NCBI GenBank assembly: GCA_002716385.1
Contig: PBAX01000001.1
Span: forward strand, 1 to 64,000
DNA: 64,000 nt
From: Phycisphaerae bacterium
GTDB lineage: Bacteria > Planctomycetota > Phycisphaerae > Phycisphaerales > SM1A02
Direction: 5' to 3'
In this document: positions 1 through 64,000 of the stretch, piece by piece
Layout: each line of letters opens with the position of its first letter
How positions within the stretch are numbered: position 1 is the first letter of the stretch
Translations under genes and position numbers: made by a program
Notes under the pieces: model-generated
What the model saw: the letters and a program-made list of their open reading frames with translations, nothing else
Databases searched by the model: none
Told to the model about the DNA's origin: nothing

Positions 1-861
1 GAGCAGATCGACAAGTACGGAATCGGAAACGGTGTCTCCCTGATTCTGACCGCGGGCATCATTTCGCAGATGCCCAATGCGGTGGCCTATCTGGTCGCCG
101 AAACGGATCTGTCGCTTCAGGCAACCGAAGGCAGCATCGGAATCGTCGGGATCCTGTTCCTGATCGCGGCGTTCATCATCGTTGTGGCCGGTTCGATCCT
201 GATCACCGTGGCACAGCGAAGAATTCCGATCCAGCAGGCTCGCCATACTCGTGGTCGCAAGACCTATGGTGGTCAGCGTCATTATCTGCCGCTTCGAGTC
301 AATCACGCTGGCGTCATGCCGATCATCTTCGCCAGCTCGCTGCTGATCTTCCCAGCCACGTTCCTGGGCTATCTCAGCTCCTCGGTCTCTCCGGAGGCAC
401 CAGCCTGGTGGCAGACATTCGTCATCTTCATGAACGCCAATTTCCAGTTCGGTGAATATCCATACATCGTCTGTGAAATCGTCCTGATCTACTTCTTCAG
501 CTACTTCTGGACGACCGTCGTGTTCAGTCCGGATGAGATGTCGCAGCAGCTAAGGGAAAATGGAAGTTTCATCCCGGGTCTCCGTCCAGGTCCACGAACC
601 GCGGAATATCTTGAGACGGTAGTCGAGCGTATCACCTACGTCGGAGCCGGATTCCTGGCGGTCATCGCAGTCATCCCTTCGATGGTGGCTCGATATATGG
701 ATATTCCATTCTTCGTCGCCAGCTTCCTTGGCGGAACAGGCTTGCTGATCGTCGTCAGCGTTGGCCTGGACTTCATCCAGCGTATTGAAGCGAATCTATT
801 GATGAGAAATTATTCCGGTTTCCTCGGGTCCAACGACTCGAACAGGCCGGGTAGAGGATAG
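1..861 (+). CDS. secY: Protein translocase subunit SecY, C-terminal part (5' end outside window)
   Basis: SecY is the pore-forming inner-membrane subunit of the Sec translocon. The reading frame is open from base 1 and begins in a stretch resembling the conserved SecY GIGNGxSLI segment. It continues through several hydrophobic segments, the cytoplasmic loop with QRRIPIQQ and the FSPDEMS/LRENG region, and ends with the usual C-terminal MRNYSGFL-type tail. About 286 residues are visible, so the N-terminal third to half is missing off the left edge. It is followed after 22 bases by infA, the common order at the end of the spc operon. Identification is firm; only the start is unavailable. Confidence 0.96.
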
Positions 862-883
862 GGACCGAGTAAACGGGAGCAGT

Positions 884-1099
884 ATGGCCAAAGAAGAAAA
901 GATCACCCTTGATGCGGTTGTAACCGAGGCATTGCCAGATACTCGATTCAAGGTCGAGCTGGAAAACGGACAGGAGATCCTCGCGTACATCAGCGGTCGA
1001 ATGCGGAAGTTCTACATCCGAATTCTTCCAGGGGACAAGGTCAAGGTCGAACTGAGTCCTTATGACATGACGAAAGGCCGAATCGTCTATCGCCAGTGA
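884..1099 (+). CDS. infA: Translation initiation factor IF-1
   Basis: IF-1 binds the 30S A site and cooperates with IF-2 and IF-3 in initiation. The 71-residue product is the normal size for this single OB-fold protein. It carries the family signatures [25 protein letters not shown] and the closing [10 protein letters not shown] segment. The gene lies between secY and rpmJ, its standard position, and is probably cotranscribed with them. A GGGAG sequence precedes the ATG. Confidence 0.97.
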
Positions 1100-1126
1100 C
1101 GATCGGCAGAGAGAACGGGTAAACGC

Positions 1127-1243
1127 ATGAAAGTTAAAAGCAGTATTCGACGCAAGACAACGGATTGCCAGATCGTGATCCGAAAGGGAAAGCGTTACAT
1201 CATCAACAAGAAGAATCCGAGGCTCAAGCAACGCCAGGGTTGA
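1127..1243 (+). CDS. rpmJ: 50S ribosomal protein L36, zinc-less form
   Basis: L36 is the smallest large-subunit protein and binds 23S rRNA near the peptidyl-transferase region. The 38-residue product starts [10 protein letters not shown] and ends with the family NPRxKQRQG tail. In zinc-binding L36 the ligands are Cys11, Cys14, Cys27 and His32. Here only Cys14 remains; the other positions read Thr11, Asn27 and Arg32. This is therefore a C-minus type L36 that should not hold zinc. The place between infA and rpsM is standard. Confidence 0.93.
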
Positions 1244-1285
1244 TCTTTCCTAATCGACTCAACGGCCCCGGAAGGAGCGAATGAG

Positions 1286-1663
1286 ATGCCACGTATTGCA
1301 GGTGTCGACATCCCAGAACGTAAGAAGGTGCGATATGCCCTTCGATATATCCATGGCATTGGCCCCAAGTTCGCTGATGAAATCCTTGCCAAGGCAGGGG
1401 TTGATCCAGAGAAGAAGGCCTCGGAGCTCACTGAGCCGGATGTCAGTCAGATCGCTACGGTCATCGACGAGGGTTACATCGTCGAAGGTGCCCTGAAGCG
1501 GCAGGTTGGTCAGAACATCCAGCGGCTCAGGGATATCCGCTCCTACAGAGGCGACCGTCATCGTCGTGGCCTTCCTACGCGTGGGCAGCGCACCAAGTGC
1601 AATGCTCGCACACGTAAGGGCCGTGCCAAGACCGTTGCTGGTAAGAAGGGTGTGAAGGGTTGA
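1286..1663 (+). CDS. rpsM: 30S ribosomal protein S13
   Basis: S13 sits in the head of the small subunit and contacts the P-site tRNA and 50S bridges. The 125-residue product begins [15 protein letters not shown] and contains the helix-two-turn-helix region. The conserved RSYRGxRHRRGLPxRGQRTKxNARTRKG block lies near the C terminus, followed by a lysine-rich tail. Length and order after rpmJ are normal. The 105 bases between this gene and rpsK are unusually long and hold two hairpins. Confidence 0.97.
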
Positions 1664-1679
1664 TCCTGAATCGTGGAAA

Positions 1680-1743
1680 CGGGGTTTGAAGTGAACCCCG
1701 CCATTTGAACGCAAGGTTCCTGCCCGGCATGGGAGAAGGAACC
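1680..1743 (+). other. Two tandem stem-loops in the rpsM-rpsK spacer
   Basis: Stem 1 is CGGGGTT at 1680-1686 paired with AACCCCG at 1694-1700 around a 7-base loop. Stem 2 is GGTTCCT at 1715-1721 paired with AGGAACC at 1737-1743. Neither is followed by a T run, so a simple terminator is unlikely. They lie inside the alpha operon just above the rpsK start at 1769. An mRNA processing or translational control role is an inference only. Confidence 0.45.
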
Positions 1744-1768
1744 GTCGAAGCGAGGAAATGAGTTCGTT

Positions 1769-2140
1769 ATGAGCAAGAAGAAGGTAAGACGAAACGTCAT
1801 CAAGGCAATCGTGCATGTGCACGCCAGCTTCAACAACACGATCGTCACGTTCACCGATGTGAGCGGCGAGACGCTTTGTTGGGATTCGGCCGGGACGGTA
1901 GGGTTCAAGGGTGCCCGAAAGGCCACCCCGTTCGCGGCCACTCGTGCCGCGGAACGTGCGGCTTCCAAGGCGAAGCGGATGGGCGTTCGCGAAGTAGAGG
2001 TGCGCATCAAGGGTCCTGGCTCGGGACGTGAGGCTGCGGTCACCGGACTTGATCACGCTGGTCTCAGCATCACCGCGGTAGAGGATCACACCCCAATCCC
2101 GCATAACGGATGCCGTTCTCGCAAGCAGCGACGAGTCTGA
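1769..2140 (+). CDS. rpsK: 30S ribosomal protein S11
   Basis: S11 belongs to the platform of the small subunit, near the mRNA exit site. The 123-residue product has the classic [15 protein letters not shown] segment near the N terminus and the [11 protein letters not shown] segment. It ends with [18 protein letters not shown], the invariant S11 C terminus. In most bacteria rpsD follows directly. Here the next gene is rpoA after 148 bases, and rpsD is found alone at 51608-52207. Confidence 0.97.
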
Positions 2141-2165
2141 TTCGAGGAATTCAAGGATAAACACA

Positions 2166-2184
2166 GGCTGGCATGTGACCAGCC
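2166..2184 (+). other. Hairpin in the rpsK-rpoA spacer, where rpsD usually lies
   Basis: GGCTGG at 2166-2171 pairs perfectly with CCAGCC at 2179-2184 around a 7-base loop. No T run follows. The hairpin lies in the 148-base spacer that replaces rpsD in this operon. Its function is unknown. Confidence 0.35.
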
Positions 2185-2288
2185 GACTGCCTGGACACAG
2201 AAGGCGATCGTCACAAGGTGGCAGCGATTCGTCGAGAAACCAGACAGCATGCTGAAGCAGGCAAGTCCACCTGATTGGAAAGATAGAC

Positions 2289-3317
2289 ATGCATATTCGC
2301 TGGAGAGGATTGGAACTTCCCGCTCGCGTCGATCAGGACGCCAGCTCACAGAGCGATGGCTTTGGACGATTCATCGTCGAGCCATTCGAGCGAGGTTTCG
2401 GTACGACCATCGGCAACAGCCTTCGTCGGATTCTGCTCAGCAGCATCGAGGGCGCTGCCATCACTGGTATCACCATCAAGGGTGTTGACCACGAATTCAC
2501 GACCATGCCGGGTGTCATGGAGGATGTCACGGACCTGATTCTCAACCTCAAGGGTGTCGTGGTCAGCATGGACGGCGATGTGAACGATGTGAGGACCATG
2601 AAGCTTTCCGCCAATGGTCCTGGCGAGGTCAAGGCCGATCTCATCGAGGCCGATCCCAGCATCACGATTCACAACCCTGATCATGTCATCGCGACGCTCA
2701 CCGACAATGTCTCGCTCGACATCGAGCTGATGGTGAGGCGTGGCCGCGGATACGAGCCTGCATCTGACAAGTACACCAGAAGCAGTGATGATCAGGTAAT
2801 CGGCGAAATCCCGATGGACTCGGTCTTCAGTCCCGTTCAGCGTGTTCGCTATCGAGTCGAGGATACTCGAGTTGGTCAGAAGACCAACTACGATCGTCTC
2901 GTCCTCGATATATGGACCGATGGAACCATCAGTCCCGACATGGCTCTTGTCGAGTCGGCGAAGATTCTTCGAAAGCACCTGAATCCGTTCGTCCAGTTCG
3001 GCGAAATCGGAACCAGTGTCGTTTCGGAGGAAGCGGCGGCGGTTGCGGCCGTCGACGAGGAATTGATCAACAAGCTCAACATGTCCGTCATGGATCTGGA
3101 TCTGACCGTAAGGGCCAACAACTGTCTCGAGACCGCTCAGGTCGAGACCGTTGCGGAGCTTGTGGTAAGGGATGAGGCGTCATTGCTGGCCGTTCGCAGC
3201 TTTGGCAAGACCTCCCTGCGTGAAGTAAAGAAGAAACTGGAGGATCTGGGGCTCTCATTGGGAATGCAGCTTCCCGAGGGGTATCAGGCACCGGAAAGTA
3301 CGAGTGCACCACACTGA
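2289..3317 (+). CDS. rpoA: DNA-directed RNA polymerase subunit alpha
   Basis: Alpha dimerises to start polymerase assembly, and its C-terminal domain contacts UP elements and activators. The 342-residue product has the N-terminal dimerisation signature FERGFGTTIGNSLRRILLSSIEGAAI around residues 33-58. It also has the MRRGRGYEPA-like and DTRVGQ segments, and a C-terminal helix-hairpin-helix domain after about residue 265. That domain includes RSFGKTSLREVKKKLEDLGL. The length is within the usual range, and the gene is followed by rplQ as normal. Confidence 0.97.
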   Translation: MHIRWRGLELPARVDQDASSQSDGFGRFIVEPFERGFGTTIGNSLRRILLSSIEGAAITGITIKGVDHEFTTMPGVMEDVTDLILNLKGVVVSMDGDVNDVRTMKLSANGPGEVKADLIEADPSITIHNPDHVIATLTDNVSLDIELMVRRGRGYEPASDKYTRSSDDQVIGEIPMDSVFSPVQRVRYRVEDTRVGQKTNYDRLVLDIWTDGTISPDMALVESAKILRKHLNPFVQFGEIGTSVVSEEAAAVAAVDEELINKLNMSVMDLDLTVRANNCLETAQVETVAELVVRDEASLLAVRSFGKTSLREVKKKLEDLGLSLGMQLPEGYQAPESTSAPH

Positions 3318-3364
3318 TGGTGTCGAGGACCGGGCGTTGATCGTCCGGGGCCAGGAGCAGGATC

Positions 3365-4096
3365 ATGCGTAATCGAATTCATGGAAAACAGTTGAATCGA
3401 ACCAGCGCCCATCGTCGGGCAATGCTTCGAAATCTCGCGGCCGGGCTTTTTGAGCACGGTCAGATCGAGACCACTCGGCCCAAGGCCAAGGCTGTTCAGC
3501 CATTTATTGAGAAACTGATCACGACAGCCAAGCGTGGCACCTTCCACGCCAGGCGACAGATCGAGTCCAGCCTTACGGATCGAAAGATCCACAGCTGGGT
3601 CGCCGATCCCAATGTTCGTGACTCGGCCAAGGAGAATCCCTACTTCGATCTCCCCAGCGAGGAGGACATCAAGTTCACTCGTTACGGAGACGTCAAGAAG
3701 GCGCCGAGGCTCGTCCAGCATGTGATGACCAAGATCGCCCCTCGGTTTGCCGATCGTGATGGTGGTTACACCAGAATCGTCAGCACCGGCCGCCATCGTC
3801 TTGGAGATGGTGCGGATCTCGTCATTCTCCAGCTGGTGGGGGAGGAGAGCGGCCCCGAGATCGGCGGGGGAACATCGGGTCGACGCCGACAGGCGGACCG
3901 ACGTACGGCGTTCTCCAAGAGTCTGGCAGAAGGTCGGGGTGCCGGCACATCGACCGAAGAGGCCGAAGCTCCAGCTGAGGAGCCACCAGCTGAAGAGGTC
4001 GCCGAGGCACCGGCCGAGGAGGTCGTTGAGACCCCTGCCGAGCCAGTGGCCGAAGCCGATGCAGAAGCTGAGACCGAGGAAGATAAGAAGGACTGA
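3365..4096 (+). CDS. rplQ: 50S ribosomal protein L17 with a long acidic C-terminal tail
   Basis: L17 lies near the polypeptide exit tunnel. The N terminus (RNRIHGKQLNRTSAHRRAMLRNLA, then EQ/TTRPKAKAVQPFIEKLIT) and the IAPRFADRDGGYTRI core identify it. The product is 243 residues against about 120-200 for most L17 proteins. Extra length comes from an insert after about residue 65 and from a C-terminal tail of about 45 residues rich in Ala, Glu and Pro, with repeated PAEE-like units, ending in EEDKKD. It is the last gene of the operon, before a terminator-like hairpin. Confidence 0.94.
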   Translation: MRNRIHGKQLNRTSAHRRAMLRNLAAGLFEHGQIETTRPKAKAVQPFIEKLITTAKRGTFHARRQIESSLTDRKIHSWVADPNVRDSAKENPYFDLPSEEDIKFTRYGDVKKAPRLVQHVMTKIAPRFADRDGGYTRIVSTGRHRLGDGADLVILQLVGEESGPEIGGGTSGRRRQADRRTAFSKSLAEGRGAGTSTEEAEAPAEEPPAEEVAEAPAEEVVETPAEPVAEADAEAETEEDKKD

Positions 4097-4129
4097 TTCA
4101 GGTCCGCCCCAACCAAGCGACACGTGATC

Positions 4130-4158
4130 CCACCCCTTCCGGCTTCTGGAGGGGGTGG
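4130..4158 (+). terminator. Probable terminator after rplQ
   Basis: CCACCCC at 4130-4136 pairs perfectly with GGGGTGG at 4152-4158, with extra pairing possible inside the 15-base loop, and is followed by TTCCTT. It lies 34 bases after rplQ and 47 before pheS, a sensible end for the ribosomal operon. The T tract is short, so efficiency is uncertain. Confidence 0.6.
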
Positions 4159-4205
4159 TTCCTTAGAGGGGTGAACTCCCCGTCCGGCTCCGAGATACAC
4201 TGTCC

Positions 4206-5189
4206 ATGCCCATGACCGAGAACATCGACACCATCGAGTCCGAAGCACTGGCCGCTCTCAAGGAGGCCGGCGATGATGCTTCACTGGAAAAATGGCGAAT
4301 TGCCTGGCTTGGCAGCAAGGGGCGTCTGAAATCCCTCATGGCCGGCATGAAGACCTGTACTCCGGAGGAGCGTCCGGTCTTCGGGCAGCGGATGAATGCC
4401 CTGAAGAAGACGCTCGAATCCGCATTCAAGTCGGCGGGTGCCGAGACGACTCCATCATCCGGTCCGCCCATCGACATCACCGAGCCGGGCCTGCCTGCCG
4501 GACTTGGTCGGCAGCATGTGCTGTCGAGAACCGTTGATGAGATCATCGACGTCTTTTCGCGAATGGGATTCACCGTAGCGGAAGGTCCGGAGGTCGAGGA
4601 TGAATGGCACAACTTCAATGCCTTGAACATGCCCGAATCCCATCCGGCGCGTGAGCCATCCGACAATTTTTTCCTCGATGGAGGCGGCATGCTGAGGACC
4701 CAGACATCAACTGTCCAGGTCCGTGTCATGGAGAATACGCCACCACCGATCCGGGTCATCTCCCCGGGTCGTGTCTACAGGCCCGATACGCATGATGCGA
4801 CGCACTACAGCATGTTCCATCAGGTCGAAGGTCTCTGGGTGGACAAGGGCGTCACGATCGTCGACTTGAAGGCGACGCTGTTCAACTTCGCCAGAACGTT
4901 CTTCGGTCCCGAGGCCGACATCCGAATGCGGCCCAGCTTCTTCCCGTTCACCGAGCCTTCGGCGGAGGTGGACATGTGGATGCCGGTACGAGGGAAGATG
5001 CAGTGGGTTGAGCTTGGTGGTTGTGGAATGGTCGATCCGAACGTGTTCGAGGCGGTCGGCTACGATCCCGAGATCTGGTCGGGATTCGCCTTTGGTCTGG
5101 GCATCGAGAGAATCGCCATGCGCAAGTTTGCGATCCCGGACATTCGATGGTTGTTTGAAAACGATGCCCGATTCCTGAGGCAGTTCTGA
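4206..5189 (+). CDS. pheS: Phenylalanine--tRNA ligase subunit alpha
   Basis: PheS carries the class II catalytic core of the PheRS heterotetramer. The 327-residue product has an N-terminal coiled-coil arm with WLGSKGRL. The class II core follows, with GFTVAEGPEVEDEWHNFNALNMPESHPAR, motif 2 (VRVMENTPPPIRVISPGRVYRPDTHDATHYSMFHQVEG) and motif 3 (GFAFGLGIERIAMRKFAIPDIRWLFENDARFL). ATG codons at 4206 and 4212 are both possible starts. The beta subunit gene pheT normally follows, but the next gene here is an unrelated membrane protein, so pheT must lie elsewhere. Confidence 0.96.
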   Translation: MPMTENIDTIESEALAALKEAGDDASLEKWRIAWLGSKGRLKSLMAGMKTCTPEERPVFGQRMNALKKTLESAFKSAGAETTPSSGPPIDITEPGLPAGLGRQHVLSRTVDEIIDVFSRMGFTVAEGPEVEDEWHNFNALNMPESHPAREPSDNFFLDGGGMLRTQTSTVQVRVMENTPPPIRVISPGRVYRPDTHDATHYSMFHQVEGLWVDKGVTIVDLKATLFNFARTFFGPEADIRMRPSFFPFTEPSAEVDMWMPVRGKMQWVELGGCGMVDPNVFEAVGYDPEIWSGFAFGLGIERIAMRKFAIPDIRWLFENDARFLRQF

Positions 5190-5226
5190 TGGAACTGCTT
5201 GAAACGCCTTATCTGGAGTTCAACTG

Positions 5227-5994
5227 ATGACCAGTCCCTTGCGATCAACTAATGACGGAAACAGTGGCGGTATGTCACAGGTCCCCGTCGAGGCAGAGCC
5301 GACGCTTGCCAAGAAGAAGCCCAAGAGCTGGCATGGGGTGGTTGGCACGTTGTCGATCATCATCGGTGTTCTGGGTCTGGTCTGCTGGGGTTGCGATTCG
5401 GTTAACAATGCGTTTGCTGGGGCTGCTACGTCATTTGAATCCAGTAGCACTGTGGTGGCACAATCCTCAAACAGCACCGTTGCTGACACCGGCGCCAGTG
5501 CCACTGCAAACGGCAATTCGACTGAAACGGCATTTGCGCCTGAGCCCGTCTCCGCGGCAGGTCAGGGTGGCGTGTTAGACATAGTCATCGGTTTCGTCTC
5601 GTTTCTACTTTCAATCATGCTGTTGGTGGGGGGCATCGGTCTTGTCAATCGCAAGCCGTGGTCACGCTCGACATTGATATTCTGGGCCTGGCTCAAGATC
5701 CTTCTCACGATCATTTGGATCATCGTCTACTTCAGTCTGATCGACGATCAGATTCCGATGATCCAAGAAGAGATGAGAAGAAGCATGCAGGAACAGGGCA
5801 ATGGTGATCAGGCAGAGGTCTTCATTGGCTGGATCAAGCCGATTATCACAACCATCATCATTCTCATGGGCCTCTTCTTACTCGCATGGCCTCTGTTTCT
5901 GGTGTTCTTCCTTGGTCGAGACAAGATCAAGAATGAGACAGATGGTTGGGGCGGTGGTTTGCAGCAGGACATCGATGGTTGGAATGGCGGATGA
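5227..5994 (+). CDS. Multi-pass membrane protein of unknown function
   Basis: I do not recognise this 255-residue protein. It has about four hydrophobic segments, near residues 38-57, 115-138, 147-170 and 200-235. A long Ser/Thr/Ala/Asn-rich low-complexity stretch between the first two (about residues 60-110) is probably extracytoplasmic. The C terminus is glycine and tryptophan rich (GWGGGLQQDIDGWNGG). Its stop overlaps the tyrS start as ATGA, so translation of tyrS is probably coupled to it. Nothing in the sequence ties it to tRNA charging. Confidence 0.7.
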   Translation: MTSPLRSTNDGNSGGMSQVPVEAEPTLAKKKPKSWHGVVGTLSIIIGVLGLVCWGCDSVNNAFAGAATSFESSSTVVAQSSNSTVADTGASATANGNSTETAFAPEPVSAAGQGGVLDIVIGFVSFLLSIMLLVGGIGLVNRKPWSRSTLIFWAWLKILLTIIWIIVYFSLIDDQIPMIQEEMRRSMQEQGNGDQAEVFIGWIKPIITTIIILMGLFLLAWPLFLVFFLGRDKIKNETDGWGGGLQQDIDGWNGG

Positions 5995-7307
5995 CCACCA
6001 AGGGATATCTGGAAGAACTCGAGTGGAGAGGTCTGGTCCACCAGACAACGGCTGAAGACGAGCTGTCGGCCTTCCTCGCGTCCGGTCAGCGTGTCGGCTA
6101 CTGCGGGTTCGATCCGACCAATGACAGTCTGACCATCGGCAATCTCATGCCGATCATGCTGCTTGGTCATCTTCAGCGGCATGGTCATCAGCCCATAGTG
6201 CTGATGGGCGGTGGAACTGGATTGATCGGCGATCCATCTGGAAAGGATGCCGAGCGTACATTGCAGACGCGAGAACAGGTCGAGTCGAATGTGAAGTCCT
6301 GTAGTCGGATCTTCGAGCGTGTCCTCGATTTCGATTCCTCGAACTCCAATGCCGCCGTGATGGTGAACAACGTCGACTGGCTCGAGAAGCTTGGTTTCCT
6401 CGAGGTGCTGCGTGACGTCGGCAAGCACTTCTCCGTCAATGCCATGATCCAGAAGGATTCCGTCCGGGATCGACTGGAGAACCGTGAGCAGGGGATCTCC
6501 TATACCGAGTTCTCGTACATGCTCCTCCAGGCCTACGACTTCCTGCATCTTCGTCGCAGCCATGACTGCACGCTGCAGATAGCCGGCTCCGATCAGTATG
6601 GAAACATCGTCTGCGGCATCGATCTGATTCGACGCGACATGATCGATCAGTCCGAAGACGAGCCGCGTGGGTATGGGATCACCGGCCCTCTGGTGACAAA
6701 GGCCGATGGGACAAAGTTCGGAAAATCCGAATCGGGTGCCGTCTGGCTGACCGCGGAACGGACCAGTCCCTACGCCTTCTACCAGTTCTGGCTGAATGCC
6801 TCGGATGAGGATGCCGGGAAGTACCTCCGCTTCTTCACCTTCCTTGATCGGGATGCGATCGAGGATGTAGAGGCCAGACATACGGAAAAACCGCACGAGC
6901 GTCTCGCTCAGCGTGTGCTGGCCGAGGAAGTCACCCGGATGATCCATGGGCAGGATGAACTGGACCGCGCGCAGGCTGCTGCCGGGGCGCTGTTCGGTGG
7001 TGATATCAGTGGTCTGGACGAGGTGCAGTTGAAGGATGTCTTCGCCGACGTTCCGCATTCATCTCACTCCAAGGATTCACTAGGTCAAGGAATGTTGCTG
7101 GTCGATCTGCTTCCGGAGACGTCTCTGGCCGGTTCCAAGCGTGAGGCCAGAGAGTTTCTGAAGAATGGTTCCATCTCCATCAATGGGCAGAAGCTTGATG
7201 GGGGATCGGCGCTTGAGCATCAGCTCTCGGCGGATGATCTGCTCTATGGTCGCTCGATCCTGCTTCGTAGAGGCAAGAAGGCCTGGCACGCCACCGAGTG
7301 GACCTGA
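5991..7307 (+). CDS. tyrS: Tyrosine--tRNA ligase
   Basis: TyrRS is a cytoplasmic class I synthetase. The start at ATG 5991 overlaps the previous stop by four bases and gives a 438-residue product. The Rossmann core shows YCGFDPTNDSL, GGGTGLIGDPSGK, SYTEFSYMLLQAYDF, the tyrosine-site AGSDQYGNI and the KFGKSESGAVWL signature loop that stands for KMSKS. An S4-like RNA-binding domain occupies the C terminus (SKREAREFLKNGSISINGQ). The HIGH motif reads TIGN. The rest of the enzyme looks intact. Confidence 0.95.
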   Translation: MTTKGYLEELEWRGLVHQTTAEDELSAFLASGQRVGYCGFDPTNDSLTIGNLMPIMLLGHLQRHGHQPIVLMGGGTGLIGDPSGKDAERTLQTREQVESNVKSCSRIFERVLDFDSSNSNAAVMVNNVDWLEKLGFLEVLRDVGKHFSVNAMIQKDSVRDRLENREQGISYTEFSYMLLQAYDFLHLRRSHDCTLQIAGSDQYGNIVCGIDLIRRDMIDQSEDEPRGYGITGPLVTKADGTKFGKSESGAVWLTAERTSPYAFYQFWLNASDEDAGKYLRFFTFLDRDAIEDVEARHTEKPHERLAQRVLAEEVTRMIHGQDELDRAQAAAGALFGGDISGLDEVQLKDVFADVPHSSHSKDSLGQGMLLVDLLPETSLAGSKREAREFLKNGSISINGQKLDGGSALEHQLSADDLLYGRSILLRRGKKAWHATEWT

Positions 7308-7308
7308 T

Positions 7309-7827
7309 TCAGGATTGCGGTGGCAGCTCCTCCGAGTAGATCACCTCGAAGTGTTCGCAGAGGACCGGCATGTCGAGTGAAGGTTCATGGCCTATGGCTG
7401 GCAACACTCTCGAGTAGTAGGCCCAGTGATATGTTCTCCAGTTCTGGAGTACCTGTTCGTCGGGTAGATCGAGCGGTTCATGTTCCCCCTCGGCCCGGGC
7501 GAACTCCGCAGTGACGTTCTCGTAGGTGGTCTGCTGGACCTTGATTGTTTCGATGATGCATCGTGGTGTTCCGGATCCATCAAGCGCGAGCGTGAGCATG
7601 CTGGGTTCGATCGGGGAGTCCTGTTCCTTCTCCCAGCTCCAGAGATCGGTGCATGTGGCCGTCTTGGTTCCGGCCAATACGAGTGCCAGCAACTGATCCT
7701 GAAGCTCGGGTGAATCGCCGAAGACATCGACCACGATGTCATCGGGATTGATATCCGATCTGCCCGATGACTTCAGGAAGCGATCGATGAAGTCCTGGAT
7801 TGCCGGTGATTTTCTGTTTGGAATCAT
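7309..7827 (-). CDS. ASCH domain protein
   Basis: The 172-residue product matches the ASCH fold, an RNA-binding-like beta barrel related to PUA. Visible signatures are LVLAGTKTATCTDLWSWE, a Gly/Pro-rich stretch ending in RCIIETIKVQQTTYENV, EFARAEGEHEP and the closing DMPVLCEHFEVIYSE. Members act in RNA metabolism or coactivation, and some bacterial ones are amidohydrolases; the substrate here cannot be deduced. The ATG overlaps the stop of the upstream membrane protein gene (ATGA), so the two form a small operon. It ends 2 bases from the convergent tyrS. Confidence 0.8.
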   Translation of the reverse strand: MIPNRKSPAIQDFIDRFLKSSGRSDINPDDIVVDVFGDSPELQDQLLALVLAGTKTATCTDLWSWEKEQDSPIEPSMLTLALDGSGTPRCIIETIKVQQTTYENVTAEFARAEGEHEPLDLPDEQVLQNWRTYHWAYYSRVLPAIGHEPSLDMPVLCEHFEVIYSEELPPQS

Positions 7828-8339
7828 GCTGAGAAGATCGCAGAGATGGAGAAGTACCCGAGAAGTCCGGTTTGAATGAGGATGGTGATGAGTCTCTGGA
7901 TGTTGATGCGCCCATCGGGGCGATCAATCAGGACAAGTACCCCAACCTGCAGGAAGTACAAGGCATAGGCGAGTACGAAGGCGGCACTCACGACATCGTC
8001 ACAGCCGAGTGAAACGGCGAGGATCGCGGGTATGCCGATCGCTAGATTGGCGAAGCCGACTTCGATCTGGAAGTTGTTGCGTCGGCCCTGATCCCATCCC
8101 ATCCGGATGGCATCGCTTCGATGGAACACCGAGTGTCGAATCATCGAGATGATCCCAACCACGCCCACCGACAACAGGGCGACCGGCCGAATGGCGACTT
8201 CCGCTCCATCTGAGCCGAGCCTCATGAAGCCAATGAAGTAGCCGATGCAACCTGAAGCATAGGTGGCGAGCATGAGAATCCGTGCGATTCGAGGGTTTGA
8301 CCATCGGGCTTCTGTATGGGCGGTCTTCATTGTGTCCAT
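7824..8339 (-). CDS. Four-helix membrane protein of unknown function
   Basis: The 171-residue product has about four to five hydrophobic segments, near residues 18-37, 50-66, 93-110, 113-135 and 146-170. No catalytic motif is visible. FQIEVGFANLAIGIPA in the middle resembles small DUF6790-like integral membrane proteins, but that is a weak impression. Translation of the downstream ASCH gene appears coupled through an ATGA overlap. Confidence 0.65.
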   Translation of the reverse strand: MDTMKTAHTEARWSNPRIARILMLATYASGCIGYFIGFMRLGSDGAEVAIRPVALLSVGVVGIISMIRHSVFHRSDAIRMGWDQGRRNNFQIEVGFANLAIGIPAILAVSLGCDDVVSAAFVLAYALYFLQVGVLVLIDRPDGRINIQRLITILIQTGLLGYFSISAIFSA

Positions 8340-8429
8340 GAATCAGCTTTATCGGTGTTTTTTGAATCGGGAGTATCGCAAGATTCACGATGGAGTATTG
8401 TCAATCCCAGCTGTTTAAGATGCGTGGTC

Positions 8430-8663
8430 ATGGGATGTTTCCCAAGTTTAAGGCTCTCGAAATCAAATGTGACTAAATTATCTGTGGACGCTGGTGATCA
8501 TCAAATCAAGGTCTACTACTGGCATTTTGTTTATGGTGATCGCTGTGAGAAGTCGATCGATGTTAGATTGATGGCGGGAGAGGCCTGTCACTTGAAGTAC
8601 ACGATGCCGTTGACATCCATGGACCCGGTTACATTGGACAGAGTGGAAAGCCAGATTGAATAG
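8430..8663 (+). CDS. Small hypothetical protein, possibly a truncated domain
   Basis: The frame is open from 8316, but the ATG at 8430 avoids overlap with the divergent gene and gives 77 residues. The sequence after residue 14 (LSVDAGDHQIKVYY, then KSIDVRLMAGEACHLKYTMPL) looks like the second half of a small beta-sandwich domain. In such domains a GxHxIxVxY strand precedes a charged turn and a GexxxLxYxxPL strand. The expected first half, an oligomerisation or PEGA-like hairpin, is not visible upstream, so this may be a gene remnant. It lies 9 bases before the next gene. Confidence 0.35.
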   Translation: MGCFPSLRLSKSNVTKLSVDAGDHQIKVYYWHFVYGDRCEKSIDVRLMAGEACHLKYTMPLTSMDPVTLDRVESQIE

Positions 8664-8672
8664 AAGGCTCAG

Positions 8673-9341
8673 ATGAATACGTTCAAATCAATAGTATCCT
8701 CCGGATTCATCTTCCTCGTATGTCTAATGGGCAGTGGCCTCTTGTTCGCAGCCAGCCTGTTACTTGGCGTCTTGCCAACCATACCATTCACTCCTGAAGA
8801 AGATCGTGCATCAGTCAATGCGCTGATCTGTCCTATCATGAACAGGCCTGTCAAGGATGCCGAGGGGGCCGCCAAGGAAGGTCTAGGTAGTGAAGAGCTG
8901 CAGATTGCCGTCGAAAATCTGCTGTCCGATTCATCCATGCTCTTCGAATTCTACGTCGTCGTTGTCTGGATATTCGCTGTTGTGATGAGCATGCTCTTCA
9001 GTGCCATGTTGCCTCGTTGGTATCTGATATTCAATATGTTTGTCGGCCTTATAGTCTTGAGCTTTATAGGCAGAATCTGGAATTTATATCCGATTCCACT
9101 TTGGATGCCCATATTCGGGACAATCGGCACCTTGCTACTCATATATCCCATCTCGAGTTTCGCATCACGCAGCACCTTCTACACGGGTTATTGGAGTAGG
9201 GCAGTCAGATTCAAGCCTGGGGCATCGAAGGACAAGGCGATGGATTTCTCGGGATCCGAGGTTTACATCCTGAGAGCCTGGAGCTTTATATCCAGTTTGG
9301 CAGTGATTGCATGGATTGTCTACAACATCAGTCGTGTTTGA
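8673..9341 (+). CDS. Membrane protein of unknown function
   Basis: The 222-residue product has an N-terminal hydrophobic segment (residues 8-37) followed by a soluble loop of about 55 residues. Three closely spaced hydrophobic segments span about 93-170, and a last one lies at the C terminus (about 203-218). No known motif is seen. Base composition is more AT-rich than the flanking housekeeping genes, in keeping with other small genes between 8.3 and 10.3 kb. Its 3' end overlaps the end of the convergent RidA-like gene by 14 bases. Confidence 0.6.
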   Translation: MNTFKSIVSSGFIFLVCLMGSGLLFAASLLLGVLPTIPFTPEEDRASVNALICPIMNRPVKDAEGAAKEGLGSEELQIAVENLLSDSSMLFEFYVVVVWIFAVVMSMLFSAMLPRWYLIFNMFVGLIVLSFIGRIWNLYPIPLWMPIFGTIGTLLLIYPISSFASRSTFYTGYWSRAVRFKPGASKDKAMDFSGSEVYILRAWSFISSLAVIAWIVYNISRV

Positions 9342-9798
9342 CGACGGCAATGCATTCCACCTCGATCCGTGCGCCGAGTGCGAGTCCATTGGCGCCAAGG
9401 GCACTGCGGGCCGGATAGCGATCATTGAAGTAGGTCTTGTAGATCTCGTTGAATGCACTCCACTCGGAGATGTCGGCAAGCATCACGGTGCACTTGACGA
9501 CGTCATCCATCGATGATCCGTGCGCCTCGAGGGTCATTCGTATGTTCTCCATGGTTCGACGCGATTCCGCCTCGATGCCACCGGGCACCAGTTCGGTGGT
9601 GCCCGGCTTGATGCCCACCATGCCCGAGAGATAGAGCGTGTCGTCTACACGAACTGCTTCCGAGAACGGGAAGCCGTTGGGCAAGACCGTCCCGGGATTG
9701 AGGAACTCGACGGTCGAGACTCGGTTCGTGGTGCAGCCGAACAGGCCGGCGTTCATCATGACGAGTAGCAATGCCAATCGAAGCATAGTCGTGTCCAT
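9328..9798 (-). CDS. RidA-family protein with a lipoprotein signal
   Basis: RidA/YjgF proteins hydrolyse reactive enamine and imine intermediates and are usually cytoplasmic. The C-terminal part of about 125 residues matches the family: FSEAVRVDDTLYLSGMVGI, AESRRTMENIRMTLEAHGSSMDDVVKCTVMLADI, and the PARSALGANGLALGARIEVECIAVV block with the conserved arginine. Unusually, it begins with a hydrophobic segment ending LFGC, a lipobox, so export and lipidation are predicted. I chose ATG 9798; an upstream TTG at 9816 is also in frame. Confidence 0.82.
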   Translation of the reverse strand: MDTTMLRLALLLVMMNAGLFGCTTNRVSTVEFLNPGTVLPNGFPFSEAVRVDDTLYLSGMVGIKPGTTELVPGGIEAESRRTMENIRMTLEAHGSSMDDVVKCTVMLADISEWSAFNEIYKTYFNDRYPARSALGANGLALGARIEVECIAVVKHD

Positions 9799-9901
9799 TC
9801 TATCGGAGTTCGCCAATACATAAATCGCATGGAGTTCGTTAGATTTTCAGGAGTGATGATCTATTTGATTTCACTCAGATTACCGGCCCGGCATATGCTG
9901 C

Positions 9902-10132
9902 TTAGCGGATCATTTTAGGGCGGTCACTTTCAGACATTTTAATGAAGCATGCATTGAATCCACATGTGATAACTCCGATGAGATAGCCAACGGCCAATCC
10001 TCCTGCACAAGCGTTGAGTGATCCATATGTATCTAACGTCAGTATTCCGCAGCTCAAGATAATCAGTACAAACAAAAGAGGATTCAATATCGAGAATTGC
10101 TTGATGAAAAAATCATTAATGTTTGATGGCAT
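9902..10132 (-). CDS. Small two-helix membrane protein
   Basis: The 76-residue product has two hydrophobic segments (about residues 16-33 and 42-65) and short charged ends. No homology is recognised. It stands alone in an AT-rich stretch with free DNA on both sides (9799-9901 and 10133-10332). I see no obvious ribosome-binding site, so it is a tentative call. Confidence 0.35.
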   Translation of the reverse strand: MPSNINDFFIKQFSILNPLLFVLIILSCGILTLDTYGSLNACAGGLAVGYLIGVITCGFNACFIKMSESDRPKMIR

Positions 10133-10332
10133 ATAGCTATGCCTCCTATCAGTAGGTGATCATTATATTTCTCAACGCTTTTCGGCTGTTATGGATTCCT
10201 GCGGATCATACTTGAAACCTAGGCGTATTGATCGCGGTCATAATCAGAACAGCTTTCTCGTAAATGATCGAATGTATAGACTCGCCCGAATGATCATGAA
10301 TGCGAAAATAAAGCCAATAAGTGATGATTCGA

Positions 10333-10848
10333 TCAGGGTCCTAGTGTCTTTCCTATCAAGAGCAGTAAAAAGATCAATATGACGACACCAAATGGCGCGA
10401 ACAGTCCAATAGCTAGCATGTATGCACCGGCCTTTTTGAGTTTCACGATTGCCGGCGAGGTCTCTTCGCTGATTCGGCACACGTGGGCGAGAAGCCCGAG
10501 CGGGAGCTGTGCAGCAACCCATGTAAGAGGCGGGTATACAGCGATGAATTTGAAGGCCCATTCCGAATTAAGCCTGGAATCAAACAGCCACACGATGCCG
10601 CCAATTATTGATGCTGCATTGAGCAGGCCCAATGCAAGCGAGCTGACTGACAAGACGAATCCGATTTTCGCAGGGCGTGACGAGCAGCTTCGCCAGGCAG
10701 CTTTCAGCTTCATTCTCGTCTTCTGAACTTTAAACTGGCCGCACTCCGGGCAGGGGGCCTTGGGTTGCAGCCCATGCCTTGAATAGCCGCAGACGCACAG
10801 AGCCTCGTCCGATTCAGGCATGTCTTCATGTCCATGCGTATCAGACAT
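10333..10848 (-). CDS. Zinc-ribbon membrane protein of unknown function
   Basis: The 171-residue product starts with a short acidic segment. A CxCGYxxHGL...CPECG zinc-ribbon-like motif follows at about residues 18-37. Two or three hydrophobic segments then occupy about residues 62-92, 103-120 and 140-168. Short zinc ribbons fused to membrane helices are common among uncharacterised planctomycete proteins. The substrate and role cannot be read from the sequence. Confidence 0.62.
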   Translation of the reverse strand: MSDTHGHEDMPESDEALCVCGYSRHGLQPKAPCPECGQFKVQKTRMKLKAAWRSCSSRPAKIGFVLSVSSLALGLLNAASIIGGIVWLFDSRLNSEWAFKFIAVYPPLTWVAAQLPLGLLAHVCRISEETSPAIVKLKKAGAYMLAIGLFAPFGVVILIFLLLLIGKTLGP

Positions 10849-10892
10849 CTGCCGCTTGTCCCCGTCTATGACTGACTAGTCATCAGTTGTGG

Positions 10893-11903
10893 CTACTCGG
10901 GCGATCCAGCCAGTGGCTTGATGGTCATCTTGACCTCGGGATGCGGGTTGTCGCCGACCGTGGCCTTCACGACCTGCCCGGTTCCATCTCTACAAAGCAC
11001 TGTGAAGTAGGCGACCGGTTTGCTTTCAACCCGCCGTTCCTTGTCGCTGGTGCTGAGATAGACGACCGCGATCAACTGACATTCCCCGCTTTCAAGCTGA
11101 TCGATGGTCTCGGCATCCGCTTCGACCGTCACGTTCTGAAGAAACTGGTCTGGGAGGTCCACGGCATATTCGCCGAAGTCCTGAGCGGCGGAGTTCAATT
11201 GAATGCGTGCTCTTTCCACCTGAATAGATTTCGCTCGTGACAGAAGTCTGAACGTGACTTCGACGATTGGAGGATCGAATGAGACATCTTCGAACGTACC
11301 CAGTTCAGTTGGAAGCTGGACCGTTCCATCGAGTGTGTGCAGCCCGGGTTCGAGTCTCTGGATTTCATCCGGTGGGATCACGACGTCGAGAACCAGCGGC
11401 TGCGGAAGTCGATTGGCTTCGCTGGCTGGCAAGGTGATGTCGACATCCTGACTGACCTGGACATTCTCGACAGTGGAGGTGTCCGGCAACTTGGCTCGGA
11501 CACTGGCTGTTCTCGTGACAAGTTGTGTGACGTCGATCTCCACTGAGCGAGGATCGGTCGAGAGGATGGTCGCGCCAGTTTCCCGAACATCATCGATTGC
11601 CATGATCTTCGAGGCCAGATCATCGATCTGATGCTTGCCGTCCCGAGCCGTCGCCGGAAGCAGGATGGGGTCTCTCAGCCGACGCTGCATTCTCTGGATG
11701 GCCTTTGGTGGACCATCGATCTCCAGTTCGAGCCCATGAGTCCCCGGGTTCACCAGAAAGAGCCCTTCGCCCGGCACTTCGAACTTCACCGTGCCCGGGA
11801 AGGTGCTGCTTTCATGGGTCCTGTCCTCTGCCAGTACCCAGATCAGCACAGTCACGATTGTGACCAGAAGAAGCGTCGGAATGTCGATTGTGCGCCGTTT
11901 CAT
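10893..11903 (-). CDS. YbbR-domain protein, probable CdaR-type partner of the diadenylate cyclase
   Basis: The 336-residue product has one N-terminal membrane helix (about residues 9-26) followed by an extracytoplasmic region of repeated beta-rich units. Those units resemble YbbR domains, for example the segments ending in DPRSVEIDV and PPIVEVTFRLL. CdaR proteins bind and modulate CdaA. The gene starts three bases after the cdaA stop, the usual cdaA-cdaR arrangement. The match in topology and context is good, but individual YbbR repeats are divergent. Confidence 0.8.
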   Translation of the reverse strand: MKRRTIDIPTLLLVTIVTVLIWVLAEDRTHESSTFPGTVKFEVPGEGLFLVNPGTHGLELEIDGPPKAIQRMQRRLRDPILLPATARDGKHQIDDLASKIMAIDDVRETGATILSTDPRSVEIDVTQLVTRTASVRAKLPDTSTVENVQVSQDVDITLPASEANRLPQPLVLDVVIPPDEIQRLEPGLHTLDGTVQLPTELGTFEDVSFDPPIVEVTFRLLSRAKSIQVERARIQLNSAAQDFGEYAVDLPDQFLQNVTVEADAETIDQLESGECQLIAVVYLSTSDKERRVESKPVAYFTVLCRDGTGQVVKATVGDNPHPEVKMTIKPLAGSPE

Positions 11904-11906
11904 GAG

Positions 11907-12770
11907 TCAGGACCCCTCGGCCTTGTCTGGTGACCTTGTCGAGGTGGTTTCCTCCCGAGGTGCGGTGGGGACTTGCTCGGCCTGTGGAGCTTCCTCCACT
12001 TCAAGGATCTGCGTCAGTACAGCGGTGAGCCGTTCGCGTGGAATCGGACTCTGGAGTTGTCCCTCGATCGCGATGGAGACCACGCCAGTCTCCTCACTCA
12101 CGATGACAACCACGCAATCGCTTTCATTGGAGAGTCCAACGGCCGCTCGATGGCGGGATCCATATCGAGCAGGAAGGCTGCCTTCTTCGGCAAGCGGAAA
12201 CTGGACGCCAGCGGCGAGGATGCGGGTATCCCTGAGTACAACCCCCAGATCATGCAATGGATTGTTGGGCCAGAAGATGGATTGGAGAAGCCGCGAGCTC
12301 AGCTTCGCATCGAGCATCTGTCCACCTTCGACCAGACCGCCAAGCCGGACGCTCCGCTCGATCGCGATCAGTGCTCCGAACTGGTTCTTTGAGAGGAAAT
12401 CAATGGCCTCACTGATGCATTCCACGAATTCATGGCGTGGTTCACGGTTCGATCTCAGGAATCTGGTCTGGCCGATTCGGATGGCGGCCTGTCTCAGTTC
12501 GGGCTGGAAGATGACGATCAGGAGAAAAGCCACGTAGCTGATGACATATTGGAAGATCACCTGGAGGCGGCCAAATGACTCCGTGCTTCTCCAGAAGAGC
12601 ATCAGGGCCAGAAACAGGCCGAAGAAGATGCCGATTCCCTTGATGACGCCAGCGCCCCGCGTGCCCCTCAGAAAGCGGAAAACCACATAGATGAACAGCC
12701 ATATCAGCCCGAGCTCGATGGCGATTTCCCATTTGGGATAGTTGTCGAAGGTGGAAAAGAATTCCGTCAT
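11907..12770 (-). CDS. cdaA: Diadenylate cyclase CdaA, with a variant active-site motif
   Basis: CdaA makes cyclic di-AMP from two ATP at the membrane. The 287-residue product has three N-terminal membrane helices (about residues 16-105) and then a DAC domain. Conserved elements include FGALIAIER, IFWPNNPLHD, the RHRAA nucleotide-binding motif and SEETGVVSIA. The usual DGA motif after PLH reads D-L-G: the catalytic Asp is kept, but Gly is Leu and Ala is Gly. A Pro/Glu/Thr-rich tail follows. The downstream ybbR-like gene supports the assignment. Confidence 0.9.
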   Translation of the reverse strand: MTEFFSTFDNYPKWEIAIELGLIWLFIYVVFRFLRGTRGAGVIKGIGIFFGLFLALMLFWRSTESFGRLQVIFQYVISYVAFLLIVIFQPELRQAAIRIGQTRFLRSNREPRHEFVECISEAIDFLSKNQFGALIAIERSVRLGGLVEGGQMLDAKLSSRLLQSIFWPNNPLHDLGVVLRDTRILAAGVQFPLAEEGSLPARYGSRHRAAVGLSNESDCVVVIVSEETGVVSIAIEGQLQSPIPRERLTAVLTQILEVEEAPQAEQVPTAPREETTSTRSPDKAEGS

Positions 12771-12872
12771 GGCAGAGCAGGACTCCCGGTTGCTCGTATC
12801 AGAAGTATACCCATCGGCAGAATTGGCATCTCCAGACGTGCAGTTCCTGCCATGAAGTCGTAGGATCTTGGG

Positions 12873-13385
12873 ATGATTGATGGACGCTATCCCGTAACTC
12901 GTTCCAGTGGCCGCTGTGCGGCACGTGATATCGAGCTTCTTCCAGGTACCTCCTGTGTGGCCACGCTCTGCCAGGATGGTGAAGAAGGGCTCAAGCGGTT
13001 GGATTATTCAACCGAGGCCTGGGATGAGGGAACCCGTCCCGAGGGCCTCTTCAGCTTCTGGCGGACGGTTGTTCCCGAGGCGGATGCCAAGCCAAGGCAA
13101 CTGATCGATGAAACCGTGCTTCTGACCATATTCGAGCAGTTGGCGGGTGATGATCAGCCTCGGAAGGTCTCCCTGCGTTTCGTGCTGGCACTGATCCTGA
13201 TGAGAAAGCGGCTTCTTCGTTTCCTCGGGCGGATCGAAGAGGAGGGGGTCGTGGTCTGGCAGATGAGGCCGAAGGGTGCCACGCCCGAATCACCGCCGAT
13301 CGAGGTCGTCGATCCGGGGCTTGGTGATGACGACGTGATGTCTCTGAGTGAGCAGCTTTCAGAGGTTCTGGAAACCGATCTGTAG
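12873..13385 (+). CDS. Hypothetical protein, first gene of an envelope-linked trio
   Basis: The 170-residue soluble product opens with a GRCAARDIELLPG segment and continues with LDYSTEAWDEG and EGLFSFWRTVVP. An alpha-helical stretch follows (about residues 78-122, DETVLLTIFEQL and RFVLALILMRKRLLRFLG), and an acidic end. It has no predicted signal or membrane helix. I do not recognise a named family. Its stop is two bases before the lipoprotein ATG at 13388, so the two are almost certainly cotranscribed. Confidence 0.6.
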   Translation: MIDGRYPVTRSSGRCAARDIELLPGTSCVATLCQDGEEGLKRLDYSTEAWDEGTRPEGLFSFWRTVVPEADAKPRQLIDETVLLTIFEQLAGDDQPRKVSLRFVLALILMRKRLLRFLGRIEEEGVVVWQMRPKGATPESPPIEVVDPGLGDDDVMSLSEQLSEVLETDL

Positions 13386-13387
13386 CC

Positions 13388-14290
13388 ATGCGTGCATTCC
13401 TGCTTTTCACGGTCATTCTGATTTCAGGTTGCATGGAATCCCATCGATCAGAAGAACGTTCTGGAGGAGTGGCTGCGCCCTCGACCGATGCCATGGCAGC
13501 CCGTGCGGAGCGATTGCAGCGTCTTCATGGCTGGGGCGTAATCGAGCTCAGATGGACGGATGATGCGGGCGAACATCTTGAGCAGGGGGATCTGGAATTC
13601 TGGATAGACGGCCCCGATCGTCTGGCGGTTCGCATCTCAAAATTGGGTGACACCTACATTTGGCTGGGCATGAACACGCAGGAGGCCTGGGTATTCGACC
13701 TTTCCCGGCAGCCGACCCGGCTGCTTCGGGAGTCGATCGAACGCCTCCAGAAATCCGGACTTGATGATGATCCATGGCTGACCATCCTTGAGATGATCCA
13801 GTTGATGAAGGTGGGTCTGGGCGCAGTTCCACCACCTCCTTCCGAGGATCTCGTTTCCGCGAGAATGAGTGGCGACACCATGGCCACATACGACTGGCGG
13901 GTTGCCGCTCCTGATTCCAGATCGTCGAAGCGATCCCTTCGAATGACCGTCAACACGATCGATTGGCAGCCATTGGCTGCCGAGATTCGCGATATCGATG
14001 GCAGCAGGGGCCTGATTCTGAGTTCGCCATCGGCCAAGACAAAGCGTATCGAGATTCCAGATGTTTCTTCGTTGGCGTGGCCTATTGTTTCACGTGTCAT
14101 CGATGTCCAGCCATTGGAGGATCCCGGAACTGTCGCCAAATTCGCATTCGAGGGAATCACAGCGACGCTTCAGGGCCAGCCGATCGATCGCATCTTTGAT
14201 GTGGACATCCTTCGAACAGCCTTTCGCCCGGAGTTCGAAGGTTCCATTCTGGAGATGAGTGGTGAAGAATCCGCTTCCGTCGGGCCTTGA
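13388..14290 (+). CDS. Lipoprotein of unknown function, possibly LolA/LppX-like
   Basis: The 300-residue product starts with a signal peptide ending ISGC, a lipobox that predicts lipidation at about Cys15. The mature part has alternating beta segments such as GVIELRWTDDAGE, GDLEFWIDGPDRLAVRI, DTYIWLGMNTQEAWVFDL and SLRMTVNTIDWQPLAAEIRD. This pattern is seen in outer-membrane lipoprotein carrier-like folds, so a LolA-like role is a reasonable but unproven guess. It overlaps the next gene by about 30 bases. Confidence 0.6.
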   Translation: MRAFLLFTVILISGCMESHRSEERSGGVAAPSTDAMAARAERLQRLHGWGVIELRWTDDAGEHLEQGDLEFWIDGPDRLAVRISKLGDTYIWLGMNTQEAWVFDLSRQPTRLLRESIERLQKSGLDDDPWLTILEMIQLMKVGLGAVPPPPSEDLVSARMSGDTMATYDWRVAAPDSRSSKRSLRMTVNTIDWQPLAAEIRDIDGSRGLILSSPSAKTKRIEIPDVSSLAWPIVSRVIDVQPLEDPGTVAKFAFEGITATLQGQPIDRIFDVDILRTAFRPEFEGSILEMSGEESASVGP

Positions 14291-15770
14291 ACGGCTTGTC
14301 GTCATTCTTGTCGTCCTCGTGCTCGGTCTTCAGACATCCGCTGATGATCTGAAAGTGGCCGGTAGTCATGAACACGCCTGGTTCCTGATTCCATCTCCGG
14401 AAACAGAAACGGAGGGATATCCCTGGAGCTTGAGCCATTCGGGATCGCAGGAAAATCCACCTGTCCATCGTTCCATCAGACGTTTCAAGGATCAGCCGAC
14501 TTCTCTGGCAGCCTTGAAGGACTCGGTCTGGTTCACATTGCCCTCCAGCGAGGGGCAGGCCCATCTAATACCCGTCCGTGTTCTTCAGATGGAATGGAAC
14601 AGCAGCCTCGAGAGATATCTGCCCACTCCTCGAAGCGGGATGACCCTTCTTCCAAGCATCCAGACGGATGTCGATGATCCGGGGATACCCGAGTCCATGG
14701 TGGCGACCACGATTGGCCCCGTGGTGTTCCTCAAACATCAATCCGGGCAGAGGAGTCTCCAGGCATTGAGGCGTGGACATTGGCAGGTAATCGAACTGCC
14801 ATCGGATGTTTGTGAGAATGAGGTGGTGTTGGCATGTCCTGACGATCGGATCACGCTCTTTAGGGAACAGGATGATGGTTTGCTGATACAGGTCTGGACC
14901 GGCGAGGACTGGTCTGCGGCCCGTTTTCAGGAAGGACTTTCACGCCCGATACATTCGGCACCAATTGGTGATCGTCTACTGATGGCCTCCGAAGCCTCGC
15001 CTGACATGATGAAACTGGACTTTCTTCAGACAGATGGCCTCGCCAGATTGTCCGAGTTGCCGATTCCGGAGGGTGGCTGTTCCTTGTTGGCCCGTGGTGA
15101 TAAAGCCATGCTGGTCCGGCATGTTGATCATCTTGAAATCAGTCAACTGGATCTGCTGGATGGCACTCAATCACCTTGGGTGAAGCTGCCGGAAGGATCG
15201 GTTCTGGGGGTGAGCACCTGGTCCCTGCTGGTGTCAATACTGCTCTCCGGTCTGGTTCTGGTGATCATCCTAAGGGGAGGACAGACGAACGAGGCATCGT
15301 GGCCGCAAGGCTCGAGTCCATTGGCCCCCTTTGGAAGATTGATTGCGCTGGCCGTTGATGCTGTCCCGGGGCTCATCGTGACCATTGGCTGGTTGGGTGC
15401 CAAGCCCAGAATCATCCTCGATGCCTTCTCCTTCTCTCTGTCCGCGGAGGACTGGTTGAGCTATGGAACACTTGTTGTGATCACCTGTCTCTGGTGTCTC
15501 ATTTGGGAGATGGCAGTCCGCTCCTCGCCGGGTAAAATGTTGATGCGAGGCTACTTGGGTAATCTTGACGGGAGCCGACCTTCGGTCGGTCGTCTGTGTC
15601 TTAGATCCTGTTTCAAGTGCATCATGCTGCTGTTTCCGATTCTCATGGTCACGGCCTTGAGACCACCATCCCTCCAGAGTCTGGGTGATCAGTTTTCCGG
15701 AATCCTTGTTCTGGAACGCATCCCAAGCAAGTCCGATCAGGATTCGCAGGATGGGGACAAGGAGGGTTGA
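14259..15770 (+). CDS. Exported protein with a C-terminal RDD membrane domain
   Basis: The 503-residue product begins with a GTG at 14259; a second GTG follows directly at 14262 with better spacing from GGAG. An N-terminal hydrophobic signal is followed by about 290 residues of beta-rich extracytoplasmic sequence (residues 30-320) and a membrane helix near residue 325. A C-terminal RDD-type domain has FGRLIALAVDAVPGL, three hydrophobic segments and the SSPGKMLMRGYLGNLDG element. RDD domains are linked to ion homeostasis or unknown transport. It follows the lipoprotein gene with an overlap and precedes a terminator-like hairpin. Confidence 0.68.
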   Translation: MVKNPLPSGLERLVVILVVLVLGLQTSADDLKVAGSHEHAWFLIPSPETETEGYPWSLSHSGSQENPPVHRSIRRFKDQPTSLAALKDSVWFTLPSSEGQAHLIPVRVLQMEWNSSLERYLPTPRSGMTLLPSIQTDVDDPGIPESMVATTIGPVVFLKHQSGQRSLQALRRGHWQVIELPSDVCENEVVLACPDDRITLFREQDDGLLIQVWTGEDWSAARFQEGLSRPIHSAPIGDRLLMASEASPDMMKLDFLQTDGLARLSELPIPEGGCSLLARGDKAMLVRHVDHLEISQLDLLDGTQSPWVKLPEGSVLGVSTWSLLVSILLSGLVLVIILRGGQTNEASWPQGSSPLAPFGRLIALAVDAVPGLIVTIGWLGAKPRIILDAFSFSLSAEDWLSYGTLVVITCLWCLIWEMAVRSSPGKMLMRGYLGNLDGSRPSVGRLCLRSCFKCIMLLFPILMVTALRPPSLQSLGDQFSGILVLERIPSKSDQDSQDGDKEG

Positions 15771-15789
15771 TCGTGGGCAGATCGGGTCT

Positions 15790-15823
15790 AAAGGGGCTCT
15801 CTCAGGCCTGCTGAGGGGCCTTT
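15790..15823 (+). terminator. Probable terminator after the RDD gene
   Basis: An interrupted hairpin pairs AAAGG at 15790-15794 with CCTTT at 15819-15823 and CTCAG with CTGAG near the loop, with G-T pairs between. It lies 20 bases after the RDD gene stop and before the TPR gene. There is only a TTT tail, so it is a moderate candidate. Confidence 0.45.
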
Positions 15824-15910
15824 GCTCATGGAATTCACGCTGCACCGCCGATAGAACGAAACGGCAGTGAACGGAGTCACTGTAATTCCATAACCCCAAA
15901 CAGGCTCAGG

Positions 15911-18424
15911 ATGAGCGGATCGCGGAGCGATCGAAAGGGGACGGCAAGAATGGCCGATGACGCGGCTTGGGACAAGGATGTTCCGGGCGAACGTGAGCGA
16001 GAAACCCTGCTCGGGCATAGCGAACAGTTCAGTGGAGGGACTCAGCCCTCCTTTCTGAAACGTTGGTGGCCAGCATGTCTTGTGGCGACGGCAACCATGT
16101 TGCTTGGCGTCGCAGTTCTCGTACATGTGCTTCAGCCATCCGACTCGACGGCAAACCATCTGGAATTGGCCTCTAACGCCATCCAGATGGGCGAATTCGA
16201 GCTGGCGGCGGATCATCTCAGATCGATTCGAGATGATGTGGCGGCCAATACGATTGATTCGGAGAAGTCTCGATATCACCTTCTCGCAGCGGGCCTTATT
16301 CGAGCTCAGGAGTCTCCGACCGCCCCTTGGGTAGCCTCCAATGCGGAAAAAGTGGTGGATCATCTCGAGTCCGCCCGTTCTTACGGCGGTGAATTCACAT
16401 CGAATGACTGTGAGACTCTGGCGTTGGCATACGTCTATGCGAACCAGATGGCGTCATCTACGGACGCATTGCAGGCGTTGTTGGATCATCCGAATCCGGT
16501 TTCCGAGGACATTCATCAGGCTCAGGTTCTCAATGTCAGAAGAGCACGCGCCGGCAAGGCGGGGATAGATTCGAATCTGATGGCGGCCGAGCGGATTCCA
16601 TTCCTCAGGGAATTGAGGGAAGACGAGTCCGCCACACTCGATGATCTGATCTGGACCTCCGCCACGATTGCCAGAATCCATCTTGACGCGGGCAATCCAT
16701 CGGATGCAGCGGTTGCTCTGCATCGCGATATTCGTAGGCTCGAAAGCAGGGGTGGTCCTGCCTCAGCGGAACTTCTGGTGCTGCTTGGTCGTTCCAATCG
16801 TGATCAAGGTCAGTTTGAGGCGGCGATCAGGCCACTTCGATACAGCCTGGATCTGGCAAGACCTGAGGACCCTGTTCGTGCCGAGGCCATGGTCATGCTT
16901 GGCGATGTGATGGCGCGACAGGGGGATCTCGAACGTGCACGAAACTGGTATGAACAGGCTATTGTCGAGTTTCCCTCCTCCCGCAGTCTGCTCGCCGCAC
17001 TGGCTGGAAGAGGCCGCATTCTCGATCTTCTGAATCAGCCCGATCAGGCGATGATCGACTTCAGGGAAGCCGTCAGGCGCATCAAACGTGGTGATCGACA
17101 TCCGGATGTCAATATTGCAAGCATGGAAGCGGTCCTTCTTGATCGGTTTGAGTCATGCTTGACCCGGGGGGAAACTCTTCAGGCTTTGGAGCGTGCTCGT
17201 CTGGCGGGATCACTTCGCACGGAAGGGCACCGAGGATCACGCGTTCTGACTGCGATTGCGGTGTCCGCTGGGCAGGTTGCAGCCGACAGGACGAGGCGGA
17301 TGGAAGCCCAGTCATCCGAATGGAATGCGGCTGAGTGGGAAGACATCCTCGAACTTCATGCGGAAGCGGGTCATTCGTATCTGGCCGCGGCAGCAGTATC
17401 CGAGCAGCACGAGATCGGCTGGGCCGATGCGATGTTCCAGGCTGGTGTTCATCTTGATGCCGCGGGCCGACAGCGGGAGGCCATCGGTGTCCTGACGGAT
17501 TACGTCAATGCAGCCGACAGTCGTGATCCGCGTCGTATCGAGTCGATGTTCCGTTTGGCGCAGGCTCTGGAGACCGATCTTTCATGGGTGGATGCATCGG
17601 ATTGGTATGCCAGAATCATCGAGGACCATCCTCACAGTCTTCATGCCACGAGATCCCATGTGCCCTCGGCTCGATGTCTTCTGGCGATGGGGCAGACGAC
17701 CGACGCCCGCTGTCGACTCCAGTCGGTCGTGGATGGCGAGACGACGCTCATGCCCGGCTCGGAGGATTATCGAAACACACTGATCATGTTGGGTCGCCTC
17801 TCGGTTGCAGAAAGCGAGTACTCGGAGGCAATCAATCGGCTGAGAGAGGCGGCCGACCGATGGCCGGATCACCCCGATACACCCATGGTGCTCTTCGATA
17901 TCGCGTCGGCCAGACGCTCACTGGCTCAGCAGATCAATGATCAGTTGAATCAGGAACAACTGACTCCTAATCGACGTCAGCAGCTGACGGCGGATCGGCT
18001 CGAGAATCTCTGGGAGGCGGCCTTGACCTTCGACCAGGTCATGGAGCATTTGTGCGAGGAGGAGCCGCCGACACCTTCAATGCAACGTTGGCTGCGGGCC
18101 GCCGCCATTTCCAGATCGGATTGTCTGCTTGAGACCGGCCGTCTGAAGGAGGCCATTGCAGGCTACGAAGCGGTTGCCCGGGACTGGCCCGATCATGCGG
18201 CGGCCATCCATGCACTTGTTCAGGTGGCATCTGCCTGGACGACCCTTGGTGAATTCGATCGTGCCGATTCCGCTCATAATCGCGCGCTGGCACGGCTTCG
18301 GGACATCCCCGATGAACAGCTTGATCACTCCGAGGGATTCATGAATCGAGAGGTCTGGGAGCGTTGGATGAACACGGTGCCAGTTGGTTCGGAACTGTAT
18401 GCAGGAGCACCGACGTCAGAATGA
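15911..18424 (+). CDS. Large TPR-repeat membrane-anchored protein
   Basis: The 837-residue product has one membrane helix at about residues 57-77. After it comes a long helical region with repeated 34-residue TPR-like units, for example GEFELAADHLRSI, GQFEAAIRPLRYSLDLA, GDLERARNWYEQAIVEFPSS, SEYSEAINRLREAADRWPDHP and GRLKEAIAGYEAVARDWPDH. TPR arrays are protein-binding scaffolds. The stop overlaps the next start as ATGA, tying it to the FlgN-like, kinase and sigma-54 activator genes and so perhaps to motility. ATG 15950 is an alternative start. Confidence 0.75.
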   Translation: MSGSRSDRKGTARMADDAAWDKDVPGERERETLLGHSEQFSGGTQPSFLKRWWPACLVATATMLLGVAVLVHVLQPSDSTANHLELASNAIQMGEFELAADHLRSIRDDVAANTIDSEKSRYHLLAAGLIRAQESPTAPWVASNAEKVVDHLESARSYGGEFTSNDCETLALAYVYANQMASSTDALQALLDHPNPVSEDIHQAQVLNVRRARAGKAGIDSNLMAAERIPFLRELREDESATLDDLIWTSATIARIHLDAGNPSDAAVALHRDIRRLESRGGPASAELLVLLGRSNRDQGQFEAAIRPLRYSLDLARPEDPVRAEAMVMLGDVMARQGDLERARNWYEQAIVEFPSSRSLLAALAGRGRILDLLNQPDQAMIDFREAVRRIKRGDRHPDVNIASMEAVLLDRFESCLTRGETLQALERARLAGSLRTEGHRGSRVLTAIAVSAGQVAADRTRRMEAQSSEWNAAEWEDILELHAEAGHSYLAAAAVSEQHEIGWADAMFQAGVHLDAAGRQREAIGVLTDYVNAADSRDPRRIESMFRLAQALETDLSWVDASDWYARIIEDHPHSLHATRSHVPSARCLLAMGQTTDARCRLQSVVDGETTLMPGSEDYRNTLIMLGRLSVAESEYSEAINRLREAADRWPDHPDTPMVLFDIASARRSLAQQINDQLNQEQLTPNRRQQLTADRLENLWEAALTFDQVMEHLCEEEPPTPSMQRWLRAAAISRSDCLLETGRLKEAIAGYEAVARDWPDHAAAIHALVQVASAWTTLGEFDRADSAHNRALARLRDIPDEQLDHSEGFMNREVWERWMNTVPVGSELYAGAPTSE

Positions 18425-18897
18425 ACACTTCCGACACATCCAGCATGGAGGCGAAATCGCTCATGGCGATGATGTCGGATGGTCTTAACAGGCAGCGATC
18501 GCTGCTGCAGACCCTGTGTCGTCTGGCGGAATCACAGGGGCGGTTGATCGAATCGTCCGAGCATGACTCGCTGCTTTCATTGGTGCATGAACGTCAGGCC
18601 ATCGTGGAGCAGCTGGTCGGCATCAGATCCGATCTGATCAAGAAGGCCGAGGAGCTTCGGTCCAGAGCCAATTTCCTGAGTGATAAGGAGCGTGAATCCC
18701 TGCAAATGCAGATCGATGAGACCAGAGATCTCTCCAGAAAGGTGCTGGCCATCGATACTCGGGATGTCGACAAGCTGGTCGAGACTCGAAGCACTTGCCA
18801 AGAGAAGCTGGCAGACATAACCCACACCATGAACGCGCGAAGAGGCTACCAGTCCAAAGGGCAGGTCTCTCCTCGATATGCGGATGCAAAGGGATGA
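18421..18897 (+). CDS. FlgN-like coiled-coil protein
   Basis: The 158-residue product is almost entirely helical. It has heptad-like stretches (LLQTLCRLAESQGRLIESSEHDSLLSLVHERQAIVEQL and the following KAEELRSRA region) and ends in a flexible tail. Length, helical content and position among flagellar genes fit FlgN, the export chaperone for the hook-filament junction proteins. Sequence conservation of FlgN is low, so this is an inference. Both ends have ATGA-type overlaps (with the TPR gene and with the kinase), meaning tight translational coupling. Confidence 0.55.
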   Translation: MNTSDTSSMEAKSLMAMMSDGLNRQRSLLQTLCRLAESQGRLIESSEHDSLLSLVHERQAIVEQLVGIRSDLIKKAEELRSRANFLSDKERESLQMQIDETRDLSRKVLAIDTRDVDKLVETRSTCQEKLADITHTMNARRGYQSKGQVSPRYADAKG

Positions 18898-19850
18898 GCA
18901 TGTCGCAGTCATTGTCATCACATGTCAAGCAGATGGCGACGGGCTCTGGCCCGGAAGTCGCGGGTATGGGTATGGAGCAGCTGCAGGATCTCATGCAGTC
19001 ATTCAATACGACGGCCGAACGTCTTCATGAGACGCATGAGGCCCTGTATGGCCAGGTCCGGACGCTCGAGCAGGAGTTGGCGGAGGCTAATGACCAGCTT
19101 CGACGCTCCCAGCAACTGGCTGCACTTGGTGAAATGGCCGCTGGCATCGCCCACGAGATCAGAAATCCTCTTGGTTGCATCCAGCTCTATGCGCAGATTC
19201 TCGTGGAGGATCTAGAAGACAGGCCGGATTCCAAAGATCTTTGCCGAAAGATCGGGACCGCTGTCCGAGGGATGGAATCAATAGTCAAGGATGTTCTGCA
19301 ATTCGCACGGGACACATCCCTCCATTCGGAGGAGGTCTCCGTCGGCTCCCTGCTTGATCGTGTCATAGAGGATGCCCAGGGGCTGCTGGTCGCTGAACGG
19401 ACGACGGTTGTTCGTCGTGAGCTTGCCGATCGGGTTCTGGTGCATGCCGATCTCACGCTCATGACACAGGCCGTCGGCAACATCCTTCGGAATGCGGTCG
19501 AGTCGATGTCGGATATGGAAAACAACACCCGCGAAGTCACGGTCGAAACTAGCTTGATTCGCAAGCTCAGGGTCGATGGTGATCGGGCGTGCACGGTATC
19601 CATTTCAGTCGGTGACAGAGGATGCGGAATTCCCGAGGATCTGATGCACAGGTTGTTCAACCCATTCTTCACGACGAGGCCCACGGGTACCGGACTGGGT
19701 TTGGCCATCGCCCATCGAGTGATCGATGCGCATGGGGGGGACATTGTGGTCGGCTCGCGTGAAGGTGGGGGATCGGTTTTCGAGATTCATGTTCCAGTTG
19801 AATTATCAGGTCAGGATTTGCCTGATTCTGTTTACGCAGAGGTGCGATGA
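18894..19850 (+). CDS. Cytoplasmic sensor histidine kinase of the flagellar two-component pair
   Basis: The ATG at 18894 overlaps the previous stop and gives 318 residues without membrane helices. A coiled-coil segment (about residues 38-75) precedes the HisKA domain with the H box LGEMAAGIAHEIRNPLG, in which His87 is the probable phosphorylation site. The ATPase domain has the N box NILRNAVESM, G1 GDRGCGIPEDL, F box LFNPFFTTR and G2 GTGLGLAIAHR. The soluble architecture and neighbour match FlgS/FlrB-type kinases that drive sigma-54-dependent flagellar genes. Both junctions use ATGA-type overlaps. Confidence 0.9.
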   Translation: MSMSQSLSSHVKQMATGSGPEVAGMGMEQLQDLMQSFNTTAERLHETHEALYGQVRTLEQELAEANDQLRRSQQLAALGEMAAGIAHEIRNPLGCIQLYAQILVEDLEDRPDSKDLCRKIGTAVRGMESIVKDVLQFARDTSLHSEEVSVGSLLDRVIEDAQGLLVAERTTVVRRELADRVLVHADLTLMTQAVGNILRNAVESMSDMENNTREVTVETSLIRKLRVDGDRACTVSISVGDRGCGIPEDLMHRLFNPFFTTRPTGTGLGLAIAHRVIDAHGGDIVVGSREGGGSVFEIHVPVELSGQDLPDSVYAEVR

Positions 19851-21253
19851 TGGCGAGAATACTCGTAGTTGATGACAAGGAACTCATGCGGGACAGCGTC
19901 GGCACGATGCTGTCGAGGCGTGGCCATTCGGTGATCGCGGCCGCCAGCGCGGAGATCGCGCTTGAGAAGCTGGCTGGTCGCCCAGTCGATGTGGTCGTGA
20001 CCGATCTGCAGATGCCCGGGATGGATGGTCTTGAACTAATGCAGACCATCCGCGAGCGGGACGAGTCGATCCCGGTGATTCTCATGACGGCCTTCGCCAC
20101 GGTCGAGACGGCGGTCGGTGCGATGAAGAACGGTGCCTGGGACTACATCACGAAGCCGTTTGGTGGCGACGAGATGCTGGCGACCATCGAACGGGCGGTT
20201 GATCATGCGAAAATCGTCCAGGAGAATCAGGTCCTCAAGGTACAGGTCGCCTCAGGCGGTACTGTCGCTTCGTCGGGTCACGATCTAGTTGGTGGCAGCG
20301 ACGCCATGAATGAACTGCGTGCTCATCTTCGACGAGTTTCCGATAGTCACAGCACCGTTCTCATATGCGGCGAATCCGGTACCGGCAAGGAAGTGGCGGC
20401 ACGATGGATTCATGCAAATAGTCCACGATCCGACAAGCCATTTCTGGCGATCAATTGCGCGGCCTTGTCGACCAGTCTTCTGGAATCGGAATTGTTCGGT
20501 CATGAAAAGGGTGCCTTTACTGGCGCAGACAAGCTCCGGAAGGGGAGATTCGAACTGGCCGATGGGGGCACGCTGCTTCTGGATGAAATCAGCGAGGTCT
20601 CTCCCGATACGCAGGCAAAACTTCTTCGGGTTCTTCAGGAACGTTGCTTCGAGAGAGTGGGTTCCAGTGAATCAAGGCCGGTGGATGTCAGAATCATCGC
20701 AACAACCAATCGCAATCTTTCCAGTGAGATCGAGGCGAATCGTTTCCGTCAGGATCTCTTCTTCAGATTAAACGTCCTGCCTCTGGACATGATGGCGCTT
20801 CGTGAACATGTCGATGACATTCCGGATCTGGCCGAGCATTTCCTCAGGAGAGTGGCTGTGAGGGAAGGGCGGGATCCTCGACGGCTCTCGACTGAGGCGT
20901 TGGGTTGCCTCCAGACCTATGCCTGGCCGGGCAACGTGCGTGAACTCGAGAACATCTGCGAACGTGCCGCTGTTCTGGCGGAAGGGGATGTGATAACGGA
21001 ATCCCTGATCTCACCCTGGCTGTCCTCGGCTGCCGCTATGTCAGCTCAACCCGTTTCAGTCGAGGTGACCGCAGGGGTCGAGGTCAATTGTCGGCCGCTG
21101 GAGGAAGTGGAGCGGGAGGCGATCGTGGCTACGCTCCGTCGCTTCAATGGCCACCGTCAGCGAACAGCGACGGCACTGGGCATCGGTGTTCGAACGCTCG
21201 GACTGAAGCTCAAGAAGTGGAAGGAGGCCCAGCTCGTATCTGCCAGCTTGTGA
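19847..21253 (+). CDS. Sigma-54-dependent response regulator (FlgR/FlrC type)
   Basis: The 468-residue product has a receiver domain with phosphoacceptor Asp53 ([13 protein letters not shown]) and conserved Thr/Lys (LMTAFA, ITKPF). The AAA+ domain has Walker A GESGTGKE at 175-182, an intact GAFTGA loop at 222-227 that contacts sigma-54, and Walker [12 protein letters not shown]-terminal Fis-type helix-turn-helix follows ([37 protein letters not shown]). It is paired with the preceding kinase and followed by flgB with a GG-N10-GC promoter candidate, so it probably activates this operon or other late flagellar genes. Confidence 0.94.
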
Positions 21254-21260
21254 GGCTTTG

Positions 21261-21277
21261 GGCGCAGATATTGCGCC
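21261..21277 (+). promoter_or_regulatory. Perfect dyad overlapping a sigma-54-like -24/-12 element before flgB
   Basis: GGCGCA at 21261-21266 and TGCGCC at 21272-21277 form a perfect inverted repeat around GATAT. The same bases contain GG at 21261-21262 and TTGC at 21271-21274 with exactly ten bases between GG and GC, the sigma-54 spacing. The -24 block (GGGCGC) matches the TGGCAC consensus only partly. It may be a promoter, an operator, or the terminator of the activator gene. Confidence 0.45.
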
Positions 21278-21345
21278 ATGGCCTACGTGTGCACCGCTCT
21301 GAGGACTTCACCAGAGCTCGGTATGGGATTCGCAGGGAAAAAGAC

Positions 21346-21780
21346 ATGATTGACGGTTTGAACAACTCGGGAAGCCTGCCCGTCATGCAGAAGGTCGTCC
21401 AGTTTGCTGCTGGAAGGCATGCGCTGATCGCGGACAACGTGGCCAACATCTCGACGCCGGGTTTTCGTCCGACGGATGTGTCCCTCGAGGAATTCCAGTC
21501 AACTCTTGGAAAAGCCGTCGATGAGCGTCGCATGCAGGGGCGGGACCGGTTCGGATCACTCGATATTGGATCTACTTCGACCATCGAGTTCACGGCTGAT
21601 GATGTGGCCCTTCATCCGGTTCCAATGGGGGAGAATCTGCTTTTTCAGGACGGCAATGATCGGAGTCTGGAGAGATTGATGCAGGGGCTGGTGGAGAACT
21701 TCCTGACGTACAGAACTGCGGTCGAACTCATGAACAACCAGTTCGACATGCTTGACGTGGCCATAAGAGAACGAATCTGA
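21346..21780 (+). CDS. flgB: Flagellar basal-body rod protein FlgB
   Basis: FlgB forms the proximal rod next to the MS ring. The 144-residue product has the rod-family N-terminal signature RHALIADNVANISTPGF. Its C-terminal helix (LVENFLTYRTAVELMNNQFDMLDVAIRERI) is the part that packs in the rod core. I chose the ATG at 21346 because the rod motif then starts at the normal distance; the longer frame upstream would run back into the preceding gene. It opens the structural run flgB-flgC-fliE-fliF. Confidence 0.93.
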   Translation: MIDGLNNSGSLPVMQKVVQFAAGRHALIADNVANISTPGFRPTDVSLEEFQSTLGKAVDERRMQGRDRFGSLDIGSTSTIEFTADDVALHPVPMGENLLFQDGNDRSLERLMQGLVENFLTYRTAVELMNNQFDMLDVAIRERI

Positions 21781-21798
21781 CCCTGATGGAGAACTGAC

Positions 21799-22206
21799 TT
21801 GCTGTTTGGTGCCCTTGACATTTCGAGCTCTGGATTGGTGGCTCAGCGTCAGCGAATGACGGCGATTGCCGGAAATCTGGCAAATATCGAGACCATTCTC
21901 AACGCCGAAGGGGAATATGAGCCCTACAGACGTCGTATTCCCATGTTTTCGCCGGGAGATCCCGCCAACGGCAGCAGCCATGGAGTACATCTTTCAGGAA
22001 TCATGCTTGACGACAGTCCACTGCAGATGCGGTACGAGCCGGACAGTCCGTGGGCTGATGAGCAGGGATATGTGGGGTATCCGGACATCTCTCTGGTCAT
22101 CGAACAGATGAATGCCATGGAAGCTTCCAGGGCATATGAGGCGAACATTACCGTTGCGGAGGCTACGAAGTCGATGTACAGCATTGCTCTGGAGATTCTC
22201 ACCTAG
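21799..22206 (+). CDS. flgC: Flagellar basal-body rod protein FlgC
   Basis: FlgC is a rod protein assembled distal to FlgB. The 135-residue product starts with TTG at 21799 and reads MLFGALDISSSGLVAQRQRM, followed by the rod-family AGNLANIET segment. The central part contains YPDISLVIEQMNAMEASRAYEANI, and the C-terminal helix TVAEATKSMYSIALEIL is typical of FlgC. No in-frame ATG precedes the rod motif, so the TTG start is well supported. It lies 18 bases after flgB. Confidence 0.93.
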   Translation: MLFGALDISSSGLVAQRQRMTAIAGNLANIETILNAEGEYEPYRRRIPMFSPGDPANGSSHGVHLSGIMLDDSPLQMRYEPDSPWADEQGYVGYPDISLVIEQMNAMEASRAYEANITVAEATKSMYSIALEILT

Positions 22207-22229
22207 GGCCTCGCTCTGGGAACGCCACC

Positions 22230-22535
22230 ATGAATGATCCACTTGGACTCATCACAGGACCGTCAGCTCCGGGAAGTCTTGCTGCCAGCAAGATGGCGGA
22301 CCCCAAGGCTGCTGAAGCAGATTTCGGGAACATCCTGAAGGCGGAGATGGCTCAGGTCAACGAGCTTCAGGAAGCAGCGCAGGTGGCAGCGGAGGATTTC
22401 GCGGCCGGTCGACGAGACGATATCGAGAGTGTTCTATTCGCAGCTCGAAAGGCGGACACAGCCTTCAAGATGCTGCTGCAGGTACGAAACAAGGTTCTGG
22501 AAGCCTATGAGGAGGTCAAGCAACTGCGTATCTAG
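22230..22535 (+). CDS. fliE: Flagellar hook-basal body protein FliE
   Basis: FliE links the MS ring to the rod. The 101-residue product is the right length. It has a disordered N-terminal half and the family C-terminal helical part DDIESVLFAARKADTAFKMLLQVRNKVLEAYEEVKQLRI, including the conserved ADxAFxxxxxVRNKxxxAYxE pattern. It is placed between flgC and fliF as usual. Confidence 0.93.
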   Translation: MNDPLGLITGPSAPGSLAASKMADPKAAEADFGNILKAEMAQVNELQEAAQVAAEDFAAGRRDDIESVLFAARKADTAFKMLLQVRNKVLEAYEEVKQLRI

Positions 22536-22633
22536 CTGAATGGGAATGACCCACTGCTGCCTGTAGTTCATGGAGGAACCGATGGCTCGGCAGTGAAGAC
22601 CGTTCACTCGATCAGGCAGGATGCCGAAGATCG

Positions 22634-24301
22634 ATGGCAATTTCTGGGGACATGACGCGAACGTATCTTGACCGCCTGCGAGGCCTTTCGGTGCCGACCC
22701 GAATGCTGGCAGGTGCCGTGGCCGTGATTCTGGTCATGGGCCTTTTTCTAGTCTCGCTGTATGCGGGCCGTTCTACGATGGTGCCATTGCCGGTCACCTT
22801 GAGCAGCGATGCCAAGGTCCGCACGGTGGCCTATCTGTCCAGTCACAATCTCGATTTCGAAGACACTGGTTCGGCGATTCTGGTGAATCAGGACGATCGT
22901 GACCAGATCGTGAGCCAGTTGAATGAGGCTTCGGTGATCACCCCTGATCAGATCGACTTCGACAAGATGGTCAAGGACGAGCGGATGTTCCTGACCAAGG
23001 GTCAGCAGCGGACGCGTACACGTGTCGCCACACAGAATGTCCTGGCCAGAATGATCTCCCAGATGTCTCAGGTTCGCACCGCGACCGTGGTTATAAGTGG
23101 AGAGGATGACCATATCGGAATTGGCCGCGCATTCGTTCCTCGAACGGCCTCTGTGACCGTCGTGACGGAATCGGAGCCTCTGAAACCTGAAGGTGTGGAT
23201 GCGATCGCCAGAATGGTGGCCGGTTCCATCTCGGGATTGAAGGCGGAATCGGTTTCGGTCATCGACGCCAGAACCGGGCGGGCGATGGCGGCGAGATCCG
23301 GCGACGCCGTGGCTTCCACAAGGAACATGGAGACTAAGCTGGCCGCCGAGAGGATGGCTCACTCACGACTGCAGGAATCACTCGGCTACATCAAGGGAAT
23401 TCGAATCAGCGTTAATGCCGTGGTTGAATCACGGGAGATCGTCCGTGAGACCACAAGTTACGAGGATCCCAAGCTCGGTGTCACTCAGGAGACACTATCC
23501 GAGTCGACCCGAACGACACCGGTGAACGGACGAGAGCCCGGTATCCGTGCCAATTCCGGTCTTCGGGTGACGATGCCGTTGCCGATCGCCGCCCAATCTG
23601 GGCCATCGAGTGCCGATACCTCCGAACGCGTGGAAAGCGTCCCGGCCTTCGGTCGAAGCGACCAGAGGGTCATCGATCCGGGCGGTTATGCCCTTGAGAT
23701 CAATGCCAGCATCGGAATTCCCAGATCCTATTTCACGGCATTGCAGAAGCAGCGTTCCGGAACCAGCTCCGGCCAGATGCCTGATGGCGGTTCGATGGAT
23801 CAGCTCATAGAGAGCACGCTTGAATCCATCGAGTTGCAGGTGATGCCCCTGATTGCCACTGGTTCGGCCGAAGGGATGCGTCGTGGAGAGGTGACGGTCG
23901 CCGTCTTCGACGATGTTGCCGTTATCGCTGAACAGAGTTCCTTCGCCGCGGTATCCGGAAGTTGGCAGGAGGCCTCCGCCTTGTCGACCTGGCTGCCAAC
24001 GGCCGGTCTCGTCCTTCTTGCCGGTCTGGCGGTCGGGATGATGGTGATGATGCTGCGTCGAGTGGGTGCTGGCATCAATGAAGCCCGGCCCGCGATCGAA
24101 ACGGGGCAAGCGACTCTACTGGCCGAGGATGTCGATGTGATCGGCGAAGTCGATGACGCCGATGTCGTTCTGGACGGGATTGAGATAAACAATGACGAAG
24201 TTCGACGCCGTGTCATGCTCGACCAGATCCGTGAAGCGGTTCAGGCTCGGCCCGAGGAATCGGCATCGGTGCTTCGACGATGGACAAGGACCGAGAGCTG
24301 A
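22634..24301 (+). CDS. fliF: Flagellar MS-ring protein FliF
   Basis: FliF builds the MS ring in the inner membrane. The 555-residue product has an N-terminal membrane helix (about residues 24-44). The ring-building motifs follow, with a YscJ/FliF domain at roughly 45-215 (SSHNLDFEDTGSAILV, LTKGQQRTRTRVATQNVLARMI) and a large middle domain. A second membrane helix lies near 455-478. The C-terminal FliG-binding tail ends QIREAVQARPEESASVLRRWTRTES. Its stop overlaps the probable fliG ATG at 24301 (TGATG). Confidence 0.95.
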   Translation: MAISGDMTRTYLDRLRGLSVPTRMLAGAVAVILVMGLFLVSLYAGRSTMVPLPVTLSSDAKVRTVAYLSSHNLDFEDTGSAILVNQDDRDQIVSQLNEASVITPDQIDFDKMVKDERMFLTKGQQRTRTRVATQNVLARMISQMSQVRTATVVISGEDDHIGIGRAFVPRTASVTVVTESEPLKPEGVDAIARMVAGSISGLKAESVSVIDARTGRAMAARSGDAVASTRNMETKLAAERMAHSRLQESLGYIKGIRISVNAVVESREIVRETTSYEDPKLGVTQETLSESTRTTPVNGREPGIRANSGLRVTMPLPIAAQSGPSSADTSERVESVPAFGRSDQRVIDPGGYALEINASIGIPRSYFTALQKQRSGTSSGQMPDGGSMDQLIESTLESIELQVMPLIATGSAEGMRRGEVTVAVFDDVAVIAEQSSFAAVSGSWQEASALSTWLPTAGLVLLAGLAVGMMVMMLRRVGAGINEARPAIETGQATLLAEDVDVIGEVDDADVVLDGIEINNDEVRRRVMLDQIREAVQARPEESASVLRRWTRTES

Positions 24302-25341
24302 TGCCATTTCGACCTGGACAGAAACTGCCTGATCGTGCCATCGACCTTGAAGGTCCTGTCAAGGCGGCGGTGCTTCTTCTGAGTCTTGACGAGCAGACGG
24401 CATCATCGATGTTGAGAGAGCTTCCAACGGAGATTGTCCAGCGTGTGACTTCGATCGTGGCTGCCATCGAGGAGGTTCCACCATCTCTGGCCGAGGAAGT
24501 CGTCGAGGAGTACTACAGCCTTCAATTGGCCAGTCAGTATGTCCGCGAGGGAGGATTGGATTACGCAAGACGTCTATTGAATGATTCGCTCGATGGTGAA
24601 CGTGCCGCACAGGTCATGAACCAAGTGGAGACACAGGTTCAGAGAACCCCGTTCAGTTTTCTTCGAAGAGTCGAGTCCGATACGTTGTTGGCATTCATAC
24701 AAGAAGAACATCCGCAGACGATCGCATTGATTGCCAGTCATCTGGATCAGGATCGTGCCTCGGAGATTCTGGTCGGGTTGCCTTCCGAGAAGCAGATCGA
24801 GGTGGTTCGCAGAGTGGCGAACATGGAACAGACGAATCCAGATCTTGTCCATGAAGTCGAGGCGGGGCTCGAGGATCGGTTGGCCAACATGCTCTCGAGT
24901 TCCTCCGAGCGTGTCGGCGGCGTCAAGGCGGTGGCCGAGGTTCTGAACCTCTGCGATCGGAACACGGAACGCACGATCATGGAGGGCATGGAGGTCGACA
25001 GTCCCAATCTGGTTGAGAACATCAGGCGACTAATGTTCGTCTTCGAGGATGTTCGATTCGTCAATGATCGCGGTATCCAGACTGTCCTCAAGGAGATAGA
25101 CAACGACATGCTCGCCCTTGCCTTGAAGACGGCAACGGAGGATCTCCGCGAGAAGATCTTCTCCAACATGTCCGAACGTGCGGCGGAAGTCGTGCGGGAG
25201 GACATGGAGTTCATGGGGCCTGTCCGACTCAGTGATGTGGAAGCCGCACAGCAGAGAATCGTCGACATCGTCCGCCGGCTCGAGGATGCGGGCGAATTGA
25301 TCGTCAGTGGTCGAGGTGGAGATTCGGAAGTCGTCGTGTAG
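24301..25341 (+). CDS. fliG: Flagellar motor switch protein FliG
   Basis: FliG forms the top of the C ring and transmits torque from the stator. The product (346 residues from ATG 24301, or 353 from ATG 24280) has the three expected domains. The N-terminal one binds FliF (KAAVLLLSLDEQTASSML). The middle one has the EHPQTIALI motif and the C-terminal one has FEDVRFVNDRGIQ, EIDNDMLALALK and NMSERAAEVVREDMEFMGPVRLSDVE, which carries the charged motor residues. I preferred 24301 because it sits in a TGATG junction with fliF. Confidence 0.95.
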   Translation: MPFRPGQKLPDRAIDLEGPVKAAVLLLSLDEQTASSMLRELPTEIVQRVTSIVAAIEEVPPSLAEEVVEEYYSLQLASQYVREGGLDYARRLLNDSLDGERAAQVMNQVETQVQRTPFSFLRRVESDTLLAFIQEEHPQTIALIASHLDQDRASEILVGLPSEKQIEVVRRVANMEQTNPDLVHEVEAGLEDRLANMLSSSSERVGGVKAVAEVLNLCDRNTERTIMEGMEVDSPNLVENIRRLMFVFEDVRFVNDRGIQTVLKEIDNDMLALALKTATEDLREKIFSNMSERAAEVVREDMEFMGPVRLSDVEAAQQRIVDIVRRLEDAGELIVSGRGGDSEVVV

Positions 25342-25350
25342 GAGATTGGC

Positions 25351-26088
25351 ATGCCGCTCATCAAGGCCAATGAAACAATCGATCTGTCATCACAGGTGCA
25401 CTCCTCCGATCAGGTGGAGGCGAGCGCCCAATCGATAGTCGATCGTGCCAGAAACGATGCAAATCGAATCATCGGGGCGGCCCTGGAGAGTGTCCAGAAT
25501 GAAGTTGCCGAGATTCGTGAGAAGGCTCGACTCGCCGGACTCGAGGCTGGTCATGCGCTCGGCTATCAGCAGGGACTCGAGGAAGGGAGAGCAGCGGCTG
25601 AAGAAGCCATGTCTGCAGAATTGCAGTCACTTTGTAAGACCTGGTTCGATCTGATCGATGAATGGCAACAGGCCGAGAAGGAGAGGCGTGATGTCGCTGC
25701 TGTCCAGGTCATGCAGTTGTCTCTGGCCTTCGCAGAACGCATCATCCATCGGCAGGTCGAGCACGATTCGGACGTCGTCATCGACCAGTTGCGACATGCG
25801 CTGGACCTTGCCCAGTCACCTTCGGATCTTGAAATAGTCGTTTCTGAATCCGATCGTGAACGTGTTCATCAGGCTTTGCCAGGTCTGCTCGAGAAGTTCG
25901 ACAGCGCTGGATATGTGACAATCCAGACATCCGAAACGATGTCGTCGGGCGGCTGTCTGCTGCGGATGCGTGGGGGGGAGATCGACTCATCCATCGAGAT
26001 CCAGCTTGAACGTCTGGTGGCCGTCATGATTCCGGAGGTCGCAAGCGAGCATCCGATATCGGTTCGGATCGAGGATGAAGCCGCATGA
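25351..26088 (+). CDS. fliH: Flagellar assembly protein FliH
   Basis: FliH is the dimeric stator-like regulator of the FliI export ATPase. The 245-residue product has a long helical N-terminal half with small-residue and charged repeats (about residues 25-100, including AGLEAGHALGYQQGLEEGRAAAEEA). The C-terminal half resembles F1 delta/V1 E subunits (AFAERIIHRQVEHDSDVVIDQLRHAL and SGGCLLRMRGGEIDSSIEIQLERL). It lies between fliG and fliI and overlaps fliI by four bases. Confidence 0.9.
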   Translation: MPLIKANETIDLSSQVHSSDQVEASAQSIVDRARNDANRIIGAALESVQNEVAEIREKARLAGLEAGHALGYQQGLEEGRAAAEEAMSAELQSLCKTWFDLIDEWQQAEKERRDVAAVQVMQLSLAFAERIIHRQVEHDSDVVIDQLRHALDLAQSPSDLEIVVSESDRERVHQALPGLLEKFDSAGYVTIQTSETMSSGGCLLRMRGGEIDSSIEIQLERLVAVMIPEVASEHPISVRIEDEAA

Positions 26089-27482
26089 CGCGTCTTGCCG
26101 ATGCAATCGATGTGCTCCCTGCGCTGCAGACACGAAAGATAAGTGGATCAGTAAAGGCCATTCAGGGACTTGCCATTCATGCGACGCATCTTCCGCTGTC
26201 AGTCGGATCAGCGGTCTCGGTCGATGTGGATGGAACCGGGGAGTCCTGCCGACAGGGGGAAGTGATCGGATTTCACGGGCATGAACATGTCGTGATGCTG
26301 TATGGCGATCTCGACGGTATCCAACCGGGCTGTCCTATACGAGGTCTTCAGAGCTCAGGAAGACTGGTTTCGCTGGGATCAGGCCTTCTGGGACGAGTGA
26401 TCGACGGACTTGGAAGACCGCTCGATGGTCGAGGTCCGATCCGATCAGAGAGCATGCGGCCGCTGGTCGGTTCCGGCATCGAGCCCTTGTCTCGTTCGCC
26501 GGTGAAGATTCCATTTCCAACGGGTGTGAGAGTCATTGATTCCATGGCGACACTTGGTCACGGACAGAGAATGGGCATCTTCTCGCGGCCAGGTGTAGGG
26601 AAGTCTACTTTGCTCGCGTCCATTGCTCGACATTCCGCAAGTGATGTGAATGTGATCGCCCTGATTGGGGAGCGTGGTCGCGAAGTTCAGGAATTCATCC
26701 ATGACTGCCTCGGACCGGAAGGTCTGGCAAAGTCCGTGGTGGTGGTGGCGACCAGTAACGAATCGCCTCTGCTTCGTGTCAGAGCATCTCTTCTGGCGAC
26801 GGCGATTGCCGAATACTTTCGGGATCTGGATGAGGGTAATCATGTGTTGCTGGCGATGGATTCCCTCACACGATTTGCTCAGGCCCAGAGGCAGATCGGT
26901 CTGGCCAGTGGCGAAAGCCCCGCGATGCGAGGGTATCCGCCATCTGTTTTCTCCATGCTTCCGATTCTGGTCGAGCGAGCAGGGGCTGTGAGTGAACGTG
27001 CCTCGATCACGGGTCTATACACGGTTCTTGTCGAAGGTGATGACATGGCGGAGCCCGTTTCGGACGCTGCCCAGAGCGTGTTGGATGGCCATCTTGTTCT
27101 ATGTCCGAGACTGGCATCGAAAGGTTGCTATCCGGCGGTTGACTGCCTCCAGAGCATTTCACGAGTGGCTGAACGGTTGAGTGATGAAAACCATCGTGCC
27201 GGCAGATCCGAACTGAAGAAGCTGCTGGCCGCGTTGGACGATGCCGAGGAACTTCTCGCCATCGGAGCCTATGTGAAGGGCAACGATCCTGTTACGGATA
27301 CCGCGATTGAGATACGGGAGCAGATCTCCGGTTTCCTGCAGCAGCCATCCGATGAATCCTGTGGTTTCCCCGAGACCTGTCGGGGGCTCGTGAAGTTGGC
27401 GACGGACGCCATTCGAATGCGACAACGATTCGTGACCGGAAAGAACGCAGTCGCAAGAACCGGAGGCTCCTCTGGATCATGA
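26085..27482 (+). CDS. fliI: Flagellum-specific ATPase FliI
   Basis: FliI energises substrate unfolding for the flagellar type III export gate. The 465-residue product shows the F1-beta-like core. Visible parts are LGRVIDGLGRPLDGRGP, the P-loop RPGVGKSTLLA, ALIGERGREVQEF, the Walker B region VLLAMDSLTRFAQAQRQIGLASGE and the RGYPPSVFSMLPILVERAG segment typical of export ATPases. The C-terminal helical domain ends with RMRQRFVTGKNAVA. It has ATGA overlaps with fliH and fliJ, so the three are coupled. Confidence 0.96.
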   Translation: MTRLADAIDVLPALQTRKISGSVKAIQGLAIHATHLPLSVGSAVSVDVDGTGESCRQGEVIGFHGHEHVVMLYGDLDGIQPGCPIRGLQSSGRLVSLGSGLLGRVIDGLGRPLDGRGPIRSESMRPLVGSGIEPLSRSPVKIPFPTGVRVIDSMATLGHGQRMGIFSRPGVGKSTLLASIARHSASDVNVIALIGERGREVQEFIHDCLGPEGLAKSVVVVATSNESPLLRVRASLLATAIAEYFRDLDEGNHVLLAMDSLTRFAQAQRQIGLASGESPAMRGYPPSVFSMLPILVERAGAVSERASITGLYTVLVEGDDMAEPVSDAAQSVLDGHLVLCPRLASKGCYPAVDCLQSISRVAERLSDENHRAGRSELKKLLAALDDAEELLAIGAYVKGNDPVTDTAIEIREQISGFLQQPSDESCGFPETCRGLVKLATDAIRMRQRFVTGKNAVARTGGSSGS

Positions 27483-27925
27483 GCAGCCGAAGATTCAAAT
27501 TCCGACTTCAGCGTGTTCTCGATGTTCGCAAGCGAGTGGAACTGGCGGCTCGACAGGAGTTGTCGATTCTCAACAGGGAGAAAAACCTGCTTGAGGAGAA
27601 GCTGCGTGATGCGGAAAGAAGACGGATCGAATCACTGCATCTGCATAGATCCGGGATGGTTGGCAAGCTTGAGATAGACATGCTTCGAATGCATGCTTCG
27701 ATAAGTCGTCAGGAAGCAGGGCACGCTCATTCACTGATTCTGAAAAGAGCGGCACTTGAGCCCCGCATCGAATCGGCTCTTCGGTTGCTGTTGAAGGCGA
27801 GTTCCGAACGAAAAGGTCTGGAGTCCCTGCATGATCAGGCCTATGAGGATTGGAAGCGAGGGTGTCGTCGAGCTGAGCGTCGAGATGAGTTGGAACTCAG
27901 CATGATTGGGAATATCGAGAAATGA
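27479..27925 (+). CDS. fliJ: Flagellar export protein FliJ
   Basis: FliJ is the short coiled-coil central stalk of the FliI ring and an escort for export chaperones. The 148-residue product begins with FKFRLQRVLDVRKRVELAARQELS, the usual FliJ opening, and is helical throughout, ending RRAERRDELELSMIGNIEK. It is flanked by four-base overlaps with fliI and with the next gene. Identity rests on the opening motif, helical nature and position. Confidence 0.88.
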   Translation: MSSRRFKFRLQRVLDVRKRVELAARQELSILNREKNLLEEKLRDAERRRIESLHLHRSGMVGKLEIDMLRMHASISRQEAGHAHSLILKRAALEPRIESALRLLLKASSERKGLESLHDQAYEDWKRGCRRAERRDELELSMIGNIEK

Positions 27926-28638
27926 AAAAAGCCTGGTACATCGCATCAACGACGTCATTCCTCATTCTTCTGGCTGGTGGGATGATCATCATTTGGTGGT
28001 GGTCGAACGGTCGCCTTGATTCGGATCGAGTGTCATCCATGTACTCGATACTCATGAGTGCGGACCCCATTGCGGATGAAGTGGAGAATGCTCGGCCGCT
28101 GACTGAAGAGAGCGGAGTTCTCGGCAGCAGTTCCAGGCGGCTCGTCATGCGAGGAGATGAGACCAGACGACTGGCGGTCGACTATCAGGTCCTCCAGCAT
28201 CAGGCGACGGCTCGCCAGAGTCAGATCGACATGGCACTCAAGTCGCTGGCAGAAGCCAGAGAGGCATTGGCGGTGGAGCGTGCCGCATTCGAGATGGCGA
28301 AGGAGACTGCTCAGGCACCGGTTGCCGGCAGGGATCCCGATACGCAGTTCCATCGATCGATCGATCTCATCGAGGCGGCACAGCCCGCGCAGGCGAAAAT
28401 CTGGATCCTGAGCATGACAGAGCAGGGGCGTTTCGAGGATGCGGTTGCCGCCTTGGATGCCATGCAGCCGCGATCGGCAAGTCGAATTCTCCGGGAATTC
28501 CAATCTGCGGCTGAAATGGAACTGGCAGGGAAGTTGCTGGAAGCCCTTGGGCGATATGGGACCGATTCATGGCCCATTCCCTCGAAGGAGCTTTCCGAAG
28601 GTGTTTCCCGCGGCAAACAATCCAGTCCTACCCGCTGA
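27922..28638 (+). CDS. MotE-like membrane-anchored coiled-coil protein
   Basis: The 238-residue product has one N-terminal membrane helix (about residues 8-27) and a periplasmic coiled coil (about 75-135). A C-terminal helical domain resembles the MgtE N-domain (AKIWILSMTEQGRFEDAVAALDAMQPRSASRILREF). This layout is that of MotE/FlgP-linked motility chaperones encoded beside fliJ in many bacteria; in some they stabilise MotC or the stator. It overlaps fliJ by ATGA and fliK by about 38 bases. The family call is good; the exact role is inferred. Confidence 0.75.
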   Translation: MKKAWYIASTTSFLILLAGGMIIIWWWSNGRLDSDRVSSMYSILMSADPIADEVENARPLTEESGVLGSSSRRLVMRGDETRRLAVDYQVLQHQATARQSQIDMALKSLAEAREALAVERAAFEMAKETAQAPVAGRDPDTQFHRSIDLIEAAQPAQAKIWILSMTEQGRFEDAVAALDAMQPRSASRILREFQSAAEMELAGKLLEALGRYGTDSWPIPSKELSEGVSRGKQSSPTR

Positions 28639-29680
28639 GGCAAGCTGGACATCGACAGCCTTTTCCAACCTCTCAACCGGGGTCGGTGGCCTCTATGACC
28701 CTGCATTGGGTTCACAGCACGCATCGGGGGATGTGACGGAAGGCCCCACCTTGTCCCAGTCGATAGCCGAGCAGGTTGAGGACCAGTTGGATGAGGATTC
28801 ACAGCTGAAGGCGCAGGATTCGCGTGAAATCGAGCAGGAAGATGCGCAAGAACGGCGCTTGGAGGAGAGTCTGAATGAGGTGTCTGACGCCAGATGGGGC
28901 TCGCAATCTAGTGAAACCGGCAAACTTTCCCGAGACTCCAATTCCACAGTTCGTTTACCGCTGAGGGCCATGGGGCGTGTTCATGGGCAGGCTTCTTCTC
29001 TACGGGCACAAGCCTCAGCAGTTGAAGCGTTGCCATCTAAGCCGCTCTCCAATGTTGATGTCAAATCCACACAGTCGTCCCAGCTCATTGCTCAGCCAGT
29101 CTTGAGAGGTGTACCGGCTGCGGTGCTCCGAGCGATCGAGGTCGAAGCAAACATCGAGTCGGGTGGCCGGAATATGAGTTTGCTTAGATCCGGGCAGAAC
29201 ACGAGAGGCCACGCACCCGCTGCCATCAAGACAATGGCGGAGGCGGAAGCCCGGACATTGCAGGGGATGACGACCTTGATGGCTCAGCGAGGAGGCAGGA
29301 TGCGGGTTCAACTCAATCCTCTCCAGCTTGGTTCAGTCACGATTGATGTGAAGGTAGATGGAAATCGTGTCGAAGCATCGATCGAGGCCGCGACCAAGGC
29401 GGCTGTGAAGGTGCTGGAGGCTTCGACCTCGAGGTTGCGGTTGTCGCTCGAGTCACAGGGGTACAACCTGGATCGACTTGAGATCAAGCATGAGCAACAG
29501 CCGTCGGGTGCGACGGAGAATTCACGGTCTGAGGATGAGCCCCGGGATTCTCGTTCCGACAAGTCCGACTCGGATGGAAGAAGTCGCCGCAATCGAACGT
29601 CGGTGGGACAGCACGCCACGAATGGCTTCGAAGAGGAATTCAACTTGACTGAACAGGCTGCTCAGGAGACCGATCGATGA
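28601..29680 (+). CDS. fliK: Flagellar hook-length control protein FliK
   Basis: FliK measures the hook and switches export specificity. I chose GTG 28601 because GGAG lies at 28587-28590; the longer open frame upstream overlaps the MotE-like gene with no typical sequence. The 359-residue product has a low-complexity N-terminal part. The Flg_hook domain near residues 235-300 has MRVQLNPLQLGSVTIDVKVDGNRVEASIEA and LEASTSRLRLSLESQGYNLDRLEI. A charged Ser/Arg/Asp tail ends it, and it overlaps flgD by ATGA. Confidence 0.9.
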   Translation: MFPAANNPVLPAEASWTSTAFSNLSTGVGGLYDPALGSQHASGDVTEGPTLSQSIAEQVEDQLDEDSQLKAQDSREIEQEDAQERRLEESLNEVSDARWGSQSSETGKLSRDSNSTVRLPLRAMGRVHGQASSLRAQASAVEALPSKPLSNVDVKSTQSSQLIAQPVLRGVPAAVLRAIEVEANIESGGRNMSLLRSGQNTRGHAPAAIKTMAEAEARTLQGMTTLMAQRGGRMRVQLNPLQLGSVTIDVKVDGNRVEASIEAATKAAVKVLEASTSRLRLSLESQGYNLDRLEIKHEQQPSGATENSRSEDEPRDSRSDKSDSDGRSRRNRTSVGQHATNGFEEEFNLTEQAAQETDR

Positions 29681-30255
29681 GTCAGATTAATGCGCCGGAT
29701 CTCTTCGGTTCCGTGGAGAGGACCACTTCCAGTGGCTTCGCTTCGATGAGTTCCGAGGACTTCATCAAGATCATGTTCACCGAGCTGACGAATCAGGACC
29801 CTCTGGCTCCAACGGATTCGGCAGCGCTTCTTGATCAGATGAATTCGATCAGATCCATCGAGTCCGACATGCAGATGGTCGAGAACATGCAGTCCCTCGT
29901 GTTCGAGAATCAACTCGCTTCGGCCAGCGGGCTGATCGGCCGCTTCGTCGGTGGTCTTGATTGGAGTGGTGTACGCATCGGAGGGATCGTTTCGGCTGTC
30001 GTGCGACAGGGCGACGAGATTGCGCTCGAACTCGATAGCGGGGCCTTCCTGCCCATATCCGGAGTCGAGACGATCATCACGCAGGACGTGCTCGATTCAA
30101 TCGATCCCAATGCTCCGACGGGCGATTCCGATTCGAATGAGGAATCCGAGGGTGCGGACGGTTCGGATGATGAGGGCGGTTCAGAGAATGAAGATGGTGG
30201 TTCCGACAACGAAGGTGACGGTTCTGAGAACGAGGACGACGGCGCTGGTCTTTAG
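29677..30255 (+). CDS. flgD: Hook capping protein FlgD with an acidic repeat tail
   Basis: FlgD caps the growing hook and guides FlgE assembly. The 192-residue product has the family N-terminal part SSEDFIKIMFTELTNQDPLAPTDSAALLDQMNSIRSIES. A central beta region follows (GRFVGGLDWSGVRIGGIVSAVVRQGDEIALELDSG). The usual FLN/tudor C-terminal domains are short or missing. In their place the last 50 residues are an Asp/Glu/Gly/Ser/Asn low-complexity tail with repeated GSENEDG-like units. It lies between fliK and flgE. Confidence 0.9.
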   Translation: MSQINAPDLFGSVERTTSSGFASMSSEDFIKIMFTELTNQDPLAPTDSAALLDQMNSIRSIESDMQMVENMQSLVFENQLASASGLIGRFVGGLDWSGVRIGGIVSAVVRQGDEIALELDSGAFLPISGVETIITQDVLDSIDPNAPTGDSDSNEESEGADGSDDEGGSENEDGGSDNEGDGSENEDDGAGL

Positions 30256-30267
30256 TTTTCATTTGGG

Positions 30268-30293
30268 ATCATCGCTTCGATGATTCGAGGAGG
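30268..30293 (+). promoter_or_regulatory. Hairpin and strong ribosome-binding site before flgE
   Basis: ATCATCG at 30268-30274 pairs with CGATGAT at 30278-30284 around CTT. It is followed at once by GAGGAGG at 30287-30293, the strongest Shine-Dalgarno sequence I saw in the flagellar run, five bases before the flgE ATG. The arrangement may raise hook protein yield or protect a processed mRNA end; that role is inferred. Confidence 0.5.
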
Positions 30294-30298
30294 CTTTC

Positions 30299-32131
30299 AT
30301 GGGTTCATCAAATGCATTGTTTACAGGTCTGACTGGTCTTCTGAGCAATCAGCAGCGACTGGATGTCATTGGTAACAACATCGCAAATGTGGGAACTACG
30401 GCCTTTAAGTCCAGTCGCATGCTCTTCTCGACGCTGTATGCACAGACGAGTTCTGCTGGTTCCGCGCCGGGCCTTTCGGGGGGAACGAATCCAACACAGA
30501 TCGGGCACGGTGCCATGATTGCCGGTACCCAGCGGAACTTCGCTGGTGGCGCCATCACGGCCACCGGTATCGCGACCGACATGGCCATCGACGGCGATGG
30601 CTTCTTCATTGCCCAGATGAATGGTGAGACGCTCTATACGCGTGATGGAACATTCCAGCTCGATGAGAACCGGCGTCTTGTCACCGAGCAGGGGGCCTAT
30701 GTGATGGGTTGGGGAGTCGATGATCAGTGGAACATAATGGGTGGACAGTTGCAGTCTCTGGAGATTCCGCTTGGTTCATTGACCGTTGCCGAGGCGACCA
30801 GAACCGTCTATCTGGATGGCGCGCTCGATGCGACCGGGGACATCGCCACAACTGGTTCCGTCCATCGATCCGGCGTGATGTACACAGATGCGGACATGAC
30901 TTCGCCACTGCCATGGACCTGGGATGAGGATAATCCCGATCTGGCGGGTGGGGGCCAGCCCGATCTGACGGTGGCTGGAAACAATCTGTATGTCGATGAC
31001 GGCGATGGTGCACCACTGCTGGCAATCGAAGGCGGCGCCCAGGCCATGATCACGATCGACGGTGTGGAGAAGAACGGGCAAACCATCGGGACCCATACAT
31101 TCCTGTTTGGATCGGAAGCCGAGGCGGCGGCCGCCGGCGCTGATGGATGGGGTTCCACGATGGCGGACTTCACGGGATGGCTGACCACTGCGATGGGGCT
31201 GACCAATGAGGACATCGCCGGCCAGACGCTGGGCGGTCGAGTGGAAATCGACAACACTGGTGCCCTGCTGATCATGGGCAATGAGGGAACGGTCCAAGAT
31301 CTGGACCTGTCCAGTGGCGACATGTCCATCAGCTATCAGGGCGTGGCGGAAGGAGATCCCGTGGCCGGGGATCCACTGACGAATCCGTTCACGTTCACCT
31401 CGGAGCAGTCGGCGAATGGAGAAGCCGTCAGAACATCCTTCGTTGCCTACGACTCCCTTGGCGAGACGATCACGGTCCATGTCTCGATGGTTCTTCAGGA
31501 GAACCTGGGAAATGGGGGGACTGAATGGACATTCCTCGCGGAATCCCCCGATGCGACCGGTCTGGATCGAATCGTCGGTAGCGGGACGCTCGTCTTCGAT
31601 TCCTCGGGCTCCTTCGTGTCGGCTTCCAGCACCACGCTCACCATTCCTCTTGATAACGGCGCTGATTCGCCGCTGGTTCTGGATCTGGATTTTGATGAAG
31701 GTGTCGATGGGGTGACAGCACTCGCGGATGCCAACAGCAGTCTGGCAGCCATATCGCAGGATGGTTTCCCCGGTGGGGAACTCGTTTCATTCTCGGTTGG
31801 TGATGACGGGACCATTCTGGGGGCATTCACGAATGGCGTAACGAGAAAACTCGGGCAGGTGGCGTTGGCCATCTTCAGCAATCCGGGGGGGCTGGAGGAT
31901 GTCGGCGATAACTTCTATCGAGTTGGTCCGAATTCGGGTGATCCCAGAATCGCGGATCCCACTACGCTTGGTGCCGGTCGCATCGTCAGTGGTGCACTGG
32001 AGATGTCGAATGTGGACCTTTCTCAGGAATTCATCAACATGATTCTGGCATCAACCGGATATCAGGCGTCCAGCCGGGTCATCAACGCCTCCAACGAGAT
32101 GCTCGATCAGTTGATGTTGATGGCTCGCTAG
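30299..32131 (+). CDS. flgE: Flagellar hook protein FlgE
   Basis: FlgE polymerises to the hook. The 610-residue product is longer than the about 400 residues of enteric FlgE, the extra lying in the surface-exposed middle domains. The N-terminal rod-family motif is QRLDVIGNNIANVGTTAFKSSR, followed by GFFIAQMNGETLYTRDGTFQLDENRRLVTEQGAYVMGW. The C terminus has the paired helix GALEMSNVDLSQEFINMILASTGYQASSRVINASNEMLDQL. It is the last gene of the flagellar run and overlaps the convergent DegT-like gene by four bases. Confidence 0.95.
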   Translation: MGSSNALFTGLTGLLSNQQRLDVIGNNIANVGTTAFKSSRMLFSTLYAQTSSAGSAPGLSGGTNPTQIGHGAMIAGTQRNFAGGAITATGIATDMAIDGDGFFIAQMNGETLYTRDGTFQLDENRRLVTEQGAYVMGWGVDDQWNIMGGQLQSLEIPLGSLTVAEATRTVYLDGALDATGDIATTGSVHRSGVMYTDADMTSPLPWTWDEDNPDLAGGGQPDLTVAGNNLYVDDGDGAPLLAIEGGAQAMITIDGVEKNGQTIGTHTFLFGSEAEAAAAGADGWGSTMADFTGWLTTAMGLTNEDIAGQTLGGRVEIDNTGALLIMGNEGTVQDLDLSSGDMSISYQGVAEGDPVAGDPLTNPFTFTSEQSANGEAVRTSFVAYDSLGETITVHVSMVLQENLGNGGTEWTFLAESPDATGLDRIVGSGTLVFDSSGSFVSASSTTLTIPLDNGADSPLVLDLDFDEGVDGVTALADANSSLAAISQDGFPGGELVSFSVGDDGTILGAFTNGVTRKLGQVALAIFSNPGGLEDVGDNFYRVGPNSGDPRIADPTTLGAGRIVSGALEMSNVDLSQEFINMILASTGYQASSRVINASNEMLDQLMLMAR

Positions 32132-33273
32132 CTGCGACGGAAAGTCGTTCGTTGCATCATCAGCTCGAGTGTCTGGGTGACCAGTCCGACATCGCGGTCA
32201 GTGAGTCCGCCATACATCGGAAGCGCTATCGTTCTCTGTGAGACGAATTCCGCCACCGGGCACTGGCCCTGCTCGTCCTTCTGGTCGAACCTTGCTGAGA
32301 TCTGAGGAAGCAGTGGTGGCGGTGTCCATGGCGCGGCGACTCCGATGTCATGTCTGTCCATGCCATCAAGGATCTCATCCCGATCGTCGCTGCCGTAGGC
32401 GTCGTCGAGTCGCACGACGAATGCCGGCCAGCCAAGCGAGGTGCCTGGGTCCACAGTGGGAATCACGAGGTCGCTGGTGCCGGCCAGTCTCTGGGTGTAG
32501 CTTGAAGCTGCTGATGCTCTGGCTGAGCGGATTTCATCGAGATGTCGCATCTGCGAAAGGGCTACAGCGGCCTGCATATCCGTCAAGCCGGACGTACGGC
32601 CAACCGGGCCGGGATGATCGTCCTGATTGCGGGAACACTCAAGGGATATGCCCTTCTGGAGCTGACGACATCTTTCCGCCAGATGGAGATTGGATGTTGT
32701 GATCCCACCTCCTTCACCGCAACCGATGACCGAACCTTCACCAAGATCGATGATGCTTGCCCAACCGAAGGAACCGGCATGCCGACCGTCAACCGTGGCA
32801 CCCAGTCCGCCGGACACGTCTTCGATCAGAGGGATCTCCAGCTGGCCACACAACGATGCGATCTGCGGCAGGCCGGCGGGATTTCCGAAGACGCTGGTGG
32901 CGATGACGGCTCGAGTATTCGTCGAAATCCGCGACTGGACGGCATCGGGGGAGATGTTCAATGTTCGTGGATGGCAATCGGCATAGACGGGTCTGGCGCC
33001 CGTCGAAAGAACGGCGTTCGTCATGGTGTTCGAGGCAAAGGCGGGCAGAATGACTTCATGTCCCTCATGGATGTCCATCGCCATCAGCAAGAGTGAGGCG
33101 GCATCCGTGTAGGTCGCGAAGACGGCGCCCTCCGATTGCTTCGTCTGTCTGGCGAGCGCAATGGAAAGTTCTTCCGTACGTTCTCCATGCATCATGTTCC
33201 CGTTGCGAAGTTCCTGCACAAGATCCTGCAACTCCCGTTCGGGTAGATCATGTTGGAAGAGCGGTATGTTCAT
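32128..33273 (-). CDS. DegT/DnrJ/EryC1/StrS-fold protein lacking the PLP lysine
   Basis: This family usually holds PLP-dependent sugar aminotransferases. The 381-residue product aligns along its length: AFASNTMTNAVLSTGARPVYADCHPRTLNISPDAV, the PLP-aspartate segment PLIEDVSGGLGA, GSFGWAS, GEGGGITTS and SGLTDMQAAVALSQMRHLDEIRSAR. In canonical members the PLP Lys lies six residues before the E of GEGG. Here that position is Ser (DLGEGSVIGCGEGG), and the segment aligns without gaps. The DAAQ/H position reads DVSG. Ordinary transamination is thus doubtful. It may have lost catalysis or use PLP without a Schiff base. Confidence 0.82.
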   Translation of the reverse strand: MNIPLFQHDLPERELQDLVQELRNGNMMHGERTEELSIALARQTKQSEGAVFATYTDAASLLLMAMDIHEGHEVILPAFASNTMTNAVLSTGARPVYADCHPRTLNISPDAVQSRISTNTRAVIATSVFGNPAGLPQIASLCGQLEIPLIEDVSGGLGATVDGRHAGSFGWASIIDLGEGSVIGCGEGGGITTSNLHLAERCRQLQKGISLECSRNQDDHPGPVGRTSGLTDMQAAVALSQMRHLDEIRSARASAASSYTQRLAGTSDLVIPTVDPGTSLGWPAFVVRLDDAYGSDDRDEILDGMDRHDIGVAAPWTPPPLLPQISARFDQKDEQGQCPVAEFVSQRTIALPMYGGLTDRDVGLVTQTLELMMQRTTFRRS

Positions 33274-33299
33274 GTCGTTGAGGATCCGGAGATTCTGGA

Positions 33300-34823
33300 C
33301 TATGGATTCCGCTTGATGAGCTGGGGCACAGCCTCTTCGAGCTGATCGGTATGCTTGAGGTAGAGCCAGGCCGCTTGTACCTGCAAGGGTTCGGAAAGAA
33401 CACCACCTGATGCGATCAGGCCCAGATTGTGCGTCTGCGTCTCGGTGAGCTCGTCAGCTTCACGAGCGATGATGAGCAGGGCGAGTGAATCCGGAAGTGA
33501 GAGGCCGATCTGCTTGATTGGTCTGACGCTTTCGATCGCCTGAGGATTCCGATGCTGGAGTATTCCGAAGAGCATTGCTTCCTGCAGGGGACTGTCATCC
33601 TCGGCGTCCTGCAGTCTTCCATGAACCAATTCAGGATCGATCGTCAGAAGTCGCTCAGTGGCTTCGATGGCGAGCATCTGATTCATGGAGTTTTCAGAAT
33701 CAGCCGCCAGCCTGTCGAGGAAATGATTCAGCACGATCTTCTGCTGATTGTCGGGCAGGGTCTCGATGACGCCCGGGAGAATGACAGTCGAGCGGAGGTG
33801 ATTCAGGTCGTACAGTTCCATGAGTCGCCGTGGGGAAGTTTCACTGTCGCTGCCCACCGCATTGGCTGCATTTAGGATGCATTTGACGAGTTCATCATTT
33901 TCATCAAGCCGGTCGCTGTCCGAGGTATCCAGACCTGTGCCGACTTGCAGCAGCATCAATGCCCCGGTGATCTGATCACGACGTTTCGGCTTGACTCCTA
34001 TCCATTCCTTCCAATGCCTGATCCCATTCTCCGGGGCAATGGTGAGCAACGTGGCGGTGCCGGGTTGGATCAATTCCGGGAAACGGCCATCCATACGGTT
34101 GCTCGTGATCAGGACATCAAGCCATGTGGCAGCTTCCTCGATCTGATACCGCTCGATGAACATGATCAATGTCATCAGGATGTCGAACTGTCTGGAATCA
34201 GGGAGATCCGCGATGACGTCGTTGATTCGATCAATCGCCTCCTCATCACCCAGCCACGTCAGGATAAGCAAGGCGGCGGCGATGACCTTTTCGTTGGAGG
34301 AATCAAGCATCGGCTTGACTTCAGAAGCTGCCAGTGGTTCGCCAAGTGATTTCAGGTAGGCCAGCAACGCCAGATGATTGGCTTCCTCTAGATCCTTCCA
34401 TTTGAGGAGTGTTCGAACCTGTTCGGGACCAAGCCTCTTCTCGTCGATTGCAATGGCCAGGATCTCATTGCGTGCCGAAGGATCGAGTTGTGTGATAAGC
34501 CATGGCATCACCTGCCCGTCGTCGGAAAGATTCGCAAGTCCGAGGACCGCGTAGACCTGAATGGGCCATGAGTCATGCTCGACAAGTGGGAGAAAGAGCT
34601 GTTCGAGACTTTCGTCGCTCAGTCGCTGCAAGGCGGCCAGTCTGGTGAGATGACTGTCATCGCGTTGGGGGGATACGGCCTTCTTGAGATGTCGAATGGC
34701 ACTGTTCGTGTAGGCAGGCTGATCCGCATGGACCGACACGCTCCATGCGATGGACGTGGCGGCTACCAGCAGTCCCAGCAACCTTGGAACGGTGAACTCT
34801 CTTCTGTGCTCGATAACCATCAT
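33300..34823 (-). CDS. Exported helical-repeat (HEAT-like) protein of unknown function
   Basis: From ATG 34823 the product has about 507 residues, with an Arg-containing N region and a hydrophobic signal ending SVSVHA; the frame is open further upstream to 34865. The mature part is a run of helical pairs of HEAT/armadillo type, such as LTRLAALQRLSDESLEQLFLPLVEHDSWPIQVYAVLGLANLSDD and KVIAAALLILTWLGDEEAIDRINDVIADL. No enzymatic motif is seen. It probably acts as a periplasmic scaffold. It lies between the DegT-like gene and dnaA on the same strand. Confidence 0.65.
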   Translation of the reverse strand: MMVIEHRREFTVPRLLGLLVAATSIAWSVSVHADQPAYTNSAIRHLKKAVSPQRDDSHLTRLAALQRLSDESLEQLFLPLVEHDSWPIQVYAVLGLANLSDDGQVMPWLITQLDPSARNEILAIAIDEKRLGPEQVRTLLKWKDLEEANHLALLAYLKSLGEPLAASEVKPMLDSSNEKVIAAALLILTWLGDEEAIDRINDVIADLPDSRQFDILMTLIMFIERYQIEEAATWLDVLITSNRMDGRFPELIQPGTATLLTIAPENGIRHWKEWIGVKPKRRDQITGALMLLQVGTGLDTSDSDRLDENDELVKCILNAANAVGSDSETSPRRLMELYDLNHLRSTVILPGVIETLPDNQQKIVLNHFLDRLAADSENSMNQMLAIEATERLLTIDPELVHGRLQDAEDDSPLQEAMLFGILQHRNPQAIESVRPIKQIGLSLPDSLALLIIAREADELTETQTHNLGLIASGGVLSEPLQVQAAWLYLKHTDQLEEAVPQLIKRNP

Positions 34824-34900
34824 GGGATTCAGTGTACCGGAGGGAACGTTTGCGAGCGTACCCATCCATACCGGACTTGTCGGATGGCCGAAGGTCGGTA

Positions 34901-36313
34901 TCAGGGATGGGAAATGGCGTGCCTGAGCCTGTCCAGCAACTCCCGGACGAGCACGTGACCCTCTTCACCGCTGCCTTTTCTAGAAAGGCGGACTGTGGCC
35001 TTGTCCTTGACCATCGTCTCGATTCTGCGGGCCGCCGCATGGGCGGACGAATGATTCCGGCGACCAAGGACTCTGGCTATTTCCGGATAGCTGTAATCGG
35101 TCATCCTCCGGGCTAGGCAGGCGATCAGGCCTCGTCCCAGAGATACTCTGGCACTTCTGTCACGACCAGCCAGATCCGCCTTGGTCAGATTCAGATGATC
35201 GCAGACCGTGTCGGAGATGCGATCCAGGGTGATGGGCTGGGTTGTTTCCCATGCATGCTCAAAGACCTGTGAGACGGTGTCCGCGGGAACCGTGCCACTT
35301 CCGGATCCACGGACCTGAATCAGAGCGCTGAGCCGAGTCATCGCACCTTGTATCTCTCGGACGGAACCAACGCAATGCGAGGCAACCACTTCGATCGCGG
35401 AGTCATCCATCGCCAGACCGCGGTGGTCGGCGAATCGATTGACCAGGGTCCGTCTGGTGTCCCGACAGGGGCGTTCGATTTCAACAACCATGCCACTGAG
35501 GAACCTGCTCACGAGCCCTTTGGTGAAACTCTTTATCTGGTGGGGGTGGGCGTCGCACGCCAGAACGATCCTCGAGCCTGTCAGATGGATGGCATCTAGG
35601 GTGTGAAGGAACTCCGCCTGAGTCTTGGTCTTGTCACTCAGGAAGTGGATGTCATCTATTGCGAGAACCGAGAGCCGTCTCATCGAGCGACGGAACTCAT
35701 CGATCTTGTTTTCCCGAACTGATGCGATGTATTCGTTGGTGAATTGCTCGCCTGTGAGATAGCGGATCGGATCCTGCCCACCAAATTGATCGCGGTATCG
35801 GCGACAGACTCCCTGAAGCAGGTGGGTCTTGCCCAGACCGCACCCCCCGTGGATGAACAGGGGCGATACGGGGCAGGGGCCGGCCTCTCCGGCAATTCTG
35901 GAGGCCGCCGACCAGGCGAGCTCATTGCTGGGGCCAACGACGAATTCCTCGAGCTTGTAGTTATTGGAGGCGTTCCGCTTTCGAGATCTTTGGGATCTAC
36001 GCTCCTCAGGAGCCTGTGGAAGCGGTTTCGGCTGGCTATGGGAAGCGGCGTCAGGTCCCGGACGATCGGTTCGGACGCTGACGGAAACGTTGATGGGGCC
36101 TCCCACCACATGTTCAGCAACTTCCCTCAGATCACGTTCGAAATGAGCATTGATCCAGTCCGCGGCAAACTGTGACCCTGCCATGACGGCGAGGCCGCTC
36201 TCGTCCAGCTCAAGATTGGCCTGGCCGAACCACATCGCATGCCGACGTTGTCCAAGCCGCTTGGTGAGCAGATCGGTGATGCTGTCGGTGGTCGGAGGAG
36301 CTTGCGTGGGCAC
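34901..36313 (-). CDS. dnaA: Chromosomal replication initiator protein DnaA
   Basis: DnaA melts oriC. From GTG 36313 the product is 470 residues; the frame also holds a TTG at 36340. It shows a divergent domain I and a linker rich in Pro, Arg and Ser. The AAA+ core starts YKLEEFVVGPSNELAWSAA, with Walker A GGCGLGKTHLLQ, Walker B VLAIDDIHFLSDK and the sensor region SRFLSGMVVEIERP. Domain IV has ARRMTDYSYPEIARVLGRRNHSSAHAAARRIE, the DNA-binding signature. The gap above it holds foldbacks and DnaA-box-like words. No dnaN follows; the next gene is the HEAT-like protein. Confidence 0.95.
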   Translation of the reverse strand: MPTQAPPTTDSITDLLTKRLGQRRHAMWFGQANLELDESGLAVMAGSQFAADWINAHFERDLREVAEHVVGGPINVSVSVRTDRPGPDAASHSQPKPLPQAPEERRSQRSRKRNASNNYKLEEFVVGPSNELAWSAASRIAGEAGPCPVSPLFIHGGCGLGKTHLLQGVCRRYRDQFGGQDPIRYLTGEQFTNEYIASVRENKIDEFRRSMRRLSVLAIDDIHFLSDKTKTQAEFLHTLDAIHLTGSRIVLACDAHPHQIKSFTKGLVSRFLSGMVVEIERPCRDTRRTLVNRFADHRGLAMDDSAIEVVASHCVGSVREIQGAMTRLSALIQVRGSGSGTVPADTVSQVFEHAWETTQPITLDRISDTVCDHLNLTKADLAGRDRSARVSLGRGLIACLARRMTDYSYPEIARVLGRRNHSSAHAAARRIETMVKDKATVRLSRKGSGEEGHVLVRELLDRLRHAISHP

Positions 36314-36347
36314 GGGAGTCTCTTGATGTAGCGGCAACAAACGGATC

Positions 36348-36369
36348 CATCAGCGGTAAACCACTGATG
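36348..36369 (-). promoter_or_regulatory. Hairpin just upstream of the dnaA start codons
   Basis: CATCAG at 36348-36353 pairs with CTGATG at 36364-36369, and inner GGT pairs with ACC across single C and A mismatches. The hairpin ends 8 bases above the TTG at 36340 and 35 bases above the GTG at 36313. A role in limiting dnaA translation is possible but unproven. Confidence 0.4.
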
Positions 36370-36508
36370 AGCAGGAACATGCCTTCATCCAGCGATCGGT
36401 CATCGGAACCGCTGGGAAGATGCTGGGTACCCGCCAGGTCATTCACGGGTTGGAATCCATCCATTGCCAGAAAACAGGAGTCTCACTCATGATCCGGGCT
36501 TCAGCTCG

Positions 36509-36590
36509 AATGCCGCTGGCCGAGGGCCAGCGTTGAGCCCGGCAGAGCCGGGTACAAACGCTGTCCTTCGGCAACCTCGGCATTGCGAGG
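36509..36590. repeat. Large foldback element with nested hairpins, in the 460-base gap upstream of dnaA
   Basis: The region 36341-36799 has no convincing gene. Inside it, bases 36509-36584 fold back on themselves. AATGCCG pairs with CGGCATT, and about 18 further pairs follow with few mismatches. The top is the perfect hairpin CCCGGC-AGA-GCCGGG at 36538-36552. Alternative local stems are CGCTGGCC-GAG-GGCCAGCG at 36514-36532 and CCTCG/CGAGG at 36575-36590. Such interlocking dyads recall REP-like or IS200/IS605-end structures or a folded RNA. I cannot tell which. Confidence 0.55.
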
Positions 36591-36727
36591 TGCACTCATC
36601 CTTCCTTGGACAAGCAAAGGGAATGTACTGGGAAATTCGAGCTCTGCGGGGGTGAATTCGGCGTCCCACAGGAGTGGGTAGATGGTTTTATGCCTGTATT
36701 GCAGGAGATGCGCCGATCAAAAGTTTT

Positions 36728-36773
36728 CTATCCACAGGCCTTGTCCACCTGCCCATGACCAAGGGGTGGAAAA
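36728..36773. other. DnaA-box-like cluster, candidate origin-linked region
   Basis: CTATCCACA at 36728-36736 matches the DnaA box TTATCCACA at 8 of 9 positions. TTGTCCACC at 36741-36749 and the reverse complement of 36765-36773 (TTTTCCACC) each match at 7 of 9. Three such words within 46 bases, beside dnaA, suggest an origin or dnaA autoregulation site. No clear AT-rich unwinding element was recognised, so this remains tentative. Confidence 0.4.
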
Positions 36774-36799
36774 GTGCTCCGGGGAGGACCTTCTTGCAT

Positions 36800-37735
36800 T
36801 CAGCGAATCGATCGGATAACGGCTCGACGCCGACCGGTGGGTATGAACCCAACTGAATCGTAGAGCTTCAATGCAGGCGTGTTCGCAAGATCGACAGCCA
36901 ACGAAAGTGTCCCCAGTTTCTCCTTGGCGGCCATGGATGTTCCGTGTTGCAGGAGTAGTCGTCCCCAGCCCTTGCCGCGTGCTTCAGGGCCGAGCCCTAT
37001 GTAGACGAGTTCGGCCTGTGCCTTCTTGGTGGAACGATTGATCAGTATGCAGCCAACCGGTTGATCGAGGTGATAGGCGATCGACCATAGCGTTGGATCA
37101 AAGCTACCGGTTGCCTGATGTCCGGTGACAACGTCATCCGTCGATCGAAGACCACGCAATGCCGGGCAATCCAGAGTATCCACGTATGAACGATCGAGCG
37201 CCTCTATCAGGTCATTTCTGAGGGTGGCGTCATATGTTTGGATTCTTAGACCGGCGGGTACTTCAACAGTCTGCACTCGTTTGGGCAGTACATGATCCAT
37301 GTACTGGAGAATCGCCAGTTCGGTGAAGTTGCTTGATTGGAATACTCTTTGTCCCGACTGGTCGTTCACTAGCAGTAATGATTGGGCCAGATGGACATCC
37401 TGCGACTTGAGAAACTCGAGTCCATGGTCCAGCAGCTGATGTACCTGATCATGTTGGGCGTCGGACACAGCATCCGAAGTGAAGAGCATGACCGTTCGTC
37501 CCGCCGAAGGGACCGCGAGCAGGCATGAACTGGGAAGGCCCCTTGGGTCCCTTATGATCCAAGTCCAGTCGAGGCTAATCTGATTGTCCCTCGCATACGT
37601 CTTGAAACGCTCGGCATCGCTGGTCTGGGCACCCTGAGGCAGGAGAAGCCGGAGTGCCTGAATCAGGTCAGCTGGCCCTGCCAGCTCAGGCCCTTGGCTG
37701 TCTTGAAATGGGGATTTGTGGGTCTGTGAGGTCAT
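36800..37735 (-). CDS. GNAT-family N-acetyltransferase
   Basis: The 311-residue product is about twice the size of a single GNAT domain. The C-terminal half is a clear GNAT with WSIAYHLDQPVGCILINRS, VYIGLGPEARGKGWGRLLLQHG (acetyl-CoA pyrophosphate loop, RGKGWG) and the LAVDLANTPALKLYDSVGF end. The N-terminal half looks like a degenerate GNAT lacking the CoA loop. The substrate is unknown. It faces away from the secreted-protein gene at 37831 and ends at the dnaA-proximal gap. Confidence 0.82.
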   Translation of the reverse strand: MTSQTHKSPFQDSQGPELAGPADLIQALRLLLPQGAQTSDAERFKTYARDNQISLDWTWIIRDPRGLPSSCLLAVPSAGRTVMLFTSDAVSDAQHDQVHQLLDHGLEFLKSQDVHLAQSLLLVNDQSGQRVFQSSNFTELAILQYMDHVLPKRVQTVEVPAGLRIQTYDATLRNDLIEALDRSYVDTLDCPALRGLRSTDDVVTGHQATGSFDPTLWSIAYHLDQPVGCILINRSTKKAQAELVYIGLGPEARGKGWGRLLLQHGTSMAAKEKLGTLSLAVDLANTPALKLYDSVGFIPTGRRRAVIRSIR

Positions 37736-37780
37736 GGGGTGCCAGAGGGGGCTGCCGGTTGTCGAAGGAAGGGTTGATCC

Positions 37781-37789
37781 TGCTAGAAT
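37781..37789 (+). promoter_or_regulatory. Extended -10 promoter candidate before the secreted protein gene
   Basis: TGCTAGAAT fits the extended -10 pattern TGnTATAAT with one mismatch and lies 41 bases before the ATG at 37831. No good -35 hexamer is seen at 17 bases; TTGTCG at 37759 is 19 bases away. It lies between divergent genes, where a promoter is expected. Confidence 0.35.
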
Positions 37790-37830
37790 ACCGGTCCGGA
37801 TTCAAAGAAGCTTCCAGGAAAGACCGTCTC

Positions 37831-38442
37831 ATGATTCGAACCATAATTGTGTCCCTGATTTCATGTCTTCTGCTGACGATGCCAGCACTTTCGGTGCCAT
37901 CGCCTTCAGCCTATTCGAGCAAGCCGGAGCTTGAGTTCACGCCCGGTCCGCTTCGGATTTACCGCAGTGCCCAGAACGGCAAGTGGTATTGGTACATGAC
38001 CTATGAAATCGAGAATGGGACCGGTGCGGATCAGATCTGGGTTCCTTCGATGGTCATCTACACGGATCGTGGGGAGATCCTGCCCTGTGGCAAGAATGTG
38101 CCTTCCGCTGTGACTGATGAGATTCTCGATCGCCTCGGAGACCCCTTCCTCGAGCCTCAGTACAAGATCATCGGTGACTTGAAGCAGGGCCGTGGCAATG
38201 CCCGCACCGGCCTGAGTATCTGGCCTGCCAATCGAACCGATGTCAATGAGATTTCCCTGTTCATCGCCGGGCTCAGCAGCGAGACAGCGGCAGTCAAGGA
38301 TCCCATAACCGGTGAAGAGGTCGTCCTTCGAAAGACCCTGAAACGGGATTATTTGATCCCTGGGGCCGCTACGGCCATTGGGGATCGCCCAATTCCGGCC
38401 CATCCGGACATGCCTACCTATGAGGTCTGGATCTTCCGTTGA
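37831..38442 (+). CDS. Exported protein of unknown function
   Basis: The ATG at 37831 begins a signal peptide (IRTIIVSLISCLLLTMPALSVPSPSA), so the longer open frame upstream can be set aside. The 203-residue product is beta-rich, with GPLRIYRSAQNGKWYWYMTYEIENGTGADQIWVPSMVIYTDRGEI and LSIWPANRTDVNEISLFIAGLS. This resembles conserved secreted domains that handle relative loads of DUF-type in planctomycetes, but I know no function. It has its own promoter candidate and is followed 66 bases later by rpmA. Confidence 0.65.
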   Translation: MIRTIIVSLISCLLLTMPALSVPSPSAYSSKPELEFTPGPLRIYRSAQNGKWYWYMTYEIENGTGADQIWVPSMVIYTDRGEILPCGKNVPSAVTDEILDRLGDPFLEPQYKIIGDLKQGRGNARTGLSIWPANRTDVNEISLFIAGLSSETAAVKDPITGEEVVLRKTLKRDYLIPGAATAIGDRPIPAHPDMPTYEVWIFR

Positions 38443-38469
38443 GGTCACGTTATGATGGCCGATTCGCCA

Positions 38470-38488
38470 CCGAAGCCACCGCTTTCGG
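38470..38488 (+). terminator. Hairpin between the secreted protein gene and rpmA
   Basis: CCGAAGC at 38470-38476 pairs with GCTTTCGG at 38481-38488 with one bulged T and a four-base loop. It lies 28 bases after the upstream stop and 21 before the rpmA ATG. No T run follows, so it may be a weak terminator or an rpmA leader element. Confidence 0.35.
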
Positions 38489-38508
38489 GGCACTCAGGAG
38501 TGTGAGAC

Positions 38509-38802
38509 ATGGCACATAAGAAGGGACAGGGTTCCTCCAAGAACGGTCGCGACTCCAATCCGCAGTTTCGCGGAGTGAAGTTGTATGGAGGCCAGGCTGC
38601 CAAGGCCGGGTCCATCATTATTCGCCAGTGTGGCACACACTTCAAGCCAGGCTACAAGGTTGGTCGTGGCAAGGATGACACTCTGTTCGCGCTGGTTGAG
38701 GGCACCGTCCGCTTCCGTGGTCGAGCAGTAGACATCATCCCCTCGGATCCCTCAGTACCCCAGTACGAGGCGATCGAGCGTCCTGCCAAGACGGCTGGCT
38801 GA
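38509..38802 (+). CDS. rpmA: 50S ribosomal protein L27
   Basis: L27 reaches the peptidyl-transferase centre with its N terminus. The 97-residue product begins [24 protein letters not shown], the invariant L27 opening with no cleavable N-terminal extension. It continues with [22 protein letters not shown] and [19 protein letters not shown]. The usual upstream partner rplU is absent; a secreted protein gene lies there. obgE follows as normal. Confidence 0.97.
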
Positions 38803-38838
38803 TCCCCTCCCGAGGGCTACCGCCGCAGGGAACACACC

Positions 38839-39879
38839 GTGCTCATCGACAATGCAAAGATCTTCGTCCGCTCCGGCAAGGGCGGCCATGGCTGTGTCAG
38901 CATGCGCCGCGAGAAGTATCGTCCTCGCGGTGGTCCTGATGGTGGCGATGGCGGCAAGGGTGGCGATGTCATCTTGGTCGGTGACGACTCCCTCAACACC
39001 TTGATTTCACTCACACCACGGCCTCACTACAGAGCGGAAAGCGGGCGGCCCGGCGAAGGTTCCAGTTGCCATGGACGCAATGGCGTGGACTGCATCATTC
39101 CAGTGCCACTGGGTACCATCATCTGCGACGTTGATTCTGGAGAAGTGGTCGGGGACATAGATGTCCATGGGCAGCGTCTGCTTGTCGCTCGTGGCGGTGA
39201 AGGGGGATTTGGAAACGAGCATTTCAAGTCCGCCACGAATCAGGCGCCTCGTGAATCCACCCCAGGCGGTCCCTGGGAGGAGCGAACACTGGCGTTGGAG
39301 TTGAAGTTGATTGCTGATGTCGGTCTGGTGGGTCTTCCCAATGCCGGCAAGTCGACTCTGCTTGGATCAATGAGCCGAGCCCATCCGAGAGTCGCGGCCT
39401 ATCCCTTCACGACACTGTCTCCCAATCTCGGAACCGCCGAACTCCCGGGGCATCGACGTCTGGTCGTGGCGGATATTCCAGGTCTGATCGAAGGCGCCGC
39501 CGAGGGGGCCGGTCTCGGACATGATTTCCTGAGGCATATCGAGCGAACGAGAGTTCTTCTTCATGTGCTGGATGTCGATCCGATGGACGGATCTGATCCA
39601 AGTGAGAACTACAGGGTGATCCGGCAGGAGCTTGATGCCTATGAAGCGGATCTGGCCACCAAGCCCGAGATCATTCTTCTCAACAAGATGGATCTTGTCC
39701 CGGAGGATCTTCGCGAGGAATTCCTCTCACAGATAGAGAGCGGGCTCGGCACCACCGAATCCCCTCGTCTCATCGCCAGTGGCGCAACCGGTGAAGGTAT
39801 TCCCGAAGTCCTCGAGTTTCTGTGGAAGCTCTTGAATGCACCACAGCGCACCTTCAAGAACAGCACCGAAGTTTCCTGA
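38839..39879 (+). CDS. obgE: GTPase ObgE/CgtA
   Basis: Obg is an essential 50S-assembly and stress-linked GTPase. The start is GTG 38839 with AGGGA seven to nine bases upstream. The 346-residue product has the glycine-rich Obg fold (SGKGGHGCVSMRREKYRPRGGPDGGDGGKGGDVILVGD). The G domain has G1 GLPNAGKSTLL, switch I YPFTTLSPNLG, G3 DIPGLIEGA, G4 NKMD and G5 SGATGEG. There is no long C-terminal OCT domain. It follows rpmA by 36 bases. Confidence 0.96.
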   Translation: MLIDNAKIFVRSGKGGHGCVSMRREKYRPRGGPDGGDGGKGGDVILVGDDSLNTLISLTPRPHYRAESGRPGEGSSCHGRNGVDCIIPVPLGTIICDVDSGEVVGDIDVHGQRLLVARGGEGGFGNEHFKSATNQAPRESTPGGPWEERTLALELKLIADVGLVGLPNAGKSTLLGSMSRAHPRVAAYPFTTLSPNLGTAELPGHRRLVVADIPGLIEGAAEGAGLGHDFLRHIERTRVLLHVLDVDPMDGSDPSENYRVIRQELDAYEADLATKPEIILLNKMDLVPEDLREEFLSQIESGLGTTESPRLIASGATGEGIPEVLEFLWKLLNAPQRTFKNSTEVS

Positions 39880-40035
39880 AAAATCAGTTTCCCATGCAAT
39901 GCGGATGACCACTCGTTCGTTCAATGGAACCGAGGTCGCGTCCGATTACGTGATCTGGGGTGTACTGTCATCTGGTGGATCGGCGCTGTCCGTTCTTGTG
40001 GATGATGGTTCCGCGCAAGGGGGCATTTCTAAAAC

Positions 40036-40051
40036 ACCCGCTTAGGCGGGT
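40036..40051 (+). terminator. Probable terminator between obgE and the next gene
   Basis: ACCCGC at 40036-40041 pairs perfectly with GCGGGT at 40046-40051 around TTAG, followed by TTGTC. It lies 156 bases after obgE and only 16 bases before the ATG at 40068, so attenuation or a leader role is also possible. Confidence 0.5.
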
Positions 40052-40067
40052 TGTCTGGAGGTTTGCC

Positions 40068-41012
40068 ATGAGTAATTGGATTATTCAATCGTATGGCCGC
40101 AGTGTTCTGATGGGCGTGTTCTCGCTGCTGATCATGGTGTCCACATGTCGGGCTGTAGAGGCTGTCGATCAGAATCTTTCGTCGACTGAGAACCCTTCAT
40201 TGATGTTCGATCTGAATTTTCCCGGTGGGAGTCTGTCGGAACTCACGGATCTGATCTCAGCGAAGGATCCCGGTTACAAGTTCATTCTCAAGGGTGACGT
40301 GGGGGAGTCTCCCATGCCACCGTTGGATATAGAGCGGATTGATGTCGATGCCTGCCTCTGGTTGATCGATTCGATCATGGCGGATCTGGATGGTTCGAGA
40401 TATGAACTCTGGTCATGGCATCGAAGAGTGCGAGATGGTTCCGACATCGTGGTCTTTGGCCGAGTGCTCAAGAGGGCCAGTAGAGCCAGATCGGCTATTC
40501 GCGATGAGTCGAGCCGTCCATCAGACGGCGAAGAGCCGGTGATAGAGATCTATTCGATCGCTCATCTCCTCGATCGAGGCCTGACGGCCGAGATGATTCT
40601 GGCGGATCTCAAGAACATAGAACTGGTCAATGGTCAGCCACTCGGATTTGAATCGGCGCTCATCGATGACGAAACAAATCTTCTGTTCATCAAGGGCAAG
40701 CCATCGATTCAGAGACTCGTCGCATCATTGATGGATGCGCTGGATGAGAGTGTCCGGTTCATCCGACATGCGGACAAAACTGAGAGGCAACCTGCGCCGC
40801 TCGGAGACGAGGTGGGGGTTGTCGATGAGCTGGATCGATTGTTAGAGGTTCGTATCGAGGAATTCGACATGCAGCAGCTTCGTGGGCACATACAGGATTT
40901 GGCGAGGCTGAGACGTCAGCACGCGGATCATGCCGATATGGCGGAGGCGATCAATTCGAGATTCAAGTCGGCCATGCATGCACTGCATCAGAAGGTACAT
41001 GCCATGGATTGA
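40068..41012 (+). CDS. Exported protein with a secretin N-domain-like region
   Basis: The ATG at 40068 follows GGAGG at a proper distance and begins a signal peptide (VLMGVFSLLIMVSTCRAVEA). The 314-residue product has FDLNFPGGSLSELTDLISAKDPGYKFILKG near residue 50 and EIYSIAHLLDRGLTAEMILADLKNIE...SALIDDETNLLFIKGKPSIQRLVASLMDAL near residues 165-220. The latter resembles secretin N-domain ring-building motifs. A C-terminal coiled coil with many His and Arg residues ends it. No secretin barrel is present. The function is unknown. Confidence 0.62.
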   Translation: MSNWIIQSYGRSVLMGVFSLLIMVSTCRAVEAVDQNLSSTENPSLMFDLNFPGGSLSELTDLISAKDPGYKFILKGDVGESPMPPLDIERIDVDACLWLIDSIMADLDGSRYELWSWHRRVRDGSDIVVFGRVLKRASRARSAIRDESSRPSDGEEPVIEIYSIAHLLDRGLTAEMILADLKNIELVNGQPLGFESALIDDETNLLFIKGKPSIQRLVASLMDALDESVRFIRHADKTERQPAPLGDEVGVVDELDRLLEVRIEEFDMQQLRGHIQDLARLRRQHADHADMAEAINSRFKSAMHALHQKVHAMD

Positions 41013-41022
41013 CCGGATCTGT

Positions 41023-41064
41023 AAGTGTGATGTCGCTGATCCATGCGTCGGCGACATCACGCTT
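41023..41064. terminator. Bidirectional terminator-like hairpin between convergent genes
   Basis: A 14-pair stem with one T-G pair joins 41023-41036 to 41051-41064 around a 14-base loop; the core GTGATGTCGC pairs perfectly with GCGACATCAC. It sits 11 bases after the plus-strand stop and touches the minus-strand stop at 41064. This is the strongest hairpin by stem length that I noticed, and its position fits termination from both sides. Confidence 0.65.
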
Positions 41065-41645
41065 CAGTCTCCGTGTTTTTCCCGGAGTCTAGGGCTCAAT
41101 CGCAGCATCCACTGGACTCTCTCGACTTCATCAAGCATCTCGTCGAGCACGGCTCTGACTGGATCCTCTGGAGGGTCAGCCAGTACACCGGATGCCGGGC
41201 CGAGTGCCTTGCGTGCCATGGAGCGGTATCGACTGAGGGTGCGATCGCCGATTCTGGCACAGGGCTCGAAATCCTCGGCCATGATCCAGGTCACGGGCAC
41301 ACGCGTTCCTGCGTTGATCATGCTGGAGATGATGAGCTCCGCATAGGAGTCGTCTCGTGGAATGAAGCGAAGCTGAATCCGATCGGGTTGGCCCGCGGCG
41401 ATTCTGGCCAGCGCGGCGCCCTGCAGTGCGCAATCTCCGCACCACGGTCCGGTCAGGCAGAGAATCTTCATGTCACGGGTGAAGCTGTTCAGCAGTTCCA
41501 TCTGCTGTTCGTTCAGTTCCAACTGGCCATGTCGCTGGACCCATGAGGCCTGTTGATCGAATGGAAGCATCGACACGAATGGCTCCATCTCCATGCCGGA
41601 CTTGAAATGCTCTTCAAGGAATGCCGCTTCATGAAGCATCATCAA
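41064..41645 (-). CDS. Thioredoxin-fold protein with WCGDC motif (second of tandem pair)
   Basis: The 193-residue product has the thioredoxin-type active site PWCGDC at about residues 67-72, preceded by MKILCLTGP. The cis-proline region follows (NAGTRVPVTWIMAEDFEPC). An N-terminal helical part of about 55 residues and a C-terminal helical extension ending LRLSPRLREKHGD set it apart from classical thioredoxins. It is a paralogue of the gene just upstream, sharing the same architecture and C-terminal HGD. ATGA-type overlap links the two behind mutS. Cytoplasmic redox or disulfide work is inferred. Confidence 0.82.
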   Translation of the reverse strand: MMMLHEAAFLEEHFKSGMEMEPFVSMLPFDQQASWVQRHGQLELNEQQMELLNSFTRDMKILCLTGPWCGDCALQGAALARIAAGQPDRIQLRFIPRDDSYAELIISSMINAGTRVPVTWIMAEDFEPCARIGDRTLSRYRSMARKALGPASGVLADPPEDPVRAVLDEMLDEVERVQWMLRLSPRLREKHGD

Positions 41646-42214
41646 TCTCCGTGTATCTGCCGCAAGCGGCCGCTGAGTCGAAGCAGAAGATGGACTCGTT
41701 CGAATTCATCTATCCAGTCCTGAGTCATGAGGCGGATCATCCCGTCATCGGTTGCCGCACCGGGCATGGGGCAGGAGATGCCGAGTTTGCTGTTGATCAT
41801 GTGCCGGTAGTAGTTAAGGGTCCGGTCGCCCGCAACGGATACGGGTTCCATGTCTTCAGCCATGAACACGACCATGGGAACTCGCTGACCTCCATTGATG
41901 GAGAGGCGAGACATGACCTCCGGGATGGCGTCTCGATCGATGAAACGCAGATCGATGCACGGGTTGGCTCTGGCGATCGCTTCGAGGGCCGGGCCCTGGC
42001 GGACGCAGTCGCCACACCATATGCCCGAGATCATCAGGACCCGCATCGTCCGTGTGAAACCGTTCAGCAGCTGAATCTGTTCATCAGAAAGCTGGATGTC
42101 CTGAAGAAGCGTTCGCCAGGGGGCGGCCTTCTCGGGATCGCTTGCTAGATAGCCTTCCCAATCCGATGCCGATTGGAAGACGGTTTGAAGGTCGTGGGAT
42201 CTCAAGCCTCTCAT
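41642..42214 (-). CDS. Thioredoxin-fold protein with WCGDC motif (first of tandem pair)
   Basis: The 190-residue product has MRVLMISGIWCGDCVRQGPALEAIA with the active-site CGDC at about residues 68-71. The segment NGGQRVPMVVFMAEDMEPV carries the cis-proline, and a C-terminal helix ends LLRLSGRLRQIHGD. It matches the downstream paralogue along its length, so the pair arose by tandem duplication. The start overlaps the mutS stop by one base (TGATG). There is no signal peptide. Partners are unknown. Confidence 0.82.
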   Translation of the reverse strand: MRGLRSHDLQTVFQSASDWEGYLASDPEKAAPWRTLLQDIQLSDEQIQLLNGFTRTMRVLMISGIWCGDCVRQGPALEAIARANPCIDLRFIDRDAIPEVMSRLSINGGQRVPMVVFMAEDMEPVSVAGDRTLNYYRHMINSKLGISCPMPGAATDDGMIRLMTQDWIDEFERVHLLLRLSGRLRQIHGD

Positions 42215-44877
42215 CAGCTTTCCTTTGCCTCATCGTGCAACGTGCGGAGCAGGTCGAATGCTTCCAGGGGTGTGATCGTATCAAGGCGGAGTTCCCGGAG
42301 TCGAACCAGCATCGGATGGTCGAGATATTCCGTGAAGAGATTCATCTGCGGGTTGGCTGTGCGTTGGGCTGGTGCGCCGGGCACCTCGCCGATGTCGTGG
42401 TGGACCTCCAGTGAGTCCAGGACTTCCCGGGCCCGCTTGAGAACGGGTTCGGGAATACCGGCCAGTCGGCCGACATGGATGCCGTAGCTTCGATCGGTGC
42501 TGCCGGATCGTATCTGGTGGAGGAAGACGATCTGGTCGTTGAATTCACGTACCGCCACATGTCGGTTTCCGATGTTCTCATGACGATCGGCCAGTTCGGT
42601 GAGTTCGTGGTAGTGGGTGGCGAACAATGTCCGGGTGCTTCGGCGTGAAAGCGATTCCGTGATGGCCCAGGCCAGTGACAGGCCGTCAAGCGTGCTGGTG
42701 CCCCGCCCGACTTCGTCGAGGATGACCAGGCTTCGATCAGTTGCCTGATTGAGAATCACGGCTGTTTCCGTCATTTCCACCATGAAGGTCGATCGTCCGG
42801 CATGCAGCTCGTCCGAAGCCCCGATGCGAGCGAAGATCCGGTCGGCCAGTCCGATGGTCGCCTCTTCGGCGGGCACGAAGCAACCGACATGAGCCAGCAA
42901 CGTGATCAGGGCGACTTGCCTGATGTAGGTGCTCTTGCCGGCCATGTTCGGTCCCGTGATCAAGAGAAGTGATCTCGCTTCGTCTTCCGGCTCGTTGAGG
43001 ATGCAGTCGTTGGGGACGAAGTTCGAACCGAGGCTCGCATCAAGCACCGGATGGCGGCCGCCCTTGATGCGCAGGGTGCGTTCCTCGGTGACCACTGGTC
43101 GGATGAATCTTTGACCATGGGCGATCTCGGCGAAGCATGTGAGCACATCCAGCTCGGCGATGGTCTCAGCGAAGCAGGAGAGTTCGGCCGCATGCGAATT
43201 GATTTCATTCAGCAGCAGATCGAACAGCTGTTTTTCCCTGACGATCGCGCGGGATTCGGCGGTGAGTACCCGTTCCTCATATTCCTTGAGATCGGGTGTG
43301 ATGTATCGCTCGGCGTTCTTGAGCGTCTGTTTCCTCACGAAGCTCGGCGGGACATGATCGGTGTTGGCGTGGGTGACTTCGATGTAATAGCCAAAGACCT
43401 TGTTGAACCCGATCTTGAGGGAGGCGATGCCGCTTTCCTCGGAGAGCTGTTGCTGGTAGCTTGCAAGCCAGTCGGAACCGTCTCTTTGAAGACCTCTGCA
43501 TTCGTCGAGTTCCTGATCGAACCCATCCAGGAAGAGTCCGCCTTCCCGAAGATGGGCCGGTGGATTGTCGACGCACCGTTCGCGAATACCGCGAGCCATG
43601 GGGACCAGTCTGTTGGCGACGGTTTCCAGTGCACGAGCAATGGGTCCCAGCCGCTCATGGCCTTCCAGGAGTTCCGTGACTCGAGGCAGACTCGAGACCG
43701 ATCGACCCAGAGCGACGGCATCTCTGGGCGTCAGTCGACGCATGGCGCAGCGGCCGATGATGCGGGCGACATCCTGAATTGGATCAAGTGCTTCAGCGAG
43801 GTCCTTTCGAAGTGCCTCATCGGCCAGAAGCGTGGATACGGCGTCAAGGCGTGCATTGATCGCATCGACCTGCTGTAGTGGATAGCAGAGCCAGTGTCGA
43901 AGCGTGCGTCGCCCCATCGGTGTTCGGCACTTCTGGAGTATCGAGAGAAGCGATCCTTCAGATGTGCCACCTCTGACCGTCCGTTCTATCTCGAGGCTTC
44001 GCATGGTGGCGGCATCGATTCGCATGATCGAATCGTCCTGGACCAGGACGGGTGGCTGGAGATGGGACAACGCGGAGCCGTCAGCTGCCTGAGTATCCAG
44101 CAGGAAGCGAACAAGGCCACCGACGGCTCGAGCAGCGCCTTGGCCGCTATCGTCGAGTGCCCAGGCCTCAAGCGTGGCCACCTGATACTGGCGACGGAGC
44201 GTGTCGGCAGCTTCACGAGACGCGAAGGTCCAGTCAGGCCGTGGGGTCGTCGTGGCCTGCAGGAAGTCCGCCAGTTCGCCGGTGAAGGCTTCATCCTGAT
44301 CAAGCGACTCCGGGTAGATCAGTTCCGAAGGCCCGATTCGAACGAGTTCATCCAGAACGGTGCTGGTGGGCAGGTTCCGCACATGCAGTGAGCCCGTGGA
44401 CAGCTCGGCCCATGAGACGATCGCCTCTTGGCCATCGATCACGAGGGCTGCGGCGATGTTGGCGACGCCGTCGTCGAGGAGCGTGTCATCAACCAATGTG
44501 CCAGGGGTGAGCACTCGCGTCACCGCTCTGTCGACAACTCCCTTGGCTTCGGCTGGATCCTGAATCTGTTCGCAGACGGCCACTCGATAGCCCTGCTGTA
44601 TCAGCTTGCGGATATAGGCTTCCGCGCTGTGATAGGGGATGCCCGCCATCGGGATGCCGGAAGTTCGTTCAGTGAGCGTCAGGCCGAGGACCTTGTGGGT
44701 CAGCTTGGCGTCCTCATCGAACATCTCGTAGAAATCGCCCATTCGGAAGAACAGGACGCATCCGGGATTCTCCTCCTTGAATCGAGCATGCTGCCGCATC
44801 GCCGGGGTATCCCGTGGATTTCGTCCAGAGGAGGCTCGACGTTTCGTGGAGTCATTTGAGGAGGATTTGGCTGACAT
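42214..44877 (-). CDS. mutS: DNA mismatch repair protein MutS
   Basis: MutS recognises mismatches and starts repair. ATG 44877 gives 887 residues and places RFKEENPGCVLFFRMGDFYEMFDEDA near residue 30, with the mismatch-wedging Phe-x-Glu (DFYEM). The connector, core and clamp domains follow. The ATPase domain has Walker A GPNMAGKSTYIRQ, Walker B with SLVILDEVGRGTSTLDG, and the TLFATHYHELTEL segment. The longer open frame upstream lacks family similarity. It is followed by the two thioredoxin-fold genes with overlaps. Confidence 0.95.
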   Translation of the reverse strand: MSAKSSSNDSTKRRASSGRNPRDTPAMRQHARFKEENPGCVLFFRMGDFYEMFDEDAKLTHKVLGLTLTERTSGIPMAGIPYHSAEAYIRKLIQQGYRVAVCEQIQDPAEAKGVVDRAVTRVLTPGTLVDDTLLDDGVANIAAALVIDGQEAIVSWAELSTGSLHVRNLPTSTVLDELVRIGPSELIYPESLDQDEAFTGELADFLQATTTPRPDWTFASREAADTLRRQYQVATLEAWALDDSGQGAARAVGGLVRFLLDTQAADGSALSHLQPPVLVQDDSIMRIDAATMRSLEIERTVRGGTSEGSLLSILQKCRTPMGRRTLRHWLCYPLQQVDAINARLDAVSTLLADEALRKDLAEALDPIQDVARIIGRCAMRRLTPRDAVALGRSVSSLPRVTELLEGHERLGPIARALETVANRLVPMARGIRERCVDNPPAHLREGGLFLDGFDQELDECRGLQRDGSDWLASYQQQLSEESGIASLKIGFNKVFGYYIEVTHANTDHVPPSFVRKQTLKNAERYITPDLKEYEERVLTAESRAIVREKQLFDLLLNEINSHAAELSCFAETIAELDVLTCFAEIAHGQRFIRPVVTEERTLRIKGGRHPVLDASLGSNFVPNDCILNEPEDEARSLLLITGPNMAGKSTYIRQVALITLLAHVGCFVPAEEATIGLADRIFARIGASDELHAGRSTFMVEMTETAVILNQATDRSLVILDEVGRGTSTLDGLSLAWAITESLSRRSTRTLFATHYHELTELADRHENIGNRHVAVREFNDQIVFLHQIRSGSTDRSYGIHVGRLAGIPEPVLKRAREVLDSLEVHHDIGEVPGAPAQRTANPQMNLFTEYLDHPMLVRLRELRLDTITPLEAFDLLRTLHDEAKES

Positions 44878-44980
44878 CCACGAAAGTGTAGCACCCTCCA
44901 CAGGCAGGTCCGGACCCCCCGGGGGCATCCGGCGTGCCGTTTTCGGCTCATGGAAATCGATCCGTGTTCGGTACCCATTT

Positions 44981-45000
44981 ATTGACAACATGTTGCCAAT
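44981..45000. promoter_or_regulatory. 20-base operator-like dyad between mutS and the ZIP gene
   Basis: ATTGACAACATGTTGCCAAT is an inverted repeat in which 18 of 20 positions are symmetric (half-site ATTGrCAACA). It lies 104 bases above mutS and 131 above the ZIP gene, in the 253-base divergent spacer, and contains a TTGACA word. It looks like a binding site for a dimeric repressor, possibly metal-responsive because of the ZIP gene; the regulator is unknown. Confidence 0.55.
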
Positions 45001-45130
45001 AGCGAGCTGCCTCCGTCTGCCATCGGGCGTGCCCTCGACCTCCCGGAGCATCGACTCGCGAAAAGTTCTTCGGACAATCGCCATCAGGCCGATTTGAGAT
45101 GATCGGCCACAAAGTGGAGAGGCCTTCTGC

Positions 45131-46066
45131 ATGATCCTGATACTCGTCATCCAATGCTGTCTTATTGCGGGTGTGTCCCTCCTGGGTGGCATCGTGCCCA
45201 TGCGGGTGGGCGCCTCCCATCGGCTCATGCAAGTCGCCTTATCGTTCGTCGCCGGTGTGATGTTTGGGCTGGCCATGCTCGATCTGCTGCCAGAGGCGAT
45301 TCATGCCCGAGAGATCACGGAGGGGGGGGATGCCATTCGAGACGTCACCCTCTGGATCATCATTGGATTCCTGTCGATCTTCCTGCTGGAGCGGTTCGTA
45401 TGTTTCCATCATCACGATCTACCGGCTGTGGAAGATAACGAGGAGGCCACGTGTCTGAAGCACGGGCATTCAGTCTCATGGATCGCAACAGGATTGGGGC
45501 TCTCGCTGCATGGTCTGGCGGCAGGGGTCGCTTTGGCGGCATCCGTCATGTACGGAAGCATCCATCAGCAGGCTATGCCCGGATTGGCGCTGTTGCTGGC
45601 GATCATTCTGCACAAGCCGTTTGATTCCCTGAGTCTCATCGCGATCATGACCGCGGCAGGGCGATCCACTCGGGCGAGGATCATCGTCAACGTACTCTTT
45701 GCGCTTGTCACCCCGCTTGGTGTCTTTCTCGGGGTAGCGATGGGGATTGGTCCCGGGGCATTTGCTCCCGTATGGATGACACCGGCTCTGGCCTTTGCTG
45801 TCGGCATGTTCCTTTGCATCGCCTTGTGCGATCTTCTGCCTGAACTCCAGTTCCACAGGCATGACCGGGTGCTTCTGAGTTGTGCACTTCTGCTGGGTCT
45901 TGCCGTGGCGTGGTTCGCCACCCAGTTCCATCATCATGATCATGGCCACAGTCATGCTCCCGAGGCGGCGCATGTTGGTGAGCACGATTCCCACGGTCAT
46001 CACGGCCACGGGCATCATGAGCACGGGCATCACAGCCACGACCACCATCATCACGACCATCATTAG
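45131..46066 (+). CDS. ZIP-family metal transporter with a histidine-rich tail
   Basis: The 311-residue product has about eight membrane segments. The TM4/TM5 region usually reads HNxPEG and HEIPE. Here TM4 reads LHGLAAG and TM5 reads LHKPFDSLSL, so both metal-binding His are kept. The TM4 Glu is Ala, the TM4 Asn is Gly and the first acidic residue after the TM5 His is Lys. A cytoplasmic-loop DHx stretch (FHHHD) and a C-terminal tail of about 45 residues with over 20 His follow. Divalent metal uptake or export is likely; the exact metal cannot be told. Confidence 0.85.
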   Translation: MILILVIQCCLIAGVSLLGGIVPMRVGASHRLMQVALSFVAGVMFGLAMLDLLPEAIHAREITEGGDAIRDVTLWIIIGFLSIFLLERFVCFHHHDLPAVEDNEEATCLKHGHSVSWIATGLGLSLHGLAAGVALAASVMYGSIHQQAMPGLALLLAIILHKPFDSLSLIAIMTAAGRSTRARIIVNVLFALVTPLGVFLGVAMGIGPGAFAPVWMTPALAFAVGMFLCIALCDLLPELQFHRHDRVLLSCALLLGLAVAWFATQFHHHDHGHSHAPEAAHVGEHDSHGHHGHGHHEHGHHSHDHHHHDHH

Positions 46067-46171
46067 TCTGCCCGTTGGATCGCGAATGAGCTACCATGGG
46101 GTTCCTTTCCACATGGTGCCGCAGCAGTCCCTGCATATCCGGTGGAATCAGCTAGCGGGTGGATTCTGACC

Positions 46172-49000
46172 ATGTCCGATACGAAAACCAACTGGAAGAA
46201 GACTCTCAACCTGCCTCGTACCTCGTTTCCGATGCGGGCCAATCTGGCTCAGAACGAGTCCGCGACGGTCAAGAGATGGTTGAAGGAGTCGCTCTATGAA
46301 CGGGTCACCGAGGCACGCGCGGATGGCGAGCCCTTCGTGTATCACGACGGACCGCCCTATGCCAACGGATCAATCCATGTCGGACACCTGTTGAACAAGG
46401 TTCTCAAGGACATCGTTTTCAGATCCAAGCTTCTGGCCGGTCGGCAATGTCGATACATCCCCGGCTGGGATTGTCATGGTCTGCCGATCGAGCACAAGGT
46501 CATGACGGAACTGGCCGAGTCGGGAAAGCTCGACAAGATCAATTCCCTGGATGAAGCCGCCCGGAGAATGGCGATTCGCCGGGAATGTCGCAAGGACGCT
46601 GAGAAGTACATCAAGCTCCAGCGAGGGCAGATGCAGAGGCTTCTGACACTTGCGGACTATGACAACCCATATCTCACGATGAATCCGTTCTATGAGCAGC
46701 GGGTCGTCGAGACGTTTGCGGATCTCGTCTCACAGGGCATCGTCTTCCGCCAGTTAAAGCCTGTGCACTGGTCAATCGCAAACGAGACGGCGTTGGCGGA
46801 GGCCGAGCTTGAATACGAGGATCGGACGGATCCCTCCGTGTATGTCGATTTCGAAGCCTGCGATGCCGACGCCGTCGCGGCCGCATTCGATACGGAATTG
46901 GACCAGACGCCTTCCTTCATGATCTGGACGACCACCCCCTGGACGCTGCCGGCCAATCTCGCGATTGCGGTGCATGAACGACTACTCTATGCGCTTGTTC
47001 GACTGGATGGCGCGTTGACGATCGTTGCCGATGAGCTTGTCGAGAAAGTGGCGAAGCTCGGCGGTGTCGAGAAGATCGAGCGTCTGGCCACCTGTCAGGG
47101 TGATCGACTGGTCGGACTCTCCTACAGCCACCCGTTCATCGATCAGGACAGTCCGGTTGTGGCGGCGGAATACGTGACTCTTGAAGACGGGACCGGACTT
47201 GTCCATACGGCACCGGGACATGGTGTCGAGGACTATGGGACAGGTCTCCGTGAAGGGCTTGACATCTACTGTCCGGTACAGGGGGACGGCACCTATGATC
47301 AGAGCGTGCCCGACTGGTTGCACGGACTTTCCGTCTGGGAGGCCAATCCGAAAGTGGTTGAGCATCTCAAGTCATCCGGCCATCTCTTCGCTTCGATCGA
47401 CATCGAGCACTCCTATCCGCATGATGGTCGATCCAAGACACCGGTCATCTTCCGGGCAACGGAACAGTGGTTCATCGGCGTCGACCGTCCCATGCGAAAT
47501 GGTGGCGAGTCCCTGAGATCCATGGCCATGGCTGCGACGGAATCCTCCGTGAAGTTCGTTCCTGAATGGGGACGCAACCGAATGCGTGGAATGCTGGAGT
47601 CCCGTCCGGACTGGTGCATTTCACGCCAGAGGGCATGGGGGCTGCCGATACCGGCATTCGCGATGCCCGGCGGCGAGGTCCTCATGACCGCCGCGAGCGT
47701 TCGAGCGGTCGCCAGTGCGTTCGGGCAGCGGGGCAGTGACGCCTGGTTCACGGAAGGTCCATCCACCCTTCTGGCGGACTACGACCCCGGTTCGGATCCT
47801 GATGCGCCGGAGGGATTGGACATCGAATCATTGGAGAAGATGCATGACATCTTCGATGTCTGGTTTGAATCGGGCAGTTCATGGAATGCCGTCATGTCGG
47901 CTCGCGAGCTCGGCTATCCAATCGATCTGTACTCGGAAGGATCCGATCAGCATCGCGGCTGGTTCCAGTTGTCGCTTCTTCCGGCTCTGGGAGTCACGGG
48001 GGAGGCGCCGTTCCGTTGTCTGCTGACCCATGGCTTCATGGTCGATCGAAACGGCCGCAAGATGAGCAAGTCCGGCGGGAATGCGTTGAACGTGGATGAC
48101 CTTCTCAAGGATGTCGGTGCCGACGTCTGTCGTTGGTGGGTGAGTAGTCTGGCCTTCGAGAACGACATCAGAGTGGATCTGGAACTGTTCAAGCTGGCTG
48201 GCGAGTCATATCGCAAGGTTCGCAACACGATTCGTTTCCTTCTGAGCAACCTCGATGACCTTCAGAAGCCTGTGGACATGACGAAGACATGTTCCAGCCT
48301 GTGTCCACGATCGCTCGAGGCCTGGGTCCTTTCCGAGGCGGCCCGTCTCCAGAAGGATGTGATGGAGGCCTATGACAAGTATGAATTCCGCCGTGCGCAT
48401 CTGGCCATCTTCGATTTCTGCAATGAGACGCTGTCGGCGATCTACTGCGTCGCGGTCAAGGACCGCCTCTACTGTGATCAGCCCGACAGCGATCGTCGGC
48501 GGCAGAGTCAGGCGACCCTGTTCCTGCTGGCCGAGGTGTTGTGTCGATTGACCTCTCCCATCCTGTCCCATACCGCGGATGAGGCCTGGCGTTCACTCCA
48601 TGGCGACGATGCCTGTGTGCACGTGGAGGTCATTCAGCCGATCGAAGTCGAAGTCGATCCGATCTGGCCAAAGGTCCTGGAGGCTCGTGACCGGATCCTG
48701 AAGGCGTTGGAGGAGGCGAGAAGTCCCGAGCAGGGCGGTATTGAAAAATCCCTCGACGCCGGTGTGGTGCTGCCCGATCCCGATGGGCAGCTTGAGCCAT
48801 TCAGCGAGGCACTCGAGTCCATGTGCGAGCTCTCCAGACTGAGGTGCGATGCGTCTGCGTCCGACATCGTCGTGGAGGATCTTCGCTCGGAGCCGTGCTG
48901 TGAGCGTTCTTGGCGACGTGACGCGACCGTCTCCAAGAGATCCAACGGGTCCCTATTGAGTGATCGCGACTGGGAAGCCGTCCAGGCGGCAACGGAGTAG
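46172..49000 (+). CDS. ileS: Isoleucine--tRNA ligase
   Basis: IleRS is a class I synthetase with editing. ATG 46172, following GGTGGA, gives 942 residues; ATG 46142 is an alternative. The HIGH motif is GSIHVGHLLNK. The catalytic core includes YIPGWDCHGLPIEHKV. The editing domain shows WTTTPWTLPANLA and LVHTAPGHGVEDY. The KMSKS loop is GRKMSKSGGN. The C-terminal zinc knuckle seems lost: CCERSWRRD and SDRDW stand where two CxxC pairs are expected. The rest is intact. Confidence 0.95.
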   Translation: MSDTKTNWKKTLNLPRTSFPMRANLAQNESATVKRWLKESLYERVTEARADGEPFVYHDGPPYANGSIHVGHLLNKVLKDIVFRSKLLAGRQCRYIPGWDCHGLPIEHKVMTELAESGKLDKINSLDEAARRMAIRRECRKDAEKYIKLQRGQMQRLLTLADYDNPYLTMNPFYEQRVVETFADLVSQGIVFRQLKPVHWSIANETALAEAELEYEDRTDPSVYVDFEACDADAVAAAFDTELDQTPSFMIWTTTPWTLPANLAIAVHERLLYALVRLDGALTIVADELVEKVAKLGGVEKIERLATCQGDRLVGLSYSHPFIDQDSPVVAAEYVTLEDGTGLVHTAPGHGVEDYGTGLREGLDIYCPVQGDGTYDQSVPDWLHGLSVWEANPKVVEHLKSSGHLFASIDIEHSYPHDGRSKTPVIFRATEQWFIGVDRPMRNGGESLRSMAMAATESSVKFVPEWGRNRMRGMLESRPDWCISRQRAWGLPIPAFAMPGGEVLMTAASVRAVASAFGQRGSDAWFTEGPSTLLADYDPGSDPDAPEGLDIESLEKMHDIFDVWFESGSSWNAVMSARELGYPIDLYSEGSDQHRGWFQLSLLPALGVTGEAPFRCLLTHGFMVDRNGRKMSKSGGNALNVDDLLKDVGADVCRWWVSSLAFENDIRVDLELFKLAGESYRKVRNTIRFLLSNLDDLQKPVDMTKTCSSLCPRSLEAWVLSEAARLQKDVMEAYDKYEFRRAHLAIFDFCNETLSAIYCVAVKDRLYCDQPDSDRRRQSQATLFLLAEVLCRLTSPILSHTADEAWRSLHGDDACVHVEVIQPIEVEVDPIWPKVLEARDRILKALEEARSPEQGGIEKSLDAGVVLPDPDGQLEPFSEALESMCELSRLRCDASASDIVVEDLRSEPCCERSWRRDATVSKRSNGSLLSDRDWEAVQAATE

Positions 49001-49011
49001 GGCTCACATGC

Positions 49012-49118
49012 CACAACCGTGCTTCGCCGGAGCCCGGTGGCGAAACACGGTGGTGACCTGGAGCAGCCGAACCATGAAAAATGGCTGCTCTCATGATGGA
49101 GGTCGTGCCCTCCTCATG
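49012..49118. other. Three consecutive stem-loops downstream of ileS, possible structured RNA or repeat
   Basis: Bases 49001-49250 carry no gene. Stem 1 (49012-49055) pairs 17 positions with two mismatches. Stem 2 pairs GAGCAGCC at 49061-49068 with GGCTGCTC at 49083-49090. Stem 3 (49092-49118) pairs CATGA-T-GGAGG with CCTCC-TCATG, one bulge. Stem 1 resembles the foldback near dnaA in layout and in its GGGCTxCA...ATGCC flank. A small RNA, REP-like repeat or multi-part terminator are all possible. Confidence 0.45.
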
Positions 49119-49199
49119 GGGTCTGCGTGCATCGACCACTCGATCTCTCATCAAGCTGGAAAAAAGTAATCGGATTCGGGAAAAGCACTGACATACATG

Positions 49200-49221
49200 G
49201 CCCCCGTCAGCAGACAGGGGC
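49200..49221. terminator. Terminator-like hairpin between convergent ileS and the tRNA-binding gene
   Basis: GCCCC at 49200-49204 pairs with GGGGC at 49217-49221 and inner GTC pairs with GAC across a C-A mismatch, loop AGCA, followed by TTTC on plus. It lies 30 bases from the end of the minus-strand gene and could serve either strand. Confidence 0.5.
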
Positions 49222-49250
49222 TTTCAATGAGATTGAGGTGTTGCGGAAGC

Positions 49251-49610
49251 TCAGCTGACCCGACTGCCAGGTTCACTTGGTTGATCGACCCTGAGAACAC
49301 TGACCTGATCACCGCTTGTACATGCCAGAATCATGCCCTCGCTCTTCTCGCCACGGATGACCCTTGGCTCGAGATTGGCGACGATCACGACCTGCGTTCC
49401 AACGAGGCTTTCCGGATCGTAATGAGCCTTGATTCCGGCACAGACCTGACGACCATCCGGCGTGCCATCATCAAGCTGGATCTTCAATAGTCGATCGGCA
49501 TCCGGGTGCAGTTCGGCAGCCTTGATCGTCGCGACCCGCAGATCGACCTGAGTGAAGACGTCGAAGGGGATTGAAGCCTGCATCTCTGGCTTGGAGGCGG
49601 TGTCGCTCAT
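49251..49610 (-). CDS. tRNA-binding domain protein (MetRS beta-subunit/Trbp111-like)
   Basis: The 119-residue product is a stand-alone EMAP-II/MetG C-terminal OB fold. Signatures are FTQVDLRVATIKAAELHPDADRLLKIQLDDG, ADLEPRxIRGEKSEGMILA in the variant VANLEPRVIRGEKSEGMILACTSG, and a short tail. Such proteins bind tRNA outside corners and may serve as the detached dimerisation domain of MetRS. The methionyl-tRNA synthetase gene itself is not in this window. The PpiD-like gene lies directly upstream on the same strand (29 bases). Confidence 0.88.
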   Translation of the reverse strand: MSDTASKPEMQASIPFDVFTQVDLRVATIKAAELHPDADRLLKIQLDDGTPDGRQVCAGIKAHYDPESLVGTQVVIVANLEPRVIRGEKSEGMILACTSGDQVSVLRVDQPSEPGSRVS

Positions 49611-49639
49611 TTGCTCGTTTCCTGATGGGTTGTCTGTGG

Positions 49640-51541
49640 TCAGTTGGTCAGGTCTGCCGTGGGGGCATCGTTGGAATCAGCGGTTCCGTTGGCATTGCTC
49701 GAATCTTCGTCATTGCCAGCGAAGCGGAAGCCATGTCTGGCCTGAAGCGCATCGACTGTGAACGCGTCCCGCATGGAGGTGGTGTCTCCGCCCATCTCCT
49801 CATTGATCAGCAGCATAGGTATGACCTGCTGCACGGCAAGCTGCTGGAAGGAATCCCTGTCCAGTGGCCTTCGATCCACAAGTCGTACGGCAACGATGGC
49901 GAGGTTCTTGTCGGAAGGCATGACCATGACACGTTCTGATTCCGGGAGATCCGCGATCACCACATCGTTGTCCATGTCGGAAGCCTTCGACAGGATGCTG
50001 TCGATGACTTCCGGATCCTCCTGCGCCAGTCCAGGAAGAATGGCGGGGTTTGGACGTGGAACACTTCCCTGCTGGAGGTAGAAGGCGACGGTTCCGGGTT
50101 GATACTTCTGGAAGCTCTTGCTGCTGGGCACCCCGGCATTCCAGCCGGTATCGGCCAGACTCTTGAGGCCGTCGGTCTCCGAGATTCGTTCGATTTCCTC
50201 GATCTCCTCGAGCATGGCTTCATAGTTGGCCTTGCGTTGCAGATCCTCGACGATCTGCATTCGCACCTCATCGAGATCTCGTGGGGCACGGGCGCCATCG
50301 GCCTCCGTGATGCGGAAGACATAGAGGTTGCCAGTGCTGTCCTTCAGGATCGGTCCGGCGACTCCAGCCTGTACCGGATAGAGGCCACTTCCGTTGAATT
50401 CCTTGCATTCGGTCGCCAGCTGCTGCATGCCGATGGGAAGACGACTGTACTTGTCTGTACGAGCTCGTCCAATGCCCTCGAGTTCGTTCAGTTCAGAGGC
50501 ATTGATCATCGCATCGCCACTCGTCTGAGGGGCGTCGATTTCGAGCATGTAGGTGTCGGCGAGATGGGTTCGGATGTCGTCAAAGCTCGTCTGGCGATCA
50601 TTCCAGTCGTTCGGAAGCAGAAGATAGCCGCCGCTCTCATCGAATCCGCGACGTGGAAGTCGAAGCCGATCATTGATCGACCGGGTCAGCTCCGCGACAT
50701 GAGGTTCGCGAAGATCATTCAACATGGCTGTCCGGACGGTGTCGGGAATGTCCTCGGCATCTTCGAATCCCGGGAAACGGGCTTCGTTCCGACGCCAGTA
50801 CTTCATGAGCTCCCGCTCGTTCATGGCATCGGAGTTTCGGATGGACTCATCGATCGATTCGGAGGGGATGGTCAGCCATTCCATTCGGAGTCGGTCAGGA
50901 AGTCGGTAGCCAAACCCATTTTCACCCTCGCCTGGTTCGACATCGCCAAAGGTCTCGAACTGTGACTGTATGGCGGTCTCGTCGGGCGTGAAGGTGGTGT
51001 CGGGGGTGGCCTTGAGGGAAACTACTTCTGCATCGGCGGCATCGAAGAGCTTGCGACCTTCGCCCTTGAGTCTGCGGTCAGAGTGCCGTCCGGCGCTGAC
51101 GAAGTGACTGAGGTAGCGATAGATGCCCGCACGATTGGTCAATGCCTGACGGATCGTGGCGGGGGGGAAGCCGGTGTTTCGGCTGAGCTGAAGAAGCTCC
51201 GTATCACCAAGGCCGGCGGAGATGATGCCGCCGATCATGCCCGCTTCGCTGGCTTCGTGGGCGAGCAGATAGTACTGCTCCGGTGTCTTGATCTGGCCCA
51301 CCAGCGGAAGGGGTGGGAACTGGGCCTGAACCTTGTCCAGAAACTGGAGCTCGTTTCTGACCTCGTCCCAGTCTCTGGCACTGATTGGCTTGTCATCCTG
51401 ACCGATGGTGGCCACCAGAGTGCTCCGGGCACCGAACTGTGAAACGAGGTCCGGGATCTGGGGCATCAGGAACACGACCATGAGACCTGTGCCGAATACC
51501 GCCAGAAGCAGCTTGCTGTACTTGCGAAGAAGCCTGTTCAT
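49640..51541 (-). CDS. PpiD/SurA-like membrane-anchored periplasmic foldase
   Basis: The 633-residue product has an N-terminal basic segment and one membrane helix (MNRLLRKYSKLLLAVFGTGLMVVFLMPQI), the PpiD layout. The SurA N-domain-like region follows (GLGDTELLQLSRNTGFPPATIRQALTNRAGIYRYL). A long helical stretch has motifs such as AREP DLDEVRMQIVEDLQRKANYEAML, seen in PpiD-type proteins. A clear parvulin catalytic core is not evident, so it may act as a chaperone only. The C-terminal tail is disordered and Asn/Asp rich. Confidence 0.75.
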   Translation of the reverse strand: MNRLLRKYSKLLLAVFGTGLMVVFLMPQIPDLVSQFGARSTLVATIGQDDKPISARDWDEVRNELQFLDKVQAQFPPLPLVGQIKTPEQYYLLAHEASEAGMIGGIISAGLGDTELLQLSRNTGFPPATIRQALTNRAGIYRYLSHFVSAGRHSDRRLKGEGRKLFDAADAEVVSLKATPDTTFTPDETAIQSQFETFGDVEPGEGENGFGYRLPDRLRMEWLTIPSESIDESIRNSDAMNERELMKYWRRNEARFPGFEDAEDIPDTVRTAMLNDLREPHVAELTRSINDRLRLPRRGFDESGGYLLLPNDWNDRQTSFDDIRTHLADTYMLEIDAPQTSGDAMINASELNELEGIGRARTDKYSRLPIGMQQLATECKEFNGSGLYPVQAGVAGPILKDSTGNLYVFRITEADGARAPRDLDEVRMQIVEDLQRKANYEAMLEEIEEIERISETDGLKSLADTGWNAGVPSSKSFQKYQPGTVAFYLQQGSVPRPNPAILPGLAQEDPEVIDSILSKASDMDNDVVIADLPESERVMVMPSDKNLAIVAVRLVDRRPLDRDSFQQLAVQQVIPMLLINEEMGGDTTSMRDAFTVDALQARHGFRFAGNDEDSSNANGTADSNDAPTADLTN

Positions 51542-51607
51542 CTTGTAACCACCATGCCCATGGGCTGTTCGCAGCTTTTCAAGGGGCCGCGGGCCGCCCC
51601 AGTGGGA

Positions 51608-52207
51608 TCATCGATAGAACTCGACAATCAGGTTGGTATTCACTTCGAATGGAATCTGATCAGCCGTCGGCGGTGCTGTGACGGTTGCCGTCAGTTCAGC
51701 CGGAGAAAGATCGATCCAGTCGGCGACAATATGGCCAGCCAGCGATTCCATGTTCTCTCGAACAACCTTGTGGATGCCTTCCTTGAGCGTGATGACATCA
51801 CCTGGCTTGATCGCGATGGATGGTCTGTCGGCCTTCTTCCCGTTGAGGAGAACATGGCCGTGGGAAACCATCTGACGTGCTGCCCAGATTGTTCTGACGA
51901 AACCAACGCGTCGAACGACGTTGTCAAGTCGAGACTCAAGCAACTGCAGGAGCACTTCACCTGTGTTGCCCTTGCGACGACTGGCTTCGTTGACATACCG
52001 ACGGAACTGCTTTTCAAGCACGTTGTAGTGGTACCGCAGCTTCTGCTTCTCGGTGAGACGAATGCCGTAGTCCTTCGGTCTGCGACCTCGATACCCGTGC
52101 ATGCCGGGTGCATTGAGCTGACGACGAGCGGTGTGCTTGGGGATGTCCGCGATTGGAACACCGACCCTGCGAGAAAGCTTGAGTTTCGGACCGAGATAAC
52201 GCGCCAT
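51608..52207 (-). CDS. rpsD: 30S ribosomal protein S4, away from the alpha operon
   Basis: S4 nucleates 30S assembly and in many bacteria represses its own operon. The 199-residue product starts MARYLGPKLKLSRRVGVP and has RRPKDYGIRLTEKQKLRYHYNVLEKQFRRYV. The S4 RNA-binding motif follows (LESRLDNVVRRVGFVRTIWAARQMVSHGHVLLNGKKADRPS), and the C-terminal part ends LIVEFYR. No zinc-binding cysteines occur near the N terminus. It stands between a PpiD-like gene and purF, not beside rpsK/rpoA. Confidence 0.96.
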   Translation of the reverse strand: MARYLGPKLKLSRRVGVPIADIPKHTARRQLNAPGMHGYRGRRPKDYGIRLTEKQKLRYHYNVLEKQFRRYVNEASRRKGNTGEVLLQLLESRLDNVVRRVGFVRTIWAARQMVSHGHVLLNGKKADRPSIAIKPGDVITLKEGIHKVVRENMESLAGHIVADWIDLSPAELTATVTAPPTADQIPFEVNTNLIVEFYR

Positions 52208-52266
52208 TCGGCGACTCCTGAAAAACTGTTCCTGTGGCCACTAAGGGGCCAAAAACAACACCAGCA

Positions 52267-52283
52267 CGGACCTCCGGGGTCCG
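52267..52283 (-). promoter_or_regulatory. Hairpin in the rpsD leader
   Basis: CGGACC at 52267-52272 pairs perfectly with GGTCCG at 52278-52283 around a five-base loop, 60 bases above the rpsD start, in the spacer between purF and rpsD. It could end purF transcription or act in S4 autoregulation. Confidence 0.35.
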
Positions 52284-52394
52284 GGGTGGCAAGCCGAATA
52301 GTGGACCAGAAACCGGGCTCGCGGTCAAGGCTTTGATGGCAATCGAAGGCGATGAATCCACTTGAAAGAAGGGGCGATCCGCGTTATCGGCGGC

Positions 52395-54311
52395 CTAATA
52401 GGCCCTCTTGTCGAGTCCATCACGCCAGTTCAGATAGGCCTGATTGAGAACCTTGAGGCCTCCCGGGGTTGGATAATCGCCGGTGAAATACCAGTCACCC
52501 TTGAATCCAGGGATGGCCTTGTGGAGCCCCTCGACGGATTGATAGATCACATCAAGCTGCCCGTTCCAATCGGAATCCACCGGTCGGATCAGTTCTGCGA
52601 TCTTTTTTTCGATGTCGGTCTGGGAAAAGGGCTCGTAGAGCCGGGCGACATGATTCTTCATCCGTTCAGGTGGAAGATCGGCCTGGGCACGGCAATCCGC
52701 CTCGATCACATCGAGGATCCGTTCCTGACCGCTGTCATGAAGGAGGGCGATCGCCGCCTGAAAGGCGACAAATCGATCGAGCTGGCTCATGTCGATCCCA
52801 TAGCAGTCCGGGTAGCAGATCGGGGGCGCCGAGCTGACGATGATAATTCTCGAGGGATTCAGACGTCCCAGGATCGTGATGATCGACTCCCTAAGTGTGG
52901 TACCACGGACAATCGAGTCGTCGATCATGACGAGGGTGTCACTTGGCCGCACGATGTCCCTGACGATGTCGTAGATGTGCATGACAAGATCGCGTCGAGC
53001 GGCATCGTGTGTGATGAATGTCCGTAGCTTCTGGTCCTTGTGAGCCACGCGTTCGGATCGGACAAGATCCATCTGCAAGGAGAGCAGTTCCTCCCGTTCC
53101 ACCGTGCCCTTCTGTATGTGGTCCCAGACGGCCTCAACCTGACGCATGCGTACAAGCCTCTGCGCTTCCTGAACCAATCCGAGATAGGCGGTCTCCGCAG
53201 TGTTGGGCACAAAGCTGAAGACCGCTGAACCGACCTTCCAGTCGATCAGGTCCAAGACTCTTTCTGCGAGATGGCATCCCAGCTGCTTGCGTTCCCTGTA
53301 GATGTCGGGATCGTTGCCACGACTGAAGTAGATGCGTTCGAAGGTGCACTGCTTCTCGGGCATCGGATCGGTGAAGCGTTCGAGCGTGACCGTGCCGTCC
53401 CGCTTGATGACCAGCACATGACCGGGCGGGATCGGATGGACATCCTCGGGCTTGATGTTGAAGACGGTCGAAAGCGGGGGTCTCTCCGACGCCACGGCGA
53501 TCACATCATCCGTCTCGATCCAGAATCCAGGCCGTATTCCAGCAGGATCGCGGCAGACAAACACATCTCCGTTTCCAAGAAGTCCGCTGAAGAGGTAGCC
53601 TCCATCCCATCCCTCCGACGCCCTCTTGATCACGCGAGTGAGATCGATCTCCTGCGAGATGCTGGTGGCGAGCTCCCGTCCCTCAAGACCGAGAAATGAG
53701 CCTGGCCCCATCGCCTGTCGAAGCTGACGATGTTCCAAATCGAGGAAGTAGCCGAGACGTTCGAGGATGACCTGGGTGTCGGAATCACCAACCGGGTTCA
53801 ATCCATATTCGACCAGCTGTTCAAAGAGCTCGGTCGAGTTGGTCATGTTGAAGTTTCCGGCGACGGCCAGATTCCGGCTGGCGGTGTTGTCCTTTCTGAG
53901 AAGGGGGTGGCAGTTGGAGACACCCCTTCCCGAGTGGGTTCCGTACCTCAGATGACCGAGATAGATCTCGCCGAGGAAATCACAGGCGGTCTTCAGTTCG
54001 ATTTCATTCTCCGAATGGAGGGTGGTGTTCTGGAGAACACCCATGTCGCGGGTCGTGGCATCGAGCATGCGTTCCAACGCGTTGCGTTTAGTCGTACGCA
54101 TTCTTCTGAGGAACGGGACACCGGGGGGCATGTCGAGTTTGATGGTGGCGATTCCGGCGCCATCCTGACCACGGTTGCGTTGCTTCTCCATCAGCAGATG
54201 AAGGCGCCGCAGACCCCACGCCGCGTCTCCGTGACGTTCCTGAATGACGTGGAGCGGCTGTTTAAGCCGAACCATAGCCAGACCACATTCATGACCGATT
54301 GGATCACTCAA
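52395..54311 (-). CDS. purF: Amidophosphoribosyltransferase of the long Bacteroidetes-like type
   Basis: PurF makes phosphoribosylamine, the first step of purine synthesis. TTG 54311 gives 638 residues, with the nucleophile at Cys9 in HECGLAMVRLKQPL. ATG codons at 54371 and 54401 would add 20 and 30 residues and overlap the divergent gene. The glutaminase half has MEKQRNRGQDGAGIATI, GHLRYGT and AGNFNMTN. The PRTase half has the PRPP loop LVMIDDSIVRGTTLRESI. The HECG start and AGNFNMTN block recall Bacteroidetes enzymes more than the short E. coli form. Start choice is uncertain. Confidence 0.88.
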   Translation of the reverse strand: MSDPIGHECGLAMVRLKQPLHVIQERHGDAAWGLRRLHLLMEKQRNRGQDGAGIATIKLDMPPGVPFLRRMRTTKRNALERMLDATTRDMGVLQNTTLHSENEIELKTACDFLGEIYLGHLRYGTHSGRGVSNCHPLLRKDNTASRNLAVAGNFNMTNSTELFEQLVEYGLNPVGDSDTQVILERLGYFLDLEHRQLRQAMGPGSFLGLEGRELATSISQEIDLTRVIKRASEGWDGGYLFSGLLGNGDVFVCRDPAGIRPGFWIETDDVIAVASERPPLSTVFNIKPEDVHPIPPGHVLVIKRDGTVTLERFTDPMPEKQCTFERIYFSRGNDPDIYRERKQLGCHLAERVLDLIDWKVGSAVFSFVPNTAETAYLGLVQEAQRLVRMRQVEAVWDHIQKGTVEREELLSLQMDLVRSERVAHKDQKLRTFITHDAARRDLVMHIYDIVRDIVRPSDTLVMIDDSIVRGTTLRESIITILGRLNPSRIIIVSSAPPICYPDCYGIDMSQLDRFVAFQAAIALLHDSGQERILDVIEADCRAQADLPPERMKNHVARLYEPFSQTDIEKKIAELIRPVDSDWNGQLDVIYQSVEGLHKAIPGFKGDWYFTGDYPTPGGLKVLNQAYLNWRDGLDKRAY

Positions 54312-54369
54312 GGAGGACGAAGGGTACTCGCCCGAGCCGATTGAAGCCACCGCGTGTACGCTTATGCCC

Positions 54370-54720
54370 ATGAGCACATCAGGAGATCTGACGAATCTCA
54401 TTTCCTCCGCCTCGGCCTGCTGGAACCAGATCGCCCGCTTCTCGTGGGATTCCTACCGGTTGTCGGGCAGAGGGGCTGTACTGGTGCTCGGGCAGGATTT
54501 GGTCGCGGCAGCCGCATCTGACGTTGGCGAGGCCGTGCTTCCCATGAACTACTTTGCCCGGGAAGACGTGCCCAGCGGCGATGATTTTCGTTCACTCATG
54601 GACACCTACGAGCCCGAATCGCAGGTGATGCTCATGATCGGCGGGCTTGAGGATGGTGAACAGGTGATGATTCTGGAAGCCAGCGACGGCCAGCGGGCGA
54701 GACCAGACTCGTTCGCCTGA
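54370..54720 (+). CDS. Hypothetical protein divergent from purF
   Basis: The product is 116 residues from ATG 54370 (118 from ATG 54364). It has a mixed sequence with YRLSGRGAVLVLGQDLVAAAASDVG and DTYEPESQVMLMIGGLEDGEQVMILEASD, an alpha-beta look without signal or membrane helices. I recognise no family. It is divergent from purF if purF begins at 54311, and its end is 45 bases from the ahcY stop. Confidence 0.55.
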   Translation: MSTSGDLTNLISSASACWNQIARFSWDSYRLSGRGAVLVLGQDLVAAAASDVGEAVLPMNYFAREDVPSGDDFRSLMDTYEPESQVMLMIGGLEDGEQVMILEASDGQRARPDSFA

Positions 54721-54765
54721 TCTCGATCCACTGGCCGTCGCCGGTTGAAAGAACCTGTTTCTAAA

Positions 54766-56262
<1,497 letters not shown>

Positions 56263-56299
56263 GGTTTGAGGCTCCTGAAAGGGAGACATTGAAAATCGT

Positions 56300-56326
56300 G
56301 GATATATCCATATATCCGGATATATG
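56300..56326. promoter_or_regulatory. Palindromic operator array upstream of ahcY
   Basis: GGATATATCC at 56300-56309 is a perfect palindrome. It abuts CATATATCCGGATATATG at 56309-56326, a perfect 18-base palindrome made of the same half-site. Four GGATATAT/ATATATCC half-sites thus lie within 27 bases, 38 bases above the chosen ahcY start. The AT-rich strand also provides -10-like words. A dimeric repressor tied to the methyl cycle is likely but not identified. Confidence 0.6.
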
Positions 56327-56513
56327 AATATAGCAGCTGTGGACCCGTAAGTCAAGGAGCTGAGTGGCTTCCAATGGTGTGTTGTGAGGATGCGATGGGC
56401 GAAGTCTCGTTACACTTCCCCCAGATAGGGTGCTCGAGGGGCCAACTGGTCTTCTGCTGGAAAGTGATGGTTGGAGCCATTGTCCTGAGCCCTGAAACCT
56501 GGAGTGTCTACCT

Positions 56514-56927
56514 GTGAGCAGTTCGTTCAGATGTGCCGTAATGACGCCCGATGGGGCGGCCTTCGATGGGAATGTTTCCTATGCATCCTTCCCCGCATGG
56601 GACGGCCAGTATGGCGTCATGGCAGGCATGTCTCCATTGCTTGATCGTCTCGGCATCGGACCGCTTCGGCTCGATACCGAAAGTGGTACCGAATGGTTTT
56701 CCGTCGAAGAGGGATTTGCTCATGTTCGTGACAACACGCTCACGATTCTGAGTGAATCGGTTCATTCGGTGAAGGATCTCTCCGTCAATGAACTTCAGCA
56801 GGAAATGAGGGAGTTCGAATCATCGGAGGGGGCCGACCGCTTGTCCGATGAACGCAATCGAGAACTCAAGCGACTGAAGACTCGACTCGAACTGGCCGAG
56901 CATCACGGCGGTGCTCGAACGGCATGA
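56514..56927 (+). CDS. atpC: ATP synthase epsilon chain, stand-alone
   Basis: The epsilon subunit sits on the F1 central stalk and inhibits hydrolysis. GTG 56514 follows GGAG and gives 137 residues. The beta-sandwich shows RCAVMTPDGAAFDGNVSYASFPAWDGQYGVMAGMSPLLDRLGIGPLRL and GTEWFSVEEGFAHVRDNTLTILSESV. A C-terminal helical hairpin follows (ELQQEMREFESSEGADRLSDERNRELKRLKTRLELAEH). No other ATP synthase gene is nearby. It overlaps scpB by ATGA, an odd partner. Confidence 0.92.
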   Translation: MSSSFRCAVMTPDGAAFDGNVSYASFPAWDGQYGVMAGMSPLLDRLGIGPLRLDTESGTEWFSVEEGFAHVRDNTLTILSESVHSVKDLSVNELQQEMREFESSEGADRLSDERNRELKRLKTRLELAEHHGGARTA

Positions 56928-57649
56928 GTGGAGCAGCCAAGTCCGATTCAACGACCGGCTCCGAGGTGATGGAGTCATCAGGACTCTCGCTGACAGCGAG
57001 ACTGGAGGCGGTGCTTCTAGCCGCCGAGCGTTCGCTCGGTGACGCAAGACTTGCCGAAGCGGTCTCGGAGGATGGTGCTGCCGTCAAGTCTGAAGAGATT
57101 CGCGACGCGGTGGATGACTTGAATGCCCAGTACGAGAAGACCGGTCGAGTCTTCCGGATCATTCGAATTGCCTCCGGCTGGAGGGTGATGACGATCCCTG
57201 AGGCGGCTCCGGTACTCAAGCGTTTGCTTGTACAGAGACAGCAGAGCAGATTGACACCGGCCACTCTGGAGACGTTGGCGATCATCGCCTATCGACAGCC
57301 TGTCATGCGGGCTGAGATCGAGGCGATCCGCGGCGTTGCCTGTGGTGATGTTCTTCGTGGTCTGCTCGAGAGACGGCTGGTACGAATAGCAGGCCGGGCC
57401 GAGGAGCTCGGTAGGCCGATGCTCTACGGCACCACCAGAGAATTCCTGAAGGTGTTCGGGCTGGCCGGAATCGATGATCTGCCTGAAGTCGAAGGGCTTC
57501 CCAGAGAGCCATCGCACCGTGTCGCGGCTGCGAAGCCATCACCCGAATCCGAAGCCAAGCCCGATATGGCCGATACGCAAGATCAGTCCGCGGATGCGGA
57601 TGCGAAATCGGGCGAATCGAATGCAGTCGGCGTCACCGAAGACGCCTGA
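56924..57649 (+). CDS. scpB: Segregation and condensation protein ScpB
   Basis: ScpB binds the ScpA kleisin of the SMC complex. The 241-residue product has two winged-helix units. The first runs LTARLEAVLLAAERSL, then FRIIRIASGWRVMTIPEAAPVLKRLL. The second has RLTPATLETLAIIAYRQPVMRAEIEAIRGVACGDVLRGLLERRLVRIAGRAEELGRPMLYGTTREFLKVFGL, a very typical ScpB block. The last 45 residues form an acidic disordered tail. scpA is not adjacent. Confidence 0.93.
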   Translation: MSGAAKSDSTTGSEVMESSGLSLTARLEAVLLAAERSLGDARLAEAVSEDGAAVKSEEIRDAVDDLNAQYEKTGRVFRIIRIASGWRVMTIPEAAPVLKRLLVQRQQSRLTPATLETLAIIAYRQPVMRAEIEAIRGVACGDVLRGLLERRLVRIAGRAEELGRPMLYGTTREFLKVFGLAGIDDLPEVEGLPREPSHRVAAAKPSPESEAKPDMADTQDQSADADAKSGESNAVGVTEDA

Positions 57650-57714
57650 TTTTTGCTGGCACATGGGCGGCTCTCGCCGCTCGCTTCCGGTTCACGTCGT
57701 AGCATGTGGATGAG

Positions 57715-58863
57715 ATGTCGAATCGAATTCTGCCGGTCAGCGCACCGGTCATCTATCTGCTCCTGCTGTTCCTGATTGGTCCAGCGGCATTGATGCAGGG
57801 GAACAATCCCTTGCTCTGGATGTTGTGTGTACTCATCGTGATTGGTGTTCTGGCCTGGTACCTCACCAGACAGATGCTCAATGATCTGCAGGTGCGACGA
57901 ATCCTTCCCGACCACGGGCAGGTGGGAGAACCCGTTCCGGTGGAGTATCGGTTGTCGAGAACGAGCCGATTTCTACCGGCCTTCGACATCACGGTTACGG
58001 AACGGCTCTCCAGCATGATGAAGGACGCCTCCTCCGCCTGGATTCTTCATGTTGGTCCGGGAGAGACCGTGCATGGTGAGGGGTTGTTCGTGCCGACCAG
58101 ACGGGGGCGACTGCAGTTCAATGAAGTCGAAGTGAGGACGGCGTTTCCGATGGGCATCATGCCTCGAAGAAAGCGTCTTCACGTGCCGCAGGATCTCAGG
58201 GTCCATCCCGAGATGTATCCGCTTCGCCCCGCTCTGATTCGCTCTCTGCTAGGCACGGGAGGTCAGGGCCGTCGGAGCATCGATCGCAATGGAAGCGGTC
58301 TGGATTACTTCGGCACCCGTTCCATCCGTCCAGGTGATGGAATTCGCGACATCGCCTGGAAGATCTCGGCACGTCGTGACGAGTGGATCGCCATCGAACG
58401 CTCGCTTCCAGCATCGCCGAGAATCCGTGTGGTTCTCGATTTGACGATTCCGACGGATGCCCTGCAGGTGGCATCCGATGATCGATGGACGGCGAGTCAA
58501 CTGGAGGAAAACGCGATCAGTCTCGCGGCGTCGATCCTTCAGGATGCGTCGACTCGCGGCTATGACATCGGTTTATCGGTTCAGGGGCTGGACTGTCCGA
58601 TGCATGGATTGAGAGGGGGATTGCGTCATCTGGGCCGCATTCTCGGATCGCTTGCCGATCTTGATCTGACGCATGAACGCCGGCCATGGTCCGCCATTCC
58701 CGAACGGGAGAGGGCAGGCCTCGTCGTGATTCATCCCGACCGTGTTCGAAAGACACTCAATCGATCAGATGCCTGGCATCTGACCGCTCGCCAGTTGGAT
58801 GATCTTGTTTCAACCAATGTTGCTGATCCAGATGGGAACGACCTGAGCGGGAGTGTCGCATGA
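57715..58863 (+). CDS. DUF58 membrane protein, partner of the transglutaminase downstream
   Basis: ATG 57715 (GTG 57706 is in frame three codons earlier) gives about 382 residues. Two membrane helices lie near residues 10-28 and 31-50. The conserved DUF58 block is GSGLDYFGTRSIRPGDGIRDIAWKISARRDEWIAIERSLPASPRIRVVLDL, a vWA-related region. In many bacteria DUF58 proteins are encoded beside MoxR AAA+ and TgpA transglutaminases. Here TgpA follows with a four-base overlap, but no moxR was seen. Confidence 0.85.
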   Translation: MSNRILPVSAPVIYLLLLFLIGPAALMQGNNPLLWMLCVLIVIGVLAWYLTRQMLNDLQVRRILPDHGQVGEPVPVEYRLSRTSRFLPAFDITVTERLSSMMKDASSAWILHVGPGETVHGEGLFVPTRRGRLQFNEVEVRTAFPMGIMPRRKRLHVPQDLRVHPEMYPLRPALIRSLLGTGGQGRRSIDRNGSGLDYFGTRSIRPGDGIRDIAWKISARRDEWIAIERSLPASPRIRVVLDLTIPTDALQVASDDRWTASQLEENAISLAASILQDASTRGYDIGLSVQGLDCPMHGLRGGLRHLGRILGSLADLDLTHERRPWSAIPERERAGLVVIHPDRVRKTLNRSDAWHLTARQLDDLVSTNVADPDGNDLSGSVA

Positions 58864-61094
58864 ATCTGCTCAAGCTCTACCCTCTGATGAGTTTCGCCGT
58901 CATTCTCCTGGCCATTGTCGGTCAGTGCCTTTCACAGCGGCATCCCTGGCTGCTCCTGATTGCAGGTGGTCTGGCGGCCTTGAGCCGGACGATCTCGGAA
59001 GGACCGCGTGGCATCACGCTGGCCAGGCCCGTTTCACTCCTGCTTACATCCGTGGCGCTGATCTGGTGCCTGATCATCGCCATGGGTGATCTTGAGCATC
59101 CTGTTCCCGCCATCGGCCAGTTCGTCGTTTGGCTTACGGTCATCAAGTTGTATGAGAAGCACACCCTGGAGAACGAGGCCGAGCGACTGATTCTCTCGCT
59201 TCTACTGATGGTGCTGGCCTGCCTGATCTCCATCGATCTGATTTTCGGTTTCCTGCTCATAACCTGGTCGACGCTCGGTCTGATCACCTTGATGCTCTTT
59301 CAGCTCAGTTGTGCCGCTGAAAAAGCACAGCAGCAACGAGCAAGAGTGCTCGGGATCGCGACGGCGGTGGTTCCGAATCCGGTCTCCGGAGCAGGGGTTC
59401 GTCGCCATTACCGCAACATCACGCTCGCTTCAACAGCCTTCATCTTCACGGTGTCCACGGCGATGTTCCTGTTGTTCCCGCGGGGGCTTACATCGAAGCT
59501 GTCTACGGTCGCGCTGCGATCAATGGCGCCGCGCGAAGTCGGCTTGAGCGAGGGGGTCGATCTTCTGGGCCAGACACGGATCTCCCTCTCCGCCGAACAG
59601 GTGCTATCCGTCGGGCTTGAGGATGCGGCGGGCGAGAAGATCCAGTTGAACCGATCTCTGCGTCTGCGTGCATCCGCCTTGACGGCCTATCGAGGTGATG
59701 GAATCTGGGATGCCGAATCATTCGGTCTTACAAATTTCGAGATCATGCCCGGAGAATGGAAGTCATTCTTCATCACCACCGATGAATCGGACATCGTGAT
59801 GCAGGACGTGGTGCTCGATTCCCCAAGTGAACAGCTCGTCTCCATGTCGGTGCCAATCGGTCTCGAATCGGAAATCGGAACCAGCATCATCTTCCGACCC
59901 TCGAGTCAGACGATCAGAGTAAAGCGAGACTCTCCGACACCATTGAAGTATCGAGTCCAGGCCATCCCCGAGCCACCGCTCTACCGTTCGATGACGTCGT
60001 TCAATGCCGAGCCTGGATTGCCGTATCCCAATGCCTATCAGAATCCAAGAGTGAAGGAACTGGCGATTTCCCTTCTCGAGTCCGCCGGACTGCCACCGAC
60101 ACCGCCATTGAAGACCGAGACTCGCCTTCAATGGAACGTCGATGCGGCTCGTGTATTCGAGCAGCATCTGAGGTATGGAGACTTCGAGTACACGCTGGAT
60201 CTCACGGAAGTAGGGGCGTCGGAGGAGATGTCCCGGATGGATCCTGTCGAGCGTTTCCTTCTCCATCAGCAATTCGGGCATTGCGAGTATTTCGCTTCGG
60301 CCTTGATGGGTCTCTGCCACAGCGTCCAGATATCGTCGAGGCTGGTGACGGGGTACGTGACCAATCGGTTCGATGAAGCCACCGGGCGGTACATCGTTCT
60401 CAAATCAGATGCTCATGCCTGGAATGAAGTCCTTGGTCCCGGTCCTCGATGGATGGTGTTCGATCCGACTCCGGCATCGAATGTCCCCGGCACGAGAGCG
60501 GTCACGATGGGACCCATAGACCGCCTCTTCTGGTTCTGGAGCTGGTTGGAAGGCCAGTGGAGATTCAATGTTCTGGGGTATGACACCGAGACGCAGGAGT
60601 ATCTCTCGGAGTCAATGCTTCCCGGTTTCAAGGAGGATCTCGCGGCCGGGCTGGACTCAGTCGGCGATGCCATCAGGGAGGTCAGGTATTCGATTGGCAT
60701 CGGCAGCATCATCTCGATCATGATCTCCCTGCTGCTCAGTGGTCTGGTCGTGGTGATCGTCTTCTGGAGTCGACGTCGTCGTCGGGATCGAATTCTCAGG
60801 CACGCCAACACCCAGGGGCTCTCGCCGCTTGAGACCCGTCGACTGGTAAGGCGTCTGGGATCCTATTACGAGATGCTCGAGCGGCTGACGACAGCGGGGA
60901 TTCCCAAGCCGGTCTGGCAGCCGCCGATTGCCTTCGCGGGGACCATCGAGCGTTCCCATCCTGAAATTTCATCCATGGTCATGAAAATGGCCAATTGGTA
61001 CTACCGGAGGCGATATGGAGACTCGCAGGATCCAGAGGCCGATGTTCGAATGAAGCAGGTGCTCGACGAGCTTAATGAGGCGTTGCAAGATTGA
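58860..61094 (+). CDS. TgpA-like transglutaminase membrane protein (DUF3488 family)
   Basis: The 744-residue product has an N-terminal membrane region of about six helices (residues 8-205). A periplasmic transglutaminase-like domain follows, with candidate triad Cys475 (FGHCEYFASALMGLCHS), His519 (SDAHAWNEV) and Asp535 (WMVFDPTP). A further membrane helix lies near residues 617-640, and a cytoplasmic tail follows. This is the TgpA layout. It overlaps the DUF58 gene and the downstream methyltransferase, forming one operon. Confidence 0.88.
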   Translation: MNLLKLYPLMSFAVILLAIVGQCLSQRHPWLLLIAGGLAALSRTISEGPRGITLARPVSLLLTSVALIWCLIIAMGDLEHPVPAIGQFVVWLTVIKLYEKHTLENEAERLILSLLLMVLACLISIDLIFGFLLITWSTLGLITLMLFQLSCAAEKAQQQRARVLGIATAVVPNPVSGAGVRRHYRNITLASTAFIFTVSTAMFLLFPRGLTSKLSTVALRSMAPREVGLSEGVDLLGQTRISLSAEQVLSVGLEDAAGEKIQLNRSLRLRASALTAYRGDGIWDAESFGLTNFEIMPGEWKSFFITTDESDIVMQDVVLDSPSEQLVSMSVPIGLESEIGTSIIFRPSSQTIRVKRDSPTPLKYRVQAIPEPPLYRSMTSFNAEPGLPYPNAYQNPRVKELAISLLESAGLPPTPPLKTETRLQWNVDAARVFEQHLRYGDFEYTLDLTEVGASEEMSRMDPVERFLLHQQFGHCEYFASALMGLCHSVQISSRLVTGYVTNRFDEATGRYIVLKSDAHAWNEVLGPGPRWMVFDPTPASNVPGTRAVTMGPIDRLFWFWSWLEGQWRFNVLGYDTETQEYLSESMLPGFKEDLAAGLDSVGDAIREVRYSIGIGSIISIMISLLLSGLVVVIVFWSRRRRRDRILRHANTQGLSPLETRRLVRRLGSYYEMLERLTTAGIPKPVWQPPIAFAGTIERSHPEISSMVMKMANWYYRRRYGDSQDPEADVRMKQVLDELNEALQD

Positions 61095-61792
61095 ATCAAC
61101 AAGAGAACTTCGACAGATCACTGGATGCTCTACATCCACACGAGCCCGCGATCGACTTGCAGCAACAGGCATGGTTGAAGGCCAATGTCTCATCCGGCGA
61201 TCGAGTGCTGGATCTGGGTTGTGGTTGTGGCCGGACCCTGATCCCGTTGGTGGAGGCCGGGGCGATCTGCACCGGGCTTGATCGGGATGCGGATGCTCTG
61301 GATCAATGTCGGAAGTCGATGGAGTCGATCGGGTCGACTGCGACATTCGTGAATGCCGATGCCATCGAATGGCTTGGTTCGACAGGGGATGTCTGGAATG
61401 TCATCTGTTGTCTCGGAAACACCCTTTGCCAGTTCTGGCAGATCGATCAAGCCATCAAACTTTTGTCGCTCATTCGTCAACGACTCGAACCCGGGGGCAT
61501 GCTCGTAATCGATGACATACCGGGTGATCTCTGGCCCGAGCTGGCGGAGGGCAACTGGCAGGCCGGTCTGGATCTCGAGCAGGGCAAGCAGCTGGTCTGG
61601 TCGGCGGATGATGCGGTCTTTGCAATCAGATCTTCATCAAGGATTGATGAGAATGATTGGGAAATCGGGCCTGATGACGAGCCACTTCGTCTCTGGACGT
61701 CCTCCACGTTGCACTTGGTCGCTCGAGTTGCGGGTTATTCCGTTCCACATGTTCCGGCGGATTCAAGTGTGCGGGTCCTGAGGCCGGAATAG
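61091..61792 (+). CDS. SAM-dependent methyltransferase
   Basis: The start is TTG 61091, overlapping the upstream stop. The 233-residue product shows the class I fold: motif I VLDLGCGCGRTLIPLVEAGA, acidic motif II TGLDRDADAL, motif III FVNADAIEWLG, then WNVICCLGNTLC and LLSLIRQRLEPGGMLVIDD. This resembles small-molecule or quinone-type methyltransferases of the Methyltransf_11 kind. The substrate is unknown. Position suggests cotranscription with the TgpA gene. Confidence 0.85.
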   Translation: MNQQENFDRSLDALHPHEPAIDLQQQAWLKANVSSGDRVLDLGCGCGRTLIPLVEAGAICTGLDRDADALDQCRKSMESIGSTATFVNADAIEWLGSTGDVWNVICCLGNTLCQFWQIDQAIKLLSLIRQRLEPGGMLVIDDIPGDLWPELAEGNWQAGLDLEQGKQLVWSADDAVFAIRSSSRIDENDWEIGPDDEPLRLWTSSTLHLVARVAGYSVPHVPADSSVRVLRPE

Positions 61793-61809
61793 GATCGACA
61801 CTTGCTTCC

Positions 61810-62781
61810 TTGGCGAGATACACGCTGAAGCGGCCCTCCCGGGCTGACGATAGGCGGTGGAGTAATCAACTTCACGAGTGTCTTAGATCAGGGAGAACAT
61901 ACGTGCCGGCGAATCGATCTCGTACAGCAGGTTGGCGTCAATGCCTCGAGCAGATCAAGCGTAGGGGAGGCTCGATCGAGCTTGCCATTGCCCGTCCGGA
62001 GATTGATGGCAGTGCCGTGTCCGGCGATCTTCTCGTGCGTTGTCGCGTTCTTTCCATCGATGATGAAGCCATTCGTGTCGAGGCGCCGGTCGCCCTGGGC
62101 AGGACGATTGAGATTCCAAAGGGCGTCGAACTGGTGGCGATGATGGCGGTCGGCCAGAATCGCTGGATGTTCAGGACCCATTCGCTCCAGTGGCATTCAT
62201 GTGCAGGGCGTATGGATGCTCGTGCGGAAATCGAACTTGCCGTTCCAAATCGTGTTGAACGTTGTCAGCGCAGACGAGACTATCGAGTCGAGACGGCGAG
62301 CCTGGATCTGCCGAGTGTCCAGTTGTGGCCCTTGCTCGATCCATCGACGGTGGTCCTGGCCGAACGGGTCAACGAGGCGGCCTTCCTTCGGGAACTCGAT
62401 GGGATGGACTCGCCGTTGTGTCGGCTTGGTGATGGCGAGGTCGATGATGAGATCCTCCCCGAGGTAGGTCCTTCCTTCCCAGCCCGGTTGGTCAACCTCG
62501 GAGGTGGAGGCGTCGGTCTGACGGTGGAGGACTCCTATGCCGGAAGTCTTGGTCGCAAGTCGCTTTTCTGGATGCGTTTCGGCCTGCCACCGATGCTGAC
62601 GACCCCGGTCTGCGCGACGGCGAGACTTGTGCACAGTCACATGCAGAGTGACCGGCAGACGTATGCGGGCATGACCTTCGACTTCTCGGCGAACCCCGCC
62701 CACAAACGTGTGGTGGTGCGTCAGATTCTGCAGGCCATCGCCTGTCAGCAGAAACTTCAGATGTCACGGCAGGCGAGTTGA
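61810..62781 (+). CDS. PilZ-domain protein, YcgR-like layout
   Basis: The 323-residue product (TTG start at 61810) has an N-terminal YcgR-like beta domain (residues 50-145, GGSIELAIARPEIDGSAVSGDLLVRCRVLSID). A PilZ domain follows, with the arginine motif VERCQRRRDYRVE near 155 and VNLGGGGVGLT near 232, where the usual D/NxSxxG appears as NxGxxG. PilZ proteins bind cyclic di-GMP, and YcgR acts as a flagellar brake. With a flagellar cluster in the same window this role is plausible, but c-di-GMP binding is not certain given the Ser change. Confidence 0.75.
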   Translation: MARYTLKRPSRADDRRWSNQLHECLRSGRTYVPANRSRTAGWRQCLEQIKRRGGSIELAIARPEIDGSAVSGDLLVRCRVLSIDDEAIRVEAPVALGRTIEIPKGVELVAMMAVGQNRWMFRTHSLQWHSCAGRMDARAEIELAVPNRVERCQRRRDYRVETASLDLPSVQLWPLLDPSTVVLAERVNEAAFLRELDGMDSPLCRLGDGEVDDEILPEVGPSFPARLVNLGGGGVGLTVEDSYAGSLGRKSLFWMRFGLPPMLTTPVCATARLVHSHMQSDRQTYAGMTFDFSANPAHKRVVVRQILQAIACQQKLQMSRQAS

Positions 62782-62798
62782 ACTCGCGACCGATCGGA

Positions 62799-64000
62799 TC
62801 AGTCCGAAAGTTTCATGAGTGCGGCCGTCTTGTGCTGTGATTCCCTGAATTCCTCCACGGGTTCAGAGTCCGCAACGATGCCGCAACCTGTTCCATAGAC
62901 CAGTCGACCCTGAACATCGGTGAAGCCGCCCGGTGCACGGCCTTCGAAGGCGGCGGTCCGGATGGAGACACCCAGCCGCAGATCGCCGGTTGTCGAGATC
63001 GCGCCCACGGCACCGCAATAGGGCCCGCGAGGAAGATGCTCGAGTTCGTTAATCACCTGCATAGCGCGGATCTTCGGAGCGCCGGTGACCGAACCCGGGG
63101 GGAAGGTGGCCTTCAGTAGTTCGGAGAACGGTGTCTGCTCGAGGAGTTTTCCGGATATCTCGGCAACACCGTGATGCACGGTCGGATGGGACTCGATCGA
63201 TCGTGGCTGGGTCACCTCGATGCTTCCGAGTTCACAGACCCGTCCGAGGTCATTGCGCATCAGGTCCACGATCATGTGGAGTTCGGCGGCATCCTTTTCG
63301 GATCCAGCCAGCTCCACAGCTGGGACATCCACGGGACGCGTGCCCTTGATCGGTCGCGAACAGAGTCGCCCGCTTTTGGAGTCGAGATCCAGAAACAACT
63401 CGGGACTCATTCCGAGGATGCCGCGATCGCTTTGCTCGTCGGGCAATTCCATCCAGCATCCGAACCAGGCGCCGCTTGTGGCCAGAGCTTCCAATGCGAA
63501 GGTTCTCAAGTCGCCCCGGCAGGTGGTTGACAGTTGTCGAGCGATGTTCGCCTGAAAGAGATCGCCGCGTCGAATGAGTTCGATCGTTCGGGATACGGCT
63601 TCCTCGAAACCCCGCTGATCGGGATGGCTGCTCCACTCATCCAGCTGCAGGGATATGCGATTGTCGGTCGTTCCTCCGCATGAGATCGGTTCTCCGATGG
63701 ACCACCAGTTGTCCGAATGGGCATCATGAAGGGTGGCATCCGGACACCAGAGGAAATCGGCTAGTACACCACGAGGCAGAGCCGACCCGGCTCCGACGGC
63801 CGTCTCGATGTGGGCACCTAGTTCATATCGAAGTGAAATCACCCATCCGCCAATGAATGGCAGAGAGGGTGATTGTGGAATGCCCGTCGCCCGATCGGCT
63901 GCGATGGCGGCATCCATGATGGCAAGGGGGTCGTGCGGTGCCACCTTCTCCAGAGCCTCTTCGAGTTCCGGCCAGGATGGGCCGGACCACCGATAGCCAT
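62799..64000 (-). CDS. pabB: Aminodeoxychorismate synthase component I, N terminus beyond window
   Basis: PabB turns chorismate and ammonia into aminodeoxychorismate for folate. The frame remains open to the right edge (GYRWSGPSWPELEEAL is visible before the GTG at 63944), so the 5' end is missing. The chorismate-binding core includes ELIRRGDLFQANIARQLS, SPELFLDL, the PIKGTRP motif with the PabB-type Lys, ELHMIVDLMRNDLGRVCELGSI, and the C-terminal GSVTGAPKIRAMQVI, YCGAVGAIS, FTDVQGRLVYGTGCGIVADS. Confidence 0.9.
   Translation of the reverse strand, partial: GYRWSGPSWPELEEALEKVAPHDPLAIMDAAIAADRATGIPQSPSLPFIGGWVISLRYELGAHIETAVGAGSALPRGVLADFLWCPDATLHDAHSDNWWSIGEPISCGGTTDNRISLQLDEWSSHPDQRGFEEAVSRTIELIRRGDLFQANIARQLSTTCRGDLRTFALEALATSGAWFGCWMELPDEQSDRGILGMSPELFLDLDSKSGRLCSRPIKGTRPVDVPAVELAGSEKDAAELHMIVDLMRNDLGRVCELGSIEVTQPRSIESHPTVHHGVAEISGKLLEQTPFSELLKATFPPGSVTGAPKIRAMQVINELEHLPRGPYCGAVGAISTTGDLRLGVSIRTAAFEGRAPGGFTDVQGRLVYGTGCGIVADSEPVEEFRESQHKTAALMKLSD

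Follow-up and report, generated by a model that had tools for sequence, protein, structure and literature searches.

A single-copy foldback upstream of dnaA in a Phycisphaerales bacterium belongs to the probable dnaA leader RNA, behind a conserved candidate CsrA docking hairpin

Introduction

Hairpins that display A(N)GGA have been described as the sites of CsrA/RsmE proteins (PMC10729762). SELEX with CsrA gave the consensus RUACARGGAUGU, mostly in six-base loops (PMC7652899), and CANGGANG hexaloops are reported as CsrA sites in a study that also gives 18 nt as the best distance between two sites for a CsrA dimer (PMC4894983). In the flhDC leader of Escherichia coli, CsrA occupies two sites close to the 5′ end and thereby blocks RNase E (Yakhnin et al. 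2013, as cited in PMC7652899). Caulobacter and Bacillus provide examples of dnaA being controlled through its leader, so that leader control itself is not new; how the DnaA level is set in bacteria outside the model groups is largely uncharted.

The locus considered here lies in a stretch of 64,000 nucleotides (hereafter the window; GenBank PBAX01000001.1, positions 1–64,000), which belongs to contig C1 of a Phycisphaerae MAG (GCA_002716385.1; 2.79 Mb in 29 contigs, 92.2% complete, 8.14% contaminated). The first-pass annotation had singled out a large nested foldback upstream of dnaA and had offered two explanations, a member of a dispersed repeat family or a folded RNA controlling dnaA. The second fits much better: the foldback (P2) falls within what is probably the leader of dnaA, read from the minus strand. 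What is strongest and conserved most widely in that leader is nevertheless not the foldback but a hairpin directly 5′ of it (P1, 36593–36616), which the annotation had not listed.

Results

The dnaA gene occupies positions 34901–36313 of the minus strand, probably starting with GTG at 36313–36311. Its product exceeds the cut-offs of Bac_DnaA, Bac_DnaA_C and DnaA_N and scores 336 bits with TIGR00362 DnaA, slightly below the cut-off of 343.9; the nearest named relative is the DnaA of Phycisphaerales bacterium UBA3158 (86% identity). The gap that holds the foldback separates dnaA from an upstream GNAT acetyltransferase gene, likewise on the minus strand (36800–37735), and the order GNAT gene, gap and dnaA in the same orientation recurs at 123 of the 130 family loci examined (from 178 family genomes with a DnaA match), the other seven, which have no GNAT match and lie in part on short stretches, being left out of the counts. 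Read in the direction of dnaA, the gap consists of DnaA-box-like motifs, a −10 box and a leader of about 300 nt. The probable −10 box of the dnaA promoter, TACATT (36622–36627, minus strand), represents a TAnnnT that the family keeps at constant spacing from P1, and a clear −35 element is absent in the window's genus. We infer from the sequence that transcription starts near 36616, so that the RNA would begin with P1.

The DnaA-box-like cluster (TATCCACA, TTGTCCACC and GGTGGAAAA; 36729–36773, no strand assigned), situated between the GNAT gene and the dnaA promoter, comprises motifs that we take to be putative DnaA boxes, and is kept in the genus alignment and in part across the family. The GC skew has one sign across the whole window, and no origin shift is therefore visible in it, which makes self-control of dnaA a likelier role for the cluster than that of an origin. 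Just upstream of dnaA, a small separate inverted repeat, ATCAGCGGTAAACCACTGAT, was seen at 36348–36369; genome G144 carries TTCAGTGGTAACCCACTGAA at this position, with matching changes on both arms. An 84-aa frame (36210–36464, minus strand) was considered as a leader peptide and rejected, being out of frame with dnaA and overlapping its start; its resemblance to a frame of G144, only local and judged by eye, was attributed to the 36348–36369 hairpin and to a second GGA site, P3, described below. No tRNA or tmRNA was found in the window.

The nested inverted repeat is real, extends over 36502–36592, and is much stronger than its shuffles on both strands. The interval 36500–36600 folds with about −60 kcal/mol on the plus strand (z −6.54) and about −53.4 kcal/mol on the minus (dnaA) strand (z −4.64), 0 of 200 shuffles being as good in either case, and the whole dnaA leader of about 300 nt has a fold z of −6.02. 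In the dnaA-sense fold, P2 is one long, nearly unbranched stem of 35 pairs. The perfect inner hairpins that had been pointed out do exist, but on the dnaA strand they are merely alternatives to this stem: when pairs spanning more than 30 nt were forbidden, P1 plus the leader reached at best −58.0 kcal/mol, versus −72.5 kcal/mol unrestricted. Two competing local hairpins checked on the dnaA strand each have a probability of 0.0.

The nested palindromic shape and the intergenic position would both suit a dispersed repeat of the REP/BIME type, moved by a Y1 transposase, and the recurrence of a flank, GGGCTnCA..ATGCC, had been read as a possible mark of such a family, a suggestion that the data do not bear out. 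This flank has two occurrences in the window against 0.22 expected; the other one (24071–24086, minus strand), however, is a 16-base match inside an open frame of the Pfam family YscJ_FliF. Over its length, the foldback matches only itself in the assembly, further matches being weak and fragmentary (about 14 to 42 bases), and no PF01797 match was found in the genome at its 92.2% completeness, although 5 of 14 control genomes were positive. Since it is single-copy, and since a Y1 transposase was not found in this genome, the foldback does not qualify, within this assembly, as a dispersed repeat, an origin that we regard as extremely improbable. A search of the window against Rfam 15 likewise gave no match at gathering score, the best weak matches reaching 14–15 bits against cut-offs of 50–70. 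The foldback is a real single-copy helix of the probable dnaA leader RNA.

Comparison within the genus shows that the roughly 100 nt behind P1 fold into a single long stem without branches in each of the six congeners, the window included, with 35, 30, 36, 26, 37 and 32 pairs against shuffle means of 17–19. The fractions of shuffles reaching these stems are 0, 0.077, 0, 0.207, 0 and 0.02, so that P2 taken singly is not significant in two of the six, and the z of the region is below −2 in five of them. The P2 sequences align poorly across the six species (alignment A1), which are too divergent there for base-pair covariation, stem length and z being used instead; as long stems persist all the same, the shape is kept while the sequence turns over. 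The annotation's own refuting condition, relatives showing neither conservation nor covariation, was checked: the shape of P2 is conserved at the genus level only, and the strong covariation detected among relatives is that of P1. P2 is not a family trait: the mean z across the family is −1.21 behind P1, as compared with −0.28 ahead of it and −0.38 for controls from the GNAT coding sequence (20 of the 123 gaps, which were not anchored, and two that were too short being left out), and stems of 30 or more pairs behind P1 are found also in genera g37 (6 of 7) and g42 (4 of 6).

The same observations bear on the view that P1 is the working element and that the foldback is incidental GC-rich structure, or merely stiffens the leader or lends RNase resistance. 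It is a serious alternative, which we hold to be somewhat less probable than its opposite; the unconserved P2 sequence, the restriction of the trait to some genera and the two congeners without significance of their own are in its favor, whereas a single stem of 26–37 pairs at the same place in six of six congeners, the z values in five of them and the long stems of g37 and g42 speak against it. A quite different possibility is that the foldback acts on the plus strand, as an RNA antisense to the leader of dnaA, or at the DNA level, in the form of a cruciform or an origin element by the DnaA boxes. In the window the plus strand indeed folds better (−59.6 versus −53.2), the DnaA-box-like motifs are 130–180 bases from the foldback, and an antisense RNA over the dnaA leader is described in Bacillus subtilis (PMC12112137). 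The window is, however, the exception among the congeners, the dnaA-sense strand folding more stably in the other five of six; moreover, no terminator-like T run follows the foldback on either side, and the GC skew of uniform sign reveals no origin shift. We consider this possibility improbable, and treat P2 in what follows as a helix of the dnaA leader RNA.

P1 (UGCUUGUCC-AAGGAA-GGAUGAGUG; 36593–36616, minus strand) probably forms the 5′ end of the dnaA mRNA, closely following the −10 box and directly preceding the foldback, and consists of a stem of nine pairs with an A(N)GGA(N) loop (36602–36607) that reads AAGGAA in the window and is closed by C–G. The motif was first spotted by eye, and all hexaloop hairpins in the 123 family gaps were then counted by loop class (xNxxxN). 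Among the 256 classes, ANGGAN ranks first at every stem length, being found in 80, 50 and 36 of the 123 gaps with stems of 4, 5 and 6 or more pairs, respectively, as compared with class means of 5.6, 2.3 and 1.0 and with reverse-strand counts of 2, 0 and 0. Because related genomes are not independent, genera were counted as well: P1, in both loop forms, with a −10 box at the right distance occurs in 91 of 123 gaps and 26 of 37 genera, against 0.1 on average (maximum 1) in shuffles and none on the reverse strand.

For the covariation of the stem, 58 gaps were chosen by promoter and hexaloop only, the stem itself not being selected; in assembling this promoter-based set, 31 of the 123 gaps were dropped for want of a promoter call, as were 9 of the remaining 92 that had neither loop (at least one of these nine, L029, has P1 by another count, so that its promoter must have been misplaced). 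Stem pairs 2–5 form in 53, 52, 51 and 41 of the 58 gaps, where shuffles give 26.4, 34.7, 27.4 and 31.5 and none of 2000 reaches the observed values. With one sequence per genus (n = 27), pairs 2–4 still stand out (1, 0 and 0 of 2000 shuffles), and pair 5 is weaker (69 of 2000). A pentaloop form, AGGAN, with a covarying stem accounts for another 25 gaps in three genera, and the loop starts 13 nt behind the −10 box in 30 of the 58 hexaloop and 18 of the 25 pentaloop gaps. All four bases are found at position 2 of the hexaloop, among 13 listed loop types, and the closing pair is C–G in 27 of 28 aligned rows; the covariation score over these 28 rows, pre-selected for stems of four or more pairs, is 0.779 versus 0.274 in shuffles. 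Genera g13, g15 and g16 have no A(N)GGA loop at the place of P1. Beyond the family, a P1-type hairpin with a −10 box lies upstream of dnaA in 12 of 20 genomes belonging to the order but to other families, and in none of 20 from other orders of the class, these 40 genomes being our own pick from 298. P1, the neighbor of the foldback, is widely conserved and is probably the functional heart of the region. It lies about 290 nt away from the dnaA start codon, too far for a simple block of the ribosome.

The A(N)GGA loop and the covarying stem look like those of a CsrA/RsmE site, making P1 a candidate CsrA docking hairpin; a point against this reading is that its nine-pair stem in the window exceeds most of the SELEX stems presented in PMC7652899. 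Of 181 family genomes, 177 encode CsrA, and this genome has two copies. The canonical copy (NCBIfam CsrA, 5.2e-26) aligns with solved CsrA chains from Leu4 to Arg44, over residues that we take to be RNA-binding, and its gene adjoins a FliW gene and a flagellin-domain gene. The other, a divergent copy with an insertion (C1:99011–99175; L166:1453–1668), is of a form shared by most genomes of the family and, elsewhere in the order, by families f2, f4 and f5; the genomes sampled from f3 and from other orders yielded none. A test of whether P1 strictly accompanies one of the CsrA copies was negative: P1 is retained in 18 of 30 gaps of genomes where only the divergent copy was found, in two of three genomes of family f3, which lack that copy, and in G175 (88% complete), which gave no CsrA match, and 19 of the 20 genomes from other orders have CsrA without P1. 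As P1 does not track one copy, it looks like a lineage-specific gain, and its reader may be either copy or something else.

Such a distribution would also be compatible with P1 being a generic 5′-protective hairpin, or a ribosome standby or Shine–Dalgarno-like site, the loop of which is kept for a partner other than CsrA. GGA resembles the Shine–Dalgarno core, a 5′-terminal stem alone can stabilize an mRNA, and P1 both occurs without canonical CsrA and is absent from other orders that possess CsrA. A generic stem would, however, need no fixed A(N)GGA loop, and the tolerance of all four bases at hexaloop position 2 is as in a CsrA site and unlike a Shine–Dalgarno match. In addition, the second genome-wide match to a model of P1 falls at a FliA/WhiG-type sigma gene, in a genome with a FliW–CsrA cluster. 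We judge a non-CsrA function of P1 unlikely on these grounds, and prefer to see in it a docking site of a CsrA-family protein.

The model in question, R1, is a covariance model built from dnaA P1s alone (28 training rows) and run genome-wide. In this genome, dnaA comes first with 27.2 bits and the FliA/WhiG-family sigma gene second with 25.6, the dnaA site being itself one of the training rows and the sigma gene not among them; the remaining matches, of at most 20.1 bits, appear to be chance. Across the congeners, dnaA ranks best in six of six, and the sigma gene (fliA) is among the matches in three. The match at the 5′ end of the sigma gene lies at C19:5030–5066 (L248:1501–1537). An ACGGAC hairpin is found about 38 nt upstream of the gene in three of six congeners, and a hairpin at the same place in five of six, with a patchy occurrence elsewhere; the count of loop classes upstream of the sigma gene is likewise led by ANGGAN (8 of 30, class mean 0.53). 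The strict −10 rule finds the fliA hairpin in only 2 of 30, a low count because the possible −10 box of this genome, TATAGT, is farther off than the rule allows, and in two congeners the open frame of fliA runs on across the hairpin, which leaves the status of this stretch as a leader unsure there. Flagellar sigma genes are among the targets to be expected of a CsrA–FliW network. Within the window, a weak P1-like match (12.5 bits) was observed at 22549–22585, just upstream of a FliF-family frame, as a hairpin GUUC-AUGGAG-GAAC with an ANGGAN hexaloop; it is possibly another CsrA-type site in a flagellar cluster.

Behind the foldback, the leader contains P3 (UGGAUGGAUUCCA; 36451–36463, minus strand), a second GGA site and a candidate weak CsrA site, which takes the form CGG-A(A/U)GGAN-CCG in the congeners and is present in all six genomes of the genus. 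The motif GGANGGA..CC occurs in 25 of 99 gaps (4 of 103 anchored gaps being left out) against 2.8 in shuffles and none on the reverse strand, an enrichment tested on the same data in which P3 was first seen by eye. In the predicted whole-leader fold of the window, P3 does not form, its stretch pairing elsewhere. About 145 nt of sequence separate the loops of P1 and P3, a distance that shrinks to about 55 nt with P2 folded out; set against the best dimer distance of 18 nt given in PMC4894983, this leaves bridging of P1 and P3 a guess.

Discussion

Taking the evidence together, we think it rather probable that P2 is the second helix of a structured dnaA 5′ leader, in which a CsrA-family protein would be bound at P1 and P2 would serve as a spacer. 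In the proposed mechanism, P1 at the start of the RNA would display A(N)GGA in its loop for binding by the CsrA-family protein. With about 90 nt taken up by the folded P2, the weaker P3 may come within range of the CsrA dimer in this genus as well. Bound at the very 5′ end, CsrA would most simply protect the dnaA mRNA from 5′-end-dependent decay, in the manner described for flhDC of E. coli; alternatively, it may hold the leader in a less translated form. Either way, the synthesis of DnaA would follow the activity of CsrA.

A broader and distinctly more tentative proposal concerns the order Phycisphaerales as a whole, and may well claim too much: the start of replication could be under direct control of the CsrA family through P1, the mRNA of a flagellar-type sigma factor carrying a like hairpin, and in this genus the foldback might bring a second site within reach of the dimer. 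CsrA and its antagonist FliW could in this way tie swimming against replicating, with the divergent CsrA possibly being the reader of dnaA. The order-wide conservation and the covariation of P1 make the idea of a CsrA–dnaA link directly testable. Should that link prove true, chromosome replication would be started under the control of a protein whose best-known roles are in metabolism and motility.

Our literature search found no paper on CsrA control of dnaA, nor in print a CsrA-type hairpin, such as P1 appears to be, kept on dnaA through an order. In the accessible text of a study of E. coli CsrA targets, the sole match to 'dnaA' is the word DNAase (PMC5694010), and the list of dnaA regulators in the Discussion of the B. 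subtilis arrA paper does not name CsrA (PMC12112137).

The candidate leader is worth comparing with the described systems. With arrA of B. subtilis it has in common control at the RNA level at the dnaA leader, the agent there being an antisense transcript and not a protein-binding hairpin (PMC12112137). The dnaA 5′ leader of Caulobacter provides a precedent for post-transcriptional control of DnaA through a long leader, although no CsrA-type hairpin is named in the portions of that report available to us (PMC4489657). The flaA leader of Campylobacter jejuni resembles the present one in its ANGGA hexaloop hairpins with C–G closing pairs and compensatory changes, and in the FliW–CsrA pair of the genome; its two sites are, however, 21 nt apart with one over the ribosome site, whereas here some 145 nt separate P1 from P3, and P1 precedes the start codon by about 290 nt (PMC4894983). 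In comparison with flhDC of E. coli, the target here is dnaA, one strong hairpin stands at the probable first bases of the RNA, and a long foldback precedes the candidate second site; shared with flhDC are a long leader with GGA sites close to its 5′ end and a target that regulates a major program of the cell (PMC7652899).
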